Assembly (NCBI GenBank): GCA_009693255.1 | Contig: SHXQ01000001.1 | Coordinates: 98,511 to 162,510, forward strand | DNA from: Methylotenera sp. | Lineage (GTDB): Bacteria; Pseudomonadota; Gammaproteobacteria; Burkholderiales; Methylophilaceae | Length of the DNA stretch: 64,000 nucleotides | Reading direction: 5' to 3' | Shown: positions 1 to 64,000 of the stretch, one piece after another | Numbering within the stretch: the first letter of the stretch is position 1 | How the letters are laid out: the number at the start of each line of letters is the position of its first letter | Translations under genes and position numbers: made by a program | The notes under the pieces: model-generated | Told to the model about the DNA's origin: nothing | What the model saw: only the letters and a program-made list of their open reading frames with translations | The model's database searches: none

Positions 1-303
1 CCATTAACCGGCCGCGTACTTATTATTGATGATGTCATTTCTGCAGGCACGTCCGTTAGAGAGTCGGCGGCGCTTATTGCTGCTAATGGCGCCAGTGCTT
101 GCGGTGTAGCGATTGCGATTGATAGGCAGGAGAAAGGCTTGGGTGAACTGTCGGCCGTACAAGAAGTTATCAAGAACAACCAATTGCCAGTTTGTGCGAT
201 TGCAACCCTAAGCGATTTAATGAATTATTTACACACTCAACAAGATATGGCGAAAAATTTGGTGGCTGTTAGCACATATCGCCAACGGTACGGTGTCAAT
301 TAG
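1..303 (+). CDS. pyrE: orotate phosphoribosyltransferase, C-terminal part (truncated by window start)
   Basis: Frame 1 reads PLTGRVLIIDDVISAGTSVRESAALIAANGA..., the PRPP-binding motif of PyrE, stop at 301-303. Confidence 0.93.
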   Translation, partial: PLTGRVLIIDDVISAGTSVRESAALIAANGASACGVAIAIDRQEKGLGELSAVQEVIKNNQLPVCAIATLSDLMNYLHTQQDMAKNLVAVSTYRQRYGVN

Positions 304-328
304 CAGTTAAAAAGGTGGTGTTGGGACG

Positions 329-1018
329 ATGGAGGTTTTGCAGTACATTAATAGCATCGGCGGTAACGCTCAGCATGCGTTACCGCAGCTAGTCTTGTTT
401 GTGCTGGCATACGGCCATTTTGACTGCTGTTCTTTTCACGCTATGCAGACAGTGCCGGCATAGCGTGAAGTGGAAAGGCGACAAAGGCGTTACGCACTAT
501 GGCGATAGCGTTCCCGCGCAATATGCAAATCGTGAAAGTTGGGAAATGAGTAAACAAGGCATTACACTAAAACGTAATAAGCCGATGAATGTGCAAGATC
601 AAGCAATTGAGGCGGCTAAGCTGGCGCAAGATAAGAAAAGATAAAGCGCCTTGTAGGCGCCTTTGGCAGCGCCAATGAAATTGATTTGGCGCGTGGCCGC
701 AACTTGCAACTTGACCTAGATGAGATTGAAAGTTTACAGCTACAAACCAAAAATAATTTAAAGAAGCAGGCTGAAAATCAAAGCCACGCAAATAGCTATA
801 TTAAGAAGAATAAACCCATCCCAGCGGACCTAAGTGCGGAAATTAAAAACAATCAAGCTGAAGTTGCAAAGCAAGAACTACAAATCAATGCGCGTAAAGA
901 GACCTTGGAAAAGACCCGTAGCCATTTTAAGGAGGACAAAATTCGCTTCAATGTGCTTAAAAACAAGGCGAACCAAGTGAACACCTTAGCTGAAACACCA
1001 TCAAGCACTAAGCCGTAA
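329..1018 (+). pseudogene. DUF4124-type protein, frame-disrupted
   Basis: Homology-like segments lie in different frames: RFCSTLIASAVTLSM (signal-like), KWKGDKGVTHYGDSVPAQYANRES (399-644), GAFGSANEIDLARGRNLQLDLDEIESLQLQ (to 1018). Confidence 0.7.
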
Positions 1019-2456
1019 GTTTCTTCTTCAGTATGTCGTTGACTTGTGCTGGGTTGGCTTTACCTTTTGAGGCTTTCATGGCTTGACCAACTAGGGCATT
1101 AAAGGCTTTTTCTTTACCAGCTTTAAATTCTTCCACCATCGCCGCATTAGCCGCGAGGACTTCATCAATAATGGCTTCAATTGCAACGCTATCAGATTCT
1201 TGTTTTAGCCCTTTTGCCACAATAATACTATCTACATCGCCTTCAGCGCACCACATTGCCTCAAATACTTGTTTGGCCGCATTGTTCGAAATTGTCCCAT
1301 CGGCAATGCGTTTTAATAGTTGCGCAAGTTGTTGTGCGCTGATAGGCGAAGCATTGATATTTTTATCTTCGGTATTTAATTTAGCCGAGATGCTTCCCAT
1401 CACCCAGTTAGCCACTTGCTTAGGCCCGGCACCAGCATTGACTGTAGCCACAAAATAATCGGCTAAGTCACGTGAGGTGGTTAGGGCGTTAGCATCGTAA
1501 CTTGATAAGCCATACTGCACTTCTAGGCGTGCCTTCATGGCTTCTGGCAGTTCTGGCATAGCAGCACTGATTCGCGCTTTGTCCGCCTCAGTAATGATTA
1601 AAGGCAATAAATCTGGATCTGGAAAATAGCGGTAGTCATTAGCCTCTTCTTTGCTCCGCATGGCACGTGTTTCGCCGGTATCTGGGTTAAATAGAACGGT
1701 GGCCTGTTGAATTTTACCGCCATCTTCTAGCGTTTCAATTTGCCAGCGGGTTTCGTATTCGATGGCTTGCGTCATGAATTTGAATGAGTTGAGATTTTTA
1801 ATTTCTCGGCGTGTGCCTAGTGCTTCTGAACCTTTAGGGCGCACCGACACGTTGACATCGCATCGAAAACTGCCTTCTTGCATGTTGCCGTCGCAAATAC
1901 CTATCCATTGTACGAGCTCATGTAGTTTTTTTGCGTAAGCCACGGCCTCGGCGGCAGAACGCATATCAGGCTCGGTGACGATTTCAAGCAATGGCGTACC
2001 CGCTCGATTAAGGTCTATGCCGCTCATGCCTTCAACGGCGCCATGTACAGATTTACCCGCATCTTCTTCTAAATGCGCACGCGTAATGTTGACTACTTTT
2101 TCATAAGCCGCGAGTTTGCCTTGTGCGGGCACTTGTATGCTCACCGCACCCTTACCGACCACAGGGAGTTCAAATTGACTAATTTGGTAGCCTTTGGGTA
2201 AGTCTGGATAGAAATAATTTTTACGGGCAAATACTGAGCGTGGCGCAATTTCAGCATTAATCGCTAGACCAAATTTAATGGCACAATGTACGGCTTGCTT
2301 GTTGAGTACTGGCAATACGCCAGGCAAGGCAAGGCTCACCTCACAAGCTTGGGTGTTAGGCTCTGCACCATACCTGACTGAAGCGCCTGAAAAAATCTTA
2401 GTATTTGTTTGCAGTTGGGTGTGCGTTTCTAACCCAATAACGACTTCCCATTCCAT
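1008..2456 (-). CDS. gatB: Asp-tRNA(Asn)/Glu-tRNA(Gln) amidotransferase subunit B
   Basis: [25 protein letters not shown]; 482 aa; adjacent gatA and gatC. Confidence 0.98.
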
Positions 2457-3955
2457 TATGTTATTCCTTCAGGCATATTCAAATTTGGTGCTTGCGTATG
2501 CCAATCTGTCACTTGTTGATATTGGTGCGCTACGTTCAGCATGCGTGCTTCATCAAAATAATTACCGATAATTTGCAAGCCTACCGGCAATGTTTTGCCA
2601 TCAACACTTTGAGAAAAACCGGCCGGTACACTCATGCCTGGTAAGCCTGCCAAATTGGTTGAGATGGTATAAATATCTTGTAAATACATGGCAACAGGAT
2701 CATCTACTTTTTCACCGGCTTTAAAGGCGGTTGATGGTGCGGCTGGACCCATAATCACATCACATTGTTTAAATGCTTCAACAAAGTCTTGGGCAATTAA
2801 ACGGCGAATTTGTTGTGCTTTTAAATAGTAGGCGTCGTAATAGCCGGCACTTAAGACATAAGTACCAATTAGGATTCGGCGTTTAACTTCAGCACCAAAG
2901 CCTTCAGCACGGCTCTTGCAATACATGTCCATTAAATCGGTATATTCGGCAGCTCGGTGACCATAGCGAACGCCGTCATAGCGCGATAAATTACTAGAAG
3001 CTTCTGCGGGTGCTAATACGTAGTACACGGGAATGGATAAGCCGGTATTGGGTAGTGATATTTCTATAATTTCAGCGCCGAGTTTTTTGTATTCGGCAAT
3101 GGCGTTTTCAATGACTTTACCCACGTCGGCATCTAGGCCTTCGGCAAAAAATTCTTTAGGTAAGCCAATTCTTAGGCCACGCAGTGGCTGATGCAAAGCA
3201 CTGCTGTAATCTTCTTTTTCGCGATTTAAGCTAGTAGAATCGCGTTCATCAAAACCTGCCATGACATTCATCATTAAAGCGCAGTCTTCAGCGCTTTTGG
3301 CCATCGGTCCGGCTTGGTCTAGTGAGGAAGCAAAAGCAATCATGCCAAAACGAGAAACCACGCCGTAAGTTGGTTTTAAGCCAGTAAATCCGCATAATGA
3401 AGCGGGTTGACGAATGGAGCCGCCAGTATCCGTACCCGTTGCCGCCGCACAAAGTCGTGCTGCCACTGCCGCAGCGCTGCCGCCACTACTACCACCAGGC
3501 ACACGGTCAAAACTCCAGGGATTTTTTACGCCGCCAAAGTAGCTGGTTTCATTGGATGAGCCCATCGCAAATTCATCCATATTGGTTTTGCCCAAATTGA
3601 CTGCGCCGGCAGCATCGAAGAGCGTAATGACGTGGGCGTCATAAGGCGCGATGAAATTGGCCAGCATTTTAGAGCCGCAAGTGGTCTGCCAGCCTTTGGC
3701 ACAAAAAATATCTTTTTGTGCAATCGGTATGCCAGTGAGTGGCGCTGCGTTGCCTGCGGCAATGCGAGCATCAGCGGCTTTTGCTTGCGCCAGCGTTTTA
3801 CCTTCATCTAAAGCAATATAGGCGTTGATGCTGGGGTTGTATTGTTGGATACGATGCAAAAACATTTGCGTGAGTTCAACGCTAGAAATTTTTTTGCTTT
3901 GGAGCAGGTCTCCAAATTGCTTTAAACTAAGGTTGGTTAAGTGGCTATTCGACAT
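2456..3955 (-). CDS. gatA: Asp-tRNA(Asn)/Glu-tRNA(Gln) amidotransferase subunit A
   Basis: Amidase signature [32 protein letters not shown]; 499 aa. Confidence 0.98.
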
Positions 3956-3957
3956 AA

Positions 3958-4272
3958 TTATTCGATTACTTTAGGAACAAGATAGAGGCCGTCTGCGATT
4001 GCCTGTTGCGTGGAGTGATTACCGAGTAAGGGCGCATTTTTTTGAAATTCGTCGCGCTGATTGGTTTTAGTCACCACGTCATCACGCAAACGCTGGCTTA
4101 ATTCTTGCGAGTGCGACATGGGGACGATGCCGGTAGTGTCGACCGCCTGCATTTGTTCTATCAAGCCCAAAATGCCAGTCAGCTTAATGAGTGTGGCATT
4201 AACGTCGGTATCACTAATCTCAATGCGCGCTAGATGTGCGACTTTTTTAATATCTTCAATGCTTAATGCCAT
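3958..4272 (-). CDS. gatC: Asp-tRNA(Asn)/Glu-tRNA(Gln) amidotransferase subunit C
   Basis: [19 protein letters not shown]...; 104 aa, upstream of gatA. Confidence 0.96.
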
Positions 4273-4417
4273 GCTTCAATGATCCGAAATTTAAATGGAG
4301 CGACCGATAGCCGAACCTTAGTTTATGGTTTTGTTTTGCAGTGTGTAACTTTTGCCTTGCTTTGCGCCCCATTGTTTATAGTGGTTTATTTGCAATTAAG
4401 TTTAAATCACATCTTAA

Positions 4418-5575
<1,158 letters not shown>

Positions 5576-5782
5576 GCGGCGCTTAAATTTCGCTAGATTT
5601 TAGGGGAAATTTTAAGTGTAAGGGTAGTTCAATTTAGGCCGTGTATGCGGCCTAAATTTCTTGATAAACGCTTAAGTCAAATGCACTATTGGGCTGTAGA
5701 TTACCATTTAAAATCTATATTTTATGCAATAAAACTTCAGGGTATCTTTGATCAATCACAGATATTGAGCCTAGCTTAACTA

Positions 5783-6790
5783 ATGGCACGCCGTTTTAAT
5801 AACAGAATTGAGCAGCAAGCCCCGGCATTTTTTGTGCGTGGCCCTAGTGCATTTGCACGCCTAGCTTTTTTCTCCGCCTTATCGCTAGTCTTGATGGTAG
5901 CTGACTCGCGTTTGCAATATTTGACTAGTGTGCGCCAAAGCTTGCAAACGCTATTGCATCCGCTACAGCTCTTAGCAAACACGCCATCACAACTTTATCG
6001 TGACGCGGGGGAGTATTTTTCAGCGCATGATTACCTGTTAAAAGAAAATCGCCAGCTAAAGCAGTCCGTGCTCAAGCAAGATATCGAGCTACAAAAACTC
6101 AACACCCTTGCGCTAGAAAATGAGCATCTTCGCCAGTTGCTACAGGCCAATAAAAGCATGGCGAGAAGTAGCGTGGCGGCAGAAATTATGCATGTAGGGC
6201 GAGATCTATTCAGCAGAAAAGTGATGATCAATCGTGGAGAAACGCACAAAATTAATGCGGGTGAAGCGGTGGTAGATGCCGCGGGCGTGATTGGTCAAGT
6301 AACGCGCACTTATCCATTAAGCAGTGAAGTGACGCTTATTACGGATAAGTCTTTGGCTATTCCGATACAAATAGAGCGCAACGGTTTACGTGCCATTGCT
6401 TTTGGACATGGGCGTGATAGCACCTTAGATTTGCCTTATTTGCCAGCAAATGTCGATATCAAACGCGGCGATCGATTGGTTACTTCTGGTATTGATGGTG
6501 TTTATCCTACAGGTCTTGCTGTTGCCACTGTTTCACAAATTGTGGTTACCCCGGACTCACCTTTCGCACGTATCGTTTGCATCCCTACTGGTGGCGTGGA
6601 AAACCATAGGCAAGTGCTTGTGGTTAGCATTCCCCATCTAGCGGAGTTAGCTGAAAGCCAGTCTGTTACACAGCAAGAGTCAAAATCAACAGATACTAAA
6701 TCAGCAGTAAAAATACTGCCGGTAAAAGTTCAGAAAAAGCCAACAGCAGCGCTGTCAGGTAATGCGGGTAAACGCCATGCAGCCGAATAA
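5783..6790 (+). CDS. mreC: rod shape-determining protein MreC
   Basis: N-terminal TM plus coiled coil, GVIGQVTRTYPLSSEVTLITDKSLAIPIQIERNG; downstream of mreB. Confidence 0.95.
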   Translation: MARRFNNRIEQQAPAFFVRGPSAFARLAFFSALSLVLMVADSRLQYLTSVRQSLQTLLHPLQLLANTPSQLYRDAGEYFSAHDYLLKENRQLKQSVLKQDIELQKLNTLALENEHLRQLLQANKSMARSSVAAEIMHVGRDLFSRKVMINRGETHKINAGEAVVDAAGVIGQVTRTYPLSSEVTLITDKSLAIPIQIERNGLRAIAFGHGRDSTLDLPYLPANVDIKRGDRLVTSGIDGVYPTGLAVATVSQIVVTPDSPFARIVCIPTGGVENHRQVLVVSIPHLAELAESQSVTQQESKSTDTKSAVKILPVKVQKKPTAALSGNAGKRHAAE

Positions 6791-7256
6791 GCTTCAATCT
6801 ATTTATCTCTCGATCGCCTTGGCTTTTATTTGCTTACTCTTGCCATGGTCAGGATTTTCATTAACCGTGCGTCCTGATTTCATGTTGCTCGTCATCATAT
6901 TTTGGCTGATTCGTGCGCCTAATCTATGTAATGTAGGAACGGCATGGTTTGTTGGTTTGCTGGTAGATTTAGCAACAGGGGGTATTTTTGGTCAATATGC
7001 CTTGGCGTACACGGTTACCGCTTTTTTTTCGACAAGTTACCAAAGACGCTTAGTGCTATATAGCGAGATACAGCAATTATTTTATGTGGGTTTACTCTTA
7101 ATCATTTCGCAAATAATCTTGCTCATCATTAAAACCTTTTCGGGTGGGCAATTTATAGGCTGGATATACTTTTTACCCAGTATTACTGGCGTTTTGTTAT
7201 GGTTTTTGGCGGTCTTGTTTGGTTTAGATATTGGTGCGCGTGCGCGTGATGATTAA
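6777..7256 (+). CDS. mreD: rod shape-determining protein MreD
   Basis: Small multi-TM protein between mreC and mrdA; overlaps the mreC end. Confidence 0.9.
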   Translation: MQPNKLQSIYLSIALAFICLLLPWSGFSLTVRPDFMLLVIIFWLIRAPNLCNVGTAWFVGLLVDLATGGIFGQYALAYTVTAFFSTSYQRRLVLYSEIQQLFYVGLLLIISQIILLIIKTFSGGQFIGWIYFLPSITGVLLWFLAVLFGLDIGARARDD

Positions 7257-7310
7257 TCGCGCTTTTTATCAAAATGGTGCACCTAAAGTCATCCTGCTTG
7301 GTATTTAAGT

Positions 7311-9260
7311 ATGCGTCCTGAACTTAAAAATTTCCAGCATGAGCAGCATTACTTTAGGCTGAGATTAAGCTTTACGGGCTTTGTTGTGTTGGGTCTGTTT
7401 AGCGTATTAGCTTTTCGATTTTCCTACTTGCAAATTAAACAATACGTGCACTATCAAACGCTGGCGGAAAATAATCGCATTTCACTGGTCCCCGTTGTGG
7501 CTAATCGCGGGCTAATACTGGATAAAAATGGGGTCGTCTTAGCGCACAATTTTTTTGTCTATACCTTAGAAATTACCCCAGCAAAAGTTGACGATCTTGA
7601 AGCTACCATTGCCAAGGTTAGTAAACTAGTTGAAATTAGTAAGCTCGATAGAAAGCGCTTTAATAAGTTGCGTGGTGAAAGCCGTAACTTTGAAAGCATC
7701 CCCATCCGTACGCATCTTAACGAAATTGAAGCGGCCAGCTTTGCCGTTAATCATTACCGTTTTCCGGGCGTGGAAATAAGGTCTAGATTATTTAGACATT
7801 ACCCTTTAGGCAAGCTAGGCGCGCATATGGTGGGTTACATTGGACGCATCAATGACAATGATTTACTTAACCTTGAAAAAGCGGGCGATTTGTCTAATTA
7901 CAAGGGTTCAGACCATGTCGGGAAAAGTGGCGTTGAGCAGTTTTATGAACGCCAATTACACGGCACTACAGGCTTTCAACAGGTGGAAGTTGATGCCGAT
8001 GGTAGTGCAGTTCGCGTGATCAGTAGCACCCCACCGGTGCCTGGTAGCAATCTTACCTTATCGATAGACAGTAAATTACAAGAAATTGCTGAGACCGCTT
8101 TCGGTGATAGGCGTGGCGCACTTGTCGCCATTAATCCTAAAACGGGTGAAGTATTAAGTTACGTCAGCCAACCTACCTTTGATCCAAATTTGTTTGTGGA
8201 TGGCATTGATGTGGATAACTGGAAATCACTCAATGATTCACTAGACAAGCCCTTAGTGAATCGCCCGGTGCGTGGTATTTATCCACCCGGCTCTACTTTT
8301 AAACCATTTGTTGCTATGGCGGGGCTAGAAAATGGTAGGCGTACGCCACCATTTTCGATTCATGATCCAGGTTACTTTACTTTAGGCAATAGTAGTCATC
8401 ACTATCGAGATTGGAAGCCTGGTGGTCATGGCTCCGTGGATATGCAGCGGGCTATTACCGTTTCATGTGACACTTTTTTTTACGGCTTGGCACTCGATCT
8501 GGGTGTGGAAAAATTAACTGGATTTGTCCGCAATTTTGGCTTTGGTGAGAAGTCTGGGGTCGATATTCAAGGTGAAAATGGCGGACTGTTGCCGACCCCA
8601 GAGTGGAAAATGCGCCGTTACAAGCAGCCTTGGTATCAAGGTGAAACGGTGATTATCGGTATTGGGCAGGGATATACCTTGGTCACGCCATTTCAATTGG
8701 CGCAAGCCACGGCGACACTAGCCAATAATGGCGTTGCGATGAAACCACACTTAGTGATGAGAATTCAAGAGGCGATTACCGGAGAAAGCCGGCGCATTGC
8801 ACCAATAGTGAAAAATAAAATAGCGCTCAAGCCAGAAAATATCGCCATAGTGAGGCAGGGCATGATAGATGTCACATTACCAGGGGGAACGGCTGCAAGC
8901 GTGGGGGCAAATGCGGCTTATAGTATTGCCGCAAAAACAGGGACAGCCCAAGTGATTGGGATTAAACAGAATGCAAAATACGATATTAGTAGTATCAATG
9001 AACGGCATCGTGATCATGCGCTATTTATTGCTTACGCACCGGCAGACAACCCAAGCATTGCGCTAGCGGTTATTGTTGAAAATGGCGGTCATGGCGGTTC
9101 GGCTGCGGGACCGATTGCTAGAAAGGTGATGGATTATTATCTATTGGGTCAATCGCCTGCTACTGAACCGACAAAAGAGACTAAGAGCCCTCCGGTCGTG
9201 CATGCCGGACAAAACATAAAGACGCTACAAGCGGCGCCTGAAGAGGAATTGCATGATTAG
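7311..9260 (+). CDS. mrdA: penicillin-binding protein 2
   Basis: Transpeptidase motifs STFK (PPGSTFKPFVAMAGL), SCD and KTGTAQ; 649 aa. Confidence 0.96.
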   Translation: MRPELKNFQHEQHYFRLRLSFTGFVVLGLFSVLAFRFSYLQIKQYVHYQTLAENNRISLVPVVANRGLILDKNGVVLAHNFFVYTLEITPAKVDDLEATIAKVSKLVEISKLDRKRFNKLRGESRNFESIPIRTHLNEIEAASFAVNHYRFPGVEIRSRLFRHYPLGKLGAHMVGYIGRINDNDLLNLEKAGDLSNYKGSDHVGKSGVEQFYERQLHGTTGFQQVEVDADGSAVRVISSTPPVPGSNLTLSIDSKLQEIAETAFGDRRGALVAINPKTGEVLSYVSQPTFDPNLFVDGIDVDNWKSLNDSLDKPLVNRPVRGIYPPGSTFKPFVAMAGLENGRRTPPFSIHDPGYFTLGNSSHHYRDWKPGGHGSVDMQRAITVSCDTFFYGLALDLGVEKLTGFVRNFGFGEKSGVDIQGENGGLLPTPEWKMRRYKQPWYQGETVIIGIGQGYTLVTPFQLAQATATLANNGVAMKPHLVMRIQEAITGESRRIAPIVKNKIALKPENIAIVRQGMIDVTLPGGTAASVGANAAYSIAAKTGTAQVIGIKQNAKYDISSINERHRDHALFIAYAPADNPSIALAVIVENGGHGGSAAGPIARKVMDYYLLGQSPATEPTKETKSPPVVHAGQNIKTLQAAPEEELHD

Positions 9261-10347
9261 TCAATTATTAGAGAAATTTATTAAACACATCGATTCATTT
9301 TTAATGACGTGTTTATTTTTCGCCTTGATGACAGGTCTATTTGTGCTGTATAGCGCATCTGGGCAAGATATTTCACGGGTTTATGCGCAAGGCGTTAACA
9401 TTATTGTAGCCTTAAGTTTTATGTGGGTAGCGGCCAATATTGCGCCACATCAACTAGAGCGCATTGCCCTGCCGATTTATGTATTAGCCGTTTTTCTCTT
9501 AATCGCTGTGGAATTGTTTGGTTCCATTAGCCACGGTGCGCAGCGTTGGCTTAATTTAGGCTTCACTAAAATACAGCCTTCTGAAGTGATGCGTATTGCT
9601 ATGCCAATGATGCTTGCTTGGTATTTCTCTAAACAGGAAAGTAAGCCCATGATGCGAAACTTTGTGATCGCTGGCTTATTTTTATTTGTACCGGTTGCTT
9701 TAATTATGAAACAACCTGATTTAGGGACCTCATTACTGATCACGGCTTCTGGATTTTATGTATTATTTTTAGCCGGCTTAAGCTGGCGCTTGTTGGTTGG
9801 TGGTGTGGTGCTATTTGGAGCATCTATGCCAATACTATGGTCTATGATGCACGATTATCAGCGTCGTCGTATTGAGATTTTATTTGATCCTAGCCAAGAT
9901 CCACTGGGTTCTGGCTACCATACCATACAAGCCATTATTGCCATTGGCTCTGGTGGCGCAGTTGGTAAGGGGTGGTTAAATGGCACGCAAGCACAATTAG
10001 ACTTTATTCCTGAGCGTACGACGGATTTTATTTTTGCGGTGTTTAGCGAGGAATTTGGACTATTGGGCGATTTACTGCTACTTGGGCTTTTTACCTTAAT
10101 TATTTTTCGTGGCCTAGTCATTGCTGCACAGGCGCAAAGTACCTTTGGTCGATTGTTGGCCGGTAGCATCTCGCTCACCTTTTTCACCTATGCCTTTGTC
10201 AACATGGGCATGGTCAGCGGCATTTTGCCTGTTGTCGGCGTGCCATTGCCCTTGATAAGCTATGGCGGCACCTCTATGGTAATGCTATGTTTAAGTTTGG
10301 GTATTTTGATGAGCATACAAACCCATAAAAAGCTGGTAGCCACTTAA
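9253..10347 (+). CDS. rodA: rod shape-determining protein RodA (SEDS glycosyltransferase)
   Basis: Multi-TM; GAQRWLNLGFTKIQPSEVMRIAMP; GVPLPLISYGGTSM. Confidence 0.96.
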   Translation: MISQLLEKFIKHIDSFLMTCLFFALMTGLFVLYSASGQDISRVYAQGVNIIVALSFMWVAANIAPHQLERIALPIYVLAVFLLIAVELFGSISHGAQRWLNLGFTKIQPSEVMRIAMPMMLAWYFSKQESKPMMRNFVIAGLFLFVPVALIMKQPDLGTSLLITASGFYVLFLAGLSWRLLVGGVVLFGASMPILWSMMHDYQRRRIEILFDPSQDPLGSGYHTIQAIIAIGSGGAVGKGWLNGTQAQLDFIPERTTDFIFAVFSEEFGLLGDLLLLGLFTLIIFRGLVIAAQAQSTFGRLLAGSISLTFFTYAFVNMGMVSGILPVVGVPLPLISYGGTSMVMLCLSLGILMSIQTHKKLVAT

Positions 10348-11354
10348 TGACAAATTTACCAATGATGGCGATGAAAAAAATAGCGCTAATTATTAGCATC
10401 AGCTTGTTGGCGGCTTGTGCGGGAAATTCTTTTTACACGCCTGCTGTCAAAGTACCCCCCGCAAGTAGTAGCTCAACACCATCAAGCAAAGACGGCGTTG
10501 GCACAAAACCGGGGGCGGGCGGCTATTATTTAGATGATGGTCCTGGCGAAAGTTCCCCCGCTAATATTGATAGCATCCCCAATGCCATATTAAAAACAGA
10601 GCAACCCTCTACCCGCGCCAACAAACCCTATATGGCCTTAGGTCAGCAATATACGCCCATGACTAGCTATGCCCCCTACAAAAAACAGGGGGTGGCTTCT
10701 TGGTATGGCAAGCGCTATCACGGCAAAAAAACCTCGATTGGTGAAATCTATAACATGTATGCTATGTCTGCCGCGCACACAACATTGCCCATTCCAAGTT
10801 ATGCTAAGGTGACAAACCCAGCTAATGGTCGATTTGTCATCGTACGCATCAACGACAGAGGCCCGTTCAAGGGAGGGCGTTTGATTGACTTGTCCTACGT
10901 GGCCGCTTACCAATTGCGTTTAGTTGATACTGGTAGTGGCTTGGTTGAGGTGGAGACCATAGACACCAGCGCCGAAGCGATGCGGGCAGCGGCATTGTTG
11001 GCTAATGCGACTCAGGAGAATGTAGCGCCAGTCGTTCAAGCTCTGCCGACTGAGCTAGCAACGACTGCCACGCCCGCGAAAACAACTACTGCCCTTTCAG
11101 CAACGGCTATTGAGGCCGCAGGCACGCCGTATTATTTACAAGTGGGTGCTTTTAAAAATAAAATTTATGGCGATATTTTACAGAAAAGAATTCAAGATTT
11201 AGGTGTCGTTGAAAATGTAAGCGTTGCTAACGTGTATAATAACGGCTTATACCGCGTAAAGCTTGGGCCTTATGCAAGCAAAGAGGAGGCCGAAAGCTCA
11301 GCCGCTAAAATTCGCAGTCAATTAGGCGTGACGGCACTCGTTACTAATCATTAA
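10347..11354 (+). CDS. rlpA: septal ring lytic transglycosylase RlpA family lipoprotein with SPOR domain
   Basis: Lipobox LLAACAG; double-psi barrel GVASWYGKRYHGKKTSIGEIYNMYAMSAAHTTLP; C-terminal SPOR. Confidence 0.94.
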   Translation: MTNLPMMAMKKIALIISISLLAACAGNSFYTPAVKVPPASSSSTPSSKDGVGTKPGAGGYYLDDGPGESSPANIDSIPNAILKTEQPSTRANKPYMALGQQYTPMTSYAPYKKQGVASWYGKRYHGKKTSIGEIYNMYAMSAAHTTLPIPSYAKVTNPANGRFVIVRINDRGPFKGGRLIDLSYVAAYQLRLVDTGSGLVEVETIDTSAEAMRAAALLANATQENVAPVVQALPTELATTATPAKTTTALSATAIEAAGTPYYLQVGAFKNKIYGDILQKRIQDLGVVENVSVANVYNNGLYRVKLGPYASKEEAESSAAKIRSQLGVTALVTNH

Positions 11355-11376
11355 ATCACACTCGACACCACTCACC

Positions 11377-12549
11377 ATGCAAAGAATTATTCATCGCTTA
11401 TTGAAAAGCACTCCATTTACCTATATTTTAAGCCTAACAGCGCTTCTGCTGACACCACTAGCACAAGCCGATAGCGCGCAAATTGCGCCACCACCTAACT
11501 TAGCGGTAAATGCATATTTGCTTAAAGACTACAACAGCGGCCATGTCATCGCATCGCAAAATAGCAGCATGCGTATTGAGCCTGCGTCACTGACTAAAAT
11601 TATGACCGCTTATTTAAGCTTTAAGGCGCTCAAGAATAAGCATTTATCGCTCACGCAAACATTCACGGTGAGCGAGATTGCTTGGAAAATAGAAGGTTCT
11701 AAAATGTTTATTGAGCCCAATCGCCCTGTGACTGTAGACGAGCTGTTACACGGCATGATTATTCAATCAGGCAACGATGCTTCTATTGCTTTGGCTGAAG
11801 GTATTGCAAGTACTGAAGCGCAATTTGCAGAAATGATGAATAAAGAAGCGCAGCGTTTGGGCATGAAAAATACCCATTATATGAACGCAACAGGTCTGCC
11901 AGATACACAGCATTACACGACGGCAGATGATTTGGCGATACTGGCCACGGCTTTAATTCATGACTTTCCAGAGCAGTATCAGCGTTTATACTCTATCAAA
12001 GAATATACCTATAACAAAATTACCCAACCCAATCGCAATCGTTTGTTATGGCTAGATCCTAATGTGGATGGCATGAAAACAGGCCATACCGAATCCGCAG
12101 GCTACTGCTTAATTTCATCCGCAAAACGTGATGGTATTCGCCGTATTTCTGTGGTATTAGGGGCGGCAACCGATGCGGCCCGTGCTACGGAAAGCCAGAA
12201 ATTACTCAATTACGGATTTCAATTTTTTGATTCAAAGTTAGTGTATAAGCAAGGGCAAAGTATCAATCAGGTTAAAGTGTGGAAAGGCAGTGAAAATCAG
12301 GTGGAAATCACGGTAGCCGATGATTTATTCTTAACAGTACCTAAAGGCGATTATGCTAATATAAAAGCCGTAATGGCGAGTCAGCAACCCTTAATTGCGC
12401 CCATCCAAAAAGGGCAAGTGATAGGCCGTATCAAATTCAGTTTAAATGGTAAAGTCATCGAAGAACGCAATTTGGTTGCCGCAAAAACTATCACTGGAGC
12501 AGGCATTTTAGGGCGTGCCTGGGACTCCATTAAATTACTCTTACAATAA
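11377..12549 (+). CDS. dacA: D-alanyl-D-alanine carboxypeptidase (PBP5/6 family)
   Basis: SLTK (PASLTKIMTAY), SGN and KTG motifs; signal peptide. Confidence 0.93.
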   Translation: MQRIIHRLLKSTPFTYILSLTALLLTPLAQADSAQIAPPPNLAVNAYLLKDYNSGHVIASQNSSMRIEPASLTKIMTAYLSFKALKNKHLSLTQTFTVSEIAWKIEGSKMFIEPNRPVTVDELLHGMIIQSGNDASIALAEGIASTEAQFAEMMNKEAQRLGMKNTHYMNATGLPDTQHYTTADDLAILATALIHDFPEQYQRLYSIKEYTYNKITQPNRNRLLWLDPNVDGMKTGHTESAGYCLISSAKRDGIRRISVVLGAATDAARATESQKLLNYGFQFFDSKLVYKQGQSINQVKVWKGSENQVEITVADDLFLTVPKGDYANIKAVMASQQPLIAPIQKGQVIGRIKFSLNGKVIEERNLVAAKTITGAGILGRAWDSIKLLLQ

Positions 12550-12563
12550 GTAGTAACTAAATC

Positions 12564-12857
12564 ATGGCCGATATAAAACTGGATTTAAATGCGCATAAGG
12601 CGGAACCCTTAATCGATTTTCCTTGTGACTTTCCTATAAAAGTCATGGGTGAAACGCAAGATAGCTTTGCGCAAACAGTCATTGACCTCATCCAAGCGAT
12701 AGAACCGACTTTCAATGCCGCTAACATTGAAATGCGCACCAGTTCCGGGGGTAAGTACATTAGCCTGACGTGCACGGTACGGGTAAATTCTCAGGTGCAG
12801 TTGGATGCTATTTACCGTAGCATTAGCGCACACCCACTCGTTAAATATTCGCTATAA
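12564..12857 (+). CDS. ybeD: DUF493 family protein (YbeD-like)
   Basis: LIDFPCDFPIKVMGETQ; conserved dacA-ybeD-lipB order. Confidence 0.9.
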   Translation: MADIKLDLNAHKAEPLIDFPCDFPIKVMGETQDSFAQTVIDLIQAIEPTFNAANIEMRTSSGGKYISLTCTVRVNSQVQLDAIYRSISAHPLVKYSL

Positions 12858-12862
12858 GTGAC

Positions 12863-13492
12863 ATGCCGCCGCCTATAAAAATCAGGCACTTAGGACTGAC
12901 TGGTTTTGAAGAAACTTGGCATGCCATGCAGCAGTTTACCGCGAGTCGCTCTGCAGAAACTGCTGATGAGTTATGGCTCACAGAACATGCTCCGGTTTAT
13001 ACCTTAGGCCTAAATCGCAAGCATGTCCGCATACCAAACCATACGGATATCCCTTTAGTATTGACTGATCGGGGTGGAAAAATCACCTACCATGGCCCTG
13101 GTCAACTCATCTTATATGTGCTGCTCGACCTTAACCGTCATCAGCTTAATGTGCGCACACTAGTGACGATGTTAGAAAATTCCGTCATTAAATTTCTGGC
13201 AGAATATGGGGTGCATGCGATGGCGAAAGCGAACGCGCCTGGGGTCTATGTCGATGACGCAAAAATTGCTGCCCTCGGGCTACGCATTAAAAATAATTAC
13301 TGCTATCATGGGCTAAGTCTTAATATAAATATGGACTTAAAGCCATTCGAAACAATCGATCCGTGTGGCTATGTTGGCCTTAAAGTAACACAAACCAAAG
13401 ATCTAAGTATTGAGAGTCATGTTCAAAAGGCCGGTGAGCAATTGATAAAAATACTCCTCGCGCAATTAACAGACGGACAACAGCATGACTGA
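12863..13492 (+). CDS. lipB: lipoyl(octanoyl) transferase
   Basis: [24 protein letters not shown]; 209 aa. Confidence 0.97.
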
Positions 13493-14438
13493 AATAAATA
13501 CCTCAAACCGTAAAGTAGCTGGCGTAAAAGAGCGGGATGCTGCTAAAACATCGCGCATTCCTATCAAAATTATTCCACAAGCCATGCAGCGTAAACCGGA
13601 GTGGATTCGCATGAAAGTGCCGGATTCAGCGCGTTATCAAGAAATAAAAAAAATATTGCGTGATAACAAGTTGCATACCGTCTGTGAAGAGGCGAGTTGC
13701 CCCAATATAGGCGAGTGCTTTAGTGGTGGCACTGCCACTTTTATGATTTTGGGCGACATCTGTACCCGCCGTTGCCCATTTTGTGATGTATCGCATGGCA
13801 AACCATTGCCACCGGATGTGAATGAGCCTGAGAACTTAGCGCGCACTATCGCGCAAATGAAGCTGAAGTATGTGGTCATTACCTCGGTGGATCGCGACGA
13901 TTTAAAAGACGGTGGCGCACAACATTTTGTCGATTGCATACATGCCGTACGCGCACATTCCCCTAACATTAAAATTGAAATTCTAGTGCCAGATTTTCGT
14001 GGTCGTTTGGCGCTTGCCATGCAAATTTTGAGTCAAGCGCCGCCAGATGTGATGAACCATAACTTAGAAACTGTGCCGCGCCTGTATAAGCAAGCACGAC
14101 CAGGTTCAGATTATCAAAACTCGCTGACATTATTGAAAACATTCGGCGAGCAATATCCCAATGTGCCAACAAAATCTGGTTTGATGCTCGGTTTAGGTGA
14201 AACCGATGACGAGATTTTAGCGGTCATGCAGGACTTGCGCGCGCATCATGTGAGTATGCTGACACTAGGTCAATATCTACAACCCAGCGTACATCACTTT
14301 CCAGTCATGCGTTATGTTGAACCGGCTGTTTTTGAGCAACTCAAACAAAAAGCTGAGGCTATGGGCTTTAATAATACTGCCAGCGGCCCCATGGTAAGAA
14401 GTAGTTACCATGCTGATGTACAGGCACAATTAAAATAA
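13485..14438 (+). CDS. lipA: lipoyl synthase
   Basis: [12 protein letters not shown] and [10 protein letters not shown] radical SAM motifs. Confidence 0.98.
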
Positions 14439-14496
14439 CATTCCTTCCTTTTGAAAAAGGGCGGGGGTTTAAAGACATATCATTAAAAGAGAGTCT

Positions 14497-15792
14497 ATGG
14501 TTCCACACTTAACCACTGCCTTAAACGGACCGCTACTTAGTCTAGAAAAAAGCATGCTAGAGGCCATGCCAAGAATAGAACATTGGTTTCGTTGCCAGTG
14601 GCTAGAATACGCGTCGCCATTTTATGCCAGTGTTGATTTGCGTAATTCAGGCTTTAAGTTGGCGCCAGTAGATACTAATTTATTCCCTGGCGGCTTTAAT
14701 AATCTTAACCGAGAATTTTTGCCATTAAGCGTGCAAGCGGCCATGATTGCGGTTGAAAAGATATGTCCTGAAGCGCATCGTTTACTGATTATTCCTGAAA
14801 ATCATACGCGCAATACTTATTATTTAAGCAATGTAGTTGAGCTGGTTAATATCATGAAGCAAGCCGGACTTGACGTGAGGGTGGGCTCAATTTCTCCTGA
14901 AATTACTGCGCCCACCACGCTAGAAGCGCAAGATGGCCAGCATTTATTACTAGAGCCGGTGGTGCGGGAGGGCAACCGCATTAAGCTTATTAACCCAGTC
15001 TTAGGTGACTTTGATAGCTGTGCGATATTGCTTAATAATGACCTGTCTGCAGGGATTCCAGGAATCCTTAAAAATCTTGAGCAACATTTAATTCCGCCGC
15101 TACATGCGGGTTGGAGCACACGACGTAAGTCGCAGCACTTTACGGCTTACAATCGTGTGGCTAGCGAGTTTGCTGCACTGCTCGGCATTGACGAATGGTT
15201 ATTAAATCCCTATTTTGAAACCTGCGGTGAGATCGATTTTCATGCCCGTACTGCCGAGGATTGTCTTGCGCTTAAAGTCGAGCGATTACTGGCAAAAATC
15301 AAACTGAAATATGCGCAATATGGTGTCACACAGGACCCCTTTGTTATTGTAAAAGCCGATGCGGGGACTTATGGCATGGGCATTATGACGGTGAAATCAC
15401 CCGATGATGTGCGTGATTTGAACCGTAAAACACGGAATAAAATGGCGGTGATAAAAGAAGGCTTACAAGTATCAGAAGTCATCATTCAAGAAGGCGTATA
15501 TACCTTTGAGAGCATTAATGATGCGGTTGCTGAGCCTGTAGTTTATATGATGGATCATTTTGTGATTGGTGGTTTTTACCGCGTACACACGGGGCGTGGC
15601 GTGGATGAAAACCTCAATGCACCAGGCTCCCAATTTGTGCCATTGGCTTTTCAAAAACCGTGTACCTTGCCCGACTGTGCCGATGCGCCAGATGCACCAC
15701 CTAACCGCTTTTATGCCTACGGGGTAGTGGCGCGCTTGGCATTGCTGGCGGCGGCGATTGAATTGCAAGAACAAGACCCGTTAAATCAATAG
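14497..15792 (+). CDS. gshA: glutamate--cysteine ligase (betaproteobacterial/ferrooxidans-type)
   Basis: DTNLFPGGFNNLNREFLPLSVQAAM; followed by gshB. Confidence 0.9.
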   Translation: MVPHLTTALNGPLLSLEKSMLEAMPRIEHWFRCQWLEYASPFYASVDLRNSGFKLAPVDTNLFPGGFNNLNREFLPLSVQAAMIAVEKICPEAHRLLIIPENHTRNTYYLSNVVELVNIMKQAGLDVRVGSISPEITAPTTLEAQDGQHLLLEPVVREGNRIKLINPVLGDFDSCAILLNNDLSAGIPGILKNLEQHLIPPLHAGWSTRRKSQHFTAYNRVASEFAALLGIDEWLLNPYFETCGEIDFHARTAEDCLALKVERLLAKIKLKYAQYGVTQDPFVIVKADAGTYGMGIMTVKSPDDVRDLNRKTRNKMAVIKEGLQVSEVIIQEGVYTFESINDAVAEPVVYMMDHFVIGGFYRVHTGRGVDENLNAPGSQFVPLAFQKPCTLPDCADAPDAPPNRFYAYGVVARLALLAAAIELQEQDPLNQ

Positions 15793-15827
15793 CATTTTTG
15801 CAGTTTTTTTAATGTAAAATCAAAAAT

Positions 15828-15914
15828 GCCCTCACCCGCGCTGTTGCGCACCCTCTCCCAGAGGGTGAGGGTTTAGTCTCCTCACCCTCTGGGAGAGGAT
15901 GAGGGTGAGGGTGC
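15828..15914. repeat. REP/MITE-like perfect inverted repeat between gshA and gshB
   Basis: CCTCTCCCAGAGGGTGAGG (15852-15870), 9-nt loop, CCTCACCCTCTGGGAGAGG (15880-15898): perfect 19-nt arms, with flanking CCCTCACCC / GGGTGAGGG. Confidence 0.9.
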
Positions 15915-15930
15915 TTTAAACAAAATACGT

Positions 15931-16857
15931 ATGAACATTGTTTTTATTTTAGACCCACTGGACAGCTTAAACGGTGACAAGGACAGTAGCCTTGCCATCA
16001 TGCGCGAGGCAGCTAGTCGTGGCCACACGCTATACGTGAGCATGCAGCATGACCTGTTTTTGCGTGGTGCGGTGGCAAGAATTAATGTTAATAAGTTTAC
16101 CTTTTTTGAACAAAACTTTTTGACTGAAGAGGCTATTGAATATTCGCCGGCTGACTTTGATGCCGTCATCATGCGTAAAGATCCGCCGTTTGATAACGAA
16201 TATCTATATAGCACTTACTTGCTGGACATTGCCGCCAATCAAGGGGCTAAGGTTTACAACAACCCAAGCGCTGTCCGTGATTGGAATGAAAAGCTTTCCG
16301 TTAGCCGTTTTCCACAATTTGCCCCAGAATTTTTGGTGACGGCAAATAATGATTTAATTCGAGAGTTCTTAAACGAACAGCAAGATATTGTCGTTAAACC
16401 GCTTGATGGCATGGGCGGGAGCAGCATTTTTAGGCTCACCCTCCATGACCCTAATCTCAGCGTCATACTCGAGACCGTGACCAATTTTGGCCATCGCACG
16501 ATTATGGTGCAGCGTTATTTACCGGCTATTTTACAAGGTGACAAACGCATTATCGTGATTGATGGCGAGCCGTTGCCTTATGCACTGGCACGCATTCCCA
16601 AAGCCGGTGAAACACGCGGTAACTTGGCGGCTGGCGGCACCGGCCTTGCTCAATTGTTAAGTGCACGCGATGTCGACATTGCTAAAACCGTAGGCAAAGC
16701 CCTTAAACAAGCCGGTTTATTCTTGGTTGGCTTAGACGTTATTGGCGATTATCTGACTGAAATTAATGTCACTAGCCCCACCGGAATGGTGGAAATTGCC
16801 AAGCAAACCAGCTGCAAGCCTGCGCAGGTCTTTATGGATGCTTTAGAGCGACACTAG
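15931..16857 (+). CDS. gshB: glutathione synthase
   Basis: MNIVFILDPLDSLNGDKDSSLAIMREA; VVKPLDGMGGSSIFRL; EINVTSPTGMVEI. Confidence 0.97.
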   Translation: MNIVFILDPLDSLNGDKDSSLAIMREAASRGHTLYVSMQHDLFLRGAVARINVNKFTFFEQNFLTEEAIEYSPADFDAVIMRKDPPFDNEYLYSTYLLDIAANQGAKVYNNPSAVRDWNEKLSVSRFPQFAPEFLVTANNDLIREFLNEQQDIVVKPLDGMGGSSIFRLTLHDPNLSVILETVTNFGHRTIMVQRYLPAILQGDKRIIVIDGEPLPYALARIPKAGETRGNLAAGGTGLAQLLSARDVDIAKTVGKALKQAGLFLVGLDVIGDYLTEINVTSPTGMVEIAKQTSCKPAQVFMDALERH

Positions 16858-16864
16858 CCTGCAC

Positions 16865-17908
16865 ATGCGTTACCTAATCATTTCACTATTGCTCTTACTC
16901 AGCAGTTGCTTTAAAGAGCCGCTTTACCATAGTCAAAGTTATGTGTTTGGTACTTTGGTCGACATTAGTATTTATGGTGAAACAGATGCCCGCGCCAGAT
17001 TGCTCAGCAACCAAGTATTAGCCGATTTTCAAAACTTGCATAATCGCTTGCACGCATGGCAGCCGATTGCTGCAGGGCAAGCCAGTGAGCTAGGGCAACT
17101 CAATGCCGCGTTTGCACATGGTAAGCCCATGCTGATTAGTCCTGATTTGGCCTCCATGCTGGTAGATGCGACTAAACTATCCGTGCAATCCAATGGTTTA
17201 TTTAATCCCGCCATTGGACATTTAATCGGCACTTGGGGGTTTCAGCGGGATGAATTTAGTGCGGTCAATATTGATGCGGATAAAATAAGTGCACTTGTTA
17301 AAGCCCAGCCCAGCATGTCTGACATCGTGCTTAACGGGCATGCGGCCTATAGCAACAACCCGTCGGTCAAGCTTGATTTAGGCGGCTACGCCAAAGGCTA
17401 TGCGCTAGACCTAGCCGCGCAGTATTTACGCAAAGCGCAGGTTAAAAATGCGCTGATCAATATTGGGGGCAACATTATTGCTATTGGTCAGCATGGCGAT
17501 CAACCTTGGCGAGTCGGGATACAGCACCCGCGCGCGCCCACTGCGATTGCCACCTTAGATTTGCCAGATGGTTGGGCGATTGGTACATCGGGCGACTACC
17601 AGCGTTATTTTATGCGGGATGGCCAACGCTATTGCCACATTATTGATCCGCGTAGTGGCTATCCAGCCCCGCATACGCAAGCAGTAACGGTACTGGTGCC
17701 ACCAAGTGTGCATGCCGGCGTGTTGTCCGACGTGGCATCAAAACCTATTTTCATTGAAACGGCAGAAAATAGAAGCAAGGCGGCGCAGATTTTTGCTATT
17801 GATCACTTCATGGTAGTCGATGCGCAATCCACCATCACCGTATCAAAACAGTTGGCTAAGAAGTTACATTGGACAGATGCGCATGTTAAATTTGCGACGC
17901 TACCTTAA
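16865..17908 (+). CDS. apbE: FAD:protein FMN transferase (ApbE family)
   Basis: Lipobox LLLSSC; VKLDLGGYAKGYALDLAAQYL; IDPRSGYPAP. Confidence 0.94.
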   Translation: MRYLIISLLLLLSSCFKEPLYHSQSYVFGTLVDISIYGETDARARLLSNQVLADFQNLHNRLHAWQPIAAGQASELGQLNAAFAHGKPMLISPDLASMLVDATKLSVQSNGLFNPAIGHLIGTWGFQRDEFSAVNIDADKISALVKAQPSMSDIVLNGHAAYSNNPSVKLDLGGYAKGYALDLAAQYLRKAQVKNALINIGGNIIAIGQHGDQPWRVGIQHPRAPTAIATLDLPDGWAIGTSGDYQRYFMRDGQRYCHIIDPRSGYPAPHTQAVTVLVPPSVHAGVLSDVASKPIFIETAENRSKAAQIFAIDHFMVVDAQSTITVSKQLAKKLHWTDAHVKFATLP

Positions 17909-18296
17909 GGCATTGAATCCTAAGTTAATGACCCCATATTTATTTGTGGGGGATTGCTTAGTGCTTCTGGCGAGCACATTGTTGGTGGGGTATTTATTCC
18001 AAACCCTGTGGACCAATGAACATGCCGCTAAAGTGCAAATTAGACTGGGTGATAAAATTTATGCCAGCTACAGCCTAAATCAACAGCGAGAAATCCATAT
18101 ACATGGCAAGCTAGGGGATGCCGTCATCAGCATAGCGCAAGGCAAGGTCAGATTTGCAAAATCGCCATGCACCATGCAATATTGTGTGCATCAAGGTTGG
18201 CTAAGCCAAGCCGGCCAAGCCGCAATTTGTTTACCCAATCAAATTAGCCTAGAATTGATCGGTGCAGCCCAACCTTACGATACGCTGAATTACTAG
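17883..18296 (+). CDS. NusG domain II-containing protein
   Basis: ATG 17883; TM plus GKLGDAVISIAQGKVRFAKSPCTMQYCVHQGWLSQAGQAAICLPNQISLEL. Confidence 0.85.
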   Translation: MLNLRRYLKALNPKLMTPYLFVGDCLVLLASTLLVGYLFQTLWTNEHAAKVQIRLGDKIYASYSLNQQREIHIHGKLGDAVISIAQGKVRFAKSPCTMQYCVHQGWLSQAGQAAICLPNQISLELIGAAQPYDTLNY

Positions 18297-18325
18297 CTAG
18301 ACGTATTGTCATTTCACAAAAATAA

Positions 18326-18844
18326 TTGATCTTGAAACTTACCCAAATACAAACCACTGCTGAAGACCACCGCATTGCTAAGCTGGCGGCCTTTGCCATT
18401 GCCTTGCACCTAGTTGAAGCGGTGATTCCATCGCCATTACCAGGCGTAAAACCAGGAATCGCCAATATTGTCACCTTGTATGTGCTGTATCAATATGGCT
18501 TTGCCACGGCGGCGTGGGTGAGTATTTTGCGGGTATTTGCCAGCAGCTTGCTGCTTGGACAATTTTTATCGCCCACCTTTGTCTTGAGTTTAACTGGCGC
18601 GCTATTGAGTTTAGGCATGCTTTGGCTGGCGATGCGATTACCAAAAAAATGGTTTGGCCCTATCTCACTCAGCGTATTTGCCGCGTTCGCCCATATTGCT
18701 GGGCAGTTAATTGTGGTGCGCTTATGGCTGATTCCGCATGTGGGCGTGGTTTATTTGGTGCCTGTGTTTGCTTTAGCCGCGTTAATTTTTGGCATGATTA
18801 ACGGATTTATTACGGCCAAGCTGCTCAAGCACAAATCTGCTTAA
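18326..18844 (+). CDS. Gx transporter family / heptaprenyl diphosphate synthase component I-like membrane protein
   Basis: HLVEAVIPSPLPGVKPGIANIVTLYVLYQYGF; multi-TM; TTG start. Confidence 0.85.
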   Translation: MILKLTQIQTTAEDHRIAKLAAFAIALHLVEAVIPSPLPGVKPGIANIVTLYVLYQYGFATAAWVSILRVFASSLLLGQFLSPTFVLSLTGALLSLGMLWLAMRLPKKWFGPISLSVFAAFAHIAGQLIVVRLWLIPHVGVVYLVPVFALAALIFGMINGFITAKLLKHKSA

Positions 18845-18849
18845 TACCT

Positions 18850-19510
18850 CTACTGCGTGAGCTCGCGCCATAAGGTGCGCTTACCAGTAAAGCCAGCCGC
18901 ACTTGTCGGAAAGCTTACACTTTCATCTAAAACGGGGGTTGGGTTTGATGATGTGACTACCCCCCACTTTAGGTTCGCCTTGCACGTAGATTACACTAAT
19001 ACCCACAATGGTTGCGTCGTATTTTTGTGAGACTAGCGTTTCAATCGCGCCGCCAGTTTTGTAATCTACAAAGTTAAGCCAGCCATATCCGCTCGGTGTG
19101 CAGGCGGTGTTTGACGGCACAAATGATGGAGTAAGTAAGGTACCCTACACAAGTTTGCTATCAATATTGACGCGCTCACCGGTATCTGGAAAATCAAAAT
19201 ACCAGCCACGCCCCGTATAGAAATTAACCGCGTTGGTAGAGCCAGTGCGGGTAGCCGTACCGTTTGCGTTATTGGTTAAGGTTTGTTGTACCAAGGTAGG
19301 GCGCGGATTTACAAAGGGGGTGACCGCATTATCATCTTTAATGGCATATTGCCTTTGTGTGGTGGTTAAGTCGGCCGTTGCTAAATATTTTCCGGTGCCG
19401 ACAAATACGATATTTTTCCCAGAAATTTTACCCAGTATTGGCACGGTAGTAATGGGCTGAGTGGCGCCCGTGGCATCTTTAGTCGGTAAAACTTGGCGGA
19501 TAAACGGCAC
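18850..19510 (-). pseudogene. pilY1: PilY1 C-terminal remnant (type IV pilus-associated)
   Basis: Fragments ...ISGKNIVFVGTGKYLATADLTTTQRQYAIKDD..., in-frame TAG at 19145-19147, then GTLLTPSFVPSNTACTPSGYGWLNFVDYKTGGAI..., frame change near a C5 run (~18930), then RTLWRELTQ*; large N-terminal part absent. Confidence 0.82.
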
Positions 19511-19593
19511 TTTATGTTAAAATTTGCTAAGATTTAATACGCAATGCGATTAACACTTAAATATAACGCTACTCAGTTGAGACCTTAAAGCAG

Positions 19594-19728
19594 ATGCAAA
19601 AAATAACTGCCCGCCTATTATTATTAGCCGCCATGTGTTGTGCGCTAAATAGCTGCGGCACTAAAGGCGCACTGTATATTCCTGAGCAGAAATACCCACC
19701 AACTGCGCCAGCTGGCAAATTAAATTAG
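19594..19728 (+). CDS. lptM: LptM-like small lipoprotein (44 aa)
   Basis: Translated directly: MQKITARLLLLAAMCCALNSCGTKGALYIPEQKYPPTAPAGKLN; lipobox LNSC then GTKGALYIPE; immediately upstream of lysA as in many proteobacteria. Confidence 0.88.
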   Translation: MQKITARLLLLAAMCCALNSCGTKGALYIPEQKYPPTAPAGKLN

Positions 19729-19758
19729 CCGTATTTTCAACCTTAATAAGCTCTCAAT

Positions 19759-21015
19759 GTGAATTCTTTTACCCTAAAAAATAATATCTTACATGCTGAA
19801 AATGTAACGCTCAATAACATTGCTAATGAATTTGGTACACCATGTTATGTCTACTCAAAAGCAGCGCTTATACAGGCGTTTGAACAATTTTGTGCCGGCT
19901 TCAGGGGCGCGGATCATCTGGTATGTTTTGCCGTTAAATCTAATCCTAATTTAGCTATTTTGAACTTGTTTGCCAGACTAGGCGGAGGCTTTGATATCGT
20001 TTCCGGTGGCGAGTTGGCGCGGGTTTTGGCTGCTGGCGGTGATCCGAAAAAAATTGTATTTTCTGGCGTAGGTAAAACTGAAGTTGAAATGCAAGCTGCG
20101 CTGAATGCCGGCATTTTTTGTTTTAATGTAGAATCAGTCAGTGAGTTACGGCGCTTAAATGACGTTGCCAGCTTTATGGGAAAAATTGCACCGGTGTCAC
20201 TACGGGTAAACCCCAATGTGGATGCAAAAACCCACCCATATATTTCTACCGGCTTAAAAAACAATAAATTTGGTGTGGCTTATGAAGATGCGTTGGATGT
20301 TTACGCGCAGGCGGCAGCCATGTCCAACATTGCCGTGCATGGTGTTGATTGTCATATCGGCTCACAAATCACCGAATTATCCCCATTTTTAGATGCGCTG
20401 GACCGCGTGTTGGCACTGGTGGATGCGCTGGAAAAAAATGGCATCCACATTCAACATATTGATGCGGGCGGTGGTATCGGCATTTGTTATAGCGATGAAA
20501 CACCGCCAGAATTTAGCGCTTACGCCGACGCGATGCGGGCAAAACTTGTTGGGCGCAATGTTAAGCTGGTGTTTGAACCAGGACGTGCGTTAGTGGGCAA
20601 TGCCGGCGTATTGTTAACCAAAGTAGAATATTTAAAATATACCGAAGCAAAAAACTTTGCCATAGTCGATGCCGCCATGAACGATTTAATGCGCCCTGCG
20701 CTATACGACGCTTACCATGATATTAAAGCCGTGCAACCGCATGATGCTGTAGTAGCCACATATGAAATCGTCGGTCCAGTATGTGAGACGGGTGACTTTT
20801 TAGGCCATGATAGAACGCTGGCTTTGGTTGAAGGTGATTTGCTGGCCATTATGTCTGCTGGTGCTTATGGCATGAGTATGGCTAGCAACTACAACACGCG
20901 CCCACGCGCAGCTGAAGTGATGGTGGATGGCGACCAAACTTACCTTATTCGTGAACGAGAGACAGTTGCCGATTTATTTGCGCTAGAAAAAATACTGCCT
21001 AGCAACGCACTCTAG
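19759..21015 (+). CDS. lysA: diaminopimelate decarboxylase
   Basis: PLP site FAVKSNPNLAIL; HCHIGSQ-like VDCHIGSQ; EPGRALVGNAG; GTG start. Confidence 0.97.
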   Translation: MNSFTLKNNILHAENVTLNNIANEFGTPCYVYSKAALIQAFEQFCAGFRGADHLVCFAVKSNPNLAILNLFARLGGGFDIVSGGELARVLAAGGDPKKIVFSGVGKTEVEMQAALNAGIFCFNVESVSELRRLNDVASFMGKIAPVSLRVNPNVDAKTHPYISTGLKNNKFGVAYEDALDVYAQAAAMSNIAVHGVDCHIGSQITELSPFLDALDRVLALVDALEKNGIHIQHIDAGGGIGICYSDETPPEFSAYADAMRAKLVGRNVKLVFEPGRALVGNAGVLLTKVEYLKYTEAKNFAIVDAAMNDLMRPALYDAYHDIKAVQPHDAVVATYEIVGPVCETGDFLGHDRTLALVEGDLLAIMSAGAYGMSMASNYNTRPRAAEVMVDGDQTYLIRERETVADLFALEKILPSNAL

Positions 21016-21031
21016 GGCGGGTGAATAAAGG

Positions 21032-21901
21032 CTAATCAAAAATTACCGTCTTGTTGGCATACAGTAAAATACGATTTTCAATGTGCCAGCGCACCGCTTT
21101 TGAAAGTACAACGCGCTCTAAATCTCTGCCCTTTTGAATCAGATCTTCTACTTGATCGCGGTGTGAGATGCGATCAATATCTTGCTCAATAATTGGGCCT
21201 TCATCTAATATCTCGGTCACATAATGCGCGGTTGCCCCAATCAGCTTTACACCACGCTCAAACGCACGGTGGTAAGGCTTTGCGCCTATAAAGGCCGGTA
21301 AAAATGAGTGGTGAATATTAATAATCTGCCTAGGGTAACGCGCCACAAAATCGGGCGATAATATTTGCATATAACGCGCTAATACCATTAAATCAATTTC
21401 ATATTGGGCGAATAAGGCAAACTGCTCGGCTTCTGCCACCGCTTTATTGTCTTTATTGACTGGAATGTAATGAAAATCTACACCATAAAATTTGGATAAT
21501 GTTTCGGTGTCGCGGTGGTTGCTGATAATAAGCGGGATGTCGCAGACTAATTCTCCATTTTTATGTCGATGTAATAAGTCGGCTAGGCAATGGTCATATT
21601 GCGAAACCATAATTGCCACTCGCAACGGTTTTTGTGACAGCTTAAGCTGCCACTGCATATTAAAGCGGCTAGCAATGGTTGAAAAATATTGCTCAAAGTC
21701 AGCAGTGGGCAATGTAAAGCCGGCTAAGTCCCACTCCACGCGCATTAAAAATAAATTATTCTCAGCATCCTGATGCTGGTCAGCGTGTAAAATGTTAGCA
21801 TTATGCTGATAGAGAAAATCTGCAATCGCCGCAACGATGCCCTTGCTATCTGGGCAAGTAATCAAAAGAGTGGCGGTGTTTTTAGTGACGGTATGATTCA
21901 T
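21032..21901 (-). CDS. purU: formyltetrahydrofolate deformylase
   Basis: ACT domain plus formyltransferase domain INIHHSFLPAFIGAKPYHRAFERGVKLIGATAHYV. Confidence 0.96.
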   Translation of the reverse strand: MNHTVTKNTATLLITCPDSKGIVAAIADFLYQHNANILHADQHQDAENNLFLMRVEWDLAGFTLPTADFEQYFSTIASRFNMQWQLKLSQKPLRVAIMVSQYDHCLADLLHRHKNGELVCDIPLIISNHRDTETLSKFYGVDFHYIPVNKDNKAVAEAEQFALFAQYEIDLMVLARYMQILSPDFVARYPRQIINIHHSFLPAFIGAKPYHRAFERGVKLIGATAHYVTEILDEGPIIEQDIDRISHRDQVEDLIQKGRDLERVVLSKAVRWHIENRILLYANKTVIFD

Positions 21902-21993
21902 GTTTAAGCGGGCTCAAGTTCTAAATGGAATAAGCGTGTACAAATTTAGGTTAATATAGCCATTATACCTTAAGTTAATTTAACCCATAAAAA

Positions 21994-22974
21994 GTGCGTA
22001 TGACAGATAACGATTCAACACATAAAACCACAGCCCATATTGTATTAGCTAACCCACGCGGTTTTTGTGCAGGGGTAAACCGCGCGATTATTATTGTGGA
22101 GCAAGCTTTAGAGAAATTTGGCGCGCCTATTTATGTGCGTAACGAGGTGGTACATAACAAATTTGTCGTGGATGGCTTACGTGCCAAGGGTGCTATTTTT
22201 GTTAAAGAATTGGATAAAATCCCTAGAGGGAGCACGGTCATTTTTAGCGCACATGGTGTTTCTAAGGCGGTGCGTCTTGAGGCCGAAATTCGCGGTTTAA
22301 TCGCCTATGATGCGACTTGCCCCTTGGTGACTAAAGTGCATGTTGAAGTTGCCAAAATGCGTCAGGCCGGCTTAGAGATTGTCATGATAGGCCACAAAGG
22401 CCACCCTGAGGTTGAAGGGACTTTGGGTCAGTACGAAGGCGGCATGTACTTAGTAGAAACGGCAGAAGATGTTGCACAGTTAAGGGTAAAAGATGCGGAA
22501 AAATTAGCCTATGTTACGCAAACTACATTGTCAGTGGATGATGCGGCACAAGTGATTAAGGTGCTTACGACTAAGTTTCCACATATACGCTCGCCAAAAA
22601 GTGAGGACATTTGCTATGCCACACAAAACCGCCAAGACGCGGTCAAAATCTTGGCCAGAGAATGTGACTTGGTCATTGTTGTGGGCTCAGCCAATAGCTC
22701 TAATTCAAGCCGCTTGCGTGAAGCTGCACAAAGGCAAGGTGTTGAATCTTACATGGTGGATAATGCCAGTTACATACAAGCTGAATGGTTGGTGGGGAAG
22801 AAAAAAATAGGCGTTACTGCGGGGGCTTCAGCACCTGAGGTCTTGGTGAAAGAGGTCATTGCACAATTACAAGTCCTAGGCGCTAATCAGATAGAGGAAT
22901 TGCCAGGGGTGATTGAGCATGTGATATTTGCATTACCAAAAGATTTAAGCCAAGCGAAAGGCACCAAAGTTTAA
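21994..22974 (+). CDS. ispH: 4-hydroxy-3-methylbut-2-enyl diphosphate reductase
   Basis: [35 protein letters not shown]. Confidence 0.98.
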
Positions 22975-22988
22975 TTGTTATTGTCGTT

Positions 22989-23435
22989 ATGTTCAAAATC
23001 CCAATTTCTGCATTAGTGCTTATACATACGGCTGATTTACAAGTGCTGATTATGGAGCGCGCAGATAAAAAAGGCTTTTGGCAATCCGTCACCGGCAGTT
23101 TGGAGTATGGTGAAACGCCAGAGCAAGCAGCGATACGTGAAGTTTTTGAAGAAACGGGCTTGGATGCCACGCAATATCAATTACAAGATTGGCAAGTGGC
23201 TAATCGCTATGAAATTTATCCGCATTGGCGTTACCGTTATGCGCCTGCAGTGACGAGTAACCTAGAACATTTATTTGCCCTTGAATTACCTAAAAAATTA
23301 GCCATTACATTAGCCCCTGATGAGCATGTGCAGTATGTGTGGGTGGACTGGCGCGAGGCAGCTCAGCGGGTTTTTTCTTGGACCAATGTCGACGCGCTGA
23401 AAAGATTAGGTGAGCGACATCAATTATCGTTATAA
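22989..23435 (+). CDS. nudB: dihydroneopterin triphosphate diphosphatase (Nudix)
   Basis: Nudix box GSLEYGETPEQAAIREVFEETGLD. Confidence 0.9.
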   Translation: MFKIPISALVLIHTADLQVLIMERADKKGFWQSVTGSLEYGETPEQAAIREVFEETGLDATQYQLQDWQVANRYEIYPHWRYRYAPAVTSNLEHLFALELPKKLAITLAPDEHVQYVWVDWREAAQRVFSWTNVDALKRLGERHQLSL

Positions 23436-23476
23436 AATGAGCGCTTTCTAGGCTTATATTAATCAGATTGTAAAAT

Positions 23477-24577
23477 ATGATGCAAATATCCCCCATAAAA
23501 TTTGAGAAATTTCAGGTGGTTGACGATGCTGATTGTCAGCGCCGTATTGTTGCCGCCAAGCAAAAATTAGGCGCACGCTTGGTCATTCTCGGCCACCATT
23601 ATCAAAACGAAAGCGTTTACCGCCACGCGGATTACACCGGGGATTCGCTTAAACTGTCCCGGCATTGTGAGACTTTAGATGCGGAATTTATCGTATTTTT
23701 AGGCGTACATTTTATGGCCGAAGTGGCCGATATTTTAAGCCGCCCAGACCAAATAGCCATTTTGCCCGACCTAGCTGCAGGCTGTTCTATGGCAGATATG
23801 GCTAATTTGGCCAAAGTAGAGCGTAGCTATCGTGAGCTCAATAAAGTACTCAATTTTGACGCGCAAATTACGCCCGTCACTTACATTAACTCGGCGGCCG
23901 ATTTAAAAGCATTTTGCGGCGAGCATGGTGGCATAGTCTGTACCAGTACCAATGCGCCAAATATTTTGGAATGGAGCTTTAAGCAACGCGAAAAAGTATT
24001 GTTTTTTCCTGACCAAAATCTAGGGCGCTGGTCTGGTCATAAAATGGGCATCCCGCTAGAACAAATGCCGATTTGGGACCCTGATCAGCCGATGGGTGGC
24101 TTAACCGAAGCGCAAATTAAAAACGCAAAAATATTATTGTGGAAAGGTCATTGCGCAGTACATCAAATGTTCCGTCTGCAAAATATCACTAAATTTCGTG
24201 CTGAACACCCTGACGGCAGAGTGATTGCTCATCCAGAAGCGCCTTATGAGGTGTGTTTGAATTCTGATTACGTGGGCTCAACTGAATATATTCTGAAAAC
24301 AGTCACTGATGCCCCTGCACACACTAAATGGCTAGTGGGCACCGAACTTAATTTGGTCAATCGCTTAGCCGAGCAAATGAAACCACAAGGCAAGTTGGTG
24401 CAGTTTATGAGCCATGTGGTGTGTGAGTGTTCCACCATGGCCAGAATAGATTCACAACATTTGGTTTGGGTGTTAGAAAACTTAGTGGCAGGCCGTGTGG
24501 TCAATCAAATTAAGGTGCCAGCACACGAAGCCAGGCTTGCCAAACTTACTTTAGAGCGCATGTTGGCGGCTTCCTAA
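23477..24577 (+). CDS. nadA: quinolinate synthase
   Basis: LVILGHHYQNESVYRHADYTGDSLKLSR; conserved Cys residues. Confidence 0.97.
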   Translation: MMQISPIKFEKFQVVDDADCQRRIVAAKQKLGARLVILGHHYQNESVYRHADYTGDSLKLSRHCETLDAEFIVFLGVHFMAEVADILSRPDQIAILPDLAAGCSMADMANLAKVERSYRELNKVLNFDAQITPVTYINSAADLKAFCGEHGGIVCTSTNAPNILEWSFKQREKVLFFPDQNLGRWSGHKMGIPLEQMPIWDPDQPMGGLTEAQIKNAKILLWKGHCAVHQMFRLQNITKFRAEHPDGRVIAHPEAPYEVCLNSDYVGSTEYILKTVTDAPAHTKWLVGTELNLVNRLAEQMKPQGKLVQFMSHVVCECSTMARIDSQHLVWVLENLVAGRVVNQIKVPAHEARLAKLTLERMLAAS

Positions 24578-24604
24578 ATCACACGATCATCTCAATGTAT
24601 TCTG

Positions 24605-24658
24605 TAGGAGCTGTCTGTGACCGCGAAGTTATGCTATCGCAGTCACAGACAGCTCCTA
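24605..24658. repeat. REP-like hairpin downstream of nadA
   Basis: TAGGAGCTGTCTGTGAC (24605-24621) / GTCACAGACAGCTCCTA (24642-24658) perfect 17-nt arms, stem extends inward with one mismatch. Confidence 0.9.
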
Positions 24659-24685
24659 TAACTGTATTTTCTGAAAGACCTCAAT

Positions 24686-25102
24686 ATGATTTGTCCATTG
24701 TGAATTCCAAGTCCTTATGAAATTTTATGGCAAGATGATTTTTGTCGCATCGTACTATTAAATGAGGTGGATTATCCTGCTTATTGCCGTGTAGAGTTAC
24801 TTGCGCACGTGCGGGAAATGACCGATTTGCCGCCAGCTCAACGTGCAAGACTCGTGGAAATTGTGTTTGCCGTTGAAGCGGCGTTAAGGGAAATCTTTAA
24901 GCCAGATAAAATAAATTTAGCCAGCTTAGGCAATAAAACACCGCATGTGCATTGGCATGTTATCCCACGATTTGAAAAGGATAAACATTTTCCTAATTCG
25001 CATTGGGAAGGGGTGATGCGTGATGGCACTGCGAGTTTGCTAGACGACAGCAGCAAGAAAATGCTGGCCGCAATGCTAGTGTATATTTTAACGGCTAACT
25101 AA
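24686..25102 (+). pseudogene. HIT family protein with in-frame TGA at codon 6
   Basis: MICPL*IPSPYEILWQDDFCRIVLLNEVDYPAYCRVEL...PHVHWHVIPRF; TGA at 24701-24703; the rest of the HIT ORF is open and retains the HxHxH motif. Confidence 0.72.
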
Positions 25103-25409
25103 CGACTAAACGATCCACTACTTTGTTGTTCATTAAATGGGATTCAATAATTTCATCAATGTCATCGTTATCGATGAAGGTATACCAAATTGCTTGCGGA
25201 TAAACGATCAGAAGTGGTCCCGCATCGCAGCGATCAAAACAGCCGGCCCGATTAATGCGTACCTTGCCTTGACCATTTAAGCCTAATTGTTTAACCCGAG
25301 ATTTCATATACTCAAACGCCGCTTCTGCGCCTTTATCCATGCAGCAGGCGGCAGCATTGTCGCGTTGGTTTAAGCAGAAAAAAACATGGTGTTGATAATA
25401 ATTAGTCAT
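25095..25409 (-). CDS. (2Fe-2S) ferredoxin, thioredoxin-like
   Basis: HVFFCLNQRD...CCMDKGA...VRINRAGCFDRCDAGPLLIVYPQAIWY. Confidence 0.9.
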   Translation of the reverse strand: MTNYYQHHVFFCLNQRDNAAACCMDKGAEAAFEYMKSRVKQLGLNGQGKVRINRAGCFDRCDAGPLLIVYPQAIWYTFIDNDDIDEIIESHLMNNKVVDRLVVS

Positions 25410-25507
25410 GGGTATTGGCCGTTAGTCGTCAGTTGTGTATGGTCTACTGCAAAATTAAAATAGCGAGCCGATGCTAGCACGCCAGTGATGGTGAGCGCTA
25501 ATAAAAA

Positions 25508-26509
25508 TCACTCTGCAGCCAGGCTGTCTTCTTTTGTGAAAGTCCAAGTCCGCGTAATACTTAAAATGTCGATCTCGCTGTGCACATCATCTGGAAATCT
25601 AGCGTAAGGCGCGCCCAGTTCTAGAATATGCCTAGCCGCCGCATCTAACACTTTATGTCCTGAACTACGGTTGAGTTCAATCGCCTCTATACTACCATCG
25701 GCGTTAATGGATACGGTCATTTGTAATCGACCATACATTTTCAGATTTTTAGCCGCTTCAGGATAATTGAGGTTGCCCACCCTTTCTACCTTTTGCCGCC
25801 AAGCTTCTACATACAAGGCATATTTATATTCTTTGGTTCGTGCACCAATAAACTTACGTTTAGGCCGTTTTTGATATTCATCTTGCTGCTTAGAAATGAG
25901 CGCCTCTAGCCTATCCATTTCGAGTGCTGTTGCACTTAAATCACGCATATTGAGTATTTTGTTAGGGGCTTGTTGGTTGCCGGCATCAGCTTCTTTAGCG
26001 ATGGCCTTTTGTACGGTCTGAGACTCTACTGCATGCGTAGACTTGAGTTGTGTCATCAGTTCTTGCGCTTGTTTTTCCAGTGTGGCGACATGTTTTTGTT
26101 CTTTTGTTTCTTCGGCGATTTGCTGGGCGGCTTTTCTGCCAGACTGAACTTGCGCCATTGGCTTAATAGTAAGCGTTACATTTTGTTGCTTAATGACAGG
26201 CAACGCAGATTTAATTTTTCTATTTTGCTCGGTATTGCCACCACGATCCAAATTAGCCTGCGCTAACACTTCGGTTTTATCTGGCATGGTCTTTGTTTTA
26301 GCATTGACCAGCATCACTTCTAGGACGGGTAAACGGTTGGTGAACTTTCTGAGTGCGGGTTCAAAATGAATGCTTAATAATGCCGCATGGACTAAAATTG
26401 ACAGCCAAATGGCTATCGTCATGACGCGGATGGTTTTTAATTTTGTGGGGAGCGCGGTAAATGCGCTAGACCTAGCCTGAGAGAGAATATTTTTTGGTTT
26501 TTTAACCAA
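25508..26509 (-). CDS. TonB family energy transducer
   Basis: N-terminal TM; C-terminal YPEAAKNLKMYGRLQMTVSINADGSIEAIELNRSSGHKVLDAAARHILELGAPYARFP. Confidence 0.88.
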   Translation of the reverse strand: MVKKPKNILSQARSSAFTALPTKLKTIRVMTIAIWLSILVHAALLSIHFEPALRKFTNRLPVLEVMLVNAKTKTMPDKTEVLAQANLDRGGNTEQNRKIKSALPVIKQQNVTLTIKPMAQVQSGRKAAQQIAEETKEQKHVATLEKQAQELMTQLKSTHAVESQTVQKAIAKEADAGNQQAPNKILNMRDLSATALEMDRLEALISKQQDEYQKRPKRKFIGARTKEYKYALYVEAWRQKVERVGNLNYPEAAKNLKMYGRLQMTVSINADGSIEAIELNRSSGHKVLDAAARHILELGAPYARFPDDVHSEIDILSITRTWTFTKEDSLAAE

Positions 26510-27902
26510 GACTTAACTCGGTTGAAAATTTGAGTGTTAAAGCATCAATAATTTTTTGATGCACGCCACCGAAGCCACCATTACTCATGGCCAACACAGA
26601 GTCACCTGATTTGGCGGCATCTGCAATTGCGGTCACCATGCTATTTAAGTCGTCATAGACGGCCGCTTTATGTTGAATGGGCATTAGCGCTTCAGTAGCG
26701 TCCCAGCCTAAATTTGCCCCATAACAAAACACTAAATCGGCTTCGACTAAACTTGCTGGTAAGGAATTTTTCATGACCCCTAGCTTCATGGTATTAGAGC
26801 GCGGTTCTAGTACCGCCAGTATGCGGGCATGAGCCACTTTGCTACGTAAGCCTGCCACCGTGGTAGTAATCGCGGTGGGGTGGTGGGCAAAGTCGTCATA
26901 GACGGTCACGCCATTCACCACACCGCGAATTTCCATGCGGCGTTTTACATTTTTGAATTGTGCTAAAGCGGCAATGGCTACTTCAACTGAAACGCCGACA
27001 TGCCGTGCTGCCGCAAGGCTAGCTAGGGCATTCATACGGTTATGTTCGCCAAGTAAATCCCAAGCCACATGACCTTGTAACTTACCGGCAATCAGCACAT
27101 CAAAACTGCCGTCAGCTTGCGGATTAGCGGCCTGCCAATCAGTATCTGAGCCAAATTTTTCAACGGGTGTCCAACAACCTTTATCAATCACGCGCTGCAG
27201 GCTGGCTTCCTTACTATTGCTTACCACCAAGCCATTTTCAGGTACGGTACGGACTAGGTGGTGGAACTGCTTTTCTATGGCGGCTAAATCGTCAAATATA
27301 TCTGCGTGGTCATACTCAAGGTTGTTCAGCACTGCGGTGCGTGGGTGATAATGTACAAATTTTGAACGCTTATCAAAAAACGCCGTATCGTATTCATCTG
27401 CTTCAATGACGAAAAAGGGGGAAATACTTTTTGCATCTTGGACCGGGGCTTGTGGTAATCGTGCAGAAACCTCAAAGTTCTGTGGCACGCCACCAATCAA
27501 GAAGCCTGGTGCCAAACCTGCGTATTCCAATATCCAAGCGAGCATTGAGCTGGTGGTGGTTTTGCCATGCGTCCCTGCTACCGCTAACACCCATTTGCCT
27601 TGCAACACATTTTCTGCCAGCCATTGTGGGCCAGAAATGTAGGGCAGGCCCCGATTTAAAATTTCTTCCATCAAGGGATTGCCACGAGAAACCACATTGC
27701 CGATGACGTAAATATCTGGATGTAGTGAAATTTGCGCTGGGTCAAACCCCTCGATAAGCTTAATACCTTGCGCCTCAAGTTGCGTACTCATCGGCGGGTA
27801 AACATTGGTGTCACAACCGGTGACTTGATGGCCAGCAGCCTTTGCCAGTGCGGCAATGCCGCCCATAAAAGTGCCACAAATGCCTAAAATATGAATGTGC
27901 AT
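26502..27902 (-). CDS. mpl: UDP-N-acetylmuramate:L-alanyl-gamma-D-glutamyl-meso-diaminopimelate ligase
   Basis: MHIHILGICGTFMGGIAALAKAAGHQVTGCD; AGTHGKTTTSSMLAW. Confidence 0.96.
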   Translation of the reverse strand: MHIHILGICGTFMGGIAALAKAAGHQVTGCDTNVYPPMSTQLEAQGIKLIEGFDPAQISLHPDIYVIGNVVSRGNPLMEEILNRGLPYISGPQWLAENVLQGKWVLAVAGTHGKTTTSSMLAWILEYAGLAPGFLIGGVPQNFEVSARLPQAPVQDAKSISPFFVIEADEYDTAFFDKRSKFVHYHPRTAVLNNLEYDHADIFDDLAAIEKQFHHLVRTVPENGLVVSNSKEASLQRVIDKGCWTPVEKFGSDTDWQAANPQADGSFDVLIAGKLQGHVAWDLLGEHNRMNALASLAAARHVGVSVEVAIAALAQFKNVKRRMEIRGVVNGVTVYDDFAHHPTAITTTVAGLRSKVAHARILAVLEPRSNTMKLGVMKNSLPASLVEADLVFCYGANLGWDATEALMPIQHKAAVYDDLNSMVTAIADAAKSGDSVLAMSNGGFGGVHQKIIDALTLKFSTELSLG

Positions 27903-27911
27903 AATCTTACC

Positions 27912-30900
27912 TTAGCTTAAATTTGGCGCTAACCAACGTTCTAAATACGCTTGAGTTAAGCCTCTGCGTTTTGCCGTATCCAACAACTGGTCTTCAGCGA
28001 TTTTATCCACACTAAAATATTTAGCTTCGGCATGGGAAAAATAAAAGCCGGACACGGCAGCACCTGGCGTCATGGCAAATGATTCGGTGAGATGCATATC
28101 GATGGTTTCGCATTGCAAGAGGTTAAACATATCAGGTTTTACCGTGTGGTCTGGGCAAGCGGGGTAGCCAGGCGCAGGCCTAATGCCTTGATATTGCTCT
28201 TTAATCAGTGCGGATTTTTCTAAATTCTCATTGGCGGCATAGCCCCAAAAATCTAGGCGGACGCGCTCATGCAGGTATTCAGCAAAGGCTTCGGCCAATC
28301 GATCTGCCAGTGCTTTTAGTAAAATACTGCTGTAATCGTCATGGGCATCTTCGAATTTTTTGACATATTTCTCTATGCCCAGTCCTGCAGTCACGGCGAA
28401 TAGGCCGATGTAATCTGGCGTGCTAGTCGCTTTGGGGGCAATGAAATCTGCCAAGCATTGGTTAGGGCGAGCGATGCCGTCTATGACAGGTTTTACCGTT
28501 TGTTGGCGCATGCCGTAATAGGTGAAAGCAATTTTACTGCGTGTTTCATCGGTGTAAATTTCAATATCATCGTCATTTACCATGTTAGCCGGCAGTAAGG
28601 CAAGCACGCCATTGGCAGTTAGCCAGCGACCGTCGATAATTTTTTTAAGCATGGCTTGTGCCTCGCTGAATAAATTACTGGCAGTTGCACCTACCACTTT
28701 ATCGCTCAAAATGGCCGGGTAGAAGCCGGCTAAATCCCAAGTTTGGAAGAATGGCGTCCAATCTATGTATTGCGCAATAATACTGAGATCAACATTTTTT
28801 ATTTCACGCCGACCAATAAATTTAGGCTTCAGCGGCGTGTTGATGCCAGTGAAAGATAGTTTGGCTTTGTTGGCACGCGCTTCTTTAATAGTCAACATAG
28901 GCGTGCCTTTTTTATTGGCATGTTGCGCGCGAGCTTTTTCGTAATCAGCGGCGATTTCATCAATGTAAGCATCACGCGTATCTATGGTGAGTAGCGATTG
29001 CATGACGGAAACTGAACGAGAAGCATCTGCCACATAAATAATAGGGCCGTCGTAATGCGGGGCAATTTTCACTGCGGTGTGCGCGCGCGAACAAGTGGCA
29101 CCACCAATTAAAAGAGGCATTTTCACGGCTCTAAAATACGGGTCACGCTGCATTTCTTTGGCGATATGGGTCATTTCTTCTAGTGACGGTGTAATCAAAC
29201 CTGACAAGCCAATAATGTCAGCATTCTCAGCTTTAGCCATCGCTAAAATCTCGGCCGCCGGCACCATGACGCCCATATTGACTATTTCAAAGTTATTGCA
29301 CTGCAACACCACGGAGACGATATTTTTACCAATGTCATGCACATCGCCCTTAACCGTGGCGATCACCATTTTTCCTTTAGGTTTAGCTTTGAACCCCGTA
29401 CGTTTTTCATCAGCCGCTTTTTCAGCTTCAATAAACGGAATCAAATGTGCCACGGCTTGCTTCATGACCCGCGCTGACTTTACCACTTGCGGTAAAAACA
29501 TTTTACCTTGCCCAAACAAGTCGCCAACGATATTCATGCCATCCATCAACGGGCCCTCTATGACATGAATGGGTCTGCCGCCACTTTTTTCGACCGCCGC
29601 CCGCGCTTGTTCGGTGTCTTCCACAATAAAGTCAGTAATACCATGCACCATGGCGTGGCTTAAGCGCTTCTCTACTGGGGTAGGGGCATCAGCCGTGCCG
29701 CGCCATTCTAGGGTAGCAGCTTCTTTTTTCCCTCCTGCGACTAGGCTGCCGGCAATTTCAATCATGCGCTCGGTAGCCGCCAATGGATTATTCGTATCGA
29801 TGATACGGTTTAATACCACATTCTCAACGCACTCTCTTAGCTCTGGTGTTAACTCGTCATAAACGCCCATCATGCCCGCATTGACAATGCCCATGGTCAT
29901 GCCCGCTTTAATCGCGTGGTATAAAAATACCGTGTGTATGGCTTCACGCGCAGGGTCATTGCCTCTAAAGCTGAAACTTACATTTGAAACGCCACCTGAA
30001 ATTTTGGCATGCGGTAGATGTTGCTTAATCCAACGGGTAGCTTCAATAAAGTCCACCGCGTAGTTGTTGTGTTCTTCAATGCCGGTGGCAATGGCAAAAA
30101 TATTGGGGTCAAAAATAATGTCTTCAGCAGGAAAGTTGATGCCGACTAATAAATCATAAGCCCGCTGGCAAATCTCAGTTTTACGGGCAAATGTATCTGC
30201 TTGGCCTTTTTCATCAAACGCCATGACAATGACCGCAGCGCCGTAACGGCGACACAGTTTGGCTTGGCGTAAAAATTCGACTTCACCTTCTTTCATGGAG
30301 ATTGAGTTAACAATCGCTTTGCCTTGCACACATTTCAAACCGGCCTCAATGACAGACCACTTGCTGGAGTCGATCATAATTGGCACACGGGCAATATCAG
30401 GTTCAGAGGCAATTAAATTCAAAAAATGCGTCATGGCTTTAACGGCATCTAGCATGCCTTCATCCATGTTAATGTCGATTACTTGCGCGCCGTTTTCTAC
30501 TTGCTGACGGGCGACAGTTAAAGCTTCATCGTATTGTTCGTTAATAATCATGCGCGCAAATGCTTTACTGCCGGTGACATTGGTGCGCTCACCGACGTTG
30601 ACAAACAAGGCGCTTTCATCAATGATAAATGGCTCTAAACCTGACAGCTTGAGTGTTTGTGGCATTACAGGCGGTGTGCGTGGCGCTATATCTCTAATTT
30701 CATTGTAGATGGCGTTGATATGGGCCGGTGTCGTACCGCAACAACCACCAGCGATATTCAAAAAGCCGCTGGTCGCAAATTCTTTGACTAGGCTTGAGGT
30801 CACGTCTGGCGTTTCATCAAAGCCGGTATCCGACATTGGGTTAGGCAAGCCGGCATTGGGGTAAATGCAGACAAAAGTATCGGCTATTTTTGAAAGCTCT

Positions 30901-31712
30901 TCCACATAAGGTCGCATCAGCGTGGCGCCTAATGCACAATTTAAGCCTATGGTCAGTGGTTTTGCATGACGTACGGAATGCCAAAATGCTGTCACTGTTT
31001 GACCAGATAAAATGCGGCCAGAGGCGTCGGTGACGGTGCCTGAAATCATGATGGGCAAGCGTAAGCCTGATTCTTCAAAGAAGGTATCAATGGCAAATAA
31101 TGCTGCTTTGCAGTTCAGCGTATCAAAAATGGTTTCCACCATTAAAATATCTGCCCCGCCTTCAACCAGCGCGCACGCTTGTTCTAAGTAGGCGGTGACT
31201 AATTGGTCAAAGTTGACATTACGCGCAGCGGGGTCATTCACATCAGGCGAAATGCTGGCCGTTTTAGGCGTAGGGCCTAAGGTCCCCGCCACGAAGCGCG
31301 GCTTATCTGCGGTGCTATACTTTTCGCATGAGGCCTTAGCCAGTTTGGCGGCTTGCACGTTCATTTCATACACCAAATGCGCCATGTGGTAATCATCTTG
31401 CGCCACCGTGGTTGCACCAAAGGTGTTGGTTTCAATAATATCTGCACCAGCGGCGAGATATTTCTCATGAATTTCTTGAATGATATGCGGCTGCGTTAAG
31501 GTCAGTAGCTCGTTGTTTCCTTTGACGAATAGCTCGCGCTGACCTGCGGGTGCGGCAAAGTCGGCGAAACGGTCACTGCGATAATCTGCCTCAGTCAGCT
31601 TGTATTGCTGAATCATAGTACCCATAGCGCCATCTAAAATAAGGATGCGTTTAGCAAGTAAATCCCTAAGGATTGTTTCGGTGGCAGCGGGATTTTTTTG
31701 GTACATGATCAA
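27912..31712 (-). CDS. metH: cobalamin-dependent methionine synthase
   Basis: 1266 aa; [11 protein letters not shown]; cobalamin motif GDVHDIGKN; activation domain [12 protein letters not shown]. Confidence 0.98.
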
Positions 31713-31782
31713 GTTTTTTGTGCGTATGAGTAGATGGCGAATTATAACATTGGCTTAGTAGTATTACCTGCGATAGTGTTTG

Positions 31783-32555
31783 TTAGTTATATATCGTGTC
31801 GGTGATACTGAAGGCTTCCACAATATGGGTCGGCTGAATGTTAGTTTCTTCTGTTAAATCACAAATGGTGCGCGCCACTTTTAAGATGCGGTGGTAAGCC
31901 CTGGCGGACAGATTCAGTCGAGATATCGCCGTTTTTAATAGCGTTAACCCAGCTTCGGCCGCCTCGCAATAGCTCTCAATTTCTTTAGTGCCAAGCAAAT
32001 GATTAGACTTACCTTATATCAACTTATTGAACGTCTGTTTTTCTAGAAAGGCGACCGGCTGGTTTGTCCCACTTAGGCAGCATTTGGTTGATTATGTAGA
32101 TTGCAGAAGTGGTTCGCTCACCATGACACGTTACATCAAAATTAGGATGCTCTAAAGCTGACATTCAAACCGCATAATTCTAAATTTAGATCTGTGACAT
32201 AACTTAACACGGTTTTTTACGGATTACCAATGATGAAGTACAGGGCGATTATTAAGTTGGCAGTAAGTAATTTTTAAAGAAAACTGGCTTCCGAGTACAT
32301 TTGTATACACAACCAGATTTCATCGCGTTTAAGATGTGTTGCTGTGTGTTTAAGTCGTACTTAAAATAGCCTCTAACCATCAGAAATTCGCTGCCACTTA
32401 ACGGCAGGCTGAATCGACCTACGTCAAATTAACGCTTAAATAATAGTACGCACTATAGTGAAGCTAGGTAGACCATTGGCAAGGTGCACCTCAACCACTA
32501 CTTCTGGTGCATCCATGCCGCTTAATGCGCGGCTGTGAAGTACGGCTAAACTCAT
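31783..32555 (-). pseudogene. comM: comM (YifB-family Mg-chelatase-like competence ATPase), internally deleted remnant
   Basis: Translated N-terminus MSLAVLHSRALSGMDAPEVVVEVHLANGLPSFTIV (32555-32451) and C-terminus LGTKEIESYCEAAEAGLTLLKTAISRLNLSARAYHRILKVARTICDLTEETNI (31998-31783); ATPase core missing. Confidence 0.9.
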
Positions 32556-32569
32556 TGAGGGCTATGGGT

Positions 32570-32806
32570 TTACTTAATTTGAGCACTTAATTCGCTTAGT
32601 TTTTGTTCTAGCGTCGCCAGCTTTTCACGCGTGGTGCGTAGCACTTCGGTCTGCACATCAAATTCTTCACGCGTCACAAGCTCCATTTTGGTGAATGCGC
32701 CCTTTAATAGTGCATGCATATTCTTTTCAGCATCACCCAAGGGGGAATCTCTGACTACCTCTTTGATTTTATTGGATATTTCATTAAGCTTGTCTGTGCT
32801 AAACAT
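32570..32806 (-). CDS. ubiK: accessory factor UbiK family protein
   Basis: 78 aa coiled coil, VTREEFDVQTEVLRTTREKLATLEQKLSEL. Confidence 0.9.
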   Translation of the reverse strand: MFSTDKLNEISNKIKEVVRDSPLGDAEKNMHALLKGAFTKMELVTREEFDVQTEVLRTTREKLATLEQKLSELSAQIK

Positions 32807-32914
32807 AGCGTCTCCTTAAGTTTAGTGCTTAGTTTATCAGGTTTTTGCACATAAAGATAAAACTCAAGATCATTCAACATTTACCTATCTTACTGATTGT
32901 AAAAGAAATATTTG

Positions 32915-32931
32915 TTGGCATGCAGCTTGCT
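32915..32931 (+). promoter_or_regulatory. sigma54-type (-24/-12) promoter
   Basis: TTGGCATGCAGCTTGCT; GG-N10-GC spacing, 57 nt upstream of the torF ATG. Confidence 0.75.
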
Positions 32932-32987
32932 TACATAATTACCAGTATAGTCTTTTGTTTATTTTAAATTATTCACTAGGGAGAAGT

Positions 32988-33809
32988 ATGATGCGTCAAT
33001 CTTTATTAACACTTGCGGTTTTAAGCGCACTATCGGTACCAACCGTAGTATTTGCTGAAGAAGCAGCAGCACCAGCAGCAGCACCAGCAGCAGCACCAGC
33101 AGCAGCACCAGCCCCGGCTTATACTATTAGCTACAACGTAGGTTTATATAGCCAATACATATTCCGAGGTTTAACGCAAACATCAGAAAAACCAGCGATT
33201 CAAGGTGGCGTGGATTATGCGCATGCCAGTGGTTTTTATGCAGGGGCTTGGGCATCTAACATCAGTTGGCTAGAAGATATGCCAGCATATGACAACTCTA
33301 GCTTAGAGTTAGATTTATATGGTGGCTATGCTAATACTATTGGTGCTACAGGTCTTGGCTACAACGTAGGTGTATTGCAATATATCTATCCGGGCAATAA
33401 AAATTCTGGCATTAAAGCGGCAGAGACAACAGAAGTTTATGGCTCACTTAGCTATAAATGGTTACAAGCTAAAATGTCAGTAGTAGCTTCTAACGGAGCA
33501 TTTACTAGCGCTAAAGCTGATGGCACTTACTATGCCGAGGTAAATGCCAATTACCCGATTGGTGAAACAGGTGTAACCGTCAACGCTCACGTTGGTCGCC
33601 AAGAATTTACAGGCCATACAGGGGCGACTAATAATGACATTTACTCCTATACCGATTGGAAACTTGGTGCCACCAAGGCATTTAGTAATGGTGTGAATGT
33701 GGGTGGCTATTACACAGATACGAATGGTAAAGATGCTGGTTACGCCGCGTATACAGGCGGCAACATTGCAGACAGCACCTTCACTGCGTTCGTACAAAAA
33801 ACGTTCTAA
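32988..33809 (+). CDS. TorF family putative porin
   Basis: Signal peptide; YTISYNVGLYSQYIFRGLTQTSEKPAIQGGVDYAHASGFYAGAWASNISW; C-terminal F; RBS GGGAGAAG. Confidence 0.9.
   Translation: MMRQSLLTLAVLSALSVPTVVFAEEAAAPAAAPAAAPAAAPAPAYTISYNVGLYSQYIFRGLTQTSEKPAIQGGVDYAHASGFYAGAWASNISWLEDMPAYDNSSLELDLYGGYANTIGATGLGYNVGVLQYIYPGNKNSGIKAAETTEVYGSLSYKWLQAKMSVVASNGAFTSAKADGTYYAEVNANYPIGETGVTVNAHVGRQEFTGHTGATNNDIYSYTDWKLGATKAFSNGVNVGGYYTDTNGKDAGYAAYTGGNIADSTFTAFVQKTF
33063..33110 (+). repeat. four perfect tandem copies of a 12-nt unit GCAGCAGCACCA inside the porin ORF
   Basis: Read directly at 33063-33074, -33086, -33098, -33110; encodes (AAAP)4. Confidence 0.97.
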
Positions 33810-33843
33810 TTTAATTTTGGCAGGCTAAGGCCTGCCTCACTAG

Positions 33844-34191
<348 letters not shown>

Positions 34192-34201
34192 GGGGATGAT
34201 A

Positions 34202-35680
34202 ATGAAAAGAATACTTTCGATATTTGCTTTAGTTGCAACATTGGGCCTGGGCTTTAGCGCTAATACCTACGCTGAAGATACTGCGCTTGCAGCTGATGTA
34301 GCCGTTGTAGTAGCGCCAGTGGCAGTACTTGCACCGGCAACAGCGGAAGCTGCGCCAGCCGTTGCGACACCGGTACCCAACAAGGGTGATACGGCTTGGA
34401 TGTTAATTGCAACGGTACTGGTGACCTTGATGGTGATTCCAGGCTTAGCGTTATTTTATGGTGGTTTAGTACGCCAAAAAAATATGCTGTCTGTCCTCAT
34501 GCAAACCTTTATGATTTTCTCTCTTATGGGTGTTCTGTGGGCTATTTACGGCTACAGCGTTGCTTTCACCGTTGGAAATCCGTTCTTTGGTGGTTTCGGC
34601 AAAGCCTTCTTATTAGGCATCACCCCTGACTCAGTGGCCGCAACTTTTAGTAAAGGGATAGTTATTCCTGAGTTGGTGTTTGTGGCTTTCCAACTGACTT
34701 TTGCCGCCATCACGCCAGCACTGATCATTGGTGCCTTTGCTGAACGCATGAAGTTCTCTGCTATTTTGGCATTCATGGTGTTGTGGTTCACATTTGCCTA
34801 CTTACCAATGGCTCACATGGTTTGGTATTGGGATGGTCCTGATGCGATTACTGATGCAAAATCACTTGAAACTGTCATGGCTAACGCTGGCTGGCTATGG
34901 GCTAAAGGTGCACTAGACTTTGCCGGTGGTACAGTTGTACATATCAATGCGGGTGTTGCGGGTTTAGTCGGTGCCATCATGGTTGGCAAGCGTATCGGTT
35001 ACGGTAAAGAAGCCATGACCCCACATAGCCTCACATTAACCATGGTCGGTGCAGCACTACTATGGGTAGGTTGGTTTGGTTTCAATGCTGGTTCTAACTT
35101 AGAAGCTAACGGCTACGCAGCATTGGCTTTGGTTAACACCATGATTGCAACGGGTGCAGCAACATTGTCATGGGCATTTGCTGAATGGTTCTTAAAAGGT
35201 AAACCATCGATGTTAGGTGCGGCTTCTGGTGCAGTTGCCGGCTTGGTCGCGATTACCCCAGCATGCGGTTTTGTAGGCCCTATGGGTGCTATCGTCATCG
35301 GCTTGTTGGTTTCACCAATCTGCTACTTCTTTGTGGCAAAAGTGAAATACATGCTGGGTTACGATGATGCGCTAGATGTATTTGGTGTACATGCAATCGG
35401 CGGTATCTTTGGTGCGCTAGCTACCGGTGTATTTGTAAACCCTGCGCTTGGTGGCATGGGCGTGTATGACTACGTGGCTAATGCAGTTGGTACTTATGAC
35501 TTTGCTGCACAGATGACGGCTCAAGCATACGCTGTAGGTACGGCTATCGTGTTGTCTGCAGTGGTGTCAGTGATTGCTTTCAAACTGGTGGACGTTGTCA
35601 TCGGTTTGCGTGTATCTGAAGACTTTGAACGTGAAGGATTAGATACAGCTGAGCATGGGGAACGTGCTTACCACGCTTAA
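34202..35680 (+). CDS. amt: ammonium transporter
   Basis: GDTAWMLIATVLVTLMVIPGLALFYGGLVRQKNMLSVLMQ; DFAGGTVVHINAGVAGL; ATG at 34202. Confidence 0.97.
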   Translation: MKRILSIFALVATLGLGFSANTYAEDTALAADVAVVVAPVAVLAPATAEAAPAVATPVPNKGDTAWMLIATVLVTLMVIPGLALFYGGLVRQKNMLSVLMQTFMIFSLMGVLWAIYGYSVAFTVGNPFFGGFGKAFLLGITPDSVAATFSKGIVIPELVFVAFQLTFAAITPALIIGAFAERMKFSAILAFMVLWFTFAYLPMAHMVWYWDGPDAITDAKSLETVMANAGWLWAKGALDFAGGTVVHINAGVAGLVGAIMVGKRIGYGKEAMTPHSLTLTMVGAALLWVGWFGFNAGSNLEANGYAALALVNTMIATGAATLSWAFAEWFLKGKPSMLGAASGAVAGLVAITPACGFVGPMGAIVIGLLVSPICYFFVAKVKYMLGYDDALDVFGVHAIGGIFGALATGVFVNPALGGMGVYDYVANAVGTYDFAAQMTAQAYAVGTAIVLSAVVSVIAFKLVDVVIGLRVSEDFEREGLDTAEHGERAYHA

Positions 35681-35693
35681 TTAAGGGTCTAGC

Positions 35694-35727
35694 AAATAAA
35701 AAGGACGCCTAGGCGTCCTTTTTATTT
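35694..35727. terminator. bidirectional Rho-independent terminator between amt and lgt
   Basis: AAATAAAAAGGACGCCT/AGGCGTCCTTTTTATTT, perfect 34-nt palindrome. Confidence 0.92.
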
Positions 35728-35786
35728 GTACCGTAGAAGTTTTAAACTTGGTCTATTACAAGCAGAAATCTAGCTAAATAAAAAAG

Positions 35787-36578
35787 CTAAGCAAATCTTT
35801 TTTTCCGTGCTTGAAACCACAACCAAACACCCAATAGCAGCATAGGCAAACTTAACCATTGCCCCATGCTAAGTCCCATAGACAGTAAACCTAAGTAACT
35901 GTCAGGTTCACGGGTATATTCCGCCACAAATCTAAAACTACCATAGCCCATGAGAAATAAAGCTGAAATTGCGCCAGTCTCTTTGGGCTTAGAGGTATAA
36001 ATCCAAAGGATTAGAAATAGAACAATTCCTTCAAGCGCAAATTCGTAAAGTTGTGAGGGGTGACGTAATAAATGATCCACTTTAGGAAATACCATGCCAT
36101 ATTCGGCATTGGTCACGCGTCCCCATAGTTCGCCGTTGATAAAGTTGCCCATGCGTCCAGCACCTAAGCCAATCGGTACTAATGGTGCTACAAAGTCCAT
36201 AATACTTAACCATTTCAAGCGATACTTGCGCGCAAAAAGCCACATGGCAACCAATACGCCTAAAAAGCCGCCATGAAAACTCATGCCGCCTTGCCATACC
36301 GCTAAAATTTCAGCAGGGTGCTGTACAAAATAACTGAATTGGTAAAACAGCACATAACCTAAACGACCACCTAAGATGACGCCTAAGGCGCCAAAAAAAA
36401 GTGCGTCATCAAGCATCGGTATCGTCCAGCCATGCCATGTGCGATGGTTAATTTGCCATTTACCTAAAGCTAAAAAAGCTAAAAAACCAATCAAATACAT
36501 GAGGCCGTACCAGTGAATACCAAAGGCGCCGAGGTGTATTGCAATAGGGTCAAACTGTGGGTGAACAAACATGAGCAT
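35787..36578 (-). CDS. lgt: prolipoprotein diacylglyceryl transferase
   Basis: Multi-[36 protein letters not shown]. Confidence 0.97.
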
Positions 36579-36753
36579 TTAGGCAGATAAGTAAAAGCTG
36601 GATTTTACCTAAGTTTTAATGGATAAAGCTTTAAATAAAATAATAATGAGCAACTAGCTTACTGCTGAGGTGTTGTAATTTACCTGGCTTGAGGGCGAAT
36701 TGGGCGGCGCGCATGGTTGATGCATAGCTGAAGGCAATCAGCCTATTAAATAG

Positions 36754-37077
36754 TTAAGTATTACTCTCCGTAACCTTTACCGTAAGTGGCTGTTCATCTT
36801 CCAGAAGATTCAACAATCGATCTACGTTCGGGTGTTTGCCGGGACAGTTTTCTGCATCACTGGTGTGTTCAGAAAACAGGCTTAAGCCTTCTACCGCAGC
36901 ATCTAAAGAGATTTCACCATACATGCGATACAGGTGGTAGTAAACCTTAACCGAGCCTTGGCTACCAGGTTTGTTTTCTATAACACCGGCAGGGCTGCCA
37001 TCGCCATTAAAAAATTCAATACGCTGCACGTGAGTGGCGTCCTCAAGCGTTTGTAATACATCACTAAATTTCTGCAT
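36754..37077 (-). CDS. DUF2322-like conserved protein
   Basis: VIENKPGSQGSVKVYYHLYRMYGEISLDAAVEGLSLFSEHTSDAENCPGKHPNVDRLL; family assignment from memory. Confidence 0.65.
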   Translation of the reverse strand: MQKFSDVLQTLEDATHVQRIEFFNGDGSPAGVIENKPGSQGSVKVYYHLYRMYGEISLDAAVEGLSLFSEHTSDAENCPGKHPNVDRLLNLLEDEQPLTVKVTESNT

Positions 37078-37091
37078 TGAATACTTACCTT

Positions 37092-37721
37092 TTATAAATA
37101 GTAGGTTGATGTGGTCATCAACTTTGATACTTGTTGCATTAAAAAATTGACTGGTAATGGCAGTTTAGCTGCGCCAAGCTTCTGAGCTTCTAAGGCATGT
37201 TTGGCTTCATCTAACTGCATTTGAGTAACAATTTTTCGGGTTTTTTGGTCCGATAGTGGTAATTGATCAAGGTGACTAGCTAAGTGCGCCCCGACCTGTT
37301 TTTCTGTTTCTGCCACAAACCCCAGGCTCCATTGATCACCAAGTGCACCAGCAATGGCACCTATTGTGAACGAAGCGGTGTAAAAAATAGGGTTGAGTAA
37401 GCTGGTGTGGCTACCAAGTTGTGCAATACGGGTTTCGCACCAAGCTAAATGTTCGGTTTCTTCAGCAGCGGCTTGCTTTAATGACGCACTGATTTGTGGA
37501 TTATGAGCGGTGAGCGCTTGACCACTATATAAGGCCTGCGCGCAAACTTCACCGCTATGATTCACGCGCATCAATGCGCCAGCCTGTTTCTTTTCACGAT
37601 CAGTTAAATCGGCTTCAGCAATGTCTGCATCTGGATGCGTGCGTATGCTACACGGCTTAGTCAGCAGTGTGCGTAAGCCGATATCAAATTCAACAATCAA
37701 GGTATCTAATCTAGTCAACAT
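37092..37721 (-). CDS. coq7: 2-polyprenyl-3-methyl-6-methoxy-1,4-benzoquinone monooxygenase
   Basis: MRVNHSGEVCAQALYSGQAL; EETEHLAWCETRI; DEAKHALEA di-iron motifs. Confidence 0.95.
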   Translation of the reverse strand: MLTRLDTLIVEFDIGLRTLLTKPCSIRTHPDADIAEADLTDREKKQAGALMRVNHSGEVCAQALYSGQALTAHNPQISASLKQAAAEETEHLAWCETRIAQLGSHTSLLNPIFYTASFTIGAIAGALGDQWSLGFVAETEKQVGAHLASHLDQLPLSDQKTRKIVTQMQLDEAKHALEAQKLGAAKLPLPVNFLMQQVSKLMTTSTYYL

Positions 37722-37770
37722 GGCTATAGTTTACGCTCAAATTACTTGGCTAAAGCAGTATTTGTCTCTC

Positions 37771-38949
37771 TCACACATCAAATCCCATTTGTTTAGCTAT
37801 GATTTGTATCGGATGTAATAGGCTAACCGTTAAATTTTGCTCAGCTAAGCCCTTGGCAAGATGCAAACTGCAACCTATGTTTGAGGTGGCAAGGATGGCC
37901 ACCTGACTTGCTTTAATGGCGTTGAGTTTGTCATCTAGCAACTGCTTAGCCATATTGCTTTGCGTCAGCATGTACGCGCCGGCCCCACCACAACATTGGC
38001 TATTCCCAGCTAGTGGAATAATTTCCGCATGAGGAATTTTTTGAAGTAGCATATAAACAGCGGTGTGGCTTTTTTGCACATTGCGCAAGGTGCAGGGGTC
38101 TTGTACAAAAATGCGTTGATTGAGCGCGGTTATGGTTACTGTAGACCAATCACAAGTCATTAAAAAGGCGCTGACATCTTGTACTTTATGTTGTGGTAAA
38201 TAATCAGCCAGCCCTGCACCACATCCGCTTGCGGCCGTTAATATGGGCATGGTTTGGTCAAAACTACGCTGATTGAGGGCAAGCAGTTTGTTTGATTCTT
38301 TAGTATCCCCCATTTGTCTAGCGATACTGCCGCAACAAGTTTGCGCTGCGGGGATATGCACGTCAACACCAAGTTTATTGAGTACATAAATACTGGCTTT
38401 TAATGTTTCACTATCAAGCGCGTGACTAGTACAGCCTAAGAACAAGCTAACGGCGCCTTGCTTATTCGGGTGCGATGTTGGGTAAAGATTTTCCCATGTT
38501 GTGGGCTTATTGATGACGGGTATTAGTTTTGCGGCGGGATGCAGACGTTTAAGTAAGTCAGCACACCGACCTTGTTGTATCAGCCAAATGAGCCAAGTTA
38601 AAGCTTGTGTCAAATAGCGGTAACGCATAAATGGTTTTGCCAGCATAAGCCAAACACTTTTTTTCTGCGTAAAGAGTGCCCGTGAGGTGTCAACGAGTGC
38701 CCCGTAATTAACATTGTTCGGGCAGGCGGATTCACAGCTGCGGCAGCTTAAGCAAAGATCAATATGATGATTAAAACGCGCATTGTTAGGCAAAATATCT
38801 TGCGCTACAGCCCGCATTAACTGAATACGACCGCGTGGTGAATCTGCCTCTGAGCCGGTTTTTCGGTAAGTGGGGCAGTGCGGTAAGCACAAGCCACAAG
38901 CCACGCATCGGTCCGCTTCTACAATCAATTCTTTGATAGATAAAGTCAT
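37771..38949 (-). CDS. (Fe-S)-binding protein, GlcF-like
   Basis: CVACGLCLPHCPTYRKTGSEADSPRGRIQLMRAV; CLSCRSCESACP; CCG motifs. Confidence 0.85.
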   Translation of the reverse strand: MTLSIKELIVEADRCVACGLCLPHCPTYRKTGSEADSPRGRIQLMRAVAQDILPNNARFNHHIDLCLSCRSCESACPNNVNYGALVDTSRALFTQKKSVWLMLAKPFMRYRYLTQALTWLIWLIQQGRCADLLKRLHPAAKLIPVINKPTTWENLYPTSHPNKQGAVSLFLGCTSHALDSETLKASIYVLNKLGVDVHIPAAQTCCGSIARQMGDTKESNKLLALNQRSFDQTMPILTAASGCGAGLADYLPQHKVQDVSAFLMTCDWSTVTITALNQRIFVQDPCTLRNVQKSHTAVYMLLQKIPHAEIIPLAGNSQCCGGAGAYMLTQSNMAKQLLDDKLNAIKASQVAILATSNIGCSLHLAKGLAEQNLTVSLLHPIQIIAKQMGFDV

Positions 38950-39059
38950 TGCCTTATTATAAACCTAGGCTTGCAATCTTACGCTGAGCTAGGCATATAT
39001 AAATGACATGAATTTGTTAAGACGCATTGTTTTAAACGCTAGTGTAGCGGCGTAAAAAA

Positions 39060-39081
39060 CCCGCCTTAGTGACAAGGCGGG
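39060..39081 (-). terminator. Rho-independent terminator of ctpA
   Basis: CCCGCCTT-AGTGAC-AAGGCGGG, followed on the minus strand by a T tract. Confidence 0.88.
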
Positions 39082-39119
39082 TCTAAGAAGATTAGCGCGT
39101 ATGACTACTTAGCCTATTG

Positions 39120-40562
39120 TTATTGCGTAAGCGTGGCCTCTACTTTGGGTGGTTCGGACTTAATGACGGGCTTGCCTTTAAGAAAGTTCATGGCTTGCGC
39201 GAACTGCAGATCCTCTTTACTTGCAGGCTCAATAGGGGCTGTCGGCTCAGCATATTTTTTCCCATTTACTTTGGCAGCTTCCTTAGTCGCTGTTGTCGTT
39301 TCAGTTTTTACTGGAGCGCCCGCTTGCACATCTTTAGGGTTGGATAAATGATGCGTTAAGTCGGCTTCATGAATATTATTTGATTGATCGGTGCCATCTT
39401 CTACATAGTAATCAGGCTCAATCCCTTTTGCCTGAATAGAGCGCCCTTTTGGGGTGAAATAACGCGCAGTGGTCAGCTTGATTGCGGAGCCGTTATTCAT
39501 AGGCATAATGGTTTGCACTGAACCCTTACCAAAAGTACGTACCCCAATTAAGGTGGCACGCTTGTGGTCTTGCAGTGCGCCTGCGACGATTTCTGATGCA
39601 GAGGCAGAGCCGGCGTTAATGAGTACTACCATAGGCACCATTTTTAAATCTGCAGGAATATCACGCATATAGTCATTGGCCATACCACCGCGCACATAGT
39701 TTTCTGGACTCACGGTAAGATTCATCTTTGAATCAGGCGCGCGTCCCTCGGTATAAACCACTAAAGAGTCTTTTGGTAAAAATGCGGCAGAAACCCCAAC
39801 AGCACCGTTGAGTAAACCGCCCGGATCATTACGCAGATCTAAAACAAAACCTTTAAACGGACCTTTATTTTCATCGTGCATGGCATTAATCGCCTTTGCC
39901 AGATCTTCACCGGTGCGTTCTTGAAACTGCGTGACGCGCGCATAAGCGTAACCAGGCTCGGTCATTTTGTACTTCACGCTTTTATTTTTGATAATGGCGC
40001 GCACCAGCGTAACCAGTAATGGCTTAGCTTCATTTTTACGCAATATCGTCAGCACGATAGACGTATCAGGTTTGCCACGCATGATCTTTACCGCATCGTT
40101 TAGGCTCATACCTTTAACGAGTTTTCCATCTAACTTCATGATGAGGTCGCCACTTTTGATGCCGGCGACGTAAGCCGGTGAATCTTCAATGGGTGAAACT
40201 ACCTTTACCAAGCCATCTTCCATGCCGACTTCTATTCCTAACCCACCAAATTCGCCTTGTGTCGCGGCTTGCATGTCTTTAAATGCATCTACATCCATAT
40301 AAGTGGAATGCGGGTCTAAGCCAGTCAACATGCCGCTAATGGCTTCAGAGATCAGTTTTTTATCTTCCACAGTTTCAACGTAATCGCTTTTAATTTTGCC
40401 AAAAACTTCAGCAAAAGCACGCAAGTCTTCTAGGGGAAGTTGAGGCTTAGCCATTTTTTCAGCCACGGCAGAGTAAGTGAGGCTCAACATCAAACCGAGT
40501 ACTAACCCAGAGAAAACGAGGCCAATTTTAGTGAAACCTTGATATTTATTTCTAGCTTGCAT
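39120..40562 (-). CDS. ctpA: S41 family C-terminal processing peptidase
   Basis: PDZ domain; VLINAGSASASEIVAGALQDHKRATLIGVRTFGKGSVQ. Confidence 0.95.
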   Translation of the reverse strand: MQARNKYQGFTKIGLVFSGLVLGLMLSLTYSAVAEKMAKPQLPLEDLRAFAEVFGKIKSDYVETVEDKKLISEAISGMLTGLDPHSTYMDVDAFKDMQAATQGEFGGLGIEVGMEDGLVKVVSPIEDSPAYVAGIKSGDLIMKLDGKLVKGMSLNDAVKIMRGKPDTSIVLTILRKNEAKPLLVTLVRAIIKNKSVKYKMTEPGYAYARVTQFQERTGEDLAKAINAMHDENKGPFKGFVLDLRNDPGGLLNGAVGVSAAFLPKDSLVVYTEGRAPDSKMNLTVSPENYVRGGMANDYMRDIPADLKMVPMVVLINAGSASASEIVAGALQDHKRATLIGVRTFGKGSVQTIMPMNNGSAIKLTTARYFTPKGRSIQAKGIEPDYYVEDGTDQSNNIHEADLTHHLSNPKDVQAGAPVKTETTTATKEAAKVNGKKYAEPTAPIEPASKEDLQFAQAMNFLKGKPVIKSEPPKVEATLTQ

Positions 40563-40688
40563 GTATGATTATCCCTAGCCAAAAAAAGCGTACAAGTTTA
40601 TGACCAACTTAGTTTTAATAGTTCCCAATAGTGTAAACCGCTACACTAATTTTAATGCATTAAAAGTATACCAGTAAGGACTGCTAAA

Positions 40689-40991
40689 TTGATTCAACAC
40701 CATATCGAAATTACTTATTGCACGCAATGCCGTTGGCTTTTGCGTGCGGCTTGGCTGGCCCAAGAACTACTTACCACATTTGAGCAAGATTTAACAAGCG
40801 TCGCTTTGAAGCCTGGCAGCAATGGAATCTTTGATATTACACTTAATCAGCAGTTGCTTTTTTCGCGTAAAGAAGCCGGTCGTTTTCCTGAAGCAAAAGA
40901 AGTGAAGCAGTTGGTTCGTGATTGCATCGCGCCAAATCGAGATTTGGGGCATTCTGACAGCGCCTCCCCTACGCCTCATGATAGCGTTTAG
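40689..40991 (+). CDS. SelT/SelW/SelH (Rdx) family protein, Cys form
   Basis: IEITYCTQCRWLLRAAWLAQELL...SRKEAGRFPEAKEVKQLVRD. Confidence 0.9.
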   Translation: MIQHHIEITYCTQCRWLLRAAWLAQELLTTFEQDLTSVALKPGSNGIFDITLNQQLLFSRKEAGRFPEAKEVKQLVRDCIAPNRDLGHSDSASPTPHDSV

Positions 40992-41001
40992 GCCGTGACT
41001 A

Positions 41002-41592
41002 TCATTCTTGACTAGTTACCTTGGCGTGTCCGATGCGCTGTGCACCGTTAAAATGTTGTGTCCAGTAGCTATCTTGCATATTTTCTACGCGGACTTGCCC
41101 CCCTTTACTGGGCGAGTGGATAAAGCGATTGTTGCCTAAGTAGATGCCGACATGAGAAAAAGTCGCTTTTAAGGTATTAAAAAAAACTAAATCACCGGGT
41201 TGTAATTCATTTTTAGGCACCGTCTTGCCAATTTGGCTGATGGCCAGCGCGCTATGCGGTAAGGTTAAACTGGTCGCTTGCTTGAAGACGTAGCGCACAA
41301 AACCACTACAATCAAAGCCAGTTTCAGGTGAATTTCCCCCATATTTATATCGAATACCAGTCAAGCTAAGCGCATTGATGAGCACTTCGCTTGCACGCAC
41401 CGGCCAGTTTGTATCATTTACCTCCATTAACTCGGTTGCCAACTGGAGCTCAATTGGAGATTCTAGTGTTGCCGGGGCAGGCTCAGTGGCAGCGCATGTT
41501 GCGTTGGCAAATCCTAGTAGGAAACATAAAAAATAAGATATTCGAATAAGTTTAATCACTGGAGGATTATAACCTAATATGCCGTAAGCCAC
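41002..41592 (-). CDS. C40 family peptidase (NlpC/P60)
   Basis: GFDCSGFVRYVFKQA; LQPGDLVFFNT; SHVGIYLGNNRFIHSP. Confidence 0.93.
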   Translation of the reverse strand: MAYGILGYNPPVIKLIRISYFLCFLLGFANATCAATEPAPATLESPIELQLATELMEVNDTNWPVRASEVLINALSLTGIRYKYGGNSPETGFDCSGFVRYVFKQATSLTLPHSALAISQIGKTVPKNELQPGDLVFFNTLKATFSHVGIYLGNNRFIHSPSKGGQVRVENMQDSYWTQHFNGAQRIGHAKVTSQE

Positions 41593-41718
41593 CTATTTTA
41601 TAAGCTATATGTATGTTTTATATGATTATTTTTAGATTATGTGGGCTATGCGCGGCGAGGCTGGCCGTTAAATCACCCTACATGTAATAGCGCAAGTCGT
41701 GGGATAATCACAGCCCTT

Positions 41719-43653
41719 ATGAGTACATACACTATCCGCCAAGTTTTTGAAAAAGATGGCATTTTAGCCAAGCACGTCGAAGGATATAGCGAGCGCACAC
41801 AGCAATTGGAAATGGCCTTAGCCATCGCTGACGCCATTGAACACAATACGCAATTAGTCGCGGAGGCAGGGACGGGCACCGGAAAAACTTTTGCCTACTT
41901 GGTGCCGGCGTTGCTGACGGGCGGCAAAGTCATTATTTCTACCGGCACTAAGAACTTACAAGATCAATTATTCACCCGTGATTTACCTCATGTACGCGAT
42001 GCTTTAAAAGTGCCTGTGACTGTCGCTATATTAAAAGGGCGTGCCAACTATGTCTGTCACTACCATCTTGAGCGCGCTGCGCAAGAAGGACGCTTTGCTT
42101 CTCGGGAAGATGCAAAATACGTGCACGTGATTAAAACCTTTGCTGAAAACACTAAAACGGGGGATAAAAGTGAGCTTAATAGTGTGCCAGAAAACGCTAT
42201 GATCTGGGCCAGTGTCACCTCTACCAGGGACAATTGTTTAGGTAGTGATTGTGCTTATTATAAAGAATGCTTTGTGATGGAAGCGCGCAAACAAGCCTTA
42301 GCTGCCGATGTGGTGGTGGTGAACCATCACCTATTTTTTGCCGATGTGATGCTACGAGACGAAGGTGTGGCCGAGCTTTTACCAAGCGCTAACACCGTGA
42401 TATTTGATGAAGCACATCAATTACCGGAAGTGGCGGGCCTGTTTTTTGGTGAAGATGTTTCAACCGGCCAGCTTTTAGAATTGGCACATGACTGTACCAC
42501 CACGCATTTAACATTGGCTAAAGATTGTATTGAGCTAGGCGAAGTCATTCCAAAATTAGAGAAGTCAGCAAAAGATTTCAGGCTGATTTTTACCTACGAG
42601 GGATCACGCTTGCCTGTGCAAAAAGCATTGGCTTTAAAAGGCTTTGAAGGCGCCTATCAACACATGCAAAGCCAATTAAAAGCGCTAGTGCAAGTGCTTG
42701 AAACCCAAGCAGCACGAGACCCATTGTTGGAAAAATGCTGGCAACGCAGTGTCGCCTTGTACGATTTATTTAGCTGCTGGCAATCGGCTGAAAATAATAA
42801 CTTGGTGCGATGGGTCGAAGTGTTCACCCATTCTGTACAGTTGCACGCAACACCCTTGAGTGTTGCTGAAAGTTTTGGCAAACAGCTCAATGCGCAACCG
42901 CGCGCTTGGATCTTTACCTCGGCCACACTGGCAGTTAAGAGTGATTTTAGTCACTACATTGCACAGATGGGCTTACAGGCCGCAAATACCGGCTTCTGGG
43001 AAAGTCCGTTTAATTATCAAGAGCAAGCACTGCTATATGTGCCGCCCGATATGCCTGATCCAAACAGCTCAAGTTACACCGCCTGCGTGGTAGCCGCAGC
43101 ACTGCCTGTGTTGCAGGCCAGTGGTGGTAGGGCATTTGTGCTCTCTACCAGTTTGCGTGCTATGCGCGAAATTCATGCATTATTGAAAGAAGCTTTCTCT
43201 GAATATGGCATCGAAAGCCCGTTGTTGTTGCAAGGTGAAAGCTCGCGTAGCGAGCTGTTAGAACGCTTTCGACAATTAGGTAATGCTGTGTTAGTTGGTT
43301 CGCAAAGCTTTTGGGAAGGCGTTGATGTCCGTGGTGAAGCCTTAAGCGTGGTGGTTATCGACAAACTTCCGTTTGCACCGCCAGATGACCCAGTACTCTC
43401 CGCTAGGGTAGATAAATTGAACGCAGAAGGTAAAAATGCCTTTATGGAATATCAGTTACCTTACTCGGTGATTACCTTGAAACAAGGTGCTGGGCGACTG
43501 ATCCGCGACGAAAATGATAGAGGCGTGTTGGTGATTTGTGATCCACGCTTGATTAGCAAATCTTATGGTAAAAAGATCTGGCAAAGCTTGCCACCATTCA
43601 AGCGGACGCGTGAGTTGTCTGAGGTGCAAGCGTTTTTTGAGACGGCAGATTAA
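41719..43653 (+). CDS. ATP-dependent DNA helicase, DinG/YoaA family
   Basis: Walker A EAGTGTGKTFAYL; Fe-S Cys CLGSDCAYYKEC; DEAH; ATG at 41719. Confidence 0.92.
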   Translation: MSTYTIRQVFEKDGILAKHVEGYSERTQQLEMALAIADAIEHNTQLVAEAGTGTGKTFAYLVPALLTGGKVIISTGTKNLQDQLFTRDLPHVRDALKVPVTVAILKGRANYVCHYHLERAAQEGRFASREDAKYVHVIKTFAENTKTGDKSELNSVPENAMIWASVTSTRDNCLGSDCAYYKECFVMEARKQALAADVVVVNHHLFFADVMLRDEGVAELLPSANTVIFDEAHQLPEVAGLFFGEDVSTGQLLELAHDCTTTHLTLAKDCIELGEVIPKLEKSAKDFRLIFTYEGSRLPVQKALALKGFEGAYQHMQSQLKALVQVLETQAARDPLLEKCWQRSVALYDLFSCWQSAENNNLVRWVEVFTHSVQLHATPLSVAESFGKQLNAQPRAWIFTSATLAVKSDFSHYIAQMGLQAANTGFWESPFNYQEQALLYVPPDMPDPNSSSYTACVVAAALPVLQASGGRAFVLSTSLRAMREIHALLKEAFSEYGIESPLLLQGESSRSELLERFRQLGNAVLVGSQSFWEGVDVRGEALSVVVIDKLPFAPPDDPVLSARVDKLNAEGKNAFMEYQLPYSVITLKQGAGRLIRDENDRGVLVICDPRLISKSYGKKIWQSLPPFKRTRELSEVQAFFETAD

Positions 43654-43658
43654 GTTGG

Positions 43659-44075
43659 TTGGCGATGATTTTAATCCCAGAAATTGAATATGAACTCACC
43701 GCTATCCGTGCTCAGGGGGCGGGTGGGCAAAATGTCAATAAAGTATCGAGTGCGATTCATTTGCGGTTTGATATTCTTGCGTCATCGCTGAGTGATTGGT
43801 TAAAACAGCGCTTGATACATTTGAAAGATAGCCGCATTACTGATGCAGGGGTGTTGGTGTTAAAAGCCCAGCAATACCGTACGCAAGAAGCCAATAAAAA
43901 AGACGCCATGAAACGTTTACACGAGATTATTAACGCGGCAAATCAAGTAAAACCTATGCGTTACGCCACTAGGCCTAGTTACGGCTCTAAGCAGCGGCGA
44001 TTAGAAAGTAAAACGCAACGTGGGCAAATTAAGCAGATGCGTGGCAAAATAGCATCTGACAAAAATGAACATTAA
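43659..44075 (+). CDS. arfB: alternative ribosome-rescue peptidyl-tRNA hydrolase
   Basis: RAQGAGGQNVNKVSSAIHLRF (GGQ) plus basic C-terminal tail. Confidence 0.95.
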   Translation: MAMILIPEIEYELTAIRAQGAGGQNVNKVSSAIHLRFDILASSLSDWLKQRLIHLKDSRITDAGVLVLKAQQYRTQEANKKDAMKRLHEIINAANQVKPMRYATRPSYGSKQRRLESKTQRGQIKQMRGKIASDKNEH

Positions 44076-44772
44076 ATCTAACGTGAATTTACTCGCACTC
44101 GACACCTCTACTGAATATCTGTCACTCGCCTTAATGAAGGGCGATGAAGTTTTTACGTTTGATATAAATGCAGGGCAAACGCATTCTCAGATGATATTGC
44201 CGCAAATTCAAGCTTTACTGGATAAGGCTAGCCTGCAGTTGACAGAGCTGCAAGGTATTGCTTTTGGTTCAGGCCCAGGTTCATTTACTGGTGTACGCAT
44301 TGCGACTGGGGTTGCGCAAGGGCTTGGCTTTGGGGCTAATTTACCTGTGGTCGCGATTTCTACATTGCTAGCTTTGGCAGAAGCGAGTGGCGCAGAAAAA
44401 GTGATCACTTGTTTAGATGCACGCATGGGCGAGGTTTATCATGCGGCCTATGAGAAAATAGTAGGGCAGTGGCAAACGGTAATTGAGCCTGGCGTATATA
44501 AACCTGATGACGTTCCCACTATAGAAAACACCGGCTGGATTGGTGCTGGCAGTGGTTGGCACACATATGATGTGCAATTAAGTAAGGTTTATGCTGCCCA
44601 GTTGCAAGCTACTCAGCCACAACTATTACCCACAGCGATCGCCATACTTAAGTTAGCCCAGCCACTATTTGCCAGCGGTGAGGCTAAGCCGGCGAGTGAG
44701 GCGATGCCGCTTTATATTCGAAATCGTGTGGCGCTTAAAACCACGGAGCGTGAACAAGGTTTGCGCCTATGA
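44065..44772 (+). CDS. tsaB: tRNA threonylcarbamoyladenosine biosynthesis protein TsaB
   Basis: LALDTSTEYLSLAL; GSGPGSFTGVRIATGVAQGL. Confidence 0.95.
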   Translation: MNIKSNVNLLALDTSTEYLSLALMKGDEVFTFDINAGQTHSQMILPQIQALLDKASLQLTELQGIAFGSGPGSFTGVRIATGVAQGLGFGANLPVVAISTLLALAEASGAEKVITCLDARMGEVYHAAYEKIVGQWQTVIEPGVYKPDDVPTIENTGWIGAGSGWHTYDVQLSKVYAAQLQATQPQLLPTAIAILKLAQPLFASGEAKPASEAMPLYIRNRVALKTTEREQGLRL

Positions 44773-45260
44773 TGACTGAATATTTCGATAAGCTCAGCAC
44801 CCTGCATGAACCTATAACCAAAGATCAATATAGGCCTATGCAGTTAGATGATTTAGATGCAATCATGTCCATTGAGCCTTACATTTACCCTTATCCTTGG
44901 ACGCGCGGCAATTTTAGTGATTCATTGAGCGCTGGTTATAGTGCTTGGGTTTTGTTGCGCAATGAAATAATCATAGGCTACGCACTGGCAATGATGGTGT
45001 TAGATGAGGCGCATTTACTCAACTTAAGTGTTACAAAAGCTCATCAAAAGCAGGGCTTAGGCCGGCGACTACTAGAACATATGATACAAATTGCCAAAAG
45101 CAATCAAGCGACCAATATGTTTTTAGAAGTCCGTCCTAGTAACGTGAGTGCAATTGCTTTGTACGAAAATATGGGTTTTAATGAAATGGCGATTCGACGT
45201 GGATATTATCCAGCTAAAAATGGTCGTGAAGATGCGGTTTTAATGGGCTTAGCGCTGTGA
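44769..45260 (+). CDS. rimI: ribosomal protein S18-alanine N-acetyltransferase
   Basis: GNAT fold; LLNLSVTKAHQKQGLGRRLLEHM; LEVRPSNVSAIALYENMGF. Confidence 0.94.
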   Translation: MMTEYFDKLSTLHEPITKDQYRPMQLDDLDAIMSIEPYIYPYPWTRGNFSDSLSAGYSAWVLLRNEIIIGYALAMMVLDEAHLLNLSVTKAHQKQGLGRRLLEHMIQIAKSNQATNMFLEVRPSNVSAIALYENMGFNEMAIRRGYYPAKNGREDAVLMGLAL

Positions 45261-45261
45261 G

Positions 45262-45819
45262 ATGAAGATGATGACGCGTGAAGATATGTTACGAGAATTA
45301 GAATTATTGCCAATGTGGCAATTGCGCACACCATTACCCTCCCTCGAACCCGTTCAGGCCAGGCCTAAAAACGAGAAGCCGCTAGTTGTCGATGCTAAGA
45401 TTAAAAAAATTGCCGCCGTAGCCCCTCGAGCGCTGAGGCATATCGGTAGTGAAAATGGCGATTTCTTATTTGTCATGGCCAATGATGCGCTACAAGCTGA
45501 TGAAGCCCACTTGTTAAAAAATATTTGCAAGGCAATGCGTATTATTGCTGGACCAGAACAACTACCCATCGACACTTTAGCGGCCATTCAAGCAAGACCG
45601 CCGAAAATAATCATTGCGATGGGTGACCCCGCTACACAAACCCTGCTGCAATCAACGGCACCCTTAACTACATTACGCGGTAAACTTTACCAGTATCATG
45701 ACTTTCCCTTGATTGCCACCTATGACTTGGCACATTTATTACAGAATCTGCCGGATAAAGCCAAGGTATGGGATGATTTGCGTTTGGCGATGCAAGTGAT
45801 ACAGGATGCTCAGTTGTAA
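45262..45819 (+). CDS. uracil-DNA glycosylase superfamily-like protein lacking canonical catalytic motifs
   Basis: C-terminal PKIIIAMGDPATQTLLQSTAPLTTLRGKLYQYHDFPLIATYDLAHLLQNLPDKAKVWDDL resembles family-4 UDG; position after rimI; no GEAPG and no HPxxLL. Confidence 0.72.
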   Translation: MKMMTREDMLRELELLPMWQLRTPLPSLEPVQARPKNEKPLVVDAKIKKIAAVAPRALRHIGSENGDFLFVMANDALQADEAHLLKNICKAMRIIAGPEQLPIDTLAAIQARPPKIIIAMGDPATQTLLQSTAPLTTLRGKLYQYHDFPLIATYDLAHLLQNLPDKAKVWDDLRLAMQVIQDAQL

Positions 45820-45908
45820 ACTATTGCAATTAGCCGTTTAGTCGCCATCTATATAATAACTAATGCTGACTAAATCACTGATAATATGTAGAATTCGCTC
45901 TTTTATTC

Positions 45909-47651
45909 TTGTCCAGATTTGACTCTACTATGCGCGCCTCACAATTTTTCTTCAATACACAAAAAGAAGCCCCTAACGATGCTGAGCTACAAAGCCATAT
46001 TTTAATGGTGCGTGCTGGCTTGATTAAACGTTTAGGCGCTGGGCTTTATAATTGGATGCCGCTCGGGCTTCGCGTGCTACGAAAAGTAGAGGCGATTGTG
46101 CGCGATGAAATGAATAAGGCGGGGGCACTCGAACTACTCATGCCGGCTGTGCAGCCTAGGGAGTTGTGGGATGAGACTGGTCGCTGGGCAGTGTTTGGTC
46201 CGCAAATGCTTAAAATAACCGACCGTCATGCTAGAGAATTTTGCTTTGGCCCCACGCATGAAGAGGTGATTACTGACATCGCGCGCTCAGAAATTCGCAG
46301 CTACAAGCAATTACCCCTTAATTTTTATCAAATTCAAACCAAGTTTCGTGATGAAATTCGCCCCCGTTTCGGTGTGATGCGCGCCCGCGAATTTATGATG
46401 AAAGATGCTTATTCATTCCATACCGACTTTGCCTCGCTAGAGCAAACCTATGCAACTATGTTTCAAGCCTATAGCAATGTGTTTGATCGCTTAGGCCTAA
46501 AGTTTCGCGCAGTAAAAGCCGATACAGGCGCCATTGGCGGTGATGGCTCCCATGAGTTTCATGTGCTGGCTGATTCAGGTGAAGACGGCTTAGCCTATTG
46601 TGCTACCTCTGATTATGCGGCCAATGTGGAACTAGCCGAGGCTATGACACTGACAACGCGTAGTGCGCCAACAGCGCTCATGCAAGAAGTTGAAACACCT
46701 AAGCAAACTGCTTGCGCAGACGTGGCTAAGTTGCTCAACATTGGTATAGCGCGGACGGTTAAGGCGATTGCATTGATGGTTAATAATGCAGAAGGAATAA
46801 GCCAATTTTATCTAGCTTTATTGCGTGGTGATCACAATTTAAATGAAGTGAAATTTGGCAAGTTGACGGGTCTAGCAGACTTTCGTCTAGCCACAGAAGA
46901 AGAAATTCGCGCCCATTTAAATTGCCCGCCAGGCTTTATTGGTCCAGTTAATGTGGCGGTCAATGTAACGGTGATTGCAGATAAAACGGTGGCCGCCATG
47001 AGTGATTTTGTCTGTGGTGCTAATAAGCCAAAATATCATTTAACTGGTGTAAATTTTGGTCGAGATTTAGCTGAACCGAGTTTGGTGGCAGATATTCGTA
47101 ATGTCGTTGAAGGGGATGCAAGCCCAGATGGCAAAGGGGTGCTGTCACTTTGTCGCGGTATCGAAGTCGGGCATATTTTCCAATTGCGCACTAAATACTC
47201 TGAGGCCATGAATGCGACCTACTTAGATGAAAATGGTCAAACGCAAGTGATGGAAATGGGTTGTTACGGGATTGGCGTTTCGCGTATTGTGGGGGCTGCA
47301 ATTGAGCAAGGATTTGATGAACGCGGCATTATTTTTCCAGCCAGTATGGCACCATTTTCGGTGGCAATCTGCCCCATAGGCTATGAAAAGTCTGAAGCGG
47401 TTAAATTGGCAGCTAACCAATTGTACGCTGCGCTGCTGCTAGCTGGTATAGATGCGCTGTTAGATGATAGAGGTGAGCGCCCAGGCGTGATGTTTGCTGA
47501 AGCCGACTTGATGGGCTTGCCGCACAGGCTGGTCATAGGCGAACGTGGCTTAGCGGATGGCATAGTCGAGTATAAAGCTAGAACAGATGCAGAAGCGCAG
47601 TCAGTTTCATTGACTAATGCAGTTGAATTTATGCAAAAAGTGGCATTATAA
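45909..47651 (+). CDS. proS: proline--tRNA ligase
   Basis: Class II aaRS motifs; [40 protein letters not shown]. Confidence 0.97.
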
Positions 47652-47657
47652 TGAGCT

Positions 47658-48290
47658 ATGCTTAAAATCGCTCAAAGTGGTTGGCTAATTTTTCTCGGAA
47701 CTTTAGTTTCTAGCATGAGTTTTTCCGGATCATAAATTGAAGAGCCTTTATCCAATAGCGTGAAAGCCATGATGCAGCGTAGCATTAGCGATAAAGCTGC
47801 GCCTAAATTGATGTTTGCTACGCCAGAAGAAGGTAATCCTGGCTCAGTTAAATGTCTCAGCGCCTCAAACAGCGCATTCCAGATAATGCTTATCGCAAAG
47901 ACTTATTGCGTACTGTGCATTATGAGGCAACCCGCGCCGGCCTAGACCCACAAATGGTATTAGGTAAAGTGGTTTTAAAAAATATGCAGTGTCATCAGCA
48001 GGCGCGCGTGGTTTTATGCAAATTATGCCCTTTTGGACGCGCAGTATTGGCGCAAGTGACCATAATTTATTTCTTTTGCGCACTAATTTACGCTATGGCT
48101 GCACAATTCTAAGGCATTATTTAGACATTAAGCGTGGTGATTTGTATCGAGCCTTGGGCCGTTACAACGGCAGCTTAGGGCAGCCACAGTACCTAACTTG
48201 GTGTTAGCGGCTTGGCATAAACATTGGAATTATCTGCCAAAAAATGGCAATTACACGCTAAAAAGGAATAATAGCGATCCAGAAATTTAA
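47658..48290 (+). pseudogene. lytic murein transglycosylase (SLT domain), multiply disrupted
   Basis: MLKIAQSGWLIFLGTLVSSMSFSGS* (in-frame TAA) IEEPLSNSVKAMMQ...; then in other frames LSQRLKQRIPDNAYRKDLLRTVHYEATRAGLDPQMVLG, SSAGARGFMQIMPFWTRSIGASDHNLFLLRTNLRYGC..RYNGSLGQPQY, KHWNYLPKNGNYTLKRNN. Confidence 0.88.
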
Positions 48291-48509
48291 AATATCTCAC
48301 TAAAAATACATATAAAAACAGTTGGTTATCTATCTTATCTGCCTTTTTCATGGCGATGTGCGTTAAAAAAAGTTTACATTTCTGTAAAAATCGTTCAGTA
48401 TTCCCATAGCGTTTTTATGGCGGGGTAACTTAAGTTAAAAAAATCCCGCATATACCGCCGATGTTCGCATGAACTTGCTATCCATTTATAATAATTAGGA
48501 GAATTAAGT

Positions 48510-49013
48510 ATGTCGAAATTAACTGCACTTGCATTAAGTATTGCTGTTTTAGGTGGTGTGTGGGCATTTTTAGCGTTAGACCCACTCGCTGGTGTAGCAT
48601 TGGTATGGGTTGGTTTTATTGCATGGGGTTGCTATTTCCATACGGGTGGAGATGATGCTGCGTTGCAAAAAACAATCGCTGGTATGACTTTCGGTGCTGT
48701 TATGGCTGGTGTTGCATTGTACTTAGTAAGCTCTGGCACCTTAGCTGGTTTAGGCGCTTTAGCCGCACCAGTGATTATTGCAGTCACAGTGTTCCCATTA
48801 GTTATTGTGTCAGGTACGAATTTGCTTTCAGTGGTGCCAGCTAATGTGTACGGTTATGCAGCTACAGCTGGTCTAGGTTTAACAGCTGGTACAGCAGGTA
48901 ATACAGTAGCAATGGACTTAACAAACCCAGTGATACTAGTAGCAATATCAGTAGTTATCGGTGCATTGTTCGGTATGGCTTCAGGGAAACTTGCAGGGAT
49001 GTTAGGCAAATAA
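48510..49013 (+). CDS. DUF1097 domain-containing membrane protein
   Basis: Multi-TM, GVWAFLALDPLAGVALVWVGFIAWGCYFHTGGDDAALQKTIAGMTFGAVMAG; RBS AGGAG. Confidence 0.8.
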   Translation: MSKLTALALSIAVLGGVWAFLALDPLAGVALVWVGFIAWGCYFHTGGDDAALQKTIAGMTFGAVMAGVALYLVSSGTLAGLGALAAPVIIAVTVFPLVIVSGTNLLSVVPANVYGYAATAGLGLTAGTAGNTVAMDLTNPVILVAISVVIGALFGMASGKLAGMLGK

Positions 49014-49040
49014 TTTCCACTTAAATTAATTATTAAGTTA

Positions 49041-49066
49041 AAAAAACCGCCTACGGGCGGTTTTTT
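49041..49066. terminator. Rho-independent terminator
   Basis: AAAAAACCGCC-TACG-GGCGGTTTTTT between convergent genes. Confidence 0.92.
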
Positions 49067-49098
49067 TATTTTCTAAAGCGTTAATGTTGAAGATTAAC

Positions 49099-49983
49099 TC
49101 AATTAAATGCACCACTTGAGAGTACTTTAAAGCCATAATAGGTGCCAAACTCACCCTCGGATTCGTTATAGACAAACATCATGTCATTGGCATAACCAGC
49201 GCCATTATGATGGTTATGTGAGCGTAATTTTAATTCTTTCGGTAACTCACTTTTACCGACATACTTGCCACTTAAATCAAAGATTAATACCGCTTTGTGA
49301 TCAATATCAAGTAATGCAAGTTCCTCTCCTTTTACGCCACTGTAAGCTACAAAGTAATCGCTGACATCATCAAAAGCAGCACCGGCTTTAGTCAAGTCTA
49401 AGTCAATTTCACTCACTTGTTCGCGTAATTTCAAGTCAACGACCAAGACTTTATTACTGCGCCCTTGTTTTGCATAATACTGATTAGTTTCTGCGTTGTA
49501 GCTAGGCATCGTATTCGCGTCACCAAATGCAGGGTTAAAGCCAAACACATCGGTAGAGCTCTCTTTCAGCTCACCAGTTTCTGCCAGGTCAATAGAAAAT
49601 ATACCGGTGTTGGGTGAAAAGCCACCGAAGCTAGAAATGTTATAGGTAATCGTTTCTAATTTATGGCTGTTGTTGTTGTAATAAATGGATCGATTATCGT
49701 AACCTGAGCGAGAAGAGTTAACATATTTGCCTTCATTATCGTAGGCATGAATAAGCGATTTAGAAATAGGGGCTTCAAACTCACTGCCCATTGGCGCTAA
49801 GCCGCCATCGGCAATGTAATAATGTTTTAAACTGGCAATGTGTGCCACGGTCATGGGGCGGGTGCTGGGTTTTTGAGCCAACGGGATTTTAATCCCGACT
49901 TGCGCAGAGGCTAAAATTTCCGCTTGCGCCACTTGACATGTAGCAGTGAGGGCTAGGGACAATAATACGGTTGAAATACGCAT
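49099..49983 (-). CDS. secreted hypothetical protein, possible beta-propeller-like
   Basis: Signal peptide MRISTVLLSLALTATCQVAQA; 294 aa with repeated strand-like segments; no family recognised. Confidence 0.7.
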   Translation of the reverse strand: MRISTVLLSLALTATCQVAQAEILASAQVGIKIPLAQKPSTRPMTVAHIASLKHYYIADGGLAPMGSEFEAPISKSLIHAYDNEGKYVNSSRSGYDNRSIYYNNNSHKLETITYNISSFGGFSPNTGIFSIDLAETGELKESSTDVFGFNPAFGDANTMPSYNAETNQYYAKQGRSNKVLVVDLKLREQVSEIDLDLTKAGAAFDDVSDYFVAYSGVKGEELALLDIDHKAVLIFDLSGKYVGKSELPKELKLRSHNHHNGAGYANDMMFVYNESEGEFGTYYGFKVLSSGAFN

Positions 49984-50086
49984 AATAATTCTTTCTTCTT
50001 AAGGAGTTGTTAGTATAGCGAGGTTTTAATCATGCTTCATGATTTTTAATCATACTGAGTTTAGTCAATAACTAGTCTATATTCGT

Positions 50087-51142
50087 TCAACTGATATTCA
50101 GCTGCGTCTCAATCAACATAGCATCGCCATAACTAAAAAATCGATACTGCTGTGCGATGGCATGTGCGTAAGCCGCTTTAATATTCCCCATGCCAGCAAA
50201 TGCGGACACTAACATGAGTAGCGTACTTTTAGGTAAATGAAAGTTGGTCAATAAGCGATCCACCACTTTAAAGTGGCTGCCAGGGGTGATAAATATATCT
50301 GTCTCACTGTTCCCCGCTTGTAAAACACCATCAGGGTTCGACATGCTGACGCGTGCAGCACTTTCTAAGGCGCGCAATGCAGTGGTGCCTATCGCGGTGA
50401 CTTTGCCGCCATGGGCTTTAGTCTCGGCAATGAGGTCTATGGTTGTTTGTGAAATGCTGTAAAGCTCGCTATGCATTTTATGCTCATGAATATTTTCAAC
50501 GCGTACAGGTTGGAACGTGCCGGCGCCCACATGTAAGGTAACGTAGGCAATATTAATACCTTTTTGTTTTAGCGTGTCTAGCATGAGTTCGTTAAAGTGT
50601 AGGCCAGCCGTGGGGGCAGCTACTGCGCCCAGATGTTTGCTAAACACTGTTTGATAGCGCGCTTCGTCTTCACTCGTCGCTTCATGGGTAATGTAGGGGG
50701 GTAAGGGCAATGCGCCATGTTGCTCAAGTAAATCTAGCACAGCAGTTTCACTTAAAAAATTCAACTCAAATAAATCGCCATGACGTGCTGTCACTTCCAC
50801 ATCAAAAGCACCTGACAGCCTCATTAAGCCACCCACTTTTGGGGCGCGTGAGGCGCGCACGTGTGCGTAAGCAGTATGTTGGTTAATGACACGCTCTATT
50901 AAGATTTCAACGCTACCGCCAGAATGCTTGTGGCCAAACAAACGTGCCTTAATCACCCGTGTGTCGTTAAATATGACTAAGTCCCCAGTTTGTAAGTAGC
51001 TGGGTAAATCTAAAAAAAGCTGATCACTCAAGCTGCCATCAGCGCCGTTAAGATGCAGCATACGGCTTGCAGTTCTGTCGGAAGTGGGGTGTTGAGCAAT
51101 TAATTCGCTAGGCAAATAAAAATCGAAATCTTCTGTACGCAT
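50087..51142 (-). CDS. queA: S-adenosylmethionine:tRNA ribosyltransferase-isomerase
   Basis: [39 protein letters not shown]. Confidence 0.98.
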
Positions 51143-51205
51143 AATTCTCAGAGCTTGTTATAATAGCGGAATCGCAAATTATACAGTAATGTATTTTTCA
51201 AATAT

Positions 51206-51292
51206 GCCGGGATGGCGGAATTGGTAGACGCACGGGACTCAAAATCCCGCGCTGGCAACAGCGTGGGGGTTCGATTCCCCCTCCCGGCACCA
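51206..51292 (+). tRNA. tRNA-Leu (anticodon CAA)
   Basis: GCCGGGA...TCCCGGC-A-CCA acceptor; anticodon loop CTCAAAA within CGGGA/TCCCG; TTCGATT T-loop; long variable arm; 87 nt including CCA. Confidence 0.97.
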
Positions 51293-51436
51293 ATAAAATC
51301 AATGGCTTACATAAAGTAAGTCATTTTTTTGCCTATTTTTTGCGGAGGGCACAAGAGGTAATATTCGGCGCTCTTGTTAGTGGCAAAGTAAATACTTAAA
51401 TAGTCGTAGAATGCACAGGCTTAGGATGCTATGCGC

Positions 51437-53080
51437 TTACTGATGAGGTGAAGCTGGCATTGCCGTCGCATGCGCGGCATCTAAATTTTTATTTTCCAGT
51501 AAAAGGGGCTGCGCTAGATGGGCGCCATGAAATTCGTGGCATGACATGCAGCCACTGGCGATACGTTTGGATTTTGGACTGTTGCCAGAGTGGCATCTTA
51601 AGCAGGACTTTCTATCAGGCATAGCAACGTCTGCGCTCGTTTCAGATTTTTCTACTTGGTGGCAGGACTTGCATTGTTGTGTGCGATGCGATGCGTGATT
51701 GAAGCGTGCTTTGCTAAACCAATCCTGATTGATGTTGAGCGGCATGACGCGCCACGACAAGGCACTTTCTTGTGTAGGGATTTCATGGCAATAGGCACAG
51801 CCATCCGACTTTAACGATGCTGAGTACTGTTTGAATTTCTTTGGCGCTTGGACCTGCAGTGCGCTAATAACATTCTGCTCTGAGCCATGAGGCACAGTTA
51901 TTACTGCCTTGGCTGGACCAACCTGCAACTGTTTGGTGTGACACAGCAAGCAGTCTCGCTGGTAGGATACAGGCTTAAAGCGCATTTCTTTGCCTTCCTG
52001 TTGGTGGCAGTTAGTGCATGACAACTCGCGTACATCCCAGATTCCATTGGGCCCTTGCACTAGACCGACATGCTGGGAGTGGGGGAATTTTAGACCAGAT
52101 TTTTCAATCAAACGTGCTGTCTCAGCTTGCGGGATACGTTCGATATCTCCCCCCGTGCCATCTTTAGTGCGGCCCGTCTTGAATGTTAACTTGAAGTCTG
52201 GATGGTCACGATCAAAATCTTTAACATTAGGCAGTAAAGTTGTCGGACTGATAGACTTAATGTCGCCGTGACATTTGACGCACGTGCCGTTATCTTGCCG
52301 CGTGAGTGGGTAGGGCGCCTTATGCTCGCGATGACATTCAGCACAACGGACCCCGTCGGAAAATAGATGGGTAGATGTAAAGACACTTTTTTGTAAAGCG
52401 GGATTAGCAATGTGCGGTGCAGTGTCGCGATGGCAATTGACGCAGGCTTTGTTAGAAACTTTACGCGTTAACACTTCATGGCAGTTAAAACATTGTGCGC
52501 CAAAATGTAGGTGTGAATTGGAAATGTGACCTGGGCTCCATACGCGGTCAAAGCCAAAAGGCAATTGTGCCATAGCTTTTTGTAGTGGGGGAGCCAAGTT
52601 TTGCGCCAATGGCAATGCAAGGAAAATCAGCGCAATGAAGGCCGCCATCCATAGTGAAGCCCGTCGTTTGAAGCTTGAAGCGCCGCGTAGTGGTTCGTGA
52701 GTGCGCGACTTTAAATCTTGAAAATCATCGGGTAGGCGTTGTACCAATAGTAGAGAGATTGTTAGGTTGACATCGGGCGGTGCTGGCTCTACTTTCAATT
52801 GATAAGGACCAATGGTCACCAACTTACCGTGTGTCAGTTCAATGTTTTGCAGCACGCTACCATCTACCGCAAGTTCGCCGTTTACCGCAACCAGATGTAT
52901 CTGCCCACCATCCAATCTTTTGATTACCGCATGATGCATGGCTAGACGCGGATCAGGTAGATGTATGGTGCACTCTGCGCCGCGACCAATGGTAATTTCT
53001 TCTGCCGTGAGCGTGCGATAGCTGCGCGCTAAAACGCCGCGAGCATTATGAGAAATCTTGATTAAAAGACAATTAATCAT
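51437..53080 (-). CDS. FHA domain - TM - decaheme cytochrome c fusion protein
   Basis: N-terminal FHA-like ITIGRGAECTIHLPDPRLAMHHAVIKRL; FKRRASLWMAAFIALIFLALPLA TM; ten CxxCH motifs (CFNCH, CVNCH, CAECH, CVKCH, CTNCH, CLLCH, CAYCH, CKSCH, CLRCH, CMSCH). Confidence 0.92.
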   Translation of the reverse strand: MINCLLIKISHNARGVLARSYRTLTAEEITIGRGAECTIHLPDPRLAMHHAVIKRLDGGQIHLVAVNGELAVDGSVLQNIELTHGKLVTIGPYQLKVEPAPPDVNLTISLLLVQRLPDDFQDLKSRTHEPLRGASSFKRRASLWMAAFIALIFLALPLAQNLAPPLQKAMAQLPFGFDRVWSPGHISNSHLHFGAQCFNCHEVLTRKVSNKACVNCHRDTAPHIANPALQKSVFTSTHLFSDGVRCAECHREHKAPYPLTRQDNGTCVKCHGDIKSISPTTLLPNVKDFDRDHPDFKLTFKTGRTKDGTGGDIERIPQAETARLIEKSGLKFPHSQHVGLVQGPNGIWDVRELSCTNCHQQEGKEMRFKPVSYQRDCLLCHTKQLQVGPAKAVITVPHGSEQNVISALQVQAPKKFKQYSASLKSDGCAYCHEIPTQESALSWRVMPLNINQDWFSKARFNHASHRTQQCKSCHQVEKSETSADVAMPDRKSCLRCHSGNSPKSKRIASGCMSCHEFHGAHLAQPLLLENKNLDAAHATAMPASPHQ

Positions 53081-53096
53081 AAAGATACTTTATCAG

Positions 53097-53927
53097 TTAC
53101 CAATAAAAAAATATGGCAATAACATGTGCCACCATTGCTGTTAGCAATGCGACAGTGAAGGGGACGTGAAAATATAACCAGAAACCCATCCTAGCGCGGA
53201 ACATTAAATCCTGTCTTGCCCGTTTAACCAGGGACTCACGTCTCACCATGATGGAATAAAGATCACGGTATAATTTCCGTTGTTCGAGGGATAGTTCGCC
53301 ACCCAATACCGTTAGTTGTCGCACGACCGTTGCGGATGGACAATCCGGTTGAAATCCTCTAAGTTGCTCTAGCAAGCTAACACCGATAGAAGTTTCGCGA
53401 CAGGCGCGCGTTACGATGTTATTAATGTCATCGGGCATCATTAATGCAATTTGGCGTGCCAACTTATCGGTTTCTGCAATACGTAATAACAATCCATCCA
53501 AGCTATCTTCACCCATGTTTTCTGTCATGAGGCGCGGATAAATCATGTAAGCATAATTACCGAAAAAACCGCTAGTGACCACTATCAATAAAAGACCATA
53601 AGTGAGGCTGTGAATATTGAGGCCAAAATGGAATCCGCTATGTAGTGTCGCTATGACGGTCATAGCGGTACCCAGATAAATATGCGCAGATAACCAGCCC
53701 TGCGTGTTGCCGCGACTGCGGTAGCGTCGTTTGCGTATGCCGTACCAAGCCATCCAAAATACCATTGCCGCAGACAGCGTACCAAGACCATAACCTAGCC
53801 AGCTTCCACCGTAGTGACCGACCGCTGGTTCAAACAGCAGGAAGGCTAAAAGAGCGATGAGTATGACGATGACAGCTAATTTAAAGTAGCGGTAGTTCTT
53901 GTAGTCAAAAATATTGCTATGCTGCAT
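53097..53927 (-). CDS. putative b-type cytochrome / ferric-reductase-like membrane protein
   Basis: Multi-TM with in-helix His (GWLSAHIYLGTAMTVIATLHSGFHFGL; YFHVPFTVALLTAMVAHVIAIFFYW); same operon. Confidence 0.75.
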   Translation of the reverse strand: MQHSNIFDYKNYRYFKLAVIVILIALLAFLLFEPAVGHYGGSWLGYGLGTLSAAMVFWMAWYGIRKRRYRSRGNTQGWLSAHIYLGTAMTVIATLHSGFHFGLNIHSLTYGLLLIVVTSGFFGNYAYMIYPRLMTENMGEDSLDGLLLRIAETDKLARQIALMMPDDINNIVTRACRETSIGVSLLEQLRGFQPDCPSATVVRQLTVLGGELSLEQRKLYRDLYSIMVRRESLVKRARQDLMFRARMGFWLYFHVPFTVALLTAMVAHVIAIFFYW

Positions 53928-53940
53928 CTGGTTATTCTCT

Positions 53941-56457
53941 CTAATTTCCGTCTGAACCTAGTAAAGTGGCTTCGCCAGAGGTGCCGCCAGCATAGCTGAG
54001 TAACTCCTCTGGTTTAACGCGCAACGCCGCCCCTACTGGACAAGCGCGGACGCATACCGGACCATCGACAATATCTTTGCACATGTCACACTTCACCGCC
54101 ACTTTAGGTCCATCAACGACAGCTAAAGATTTAGGCTTAATACCAAGTAGCATCTGCCACAGGCTAGGTTCAGGCTGATCATGGATTACTGCCATTTGAA
54201 TCACATCGTAAGGGCAATTTACTTGGCAGTTACCACAACCGATGCAGCTGTCATCAATGTACACTTCACCATGTGGTGCGCGATGAATCGCGTCGGGTGG
54301 GCAATCTTTCATGCAGTGGGGATGTTCGCAGTGGCGGCAAGATGTGGGTACGCGAATATTTGCAAAAATCGGACCAGCATCCCGATCTAGTCGAGTTGCG
54401 CCACCATGCGTGTCGGCACAAGCCTGTTCGCAGTGATTGCAACGCACACATAACGACTCGTCGATGAGCAATACGTCGGTCGCTTCGCCTACCCCTTGTT
54501 GAATTAAGAAAGAAATTAGATTGGATGGGGTGGATTGCGTTGCGATAGAAGCCTTGCTATCAAAAGCCGTCTCCAGTTGCTGACGATTTTCCTGATCTTG
54601 CAAGTGTTGCAGGTAGCGCGCATCGAGTTCACCGCGAATTTCAGGATTGCGCGCAATGATGTCTCGCATACGCCCAGCTTCGATTAACACAGCGTCCGTC
54701 GCAATGGCGGCGCGAACCGTCGCATAGCGTGGCTCGCCAGAAACCAGTGACATTTCGCCTACATAATGGCCAGCCGCCACATAAAGTAGTACAACTTCTC
54801 TGCCGCCTATCAGGCGTGAAACGGTGACTGAGCCACTTTGAATTAAATATAGACCGTCTGCCTCATCCCCTTCATGAAATAGCTCTTCGCCAGCCGCATA
54901 GCTTTTGAGTGTGGCGTTATTAGCAACGTCATTAAGATCTTCTTCGCTTAGCGATAGGCCAATGCAGAGATGCACAATTGTCTTAATCGCGACTTCATTG
55001 AGTATGCGGCGCATAGACTGCACTGAATCAATGAGCTTTTGCATGACACGCCTAGGGGTTTCTATCAGCACGCACGGCGCACTAGCGCGAACCGTGCCAG
55101 CTCGGCGTCGGCCTGACACCAGCGCCAACTCGCCAAAAAATTCACCAGCTTTGAGTGTGGCATCTGGCGCACCATCATCATCAATCAGAACATCCAGCTC
55201 GCCTTCAATAATTAAGTAAAATGTGGTGCTGTAATCATTTCTTTTGAAAATGACATCACCTGCTTTCGCTAGTAATATATTACTTTCCAGCACCAGTTCT
55301 CGTAGCTGTAAGGTGTTAAGCATCGCCAGTAAGGGCACACTTTTACGAATTTTTTCTAATACATCCTCAACGCCACGGTCTGAGCAGAAGTTTGCAAATT
55401 TCTCACGCAATAGCGCGTTATCGGCGGGTTCAACAGGGTTGCCTAGTATGTATTCAATGACTTCGTAACCCTGATTGATGCCCTGCTTAATCAGCGGGTA
55501 ACCAGCCAACGCGCCAATGATATAAAGGCTGGGGACACTTGATTCGTAATGTGCGGACAGTTGAGGGAGTGCCTCTAGATCCGGGGCTGAGAAGCCGATG
55601 CCAAAGCTTTCTAGTTGCGCGCGTGATGGCAGTGCGCCAAGTCGCGCAATGACTCGATGGCACGGAATGCGTTCAACACCATTCGGCGTACTAGCAAACA
55701 CGGTAATTGGAAATTCGCCTGTGCTATTCTGTTCAATAGATTGTGGTTTGGTTTCTAGTAGCCAGTCCAGCACACCCTTCATGTGGGCATCGGTTAATTG
55801 GCTTAAATTGCTGTCCTTACAATTACTGAAGTCTTCAGCGCGGTTTAATATAATGACTTGGTTGCGACCGGTCAGCGCCAGCGCATTTTCGACGCCGCTA
55901 TCGCCGCCACCGATGACCACGATAGTCTCTTCTTGGTAGGCTTGTGGGTCATCGAGTTGATATTGAATTTGAGGTAAGTCGCCGCCAGGAATGTCCAGTT
56001 TTCGCAAATTGCCTTGCACACCAACGGCGAGTACCACATGATCAGCGCTTAATAGGCTGCCATCCGCCAGTTCCACTTCAAGTGACTTTGTGTTGCGGCG
56101 CAAACCTACAACCTTAGCGCCGTAGCGCACATTAACACGATATTCGGCTATCGTTTTTTCCCAAGTATCAAGCACGGTTTCACGTAGGGCGGCAGTAAAT
56201 GGTAGTGGACTGCGAAGCGGCAAGCCTCGTGGTTCAGCCATGACCAGCTTGCCTCGCTGATAATTTCGAATAGTGTTTGCGGGCGCCTCTTCGGCCTCTA
56301 GCAGTAAGTAGGAAACATTTTGCTCGGTGGCATGTACGGCAGCAGATAGCCCGCTGGGTCCGGCGCCTATAATAATGAGCTTGAAATGTTTTGGTGTGAC
56401 AATTCCAGTCTTACTGCTAGTTTTTTGCACTATATTCGGCGCTAGAGTTGTTACCAT
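53941..56457 (-). CDS. FAD/NAD(P) oxidoreductase - two cNMP-binding domains - four-cluster ferredoxin fusion
   Basis: GAGPSGLSAAVHATEQ (FAD), VIGGGDSGVENALAL (NAD(P)), two CAP_ED-like domains (GEFFGELALVSGRRRAGTVRA; GEMSLVSGEPRYATVRA), 16 Cys in a DmsB-like pattern. Confidence 0.93.
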   Translation of the reverse strand: MVTTLAPNIVQKTSSKTGIVTPKHFKLIIIGAGPSGLSAAVHATEQNVSYLLLEAEEAPANTIRNYQRGKLVMAEPRGLPLRSPLPFTAALRETVLDTWEKTIAEYRVNVRYGAKVVGLRRNTKSLEVELADGSLLSADHVVLAVGVQGNLRKLDIPGGDLPQIQYQLDDPQAYQEETIVVIGGGDSGVENALALTGRNQVIILNRAEDFSNCKDSNLSQLTDAHMKGVLDWLLETKPQSIEQNSTGEFPITVFASTPNGVERIPCHRVIARLGALPSRAQLESFGIGFSAPDLEALPQLSAHYESSVPSLYIIGALAGYPLIKQGINQGYEVIEYILGNPVEPADNALLREKFANFCSDRGVEDVLEKIRKSVPLLAMLNTLQLRELVLESNILLAKAGDVIFKRNDYSTTFYLIIEGELDVLIDDDGAPDATLKAGEFFGELALVSGRRRAGTVRASAPCVLIETPRRVMQKLIDSVQSMRRILNEVAIKTIVHLCIGLSLSEEDLNDVANNATLKSYAAGEELFHEGDEADGLYLIQSGSVTVSRLIGGREVVLLYVAAGHYVGEMSLVSGEPRYATVRAAIATDAVLIEAGRMRDIIARNPEIRGELDARYLQHLQDQENRQQLETAFDSKASIATQSTPSNLISFLIQQGVGEATDVLLIDESLCVRCNHCEQACADTHGGATRLDRDAGPIFANIRVPTSCRHCEHPHCMKDCPPDAIHRAPHGEVYIDDSCIGCGNCQVNCPYDVIQMAVIHDQPEPSLWQMLLGIKPKSLAVVDGPKVAVKCDMCKDIVDGPVCVRACPVGAALRVKPEELLSYAGGTSGEATLLGSDGN

Positions 56458-56661
56458 AAGGTGAATTTTCTGTGGTGTAAATCATGGGGCTGGCCATAAA
56501 TATTTTACGTCTAGGCCTAATCAAGCGGCTTGACATTAAACCTGCCAGCAAAAAACTCTCGCCTTTTCTAATGGCAACAATAGTGGCACATTCATCCCTA
56601 TAAGTCAAAACTAGACTTTAGTTTACAGACCAAATTTTTTGCCGACTAAACTCGTTTGATG

Positions 56662-56677
56662 GTTACAAAAATGTAAC
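56662..56677. promoter_or_regulatory. perfect inverted repeat GTTACA-AAAA-TGTAAC
   Basis: 6-4-6 palindrome just upstream of the putative -35 of the cox-side promoter. Confidence 0.7.
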
Positions 56678-56684
56678 AATTCTC

Positions 56685-56713
56685 TTGAGAAAATTTCATT
56701 TTCATGCTATTTT
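56685..56713 (+). promoter_or_regulatory. putative sigma70 promoter for the DUF2244-cox operon
   Basis: TTGAGA - 17 nt - TATTTT. Confidence 0.55.
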
Positions 56714-56718
56714 CGCTC

Positions 56719-56735
56719 TGCGTCAAAATGACGCA
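56719..56735. promoter_or_regulatory. perfect inverted repeat TGCGTCA-AAA-TGACGCA (RegA/PrrA-box-like)
   Basis: Contains GCGTC-N5-GACGC in the intergenic region between the redox operon and the cox operon. Confidence 0.65.
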
Positions 56736-56815
56736 TATAGCAAGCCGTGAGAAAGTTTGATTTTTTTTAAATAGGGCTTTTATTGGACTTTAAGTTTTTT
56801 AATTAAGGGCCGTAC

Positions 56816-57304
56816 ATGGCAGTATTAGATTTGGGTCATAAAATAATCGCTAGGCCAAACAATTCACTGTCGCCTGATGACAGCATTAAGTTGCTGGCGG
56901 CTATAGCTAGTGTGGCACTGCTGATAGCTTTAGGTTTTGCACGCATCGGCGCTTGGTTAGTTTTGCCTTTTGCAGGCTTAGAAATTTTAGCGTTTGCTTA
57001 TGCTTTTCATGTGATTTATATGCATGCGGATGATTTTGAAAGTATTACGATTGAAGATGACCGTGTGGTTGTAGAAAAAAGAAATTATAAAGAATCAACG
57101 ACAACGGTTTTTCAAAGATATTGGGTGCAAGTGAACGTGCGCGAGATGATGAGGGTTAAGGGTGGTCAAGGTAAAAGTGGGCTTTTTATAAGTTCACATG
57201 GCAATGAAGTTGAGTTTGGTGGAAATTTTATCAATGATGAGCAGCGCACCCAGTTGGCGAGCGAGCTCAGGAAAAAAATATTAATTAAGTTAGTTTTGGA
57301 GTAA
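56816..57304 (+). CDS. DUF2244 domain-containing membrane protein
   Basis: Two TM helices; precedes coxB as in many betaproteobacteria. Confidence 0.82.
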   Translation: MAVLDLGHKIIARPNNSLSPDDSIKLLAAIASVALLIALGFARIGAWLVLPFAGLEILAFAYAFHVIYMHADDFESITIEDDRVVVEKRNYKESTTTVFQRYWVQVNVREMMRVKGGQGKSGLFISSHGNEVEFGGNFINDEQRTQLASELRKKILIKLVLE

Positions 57305-57309
57305 GGTTT

Positions 57310-58482
57310 ATGCGAGGTTATACAAAGATTAGTTTAGCTGTTTCAGCCATGTTAGCTTCAATAAGTGCGCATGCTGATTATGCTTGGAATTTCCCTGAGC
57401 CAGTCACACCGATGGCCTTAGACACATTGCATGTACATAATAAATTTATGCTCATTGCGATGGCTATTTTCTTCGTTGTGCTCGCGATTATGATTTACTC
57501 AATTTTCGCCCATCGAAAAAGTAAAAACTTTAAGCCGCTTACGGACAAAGCGCCATCAACTATCGTTGAAATTTTTTGGACGCTCATCCCTTTCGTTATT
57601 CTGCTATGGATTGACTTTGTGGTTATGGGTATTCCAGCTTATCACAGTGTAATTATGATGGAAGATACGCGTGATAAGGCTAATATGGTCATTAAGATCA
57701 CAGGCTCACAATGGCGCTGGCAATATGAATACATGGATGGTGATGCACAAGGCATTAAATTTGTCAGCAACTTAGCTACACCAAAAGAACAAACAGATAA
57801 AGGCTTTGCAGGTGCAAAAGACGAGAACTACTTGCTGGAAGTAGATAACCGTTTGGTGTTACCAGTTGGAGCAAAAGTACGTATTTTGATGACCTCTGCT
57901 GATGTGATGCACAATTGGTGGGTGCCACAATTTGGTTCTTCACGCATGGCTGTACCTGGTTTTATTCGTGAAACTTGGGTGCAAGTGGAAAAGGCTGGTA
58001 CTTATCGCGGTCAGTGTAAAGAACTGTGCGGCAAGGGTCATGGCTATATGCCTGTGGTGGTTGATGCGTTACCAGTAGAAGAATACAAAAAATGGGTAGC
58101 GGCTAAAAAAGAAGAATTAGCCAAAGCTTCTGCAGGTGCTGATAAAGAATGGACCAAGGACGAATTGGTCGCAAATGGTAAAGTGGTATACGAGAAGAAT
58201 TGTGCCGTTTGTCACCAAGTGACAGGTGCCGGTTTACCACCAGCATTCCCAGCGATAACCGGTAGTAAAGTGACTAATGCCCCAATTTTTGGTGCTGATG
58301 GCAAGTATCTTAAAGATGGTCATCTTGATCGCGTATTAAATGGTATACGGGTAATGCCATCATGGAAGGCGCTGTTGAATGATACTGAGATTGCGTCAGT
58401 GATTACCTATGAACGAAATGCCTTAGGTAATAGCGTGGGCGATATATTGCAGCCAGCTCAAGTTAAAGAAGCGCGTCAATAA
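57310..58482 (+). CDS. coxB: cytochrome c oxidase subunit II with C-terminal cytochrome c domain
   Basis: CuA motif QCKELCGKGHGYMPV; CAVCHQ heme c motif. Confidence 0.96.
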   Translation: MRGYTKISLAVSAMLASISAHADYAWNFPEPVTPMALDTLHVHNKFMLIAMAIFFVVLAIMIYSIFAHRKSKNFKPLTDKAPSTIVEIFWTLIPFVILLWIDFVVMGIPAYHSVIMMEDTRDKANMVIKITGSQWRWQYEYMDGDAQGIKFVSNLATPKEQTDKGFAGAKDENYLLEVDNRLVLPVGAKVRILMTSADVMHNWWVPQFGSSRMAVPGFIRETWVQVEKAGTYRGQCKELCGKGHGYMPVVVDALPVEEYKKWVAAKKEELAKASAGADKEWTKDELVANGKVVYEKNCAVCHQVTGAGLPPAFPAITGSKVTNAPIFGADGKYLKDGHLDRVLNGIRVMPSWKALLNDTEIASVITYERNALGNSVGDILQPAQVKEARQ

Positions 58483-58545
58483 AGAATAATCACGATTTGA
58501 ATCAACATTAATTAATTATTTAGTTTGAGTAATTAGGAGAAGGTA

Positions 58546-60138
58546 ATGAGTACAACAACGGTAGCGCATCATGAAGAGCATGCTGAACACCCAACAGGAA
58601 TTATGCGATGGTTAACCACTACCAACCATAAAGATATCGGTACCATGTATCTAACTTTTGCGCTGATTATGTTTTTTGTGGGCGGCGCAATGATTTTGGG
58701 CATTCGTGCTGAATTGTTTAAGCCAGGTCTGCAGTTAATGAATCCTGAGTTTTTCAATCAATTGATTGGTGTGCATGCCTTGATTATGATTTTTGCGGCA
58801 TTGATGCCAGCAGCGACTGGTTTTGCTAACTGGATGATTCCATTGCAAATTGGTGCGCCGGATATGGCATTGCCGCGTTTAAATAACTGGGGTTTTTGGT
58901 TGCTACCTCCTTCTGCAATTCTCTTAACCTTACCGTTTACGCTGGCTTTGTTCGGTATAGGTGACGGTGCCTTGGCGACTGGCTGGACATTTTATCCACC
59001 ACTTTCTATTCAAGGTGGCATCGGCGTCGACTTCGCAATTTTTGCGGTGCATTTGCTTGGTATTTCTTCAGTGCTAGGTTCAATTAACATTATCGTTACC
59101 GTATTCAATATGCGCGCGCCTGGCATGACCTTAATGAAAATGCCTATGTTTGTTTGGGGTTGGTTAATTACTGCTTTCTTGTTAATTGCTACTATTCCAG
59201 TGTTAGCGGGCGCAGTAACTATGTTGTTAACAGATCGTCACTTTGGTACGCACTTCTTTGATGCAGCCGGCGGTGGTGACCCAATTATGTTCCAACATTT
59301 ATTCTGGTTCTTTGGTCATCCTGAAGTTTATATTCTGTTATTACCAGTATGGGGTTTCATTCCACAAATTTTAGAAACATTCTCACGTAAACCGATGTAT
59401 GGCTACAAAGCGCAAGTGTATTCATTTTGGGCGGTAGGCGCACTGTCAGTAGTTGTGTGGGCGCATCACTTTTTCACATCAGGCATGCCGGTACCAGCAT
59501 TGCTTTACTTTATGTACAGCACCATGGCGATTTCACTGCCATTAGCTGTGATGTTCTTCTGCTGGATCAAAACCATGTGGAAAGGCTCTATGAGCTTTGA
59601 AACCCCCATGTTGTTTACCGTGGGCTGGATTATCCTTTTCGGTATCGGCGGTTTGACTGGTTTAGTGTTGGCTGACGTTGCGGCTGATGCGCAATACCAC
59701 AATAGTTATTTTATCGTGGCGCATTTCCACTACACGCTATTTGCTGGCGGCATCATGGGTATTATGGCGGGTACTTATTACTGGTTACCTAAAATGACTG
59801 GCCATATGTACAACGAGAAGTTGGGTAAACTACACTTCTGGCTAACAGCAATCTCATTTAACTTAACTTTCATCCCTCAGTTCTTCTTGGGTTTGGCCGG
59901 TATGCCACGTCGTATTCCAGACTACGCATTGCAATTTGCAGAGTTCAACATGATTTCAACAATCGCCGCGTTTACGCTTGGCTTATCCCAGTTGATATTT
60001 GTTTATAACATTGTGACTTGTGCACGCGGTGGTAAAAAAGCCACAGATCAAGTTTGGGAAGGCGCTCAAGGTTTGGAGTGGACATTACCATCACCGCCGC
60101 CTTACCATAGCTTTACTGAGCAACCAACGGTTAAATAA
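58546..60138 (+). CDS. coxA: cytochrome c oxidase subunit I
   Basis: WFFGHPEVYILLLPVWGFIPQILETFSRKPMYGYKAQVYS; 530 aa. Confidence 0.98.
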   Translation: MSTTTVAHHEEHAEHPTGIMRWLTTTNHKDIGTMYLTFALIMFFVGGAMILGIRAELFKPGLQLMNPEFFNQLIGVHALIMIFAALMPAATGFANWMIPLQIGAPDMALPRLNNWGFWLLPPSAILLTLPFTLALFGIGDGALATGWTFYPPLSIQGGIGVDFAIFAVHLLGISSVLGSINIIVTVFNMRAPGMTLMKMPMFVWGWLITAFLLIATIPVLAGAVTMLLTDRHFGTHFFDAAGGGDPIMFQHLFWFFGHPEVYILLLPVWGFIPQILETFSRKPMYGYKAQVYSFWAVGALSVVVWAHHFFTSGMPVPALLYFMYSTMAISLPLAVMFFCWIKTMWKGSMSFETPMLFTVGWIILFGIGGLTGLVLADVAADAQYHNSYFIVAHFHYTLFAGGIMGIMAGTYYWLPKMTGHMYNEKLGKLHFWLTAISFNLTFIPQFFLGLAGMPRRIPDYALQFAEFNMISTIAAFTLGLSQLIFVYNIVTCARGGKKATDQVWEGAQGLEWTLPSPPPYHSFTEQPTVK

Positions 60139-60186
60139 GGATAAAAGCTCGGCTTGATATTTAAGCTGAGCTTAATTTGGGTCAAT

Positions 60187-60300
60187 ATGGACAAGTCAGT
60201 AAAAAATATAAGAATTAGTAATCGAAAAATTGCCTTGGCACTGGGGGGCATTGCTTTAGTTTGGTATGTGGTGTCAATGTTTGCAATATGGCATCAGTAA
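60187..60300 (+). CDS. small cytochrome oxidase-associated single-TM protein (37 aa)
   Basis: Translated directly: MDKSVKNIRISNRKIALALGGIALVWYVVSMFAIWHQ; between coxA and ctaG, overlapping the ctaG start. Confidence 0.75.
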   Translation: MDKSVKNIRISNRKIALALGGIALVWYVVSMFAIWHQ

Positions 60301-60851
60301 GCGAAAGTAAGGTATTAACGGCAAAGGAGCAGCTTGATTTAAAAAACCAGCGTTTAATACGCAAGCTTTTGTGGATGCTACTTGGGTCTCTATTGTTTGC
60401 CTTTGCGCTAGTGCCTATTTACAACGTGTTATGCACTATGACTGGCTTAAATGGAAAACCGCAAAACACTGCGACGGTTCTTGCTAAGGCGAAGATAGAT
60501 GGTACGCGATGGGTGAATGTGCAGTTTACTTCTAGCGTGATGTCAGGCTTAGGTTGGAACTTCTATCCTAAAACGACGAGCATCAGGTTGCACCCTGGGC
60601 AAATAGAAACCGTGATTTTTGTTGCAAAGAACACCACCAATGAAGTGGTGGCTGGTCAGGCTATACCTAGTGTTACACCCGGTATAGCGGCGGCTAATCT
60701 TAAAAAGATAGAGTGTTTTTGTTTTGTCAGGCAATCACTTAAGCCTGGCGAAGAAAGAGAAATGCCACTACGTTTTTTTGTGAGCCCAGAGTTGCCAAAA
60801 GATGTATCTGACATGACATTGTCATATTCATTTTTTCCAGCAGTGAAATAA
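60288..60851 (+). CDS. ctaG: cytochrome c oxidase assembly protein CtaG/Cox11
   Basis: ALVPIYNVLCTMTGLNGK; KIECFCFVRQSLKPGEEREMPLRFFVSPELP; ATG at 60288. Confidence 0.95.
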   Translation: MASVSESKVLTAKEQLDLKNQRLIRKLLWMLLGSLLFAFALVPIYNVLCTMTGLNGKPQNTATVLAKAKIDGTRWVNVQFTSSVMSGLGWNFYPKTTSIRLHPGQIETVIFVAKNTTNEVVAGQAIPSVTPGIAAANLKKIECFCFVRQSLKPGEEREMPLRFFVSPELPKDVSDMTLSYSFFPAVK

Positions 60852-60952
60852 AGTAATTAGTTTTAATTTAGAAGTAAGTGTTTTATGGTGAGGTAATGAC
60901 GGTTTATTCGTCATTGTGAATTTAATATATAAAAATGCACAGGAGTTATTGC

Positions 60953-61858
60953 ATGGCGACACATTCTAACAATCAGTATTACGTACCGCACGGTAGTATT
61001 TACCCAGCGATTATCGCTGCCGGCTTACTATCATTAGCTTCTGGTTTTATTTTTAGCGTTGCTACGGATAAAAGTCAAGAGCTTGCTTACTTGCAAACGC
61101 CAGGTAAATGGATGATGATTTTGGGCGCCACGCTCATTTTAGGCATGACCTTCAAATGGATGGGTGCCGTTATTGCCGAAAGTATCACTGGCCAATATAC
61201 AAGCTGGGAAGATAAGTCATTCCGTATCGGCATGATTGTGTTTATTTGCTCTGAAGTGGCATTCTTTGCTGCCTTCTTTGGTGCGTTGTTTTACATGAGA
61301 ATACTATCTGTGCCAGATTTAGCGGGTTACGACCTTGACATTACCCCCTATAAAGATTTTCTAGGCACATGGCCATCATCAGGCCCTGGCGGTATGACCG
61401 TGTCAGGCGAATTTAAACCAGGACTGCTGCACCCAATGGCAGCATGGGGTTTACCCGCTATTAACACTGCGCTGTTGCTGTCCTCTGGCGCTACCCTTAC
61501 TTGGGCGCATTGGGGTCTAATTAGAAACAATCGCAAACAACTCGTTATTGGTATGGCACTTACGGTAGCACTTGGTATTGCTTTCTTGATCTGCCAGGCA
61601 GCTGAATATCATGAAGCCTACACTGAAATGGGCTTGACGCTAGAATCAGGAGCTTATGGTGCTAGTTTCTTTATGCTCACGGGCTTTCACGGCTTTCATG
61701 TGATGTTAGGGACTATCATGCTGATTGTGATTTTAATCCGCTGTATGAAGGGTCATTTCACGCCTGAGCACCATTTTGGCTTCGAGGGTGTTGCTTGGTA
61801 TTGGCACTTTGTCGATGTGGTTTGGTTAGGTCTATTTGTGTTTGTATACTGGCTATAA
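60953..61858 (+). CDS. coxC: cytochrome c oxidase subunit III
   Basis: YVPHGSIYPAIIAAGLL; FHGFHVMLGTIML; WYWHFVDVVWLGLFVFVYWL. Confidence 0.97.
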   Translation: MATHSNNQYYVPHGSIYPAIIAAGLLSLASGFIFSVATDKSQELAYLQTPGKWMMILGATLILGMTFKWMGAVIAESITGQYTSWEDKSFRIGMIVFICSEVAFFAAFFGALFYMRILSVPDLAGYDLDITPYKDFLGTWPSSGPGGMTVSGEFKPGLLHPMAAWGLPAINTALLLSSGATLTWAHWGLIRNNRKQLVIGMALTVALGIAFLICQAAEYHEAYTEMGLTLESGAYGASFFMLTGFHGFHVMLGTIMLIVILIRCMKGHFTPEHHFGFEGVAWYWHFVDVVWLGLFVFVYWL

Positions 61859-61872
61859 TTGATAGCTTAATT

Positions 61873-61904
61873 AAAAAAGGCGATGCATCTGCATCGCCTT
61901 TTTT
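61873..61904. terminator. bidirectional Rho-independent terminator between coxC and polA
   Basis: AAAAAAGGCGATGC-ATCT-GCATCGCCTTTTTT. Confidence 0.92.
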
Positions 61905-61922
61905 GTTTTTGCGACGGTCTTA

Positions 61923-64000
61923 CTAGTGCGCACTTTCCCAGTTATTGCCGACACCAACTTCAGCTAACAGGGCTACATCTAATTGGGCGACACTTTGCAT
62001 CAGTTTTGGTAGCATCGATTTAACTAGCACTAATTCACTGTCAGGCACTTCTAGTACTAGCTCATCGTGTACTTGCATGATGAGTTTGCTGTGCAATTTA
62101 GCCTCTTTCAGCCACAGATCTACCGCAATCATCGCCAGTTTGATTAAGTCAGCTGCTGTGCCTTGCATAGGTGCATTAATCGCCGCGCGCTCGGCGCCAG
62201 CACGCCGCATGCCATTAGGACTGTTAATTTCCGGCACCCATAAGCGGCGACCAAAATAGGTTTCTACATAACCTTTTTGTTTAGCAATTTCACGGGTGTT
62301 TTGCATATATTCGCGCACCCCAGGGTAGCGGGAAAAATAGCGCTCAATATAGCTTTGCGCTGCACCGCGCTCAATGTTTAAGTTTTGCGCTAGGCCAAAG
62401 GCGCTCATGCCATAAATCAAACCAAAGTTGATGACTTTGGCATAACGGCGTTGTTCACTATCAACCACCGCCAGATCCACACCAAAAATTTCGGCTGCGG
62501 TGTGACGGTGAATGTCTTCATTATTGGCAAAAGCTTTCAGCATGCCGGCATCTTGTGATAAATGTGCCATGATGCGTAGCTCAATTTGTGAGTAATCGGC
62601 AGATACAATCACGCTGCCCGCCGGTGCAATGAAGGCTTCACGTATGCGTCGACCTTCGGCTGAGCGTACCGGAATATTTTGCAAGTTAGGGTCTGAACTT
62701 GCCAGCCGCCCTGTGATGGCTACCGCTTGGTTATAGCTAGTATGCACACGGCCTGTGCTGGCGTTAATCATACGCGGCAGCTTATCGGTGTAGGTAGATT
62801 TAAGTTTAGCCAAGCCGCGATACTCCAGTAAAACTTTGGGTAGTGGGTGGTCTAAGGCTAATTCTTGCAACACGTCTTCATCGGTAGATGGCGCCCCTGA
62901 GGGTGTTTTTTTAGTGGGTTTAATACCGAGCTTATCAAATAAAATCTCTTGCAATTGTTTAGGTGAGGCTAGGTTGAATGGTTGTCCTGCCAGCGCATAG
63001 GCTTGGGTTTCTAGGGCGATTAATTTGGTGCCAATTTCATTACTTTGGCTATTTAGCATGGCTCTATCGATCAACACCCCGTTGCGCTCAATGGTAAACA
63101 ATACTTGCGAACTGGGCAGTTCAATGTGGCTATATATGTAGTCTAGTTTGCTATCTGCCGCAATGTGCGGATACATGGCTTGGTGCAGCTGCAGAGTAAT
63201 ATCAGCATCTTCCGCCGCATATTCAGCGGCCACTTCCACTGTTACTTGGTTAAATGTCACTTGTTTAGCGCCCTTGCCAGCGACTTCTTCAAAGGTTATG
63301 GTTTTTAAGCCTAAATGCCGTTCACTTAAGGCATCCATGCCGTGTGTTTTGTGTGACTCGAACACATAAGATTGCAGCAAAGTATCATGGGAAATGCCAT
63401 TGAGTGCAATGCCGTGATTGGCCAGTACGTGTTGATCATATTTCAGGTTTTGCCCGACTTTTTTGAGTGATGGGTTTTCTAAAATAGGCTTAATTTTAGC
63501 CAAACATTCGGCAAAATTAAGTTGTTCCGGGGCATCAAAATAATCATGCTTAAGCGGTAAATAAGCTGCACTACCAGCTTCAACGCTGAAAGACATGCCG
63601 ACAATCTTAGCGGTCATGGGGTCTAGTGAGGTCGTTTCTGTATCAAAGCTAATGAGTTCAGCAACACTCATTTTTGCCAGCCAGCGGTCTAGCTGATCAT
63701 GCGTTAGTACGGTGTCGTAGTGACGGCTAGTGTTTGCGCTATGTGGCGTGATAGCAAACATATCGGCTGTTTGGCTATGTGCTAGTGGTGCGTTGCTTAC
63801 CGCCAGCACTGGCTTATTGTCCTGCATATAATCTAATTCTCGCCGCCAGTTTTTAAACTCAAAGCGATCAAATAACTCAGCAAGCTTAACTTTATTGAGG
63901 GCTTGTGGCGCAAGGTTAGACAGATTTTCTTGAATGCCAATATCGCAACGAATGGTGATGAGCTCGCGTGCGGTGGGTAACCAAGGCAAGGCTTTGCGTA
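61923..64000 (-). CDS. polA: DNA polymerase I, 3' part (5' end beyond window)
   Basis: Exonuclease domain FDTETTSLDPMTAKIVGMSFS; polymerase DYSQIELRIMAHLS, VHDELVLEVP; the ORF track start is not a genuine start. Confidence 0.96.
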   Translation of the reverse strand, partial: RKALPWLPTARELITIRCDIGIQENLSNLAPQALNKVKLAELFDRFEFKNWRRELDYMQDNKPVLAVSNAPLAHSQTADMFAITPHSANTSRHYDTVLTHDQLDRWLAKMSVAELISFDTETTSLDPMTAKIVGMSFSVEAGSAAYLPLKHDYFDAPEQLNFAECLAKIKPILENPSLKKVGQNLKYDQHVLANHGIALNGISHDTLLQSYVFESHKTHGMDALSERHLGLKTITFEEVAGKGAKQVTFNQVTVEVAAEYAAEDADITLQLHQAMYPHIAADSKLDYIYSHIELPSSQVLFTIERNGVLIDRAMLNSQSNEIGTKLIALETQAYALAGQPFNLASPKQLQEILFDKLGIKPTKKTPSGAPSTDEDVLQELALDHPLPKVLLEYRGLAKLKSTYTDKLPRMINASTGRVHTSYNQAVAITGRLASSDPNLQNIPVRSAEGRRIREAFIAPAGSVIVSADYSQIELRIMAHLSQDAGMLKAFANNEDIHRHTAAEIFGVDLAVVDSEQRRYAKVINFGLIYGMSAFGLAQNLNIERGAAQSYIERYFSRYPGVREYMQNTREIAKQKGYVETYFGRRLWVPEINSPNGMRRAGAERAAINAPMQGTAADLIKLAMIAVDLWLKEAKLHSKLIMQVHDELVLEVPDSELVLVKSMLPKLMQSVAQLDVALLAEVGVGNNWESAH

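Follow-up and report, generated by a model that had tools for sequence, protein, structure and literature searches.

Three adjacent genes, designated A, B and C, in the analyzed window, a stretch of 64,000 nucleotides of Methylotenera DNA, probably specify a single inner-membrane, NAD(P)H-linked electron relay that forms the core of conduits of the PCC4 type and, more distantly, of the PCC3 type. The proteins would assemble into one inner-membrane complex in which electrons pass from NAD(P)H through FAD and four [4Fe-4S] clusters of A in the cytosol to two b hemes in B and thence to ten c hemes of C in the periplasm; the NAD(P)H-flavin module on A and an FHA docking domain on C would be fused extras. 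An earlier note on this DNA had proposed such a path from cytosol through membrane to periplasm, and the proposal is supported at the sequence level by domain content, motifs, synteny and an A-B fusion. The genes lie on the minus strand with gaps of 13 nt between A and B and 16 nt between B and C, a tight arrangement that had been reported in the note and was confirmed to the nucleotide (Table 1). The invariant ferredoxin cysteines among 57 A proteins, the retention of heme sites among 73 C proteins and the adjacency of B and C, which are detailed below, indicate that the trio is not a chance grouping. It is flanked in the window by queA and cox genes (named by eye), and the genome of origin (G000) is a MAG that is 85% complete. 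A functional tie to the adjoining cox operon was rejected as this linkage is common to only 5 of 32 Methylotenera-group loci. A conserved FNR/CRP site was looked for upstream and none was found.

Table 1. Positions of the trio genes and of their domains and motifs in the window
Feature	Position	Strand	Details
Gene A	53941..56457	(-)	FAD/NAD(P)-cNMP-cNMP-4x[4Fe-4S] oxidoreductase, 838 aa; ORF and Pfam
A, TrxR/YpdA-type FAD and NAD(P) domain	55468..56385	(-)	Residues 25-330; invariant Cys266; no redox CXXC
A, first cNMP-binding domain	55018..55347	(-)	Phosphate cassette FGELALVSGRRRAGTV, residues 441-456; Glu443 and Arg452 57/57
A, second cNMP-binding domain	54583..54945	(-)	Cassette VGEMSLVSGEPRYATV; Glu568 57/57, Arg577 55/57
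A, four [4Fe-4S] ferredoxin Cys quartets	54040..54450	(-)	Residues 670-806, Fer4_11/PF13247 type
Gene B	53097..53927	(-)	Five-helix inner-membrane protein, 276 aa, two b hemes predicted; PCC3/PCC4 IMP homolog
B, TM3 motif WX3HX13H	53640..53696	(-)	W78, H82, H96
B, TM4 motif SGXXG	53559..53573	(-)	SGFFG, 119-123
B, TM5 motif WX3HX13H	53124..53180	(-)	W250, H254, H268
Gene C	51437..53080	(-)	FHA - TM - decaheme c-type cytochrome, 547 aa; ORF and Pfam
C, FHA domain	52808..52996	(-)	Cytosolic by topology; pThr Ser replaced by Ala47
C, single TM helix	52595..52675	(-)	Residues 136-162, or about 141-159; KRR just before
C, decaheme domain	51527..52513	(-)	Ten CXXCH and ten invariant distal His

Pfam matches in the A protein comprise Pyr_redox_3/Pyr_redox_2, two cNMP_binding domains (1e-37) and Fer4 families that include Fer4_11 (PF13247). 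The 16 ferredoxin cysteines described previously fall into four quartets, and all 16 are invariant in the 57 homologs that were aligned. Both phosphate-binding cassettes of the cNMP domains retain Gly-Glu and Arg, and class III cyclase genes are present in the genus Methylotenera. Thus, gating of electron flow through A by cNMP is plausible, and the two domains would probably gate or assemble the protein. The assignment of A as a thioredoxin or bacillithiol disulfide reductase was rejected by sequence as there is no CXXC in residues 1-350. A role in anti-phage defence also was rejected: the PADLOC matches cover only the cNMP domain that is common with Pycsar effectors.

The B protein possesses five predicted transmembrane helices for which the positive-inside rule gives an N-in/C-out orientation, with six Lys and Arg residues in loop 2, 18 in loop 4 and none in the outer loops. 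The four intramembrane histidines of its two HX13H motifs are kept in all full-length homologs compared, which bears out the previous description of B as a His-rich b-type protein and supports its prediction as a di-heme b relay. The two b hemes would be stacked between TM3 and TM5 with H82 paired to H254 on the inner side and H96 to H268 on the outer side. B aligned from end to end with a profile built from 13 inner-membrane proteins (IMPs) of the PCC3 type, taken from loci picked by motif and gene content (hhalign probability 99.1, E 1.5e-18). A Pfam search of B returned no significant family and no FRD, a structural model (pLDDT 80) produced no match to PDB folds below E 0.1 (best E 0.12), and nothing was found for B among viral structures or in PDB sequence searches. 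The HX13H motifs on TM3 and TM5 and the NAD(P)H-flavin input recall FRD/NOX proteins (PF01794), a works-like analogy that rests on motif spacing, whereas B shows no family or fold match to them, the trio adds four Fe-S clusters and ten c hemes, and the flavin fold is a different one. A fusion form of B at L036 was discounted as the 555-aa ORF reflects an over-long start.

The C protein matched FHA (5e-8), Cytochrom_c3_2, Cytochrome_C7 and Paired_CXXCH in Pfam. Its ten heme sites are kept across 73 homologs, 63 of which have ten CXXCH motifs; eight from Nitrosomonadales have CX4CH at heme 6, one is without one ligand His and one contains masked bases. Exactly ten further histidines are invariant (190, 223, 253, 293, 334, 337, 398, 462, 465 and 518) so that all ten hemes are probably bis-His ligated, as in a wire rather than a catalyst. 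The single transmembrane helix after KRR supports the predicted topology, in agreement with the earlier placement of the FHA domain in the cytosol and the hemes in the periplasm. The heme part of the structural model is of low confidence, and the FHA fold is supported by the model (pLDDT about 90) with PDB matches to GarA and OdhI (E about 1e-5). Across the 73 homologs GR is present in all 73, His50 in 61, the Ser in 14 (Ala here) and Asn67 in 30. Some C homologs, e.g., at L077, have no FHA domain. A phosphothreonine switch was rejected for C as this phospho-binding signature is not conserved. Thus, of the dual gating that had been suggested, the cNMP component remains plausible with both cassettes intact, whereas the phosphorylation component is weakened by the poor conservation of Ser and Asn in a fold that is itself present.

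In a scan of named genomes, C adjoins B in 78 of 78 testable loci and A is adjacent in 61 of 79 among the best 80 loci, counts that lean to loci resembling the window. The loci span alpha-, beta- and gammaproteobacteria, and hence the synteny survey advocated in the earlier note takes the trio well past Betaproteobacteria. Among 397 genomes sampled evenly over the phylum, the prevalence was 19. Methylotrophs, marine alphaproteobacteria and Gallionellaceae are among the carriers, and cultivated examples include Methylotenera oryzisoli La3113 and Oceanibacterium hippocampi CECT 7691. In one genome (L187) A is fused to B. At several Burkholderiales loci A is not within reach of B-C, and no A was found in one genome that is 100% complete (G039). 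These cases indicate that B-C can operate without A, perhaps with quinol.

PCC4 and PCC3 are predicted porin-cytochrome clusters that were published in 2017 (He et al., 2017; PMC5566968). As outlined in the text of that study, the IMP of PCC4 has five TM helices, SGXXG and two WX3HX13H motifs; in subgroup II its gene directly follows one for a PF13247 Fe-S protein, and the cluster also has a decaheme cytochrome, a porin and 4-/5-heme cytochromes. Correspondingly, A matches PF13247 and lies 13 nt upstream of B, B has five TM helices, of which TM4 carries SGXXG while TM3 and TM5 each carry WX3HX13H, and C is a ten-heme periplasmic cytochrome. The L189 locus, which is termed PCC4-like by its match to this text description rather than by PCC4 reference sequences, comprises a porin, an NAD/2Fe-2S flavoprotein, a tetraheme protein, a cNMP plus PF13247 protein, an IMP and a decaheme protein, and includes homologs of A (E 1.4e-51), B (E 2.9e-17) and C (E 1.4e-19) that are ordered as in the trio. 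However, the Fe-S protein of L189 is without the FAD/NAD(P) domain of A, and its decaheme protein has a Cys-rich N-terminus where C has FHA.

The conserved IMP of PCC3 is noted in He et al. (2017), in Hoover et al. (2023; PMC10734462) and for Sideroxydans CL21 (PMC12442390), and the published cluster includes separate porin and extracellular cytochrome genes. B shares its motifs, as well as full-length homology, with the PCC3-type IMPs, and an NAD(P)-type flavoprotein adjoins these IMPs at 14 of the 22 short-flanked loci. Where sequence is present, the cytochrome neighbors at these loci have 12-27 heme motifs, with neither cNMP nor FHA domains. In contrast to the ten hemes of C, the periplasmic cytochrome of PCC3 has ~20 or more, and the combination of porin and extracellular cytochrome was not found with the trio of the window.

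A ten-heme 'Forkhead-associated protein' (cluster 403) occurs in 27 of 87 Gallionellaceae iron oxidizers and is placed under 'Other' without partners, topology or function (Hoover et al., 2023, Table 1; PMC10734462). It resembles C in having ten hemes and an FHA annotation and in being present in Gallionellaceae, and the two are equated here by description rather than by sequence. A literature search on FHA domains with multiheme cytochromes gave this study and no other, and no characterized member of the trio family was found. The previous assertion that no characterized system has this architecture still holds in the literature searched, but predicted homologs had been described in 2017 and the FHA-decaheme protein already had been counted in Gallionellaceae. 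By homology, the trio is a widespread relative of the predicted PCC4 system and not a wholly unknown kind. The new elements are the NAD(P)H-flavin domain fused to A, the FHA domain fused to C, the variety of outer-membrane partners, of which there are three or more, and a form that has no porin, seen in Methylophilaceae and the majority of Gallionellaceae.

A quinone-active cytochrome b role was proposed for the PCC3 and PCC4 IMPs in the text of He et al. (2017; PMC5566968). Applied to the trio, B would trade electrons with the quinone pool and A would be a regulatory or side-input subunit, with which the B-C pairs that have no A nearby are consistent. This arrangement is unlikely as A is adjacent in most of the best-matching loci and joined to B in the L187 fusion, and has a complete FAD/NAD(P) and four-cluster chain in which all ligands are invariant. 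In addition, flavoproteins of the NAD(P)H type occur with the IMPs of PCC3- and PCC4-type loci. The flavoproteins beside the PCC3-type IMPs and in L189 instead argue that NAD(P)H, rather than quinone, would be the cytosolic partner.

In other bacteria, the NAD(P)H-linked relay, the genes of which often lie beside outer-membrane conduits, would pass electrons to such interchangeable conduits, of which at least three kinds were found: HbpS/barrel/LVIVD-decaheme, a PCC4-type porin and MtoAB-MtrC. At L190, which coincides with L071, the neighbors of the trio are a porin that shares 48% identity with the L189 porin, two 4-heme proteins and one 5-heme protein. Next to the Gallionellales trio at L134 are a decaheme of the DmsE/MtoA type, a porin (MtrB/PioB) and a second decaheme (OmcA/MtrC). 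This trio sits where an inner-membrane donor is expected in the conduits MtoA/MtrA-MtoB/MtrB-MtrC with MtoD or CymA, although A, B and C have no NapC/CymA-type family match and the trio is confined to the inner-membrane side. In contrast to L190, neither a porin nor 4- or 5-heme partners are beside the trio in the window. A search of the 85% complete G000 for the barrel and surface cytochrome of the extended cluster and for MtrB/PioB found none of these, and no second PCC3-type IMP was found in this genome. The trio stands alone in Methylophilaceae and most Gallionellaceae, and therefore C most likely would trade electrons with soluble periplasmic cytochromes in these groups.

Electrons instead might be taken up, with Fe(II) or other outside donors feeding C, B and then A to reduce NAD(P)+ by reverse electron flow. 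The occurrence of the trio in Gallionellaceae, a locus that adjoins an Mto/Mtr-type conduit, the frequency of the FHA-decaheme protein among iron oxidizers (Hoover et al., 2023; PMC10734462) and a trio locus from a biocathode MAG are in keeping with uptake. Nevertheless, uptake is improbable: electrons would have to climb in redox potential and move against the membrane potential in a cluster that has no energy-coupling subunit, and the trio also occurs in methylotrophs and marine alphaproteobacteria. As NAD(P)H lies at about -0.32 V and electron exit is also favored by the membrane potential, outward flow, with export from NAD(P)H, is the favored direction. A redox sensor or signaling relay, in which A would read NAD(P)H/FAD state and cNMP, C periplasmic redox and FHA would dock a signaling partner, agrees with the intact cNMP cassettes, the FHA fold and the class III cyclases of the genus but is very improbable, as transport is indicated by the ten predicted bis-His hemes and by the porin-cytochrome clusters to which the trio is linked, and the FHA domain has no conserved phospho-signature and can be missing.

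The fuller proposal that the NAD(P)H-linked relay is a cNMP-gated, quinone-free exporter to the envelope, a standard adaptor for three or more outer-membrane conduits that are unrelated to one another, and a porin-less periplasmic outlet for reductant in Methylophilaceae, is advanced tentatively. In extracellular electron transfer, the steps known at the inner membrane, those of CymA-type proteins among them, use quinones. The trio family predicts a direct wire from NAD(P)H to the envelope with second-messenger input, and its presence in three proteobacterial classes, with cultivated strains among the carriers, makes the family open to testing. The trio would supply an inner-membrane and redox partner for the unexplained PCC3 and PCC4 conduits of iron oxidizers, and is a candidate electron outlet for methylotrophs of low-oxygen lakes.

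The three adjacent minus-strand genes A, B and C (the trio) were confirmed as the open reading frames placed there by the earlier note, with intergenic gaps of 13 and 16 nt. A combines a TrxR/YpdA-type FAD/NAD(P) domain with two cNMP domains and four ferredoxin quartets, all 16 cysteines of which are conserved in 57/57 homologs. One cysteine of the NAD(P)/FAD domain, Cys266, also is invariant (57/57), although the domain lacks any CXXC. B has no family match in domain databases. C comprises an FHA domain, one transmembrane helix and ten CXXCH motifs; the ten heme sites are retained across homologs, although heme 6 is CX4CH (CQQSxCH) in eight Nitrosomonadales C proteins (L122, L124, L126, L128, L134, L144, L152 and L168) and CX4CH also at locus L187. 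C possesses exactly ten additional invariant histidines besides those in the heme motifs, which is the number required for ten bis-His hemes and so speaks for a wire and not an enzyme.

Coordinates of the trio and of associated features
Feature	Location	Strand	Length
A	window 53941-56457	-	838 aa
B	window 53097-53927	-	276 aa
C	window 51437-53080	-	547 aa
Cys266 codon of A	window about 55660	-	
Inverted repeat	window 56662-56677		
A-B fusion	L187:4850-8206		1118 aa
C homolog with CX4CH heme 6	L187:9004-10656		
Trio and outer-membrane genes	L134:7500-19715		
Class III cyclase match	G000:C7:46518-47048		

Of 61 near relatives, 35 had a match to B of any strength. Close homologs turned up in roughly a dozen of 276 genomes sampled from the class, and an even draw of 397 genomes over the phylum gave 19 with a match at E 1e-15. 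The proposed operon was borne out by synteny: among the best 80 named loci listed, by record title from alpha-, beta- and gammaproteobacteria, C adjoins B in 78/78 testable loci and A in 61/79, with gaps typically of 3–30 nt, or overlaps. Without the Methylotenera group the values were 48/48 and 29/47, respectively. In one genome, A and B are fused in a single frame. A was not found in genome G039 nor near B-C in several Burkholderiales loci, a warning that B-C may also draw electrons from sources other than A. The trio is a real, widespread and conserved electron-transfer module, and a variant of an already predicted kind.

The motifs WX3HX13H in both TM3 and TM5 and SGXXG in TM4 are conserved in every full-length B homolog. 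They are the signature by which He et al. (2017; PMC5566968) define the inner-membrane protein (IMP) of the porin-cytochrome conduits PCC3 and PCC4, and which is likened there to the two-heme ferric reductase/NOX domain. Profile comparison revealed full-length homology of B with PCC3-type IMPs (E 1.5e-18). Structure prediction yields a helical protein with five transmembrane helices (pLDDT 80), for which the PDB offers no fold match. The positive-inside rule places the N-terminus inside and the C-terminus outside; thus, H82/H254 would be the ligands of the inner heme and H96/H268 those of the outer one.

Locus L189 encodes a porin, an NAD/2Fe-2S flavoprotein, a tetraheme cytochrome, a protein with cNMP and four 4Fe-4S clusters (PF13247), an IMP and a decaheme cytochrome, and fits PCC4 subgroup II as worded in the text description of He et al. 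(2017). The A, B and C profiles match the final three L189 genes in the same order (E 1.4e-51, 2.9e-17 and 1.4e-19), and the porins of L189 and L190 share 48% identity. In L190 the genes run 5-heme, porin, 4-heme, 4-heme, A, B, C. This sequence evidence favors reading the trio as the inner-membrane core of a PCC4-type conduit that differs in two domains: A carries a fused flavin/NAD(P) module and C a fused FHA domain. The L189 Fe-S protein, in contrast to A, has no FAD domain. PCC4 itself is a prediction. The view that no such system had been characterized stood insofar as no characterized member was found in literature searched mostly outside subscription journals, but relatives had been sighted as PCC3/PCC4 and, judging by its description, as a ten-heme 'Forkhead-associated protein', given without explanation, in 27/87 Gallionellaceae Fe oxidizers (Hoover, 2023; PMC10734462).

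In many alpha-, gamma- and betaproteobacteria (L135, L077, L157 and others) the trio is followed by genes for an HbpS-like protein, a likely outer-membrane barrel of no family that ends in Tyr, and a roughly 1250-aa decaheme cytochrome with an LVIVD-like part, often with a C554-type tetraheme. This set looks like an undescribed outer-membrane conduit. The large decaheme also gave a weak local match to ExtM of a selenite/tellurite operon. In L134, from a Gallionellales MAG, the trio immediately precedes, in the same orientation, genes for a monoheme cytochrome, a decaheme of the DmsE/MtoA family, an MtrB/PioB porin and an OmcA/MtrC decaheme, which by gene content is a complete cytosol-to-surface path within one cluster. 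Loci of the Methylotenera group, and most of those of Gallionellaceae, have no comparable outer-membrane genes near the trio; the extended-cluster barrel and surface cytochrome were absent from 15/15 Methylotenera-group genomes tested, and MtrB/PioB from 18/19 genomes tested. In the tree of B, compact Nitrosomonadales-type loci form one branch (support 100/95) nested within the extended loci; therefore, the outer-membrane part probably was lost or relocated in the former.

Nearly all A homologs retain both cNMP cassettes intact. Class III cyclases are encoded in the genus of the window's own genome (G000; 1.4 Mb, 85% complete), whose relatives with names belong to Methylotenera. The G000 cyclase match has an internal TAG that is missing from matches in close relatives. 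The FHA fold of C is backed by a predicted model (pLDDT about 90) with matches to GarA and OdhI. The earlier proposal that this domain reads phospho-Thr to gate electron flow fared poorly: the phosphate-contacting Ser is Ala in C of the window and is kept in 14/73 homologs, and the L077 C protein has no FHA. Since GarA and OdhI, both FHA proteins, dock metabolic enzymes, a docking role is, by analogy, the better guess. Ser/Thr kinases are present in six near-complete relatives; none was found in G000. The stretch that separates A from the divergent cox genes contains a perfect inverted repeat, GTTACATTTTTGTAAC, which is kept in three close relatives and is a possible regulator site.

NAD(P)H-type flavoproteins adjoin PCC3-type IMP genes in 14/22 short-flank loci, and one occurs in the PCC4-like L189 cluster. 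A TrxR/YpdA-like FAD protein flanks PCC3-type loci L034, L035, L037, L050, L052, L054, L058, L060, L061, L063, L064 and L067, that of L034 bearing two 4Fe-4S motifs by eye. This neighbor, which the published description of PCC3 consulted here does not mention, suggests that NAD(P)H feeds electrons into PCC3. Combined with the A-B fusion, the flavoproteins beside both IMP types point to NAD(P)H as the cytosolic partner and not to the quinone pool, contrary to the model of He et al. (2017). Electrons would flow outward from NAD(P)H to the envelope, a direction favored by redox potential and membrane potential.

Follow-up and report, generated by a model that had tools for sequence, protein, structure and literature searches.

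An FHA domain with a degenerate phosphothreonine pocket, joined to a decaheme cytochrome in a conserved three-gene operon of Methylotenera

The window analysed here is a stretch of 64,000 nucleotides from Methylotenera sp. (assembly GCA_009693255.1, contig SHXQ01000001.1, positions 98,511 to 162,510). On its minus strand lies a tight three-gene operon encoding, in this order, a cytosolic protein that combines FAD, cyclic-nucleotide-binding (CNB) and Fe-S parts (FAD/CNB/FeS protein), a cytochrome b-like protein following after 13 nt and, after a further 16 nt and as the last gene, a decaheme cytochrome with an N-terminal FHA domain. The genome also encodes a PQQ alcohol dehydrogenase, which points to a probable methylotroph within the Methylophilaceae. 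The features are as follows.

51437..53080, minus strand: FHA–transmembrane–decaheme c-type cytochrome, 547 aa (open reading frame; Pfam FHA and cytochrome c3/c7 matches; ten CxxCH; orthologs)
52781..53080, minus strand: cytoplasmic FHA domain, aa 1-100 (PF00498; AlphaFold fold; pocket residues R33 and H50 kept, Ser lost at A47, N67 kept in the genus only)
52595..52675, minus strand: single transmembrane helix, aa 136-162 (hydropathy maximum at aa 141-159; helix in the model)
51527..52513, minus strand: periplasmic decaheme region, aa 190-518 (ten CxxCH and ten conserved distal His)
53097..53927, minus strand: cytochrome b-like inner-membrane protein, 276 aa (two WX3HX13H motifs, at W78 and W250, and SGXXG at aa 119)
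53941..56457, minus strand: FAD/NAD(P) oxidoreductase (YpdA/TrxR-like) with two CNB domains and four [4Fe-4S] clusters, 838 aa, cytosolic (profiles, motifs)
54646..54906, minus strand: second CNB domain of the 838-aa protein, aa 518-604 (PF00027; G567-E568 in 46/46 copies, R577 in 45/46)
54040..54450, minus strand: four [4Fe-4S] cysteine sets of the 838-aa protein, aa 670-806 (four patterns with 16 Cys in total, none of them below 97% conservation)

The initial annotation had described the gene at 51437-53080, without stating its strand, as an FHA domain joined through a transmembrane helix to a ten-heme region. The coordinates are correct and the architecture was confirmed by Pfam, hydropathy, the CxxCH count and a structural model. 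PF00498 matched aa 29-91 and, at 33.8 bits, passed its cut-off of 20.7; beyond aa 190 there were matches to several cytochrome families of class III/c7. Only one hydrophobic segment is present (aa 141-159); it is immediately preceded by KRR at aa 138-140, which fits an N-in/C-out topology. The AlphaFold model, built with 39 sequences (mean pLDDT 79.8), shows an all-beta domain at aa 1-112 and a helix at aa 136-162. Comparison by Foldseek and VIA-align identified an FHA fold at aa 1-103, with Z ≈ 10 and rmsd 2.2-2.7 over about 90 residues against solved FHA domains, and pLDDT is mostly 88-98 over this part. The list of structural matches for the full model was taken up by FHA matches.

Exactly ten CxxCH motifs are found, at aa 197, 213, 246, 267, 355, 377, 428, 470, 493 and 511, and the first Cys of each is kept in 115 or 116 of the 116 aligned homologs. 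Some homologs count nine motifs, and at least one of these (from locus L005) has CX4CH at the sixth site. The additional free histidines that had been proposed for bis-His ligation were indeed found: H190, H223, H253, H293, H334, H337, H398, H462, H465 and H518 are conserved, eight of them in 116/116 and two in 115/116 homologs. Ten further conserved histidines are the number needed, and the alignment thus fits bis-His ligation of all ten hemes. With CcmF, for c-heme attachment, encoded in the same genome, the protein combines the CxxCH motifs, distal histidines, export topology and Ccm machinery that characterize multiheme c-type cytochromes. Purifying selection acts on the open frame: within the genus, median dN/dS is about 0.08 for the FHA part and about 0.07 for the heme part, both rough values with dS near saturation. 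The last 27 residues (aa 521-547; 51440-51520, minus strand) form an unconserved C-terminal tail with a dN/dS of roughly 0.9 in the genus.

Among 187 genomes of the family, the gene was found, whole or in pieces, in 41 other genomes of the genus at approximately 60-83% identity; the genus sample comprised 52 genomes in all, 42 carriers and 10 non-carriers. More distant homologs (27-39% identity) occur in Alpha-, Beta- and Gammaproteobacteria and in Magnetococcales. In total, 380 relatives were counted, 80 loci were kept, and 101 of the 116 aligned homologs carry the FHA domain. The domain is absent from one clade of 13 rows, including Duganella, in which the rest of the operon is intact in the members tested except genome G003. 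On a heme-region tree of quick form only and with long branches, FHA looks ancestral and lost once. Two further FHA-less rows (L075, L094) were set aside as contig-edge truncations, since the matches begin at a contig end.

FHA domains that bind phosphothreonine (pThr) contact the phosphate with two residues, a Ser and the Arg that follows the first Gly; an Asn further along touches the peptide, and a His has a structural role. By sequence alignment to the FHA domains of Ki-67 and Rv0020c, the pocket Ser lies opposite A47 of the window protein, which thus has Ala at the phosphate-contacting Ser/Thr position while keeping R33, H50 and N67. The initial annotation had proposed checking whether the pThr-binding residues are conserved in orthologs, and this turned out not to be so. 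Across the 101 FHA-bearing homologs Arg33 is invariant (101/101), but Ser/Thr is found in 13/101, Asn67 in 16/101 and His50 in 70/101, so that the Arg/Ser/His/Asn set of a pThr-reading FHA domain is not conserved in the family. As controls, stand-alone FHA proteins of the same order keep the canonical GR..SxxHA, mostly together with STNG. Among 20 genus orthologs, R33, H50, N67 and G68 are present in all 20, and position 47 is Ala in 16 and Ser in 4. Family-wide, G32-R33 is invariant and accompanied by a family-specific L-x-D-P-R motif (D43 in 96/101, R45 in 84/101), the conservation of which suggests a specific but different FHA surface.

If the domain were a genuine pThr reader, phosphorylation by a Ser/Thr kinase would let a cytosolic partner bind and thereby tune the complex. 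The invariant R33, the fully kept H50 and N67-G68 of the genus and the 13 homologs with Ser/Thr speak for this, as does the occurrence of kinases in 44 of the 52 genus genomes and in 11 FHA-bearing genomes of other families. Against it stand the Ala at position 47 in the window protein and most genus orthologs, the family-wide loss of the pocket, and the kinase searches. The window's operon contains no kinase or phosphatase gene. Its own genome (84.7% complete), of which the FHA–decaheme protein is the only FHA protein, gave no match to Pkinase or PP2C, and no Pkinase match was obtained in five FHA-bearing genomes of 90-95% completeness (G109, G185, G276, G442, G447). Within the genus a kinase is present in 35/42 carriers vs 9/10 non-carriers, hence there is no association of kinase presence with the decaheme gene. 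The search for a partner Ser/Thr kinase suggested by the initial annotation therefore leans against a reader without being uniform, kinases being present in most of the other genomes. We consider a pThr reader very unlikely and, because of the pocket loss, set it aside as the main reading; a weak or altered pThr function may nevertheless persist in the window's genus. The initial annotation had spoken of an inside-out signalling or scaffolding device. The link of the FHA domain, through the inner membrane, to hemes on the periplasmic side is conserved in the family and under selection, while its reading of pThr is weakened by the pocket loss, and scaffolding remains the better half of this idea.

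Alternatively, FHA might be no more than a structural relic, or might serve oligomerisation without a specific partner. Its clean loss in one clade, with the other operon genes intact, would fit this. However, purifying selection on the FHA part is strong, at about the level of the heme region by the rough estimate given above, and the invariant G32-R33 together with the L-x-D-P-R motif points to a specific surface, which makes a relic unlikely in our estimation.

The cytochrome b-like protein carries W78-H82-H96, S119GFFG and W250-H254-H268, i.e. the two WX3HX13H motifs and the SGXXG motif, in the described order, of the PCC3/PCC4 inner-membrane protein signature, which was interpreted as two heme b sites (He et al. 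2017, PMC5566968). It is a putative five-helix protein, of which a simple hydropathy threshold showed only two clear segments. In 73 of 74 testable loci, mainly of Alpha-, Beta- and Gammaproteobacteria, its gene lies immediately upstream of the decaheme gene; in the sole exception (L078) a real gap of about 0.8 kb separates the two. Gene order and tight spacing of the module are conserved across phyla.

In the 838-aa protein, four [4Fe-4S] clusters and a tandem of intact CNB domains are fused, in an unusual combination, to a YpdA-like FAD/NAD part that lacks CxxC. GxGxxG motifs for FAD and NAD(P) are present; the YpdA profile cut-off was not reached. An identity as thioredoxin reductase was rejected, as there is no redox CxxC and only C213, C266 and C358 precede the CNB part. 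Among 46 copies, the phosphate-binding G-E...R motif is complete in the first CNB domain in all 46, and in the second it is kept as given in the feature list. With the CNB motifs intact and the FHA pocket degenerate, a cyclic nucleotide (cNMP) is more likely than pThr to be the cytosolic signal. The same genome has a match to class III nucleotide cyclases (L146, C7:46518-47048), which contains one in-frame TAG in the frame read. Genomes with an FHA-less decaheme protein, where tested, mostly keep the FAD/CNB/FeS protein, and a dependence of its presence on FHA was therefore rejected. L018, from genome G003, is the only tested case in which both are missing.

In 48 of the 80 loci the nearby genes include those for an HbpS-like lipoprotein, a large decaheme protein (1250-1275 aa, ten CxxCH, LVIVD repeats) and a barrel-like protein to which Pfam assigned no clear domain, 41 times on the same strand; a tetraheme c554-like protein sometimes joins the set. 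The four-gene set of lipoprotein, barrel, 1275-aa decaheme and tetraheme protein, seen at L034:11731-20707, L060, L090 and about 45 other loci, is a putative outer-membrane conduit; no name for it was found in the literature searched. Ccm genes adjoin in L034 and L090. Near the module in the window, in ten regions from the same family and in Gallionellaceae loci, no porin-type genes were found. The window also lacks the lipoprotein, barrel and large-decaheme genes, and the porin plus extracellular MHC that mark a PCC3 cluster are absent beside its module. A search of its own genome for the outer-membrane 1275-aa decaheme gave no match, an empty result that shows little as the search had no positive control. 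A cytochrome oxidase operon adjoins the module in the window; a conserved linkage to it was rejected, since among ten related regions only L158 shares it. At 49099-49983 on the minus strand lies a 294-aa open reading frame with a hydrophobic, signal-peptide-like start and no Pfam match.

With regard to the pathway, the module could be a periplasmic redox-balance device passing electrons from NAD(P)H to periplasmic acceptors or a terminal oxidase, instead of serving extracellular exchange. This is supported by the lack of porin-type genes near the module in the window and in the related and Gallionellaceae regions, given that MHC/inner-membrane-protein clusters without a porin have been judged less likely to serve EET (He et al., PMC5566968), and by the oxidase operon next door, the latter in the window and L158 only. 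The barrel, large decaheme and lipoprotein genes near 48 of the 80 loci speak against it. We regard redox balance as a real possibility, to which we nevertheless give less than an even chance.

On balance, we slightly favour the view that the three proteins constitute an inner-membrane electron-exchange module in which FHA has a pThr-independent docking or organising role. From the domain content, the heme and Fe-S ligands, the conservation of the operon, the loss of the canonical FHA pocket and the intact CNB motifs, we infer the complex, its electron path, its docking partner and its regulation by cNMP. According to this model, NAD(P)H and the FAD of the 838-aa protein would exchange electrons, which would run along the four [4Fe-4S] clusters of this protein and cross the membrane by way of two b hemes, the quinone pool or both. 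At the periplasmic face, the ten bis-His c hemes would then exchange electrons, in either direction, with periplasmic or outer-membrane cytochromes. Under the membrane, the FHA domain would most likely contact the FAD/CNB/FeS protein or another fixed partner. Cyclic nucleotide bound to the two CNB domains, rather than phosphothreonine, would be the likeliest regulatory input, presumably gating electron flow. A pThr-independent role is suggested by a fold that is certain combined with a pocket that is degenerate, and by precedents in SctD (topology and pocket loss) and in GarA/OdhI (phospho-independent binding). Three observations count against this model. Since the tested members of the FHA-less clade keep the FAD/CNB/FeS protein with the exception of G003, docking of this protein cannot depend universally on FHA; the absolute conservation of R33 is not obviously required by a pure scaffold; and Ser/Thr is still found in some homologs.

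An electron-exchange module of this kind, if correct, would directly connect a respiratory or extracellular electron conduit with a second messenger, and the FHA fold would have found a new use, independent of pThr, in organising a cytochrome complex. More speculatively, the module may form a cNMP-gated trans-envelope conduit, in which the tandem CNB domains switch an NAD(P)H-linked flow via [4Fe-4S] clusters, heme b and the FHA-organised decaheme, with the outer-membrane barrel and 1275-aa LVIVD-decaheme as partner in about half of the lineages. We hold this to be rather doubtful. If true, such a conduit would have a wide distribution among proteobacteria, extending to SAR116 and further marine groups that are not known to carry out EET, and its outer-membrane partner would be previously undescribed.

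The family itself appears to have been seen before. Of the 87 Gallionellaceae iron oxidisers in the pangenome of Hoover et al. (PMC10734462), 27 have a 10-heme 'Forkhead-associated protein' (cluster 403), which Table 1 of that paper places under 'Other' without a function. Like the window protein it combines FHA with ten hemes, and the loci studied here include Gallionella and Sideroxydans (L040, L048, L059, L095). On this description, both probably belong to one family. In the literature searched, this paper was the only one found to hold an FHA–multiheme combination; operon, topology and pocket analysis were not found in its text, nor were the operon, the pocket degeneration and the CNB partner found described elsewhere in that literature. 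If our reading is right, this unexplained protein of iron oxidisers is tied to a specific three-gene operon that is genetically testable in cultured methylotrophs.

Several known systems share parts of this arrangement. Clusters of an MHC and a five-helix inner-membrane protein, and PCC3/PCC4 (PMC5566968), have the same motifs, an adjacent multiheme c-type cytochrome and often a further redox protein. PCC3, however, comprises much larger MHCs (medians of 34 and 21 hemes) and a porin, both of which the window cluster lacks, and the latter carries FHA and CNB domains. DmsE/MtrA-type decahemes are likewise periplasmic with ten CxxCH, whereas the window protein is membrane-anchored with an N-terminal FHA domain; membership in this group (TIGR03508) was rejected on score (27.7 vs 192.2 bits). 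GarA and OdhI, whose FHA domains are the nearest of solved structure in both profile and fold, offer a precedent for binding enzymes in a phospho-independent manner; such FHA interactions are named in the title of Nott 2009, as cited in PMC12321487. Both are, however, soluble, kinase-regulated FHA proteins with pThr recognition. SctD/PrgH/YscD of type III secretion similarly possess a cytoplasmic FHA fold with a degenerate pThr site, one transmembrane helix and a periplasmic part, which in their case is not a cytochrome. The Chlamydia CdsD FHA domain (3gqs) is among the top structural matches to that of the window protein, while the SctD/YscD profile PF16697 stayed below its cut-off (24.0 vs 33.2 bits). 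In these SctD-type proteins the FHA domain is unlikely to bind pThr, yet it is needed for assembly (PMC3635987).

Follow-up and report, generated by a model that had tools for sequence, protein, structure and literature searches.

A predicted inner-membrane electron conduit in Methylotenera with tandem cyclic-nucleotide-binding folds in its flavin and iron–sulfur protein

Electron conduits of the kind considered here have been known since 2017 from comparative genomics (He et al., 2017; PMC5566968). As described in the main text of that study, PCC3 and PCC4 clusters encode an inner-membrane protein (IMP) with five transmembrane (TM) spans, two WX3HX13H motifs (on TM3 and TM5) and an SGXXG motif on TM4, which was likened to NOX/ferric reductase (FRD) and assigned two b-haems. 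A complete cluster needs a porin gene, and PCC4 is given three periplasmic cytochromes of 4, 5 and 10 haems, the 10-haem and 5-haem proteins among them; in its subgroup II, a pfam13247 Fe–S gene adjoins the IMP. Porin-less clusters of an IMP, a multihaem cytochrome and "another redox protein" are also mentioned. Electron flow is modelled to quinones, and the terms "cyclic nucleotide", "pyridine nucleotide" and "FHA" are absent from the main text (PMC5566968).

For a flavin module and a HydN-type Fe–S domain in a single chain, AegA is the precedent: AegA and YgfT each join a HydN-type 4x[4Fe-4S] domain to a flavin module for pyridine nucleotides (PMC8097209). Cyclic-nucleotide-binding (cNMP) folds with Glu/Arg cassettes are found in tandem in PKA and PKG and singly in CRP. 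Here we describe a locus in a 64,000-nucleotide stretch of a Methylotenera sp. genome (contig SHXQ01000001.1; hereafter the window), where three genes, A, B and C, follow one another on the minus strand with gaps of 13 bp (A-B) and 16 bp (B-C). A word-based search of open-licence papers returned no description of an NAD(P)H/flavin end fused to tandem cNMP folds, or of the A-B-C set.

Domain make-up and distribution of gene A

Gene A (53941..56457, minus strand) is a single uninterrupted open reading frame with an ATG start, and its product of 838 amino acids contains, in chain order, a flavin NAD(P)H oxidoreductase, tandem cNMP-binding folds and a 4x[4Fe-4S] domain. One polypeptide with a pyridine-nucleotide oxidoreductase, two cNMP folds and an Fe–S module had been proposed in the original prediction, and both the reading frame and Pfam agree: in an HMM domain scan Pyr_redox_3, cNMP_binding (twice) and Fer4_9, Fer4_7 and Fer4_11 were all matched. 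The structure model (AF2) has a mean pLDDT of 75.7, the Fe–S part being of low confidence (about 50-80).

The flavin module (aa 24-345; 55423..56388, minus strand) is matched by Pyr_redox_3 at aa 28-315 (E 7e-26) and carries a GxGPxG FAD motif as well as a second GxG dinucleotide motif. Its fold and best sequence match are shared with YpdA and the TrxR-like ferredoxin-NADP+ reductases; the best Foldseek match is YpdA (7a7b, TMt 0.84), and FNR-type reductases were also matched. Since CxxC occurs in none of the 78 aligned rows, the protein is not a thioredoxin reductase and a TrxR-type disulfide is ruled out. Assignment to the YpdA bacillithiol disulfide reductases was rejected as well (105.4 bits against a family cut-off of 339.9, and no CxxC); unlike YpdA, the flavin module of A is fused and membrane-linked.

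The Fe–S domain (aa 660-815; 54013..54480, minus strand) is of the HydN/AegA type according to NCBIfam, with Fer4_9, Fer4_7 and Fer4_11 at about aa 700-810, and its PDB relatives are HycB3/HycB4-type Fe–S subunits. Homologues were compared in two alignments, A5 with 57 rows and A2 with 21 more distant rows. All 16 cluster cysteines fall into four quartets (670/673/676/680, 707/710/715/719, 738/741/744/748 and 790/793/802/806) and are invariant in 57/57 and 21/21 rows, which confirms the four complete quartets expected from the first reading of the sequence. The accompanying label "DmsB-like" was right as to the four quartets and wrong as to the nearest family, the ranking being AegA (1.7e-17), HydN (1.8e-13) and, third, DmsB (4.5e-13). 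A DmsB-type molybdoenzyme subunit was rejected, as a catalytic subunit is absent nearby and AegA and HydN score higher. Membership of the AegA family was also rejected (61 bits against a cut-off of 1003, with a match limited to the Fe–S part). In AegA the Fe–S part comes first and the flavin domain is of the GltD type, whereas A begins with its flavin module and has cNMP folds; neither these folds nor a B-type membrane partner belong to AegA as described (PMC8097209).

At least 568 relatives of A were confirmed in a genome-wide scan, and orthologues are present in alphaproteobacteria and gammaproteobacteria, including the former betaproteobacteria. Among the genus mates, 41 of 51 genomes contain matches (identity about 73-90%), almost all of which run the full length or are split by a contig end, and homologues in the order share 45-53% identity. 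In evenly drawn samples A is carried by 17 of 369 genomes at the level of the class and 9 of 299 at that of the phylum, both tallies counting the window's own genome and having one other genome in common. Given the invariant cysteines and the full-length matches in genus mates, the fusion is neither a chance event nor an assembly artefact. Cultured carriers are Methylotenera mobilis 13, M. oryzisoli, Lysobacter sp. CAU 1642 and Pseudomarimonas arenosa. Two genus mates contain a divergent A-like protein (identity about 48-51%) that is truncated where the contigs end (L034:6271-7729 and L037:1-987).

Predicted membrane and periplasmic partners of A

Gene B (53097..53927, minus strand) encodes a predicted five-helix inner-membrane protein of 276 amino acids with the signature of the PCC3/PCC4-type IMPs, namely two WX3HX13H motifs (W78...H82...H96 and W250...H254...H268) and an SGXXG motif (SGFFG at 119). 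The four histidines, spaced by 14 on two helices, are invariant in 27/27 homologues; two WX3HX13H motifs are present in 26 of these, and HX13H occurs at least twice in all. B is predicted to carry two stacked b-haems, with H82/H254 and H96/H268 as putative ligand pairs. NOX/FRD proteins similarly have two helices each with HX13H and two predicted stacked haems (main text of PMC5566968), but B gave no significant match in Pfam, FRD included, and none to a fold in the PDB. The AF2 model (pLDDT 85.8) has helices that fit five membrane spans and a soluble insert; a simple hydropathy cut-off found two helices.

Gene C (51437..53080, minus strand; 547 aa) is matched by the Pfam families FHA, Cytochrom_c3_2 and Cytochrome_C7. 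An FHA fold (52796..53038, minus strand; PF00498, 4.7e-8), predicted to lie on the cytoplasmic side, is followed by one TM segment at 140-166 and a decahaem region (51536..52492, minus strand), predicted to be periplasmic, whose ten CXXCH motifs (aa 197, 213, 246, 267, 355, 377, 428, 470, 493 and 511) are all kept in 29/29 homologues. The operon shares with PCC3/PCC4 the IMP signature and the accompanying multihaem cytochromes, but no porin gene was found beside it and it has a single decahaem cytochrome.

The association of A with B is strict. B was found at E<=1e-69 in 33 of 33 A-positive genomes and, three weak paralogue matches aside, in 0 of 31 A-negative genomes, a set hand-picked from the genus-mate and class lists and partly of the same family, which serves as a contrast and not as a random sample. 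In 53 of the 80 named loci B is the gene immediately after A, with C next in line wherever the contig continues. Eight of the other 27 loci were examined, and in six a porin-like barrel, a decahaem protein and a c554-like cytochrome are encoded upstream of A. In these extended clusters (porin-like protein 588 aa, decahaem/LVIVD protein 1243 aa, c554-like protein 441 aa; haem counts 10, 5 with one CX4CH, and 10), LVIVD repeats were detected in the decahaem protein in both of two scanned, and in the two genomes examined B and C are encoded a few kb from A. Porin-like and further multihaem genes accompany the operon in many genomes; an outer decahaem/LVIVD cytochrome encoded elsewhere was found in none of seven tested genomes of the window's genus. 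One extended cluster contains, between C and the porin-like gene, a lipoprotein-like protein of 658 aa with HbpS-like haem domains (L177:8367-10343). A promoter/terminator scan gave results at chance level. A functional link to the divergent cytochrome c oxidase genes (window 56816-61858) was rejected, as the neighbourhood differs in the four relatives examined.

The domains, the cluster and haem ligands, the operon and its co-occurrence are evident in the sequences, and they suggest that A, B and C very probably form a membrane conduit. The fuller explanation, which we favour with some reserve, is an inner-membrane electron conduit connecting the NAD(P)(H) pool with a periplasmic decahaem cytochrome. 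FAD bound to A would take electrons from NAD(P)H and pass them one at a time along the C-terminal series of four [4Fe-4S] clusters; from there they would reach the two stacked b-haems of B, cross the membrane and enter the ten c-haems of C, which would hand them to acceptors in the periplasm or, where a species has them, to the porin-like barrel and further multihaem cytochromes. We infer this cofactor occupancy and order of transfer because of the ligands and the membrane layout. The flavin NAD(P)H-to-Fe–S path within A that had been predicted thus finds support. A had been treated alone as an enzyme, the downstream genes B and C being overlooked, and A would be the cytoplasmic end of the conduit.

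Cyclic-nucleotide-binding folds and possible ligand control

The middle part of A resembles PKG and PKA regulatory subunits among its PDB relatives, and cNMP_binding (PF00027) matches it twice (E 1.1e-37; 128.3 bits against a cut-off of 27.5). Fold 1 (aa 372-500; 54958..55344, minus strand) is defined by PF00027, the PKG/PKA-R matches and the AF2 model, and fold 2 (aa 501-625; 54583..54957, minus strand) by PF00027 at 518-604, a CRP-like match (2e-24) and the same model, in which both folds have P-helices (443-448 and 568-573). In A these folds are joined to a redox enzyme, whereas their partners in PKA, PKG and CRP are kinases or DNA-binding domains.

Phosphate-binding cassette 1, FGELALVSGRRRAGTVRA (55084..55137, minus strand), keeps E443, R450, R451 and R452, each in 57/57 rows of A5, with the Glu and Arg retained in 21/21 rows of A2. 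Its SGRRR stretch is an unusual triple Arg, found in 57/57 rows of A5 and near-invariant in the 21 rows of A2, and it gives A extra invariant Arg residues compared with the cassettes of PKA, PKG and CRP. In cassette 2, VGEMSLVSGEPRYATVRA (54709..54762, minus strand), E568 is present in 57/57 rows of A5 and is Glu in all rows, and R577 is kept in 56/57 (A5) and 18/21 (A2); the Glu/Arg pairs of the window protein are E443/R452 and E568/R577. Measured against the strict cassette pattern, which we take to be PROSITE PS00889, both cassettes of the window protein fail by one residue, the first through A->G and the second through S/T/A->Y, and among homologues the full pattern is passed by cassette 2 in 45/57 and by cassette 1 in 24/57. 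Glu/Arg retention and the full pattern hence rank the two cassettes oppositely. This goes against the original prediction of a deviating first and a near-canonical second cassette, since each misses the strict pattern once and Glu and Arg are kept more often in the first. The division into one sensing and one structural domain does not hold either: the Glu/Arg pair is present in both folds, and the copy chosen as divergent does not match the conservation. Both cassettes look able to hold a phosphate and both look slightly unusual, and the sequence offers no choice between the two folds as the sensor, if either is one.

Ligand control of A is possible. Lying between the flavin and the Fe–S module, the cNMP folds may respond to a ligand by shifting the modules and so gate the flavin-to-cluster step. 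Control by cAMP or some other cyclic nucleotide is no more than plausible, and we would give the idea that a cyclic nucleotide gates the conduit just short of an even chance. Only tentatively do we propose the whole scheme, in which a second messenger allosterically gates a conduit from NAD(P)H to the periplasm (to the outside in some species) and provides a protein-level on/off switch besides transcription.

The conduit would stand equally well if the cNMP folds were structural or oligomerising, or bound another anionic ligand, a serious contender that we nevertheless regard as somewhat doubtful. The failure of both window cassettes against the strict pattern and the invariance of the triple Arg are in its favour, as are carriers in which no class III cyclase was detected. 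Such a cyclase was found in 28 of 30 tested carriers, which counts for gating; against it, 9 of 12 genomes lacking A have one too, and none was found in two near-complete carriers (G012 and G047), whose cassettes are intact. A class I adenylate cyclase that might supply the ligand was found in none of nine genomes. The FHA fold of C points the same way: it keeps GR, but the pThr-contact Ser of its SxxH loop is Ala in the window and mostly A/N/G/R/Y in homologues, so that both regulatory-looking folds may have been re-used for assembly. On the other hand, the retention of Glu and Arg, always in cassette 1 and nearly always in cassette 2, exceeds what a scaffold would need. In the window's genome, the strong class III cyclase match (G000:C7:46518-47048) contains one in-frame TAG, the frames of relatives being open; this is either a decayed gene or an assembly error.

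Direction of electron flow and the proposed NAD(P)H end

Net electron flow through A-B-C is probably outward, a direction that we infer from the potentials that cofactors of this type should have and the lack of a coupling device. In an inward conduit, donors in the periplasm or outside the cell, such as reduced metals, humics or other cytochromes, would deliver electrons via C, B and A to NAD(P)+. Inward flow was proposed for the PCC3/PCC4 relatives, though to quinones, in the main text of He et al. (2017; PMC5566968). Homologues of A in Gallionella, Sideroxydans and Ferrigenium assemblies would fit such a direction, but with high-potential donors the reduction of NAD(P)+ runs uphill, and no part of the operon looks able to couple it to the pmf, which makes inward flow unlikely. 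Most carriers of A, moreover, are not known to oxidise metals. The PCC3 clusters of Sideroxydans ES-1, a related system and not A-B-C itself, are downregulated with Fe(II) (PMC8788666). Finally, cNMP and FHA are signalling folds, but a reading of A as a signalling protein that senses redox state or a ligand, with no part as the entry to an electron path, is highly improbable in view of the complete and invariant cofactor ligands in A, B and C and the recurrent association with multihaem cytochromes.

Ranking next after A among matches to the flavin module in these genomes is a simpler sister protein of 430-440 aa, which has a flavin part of the same type and two [4Fe-4S] motifs (loci L173:6649-11010 in genome G013, L174, L176 and L178-L197). 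In 14 of 20 loci its neighbours include a PCC3-type IMP and cytochromes that have as many as 35 haems, these genes usually being transcribed away from it. The sister protein is a candidate for the NAD(P)H end of PCC3 conduits and, short of proof, lends support to an NAD(P)H link for the whole conduit group. In G013 the PCC3-like cluster comes directly after a DinG-like gene (L173:6093-11010). The left flank of window positions 43654-44064 is the same as in G013 (GlcF-like, S41 protease and DinG-like genes), with the next gene only about 400 bp away, and this interval looks like an unoccupied site for a PCC3-like cluster.

For PCC3/PCC4-like conduits, the quinone pool has so far been modelled as the cytoplasmic end (main text of PMC5566968). 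A conserved and strictly co-occurring flavin/Fe–S partner points to NAD(P)H for the A-B-C family and, through the sister protein, possibly for PCC3. The existence of cultured carriers makes both the conduit and the gating proposals testable and, if the cNMP folds work, a second messenger would directly control trans-envelope electron transfer.
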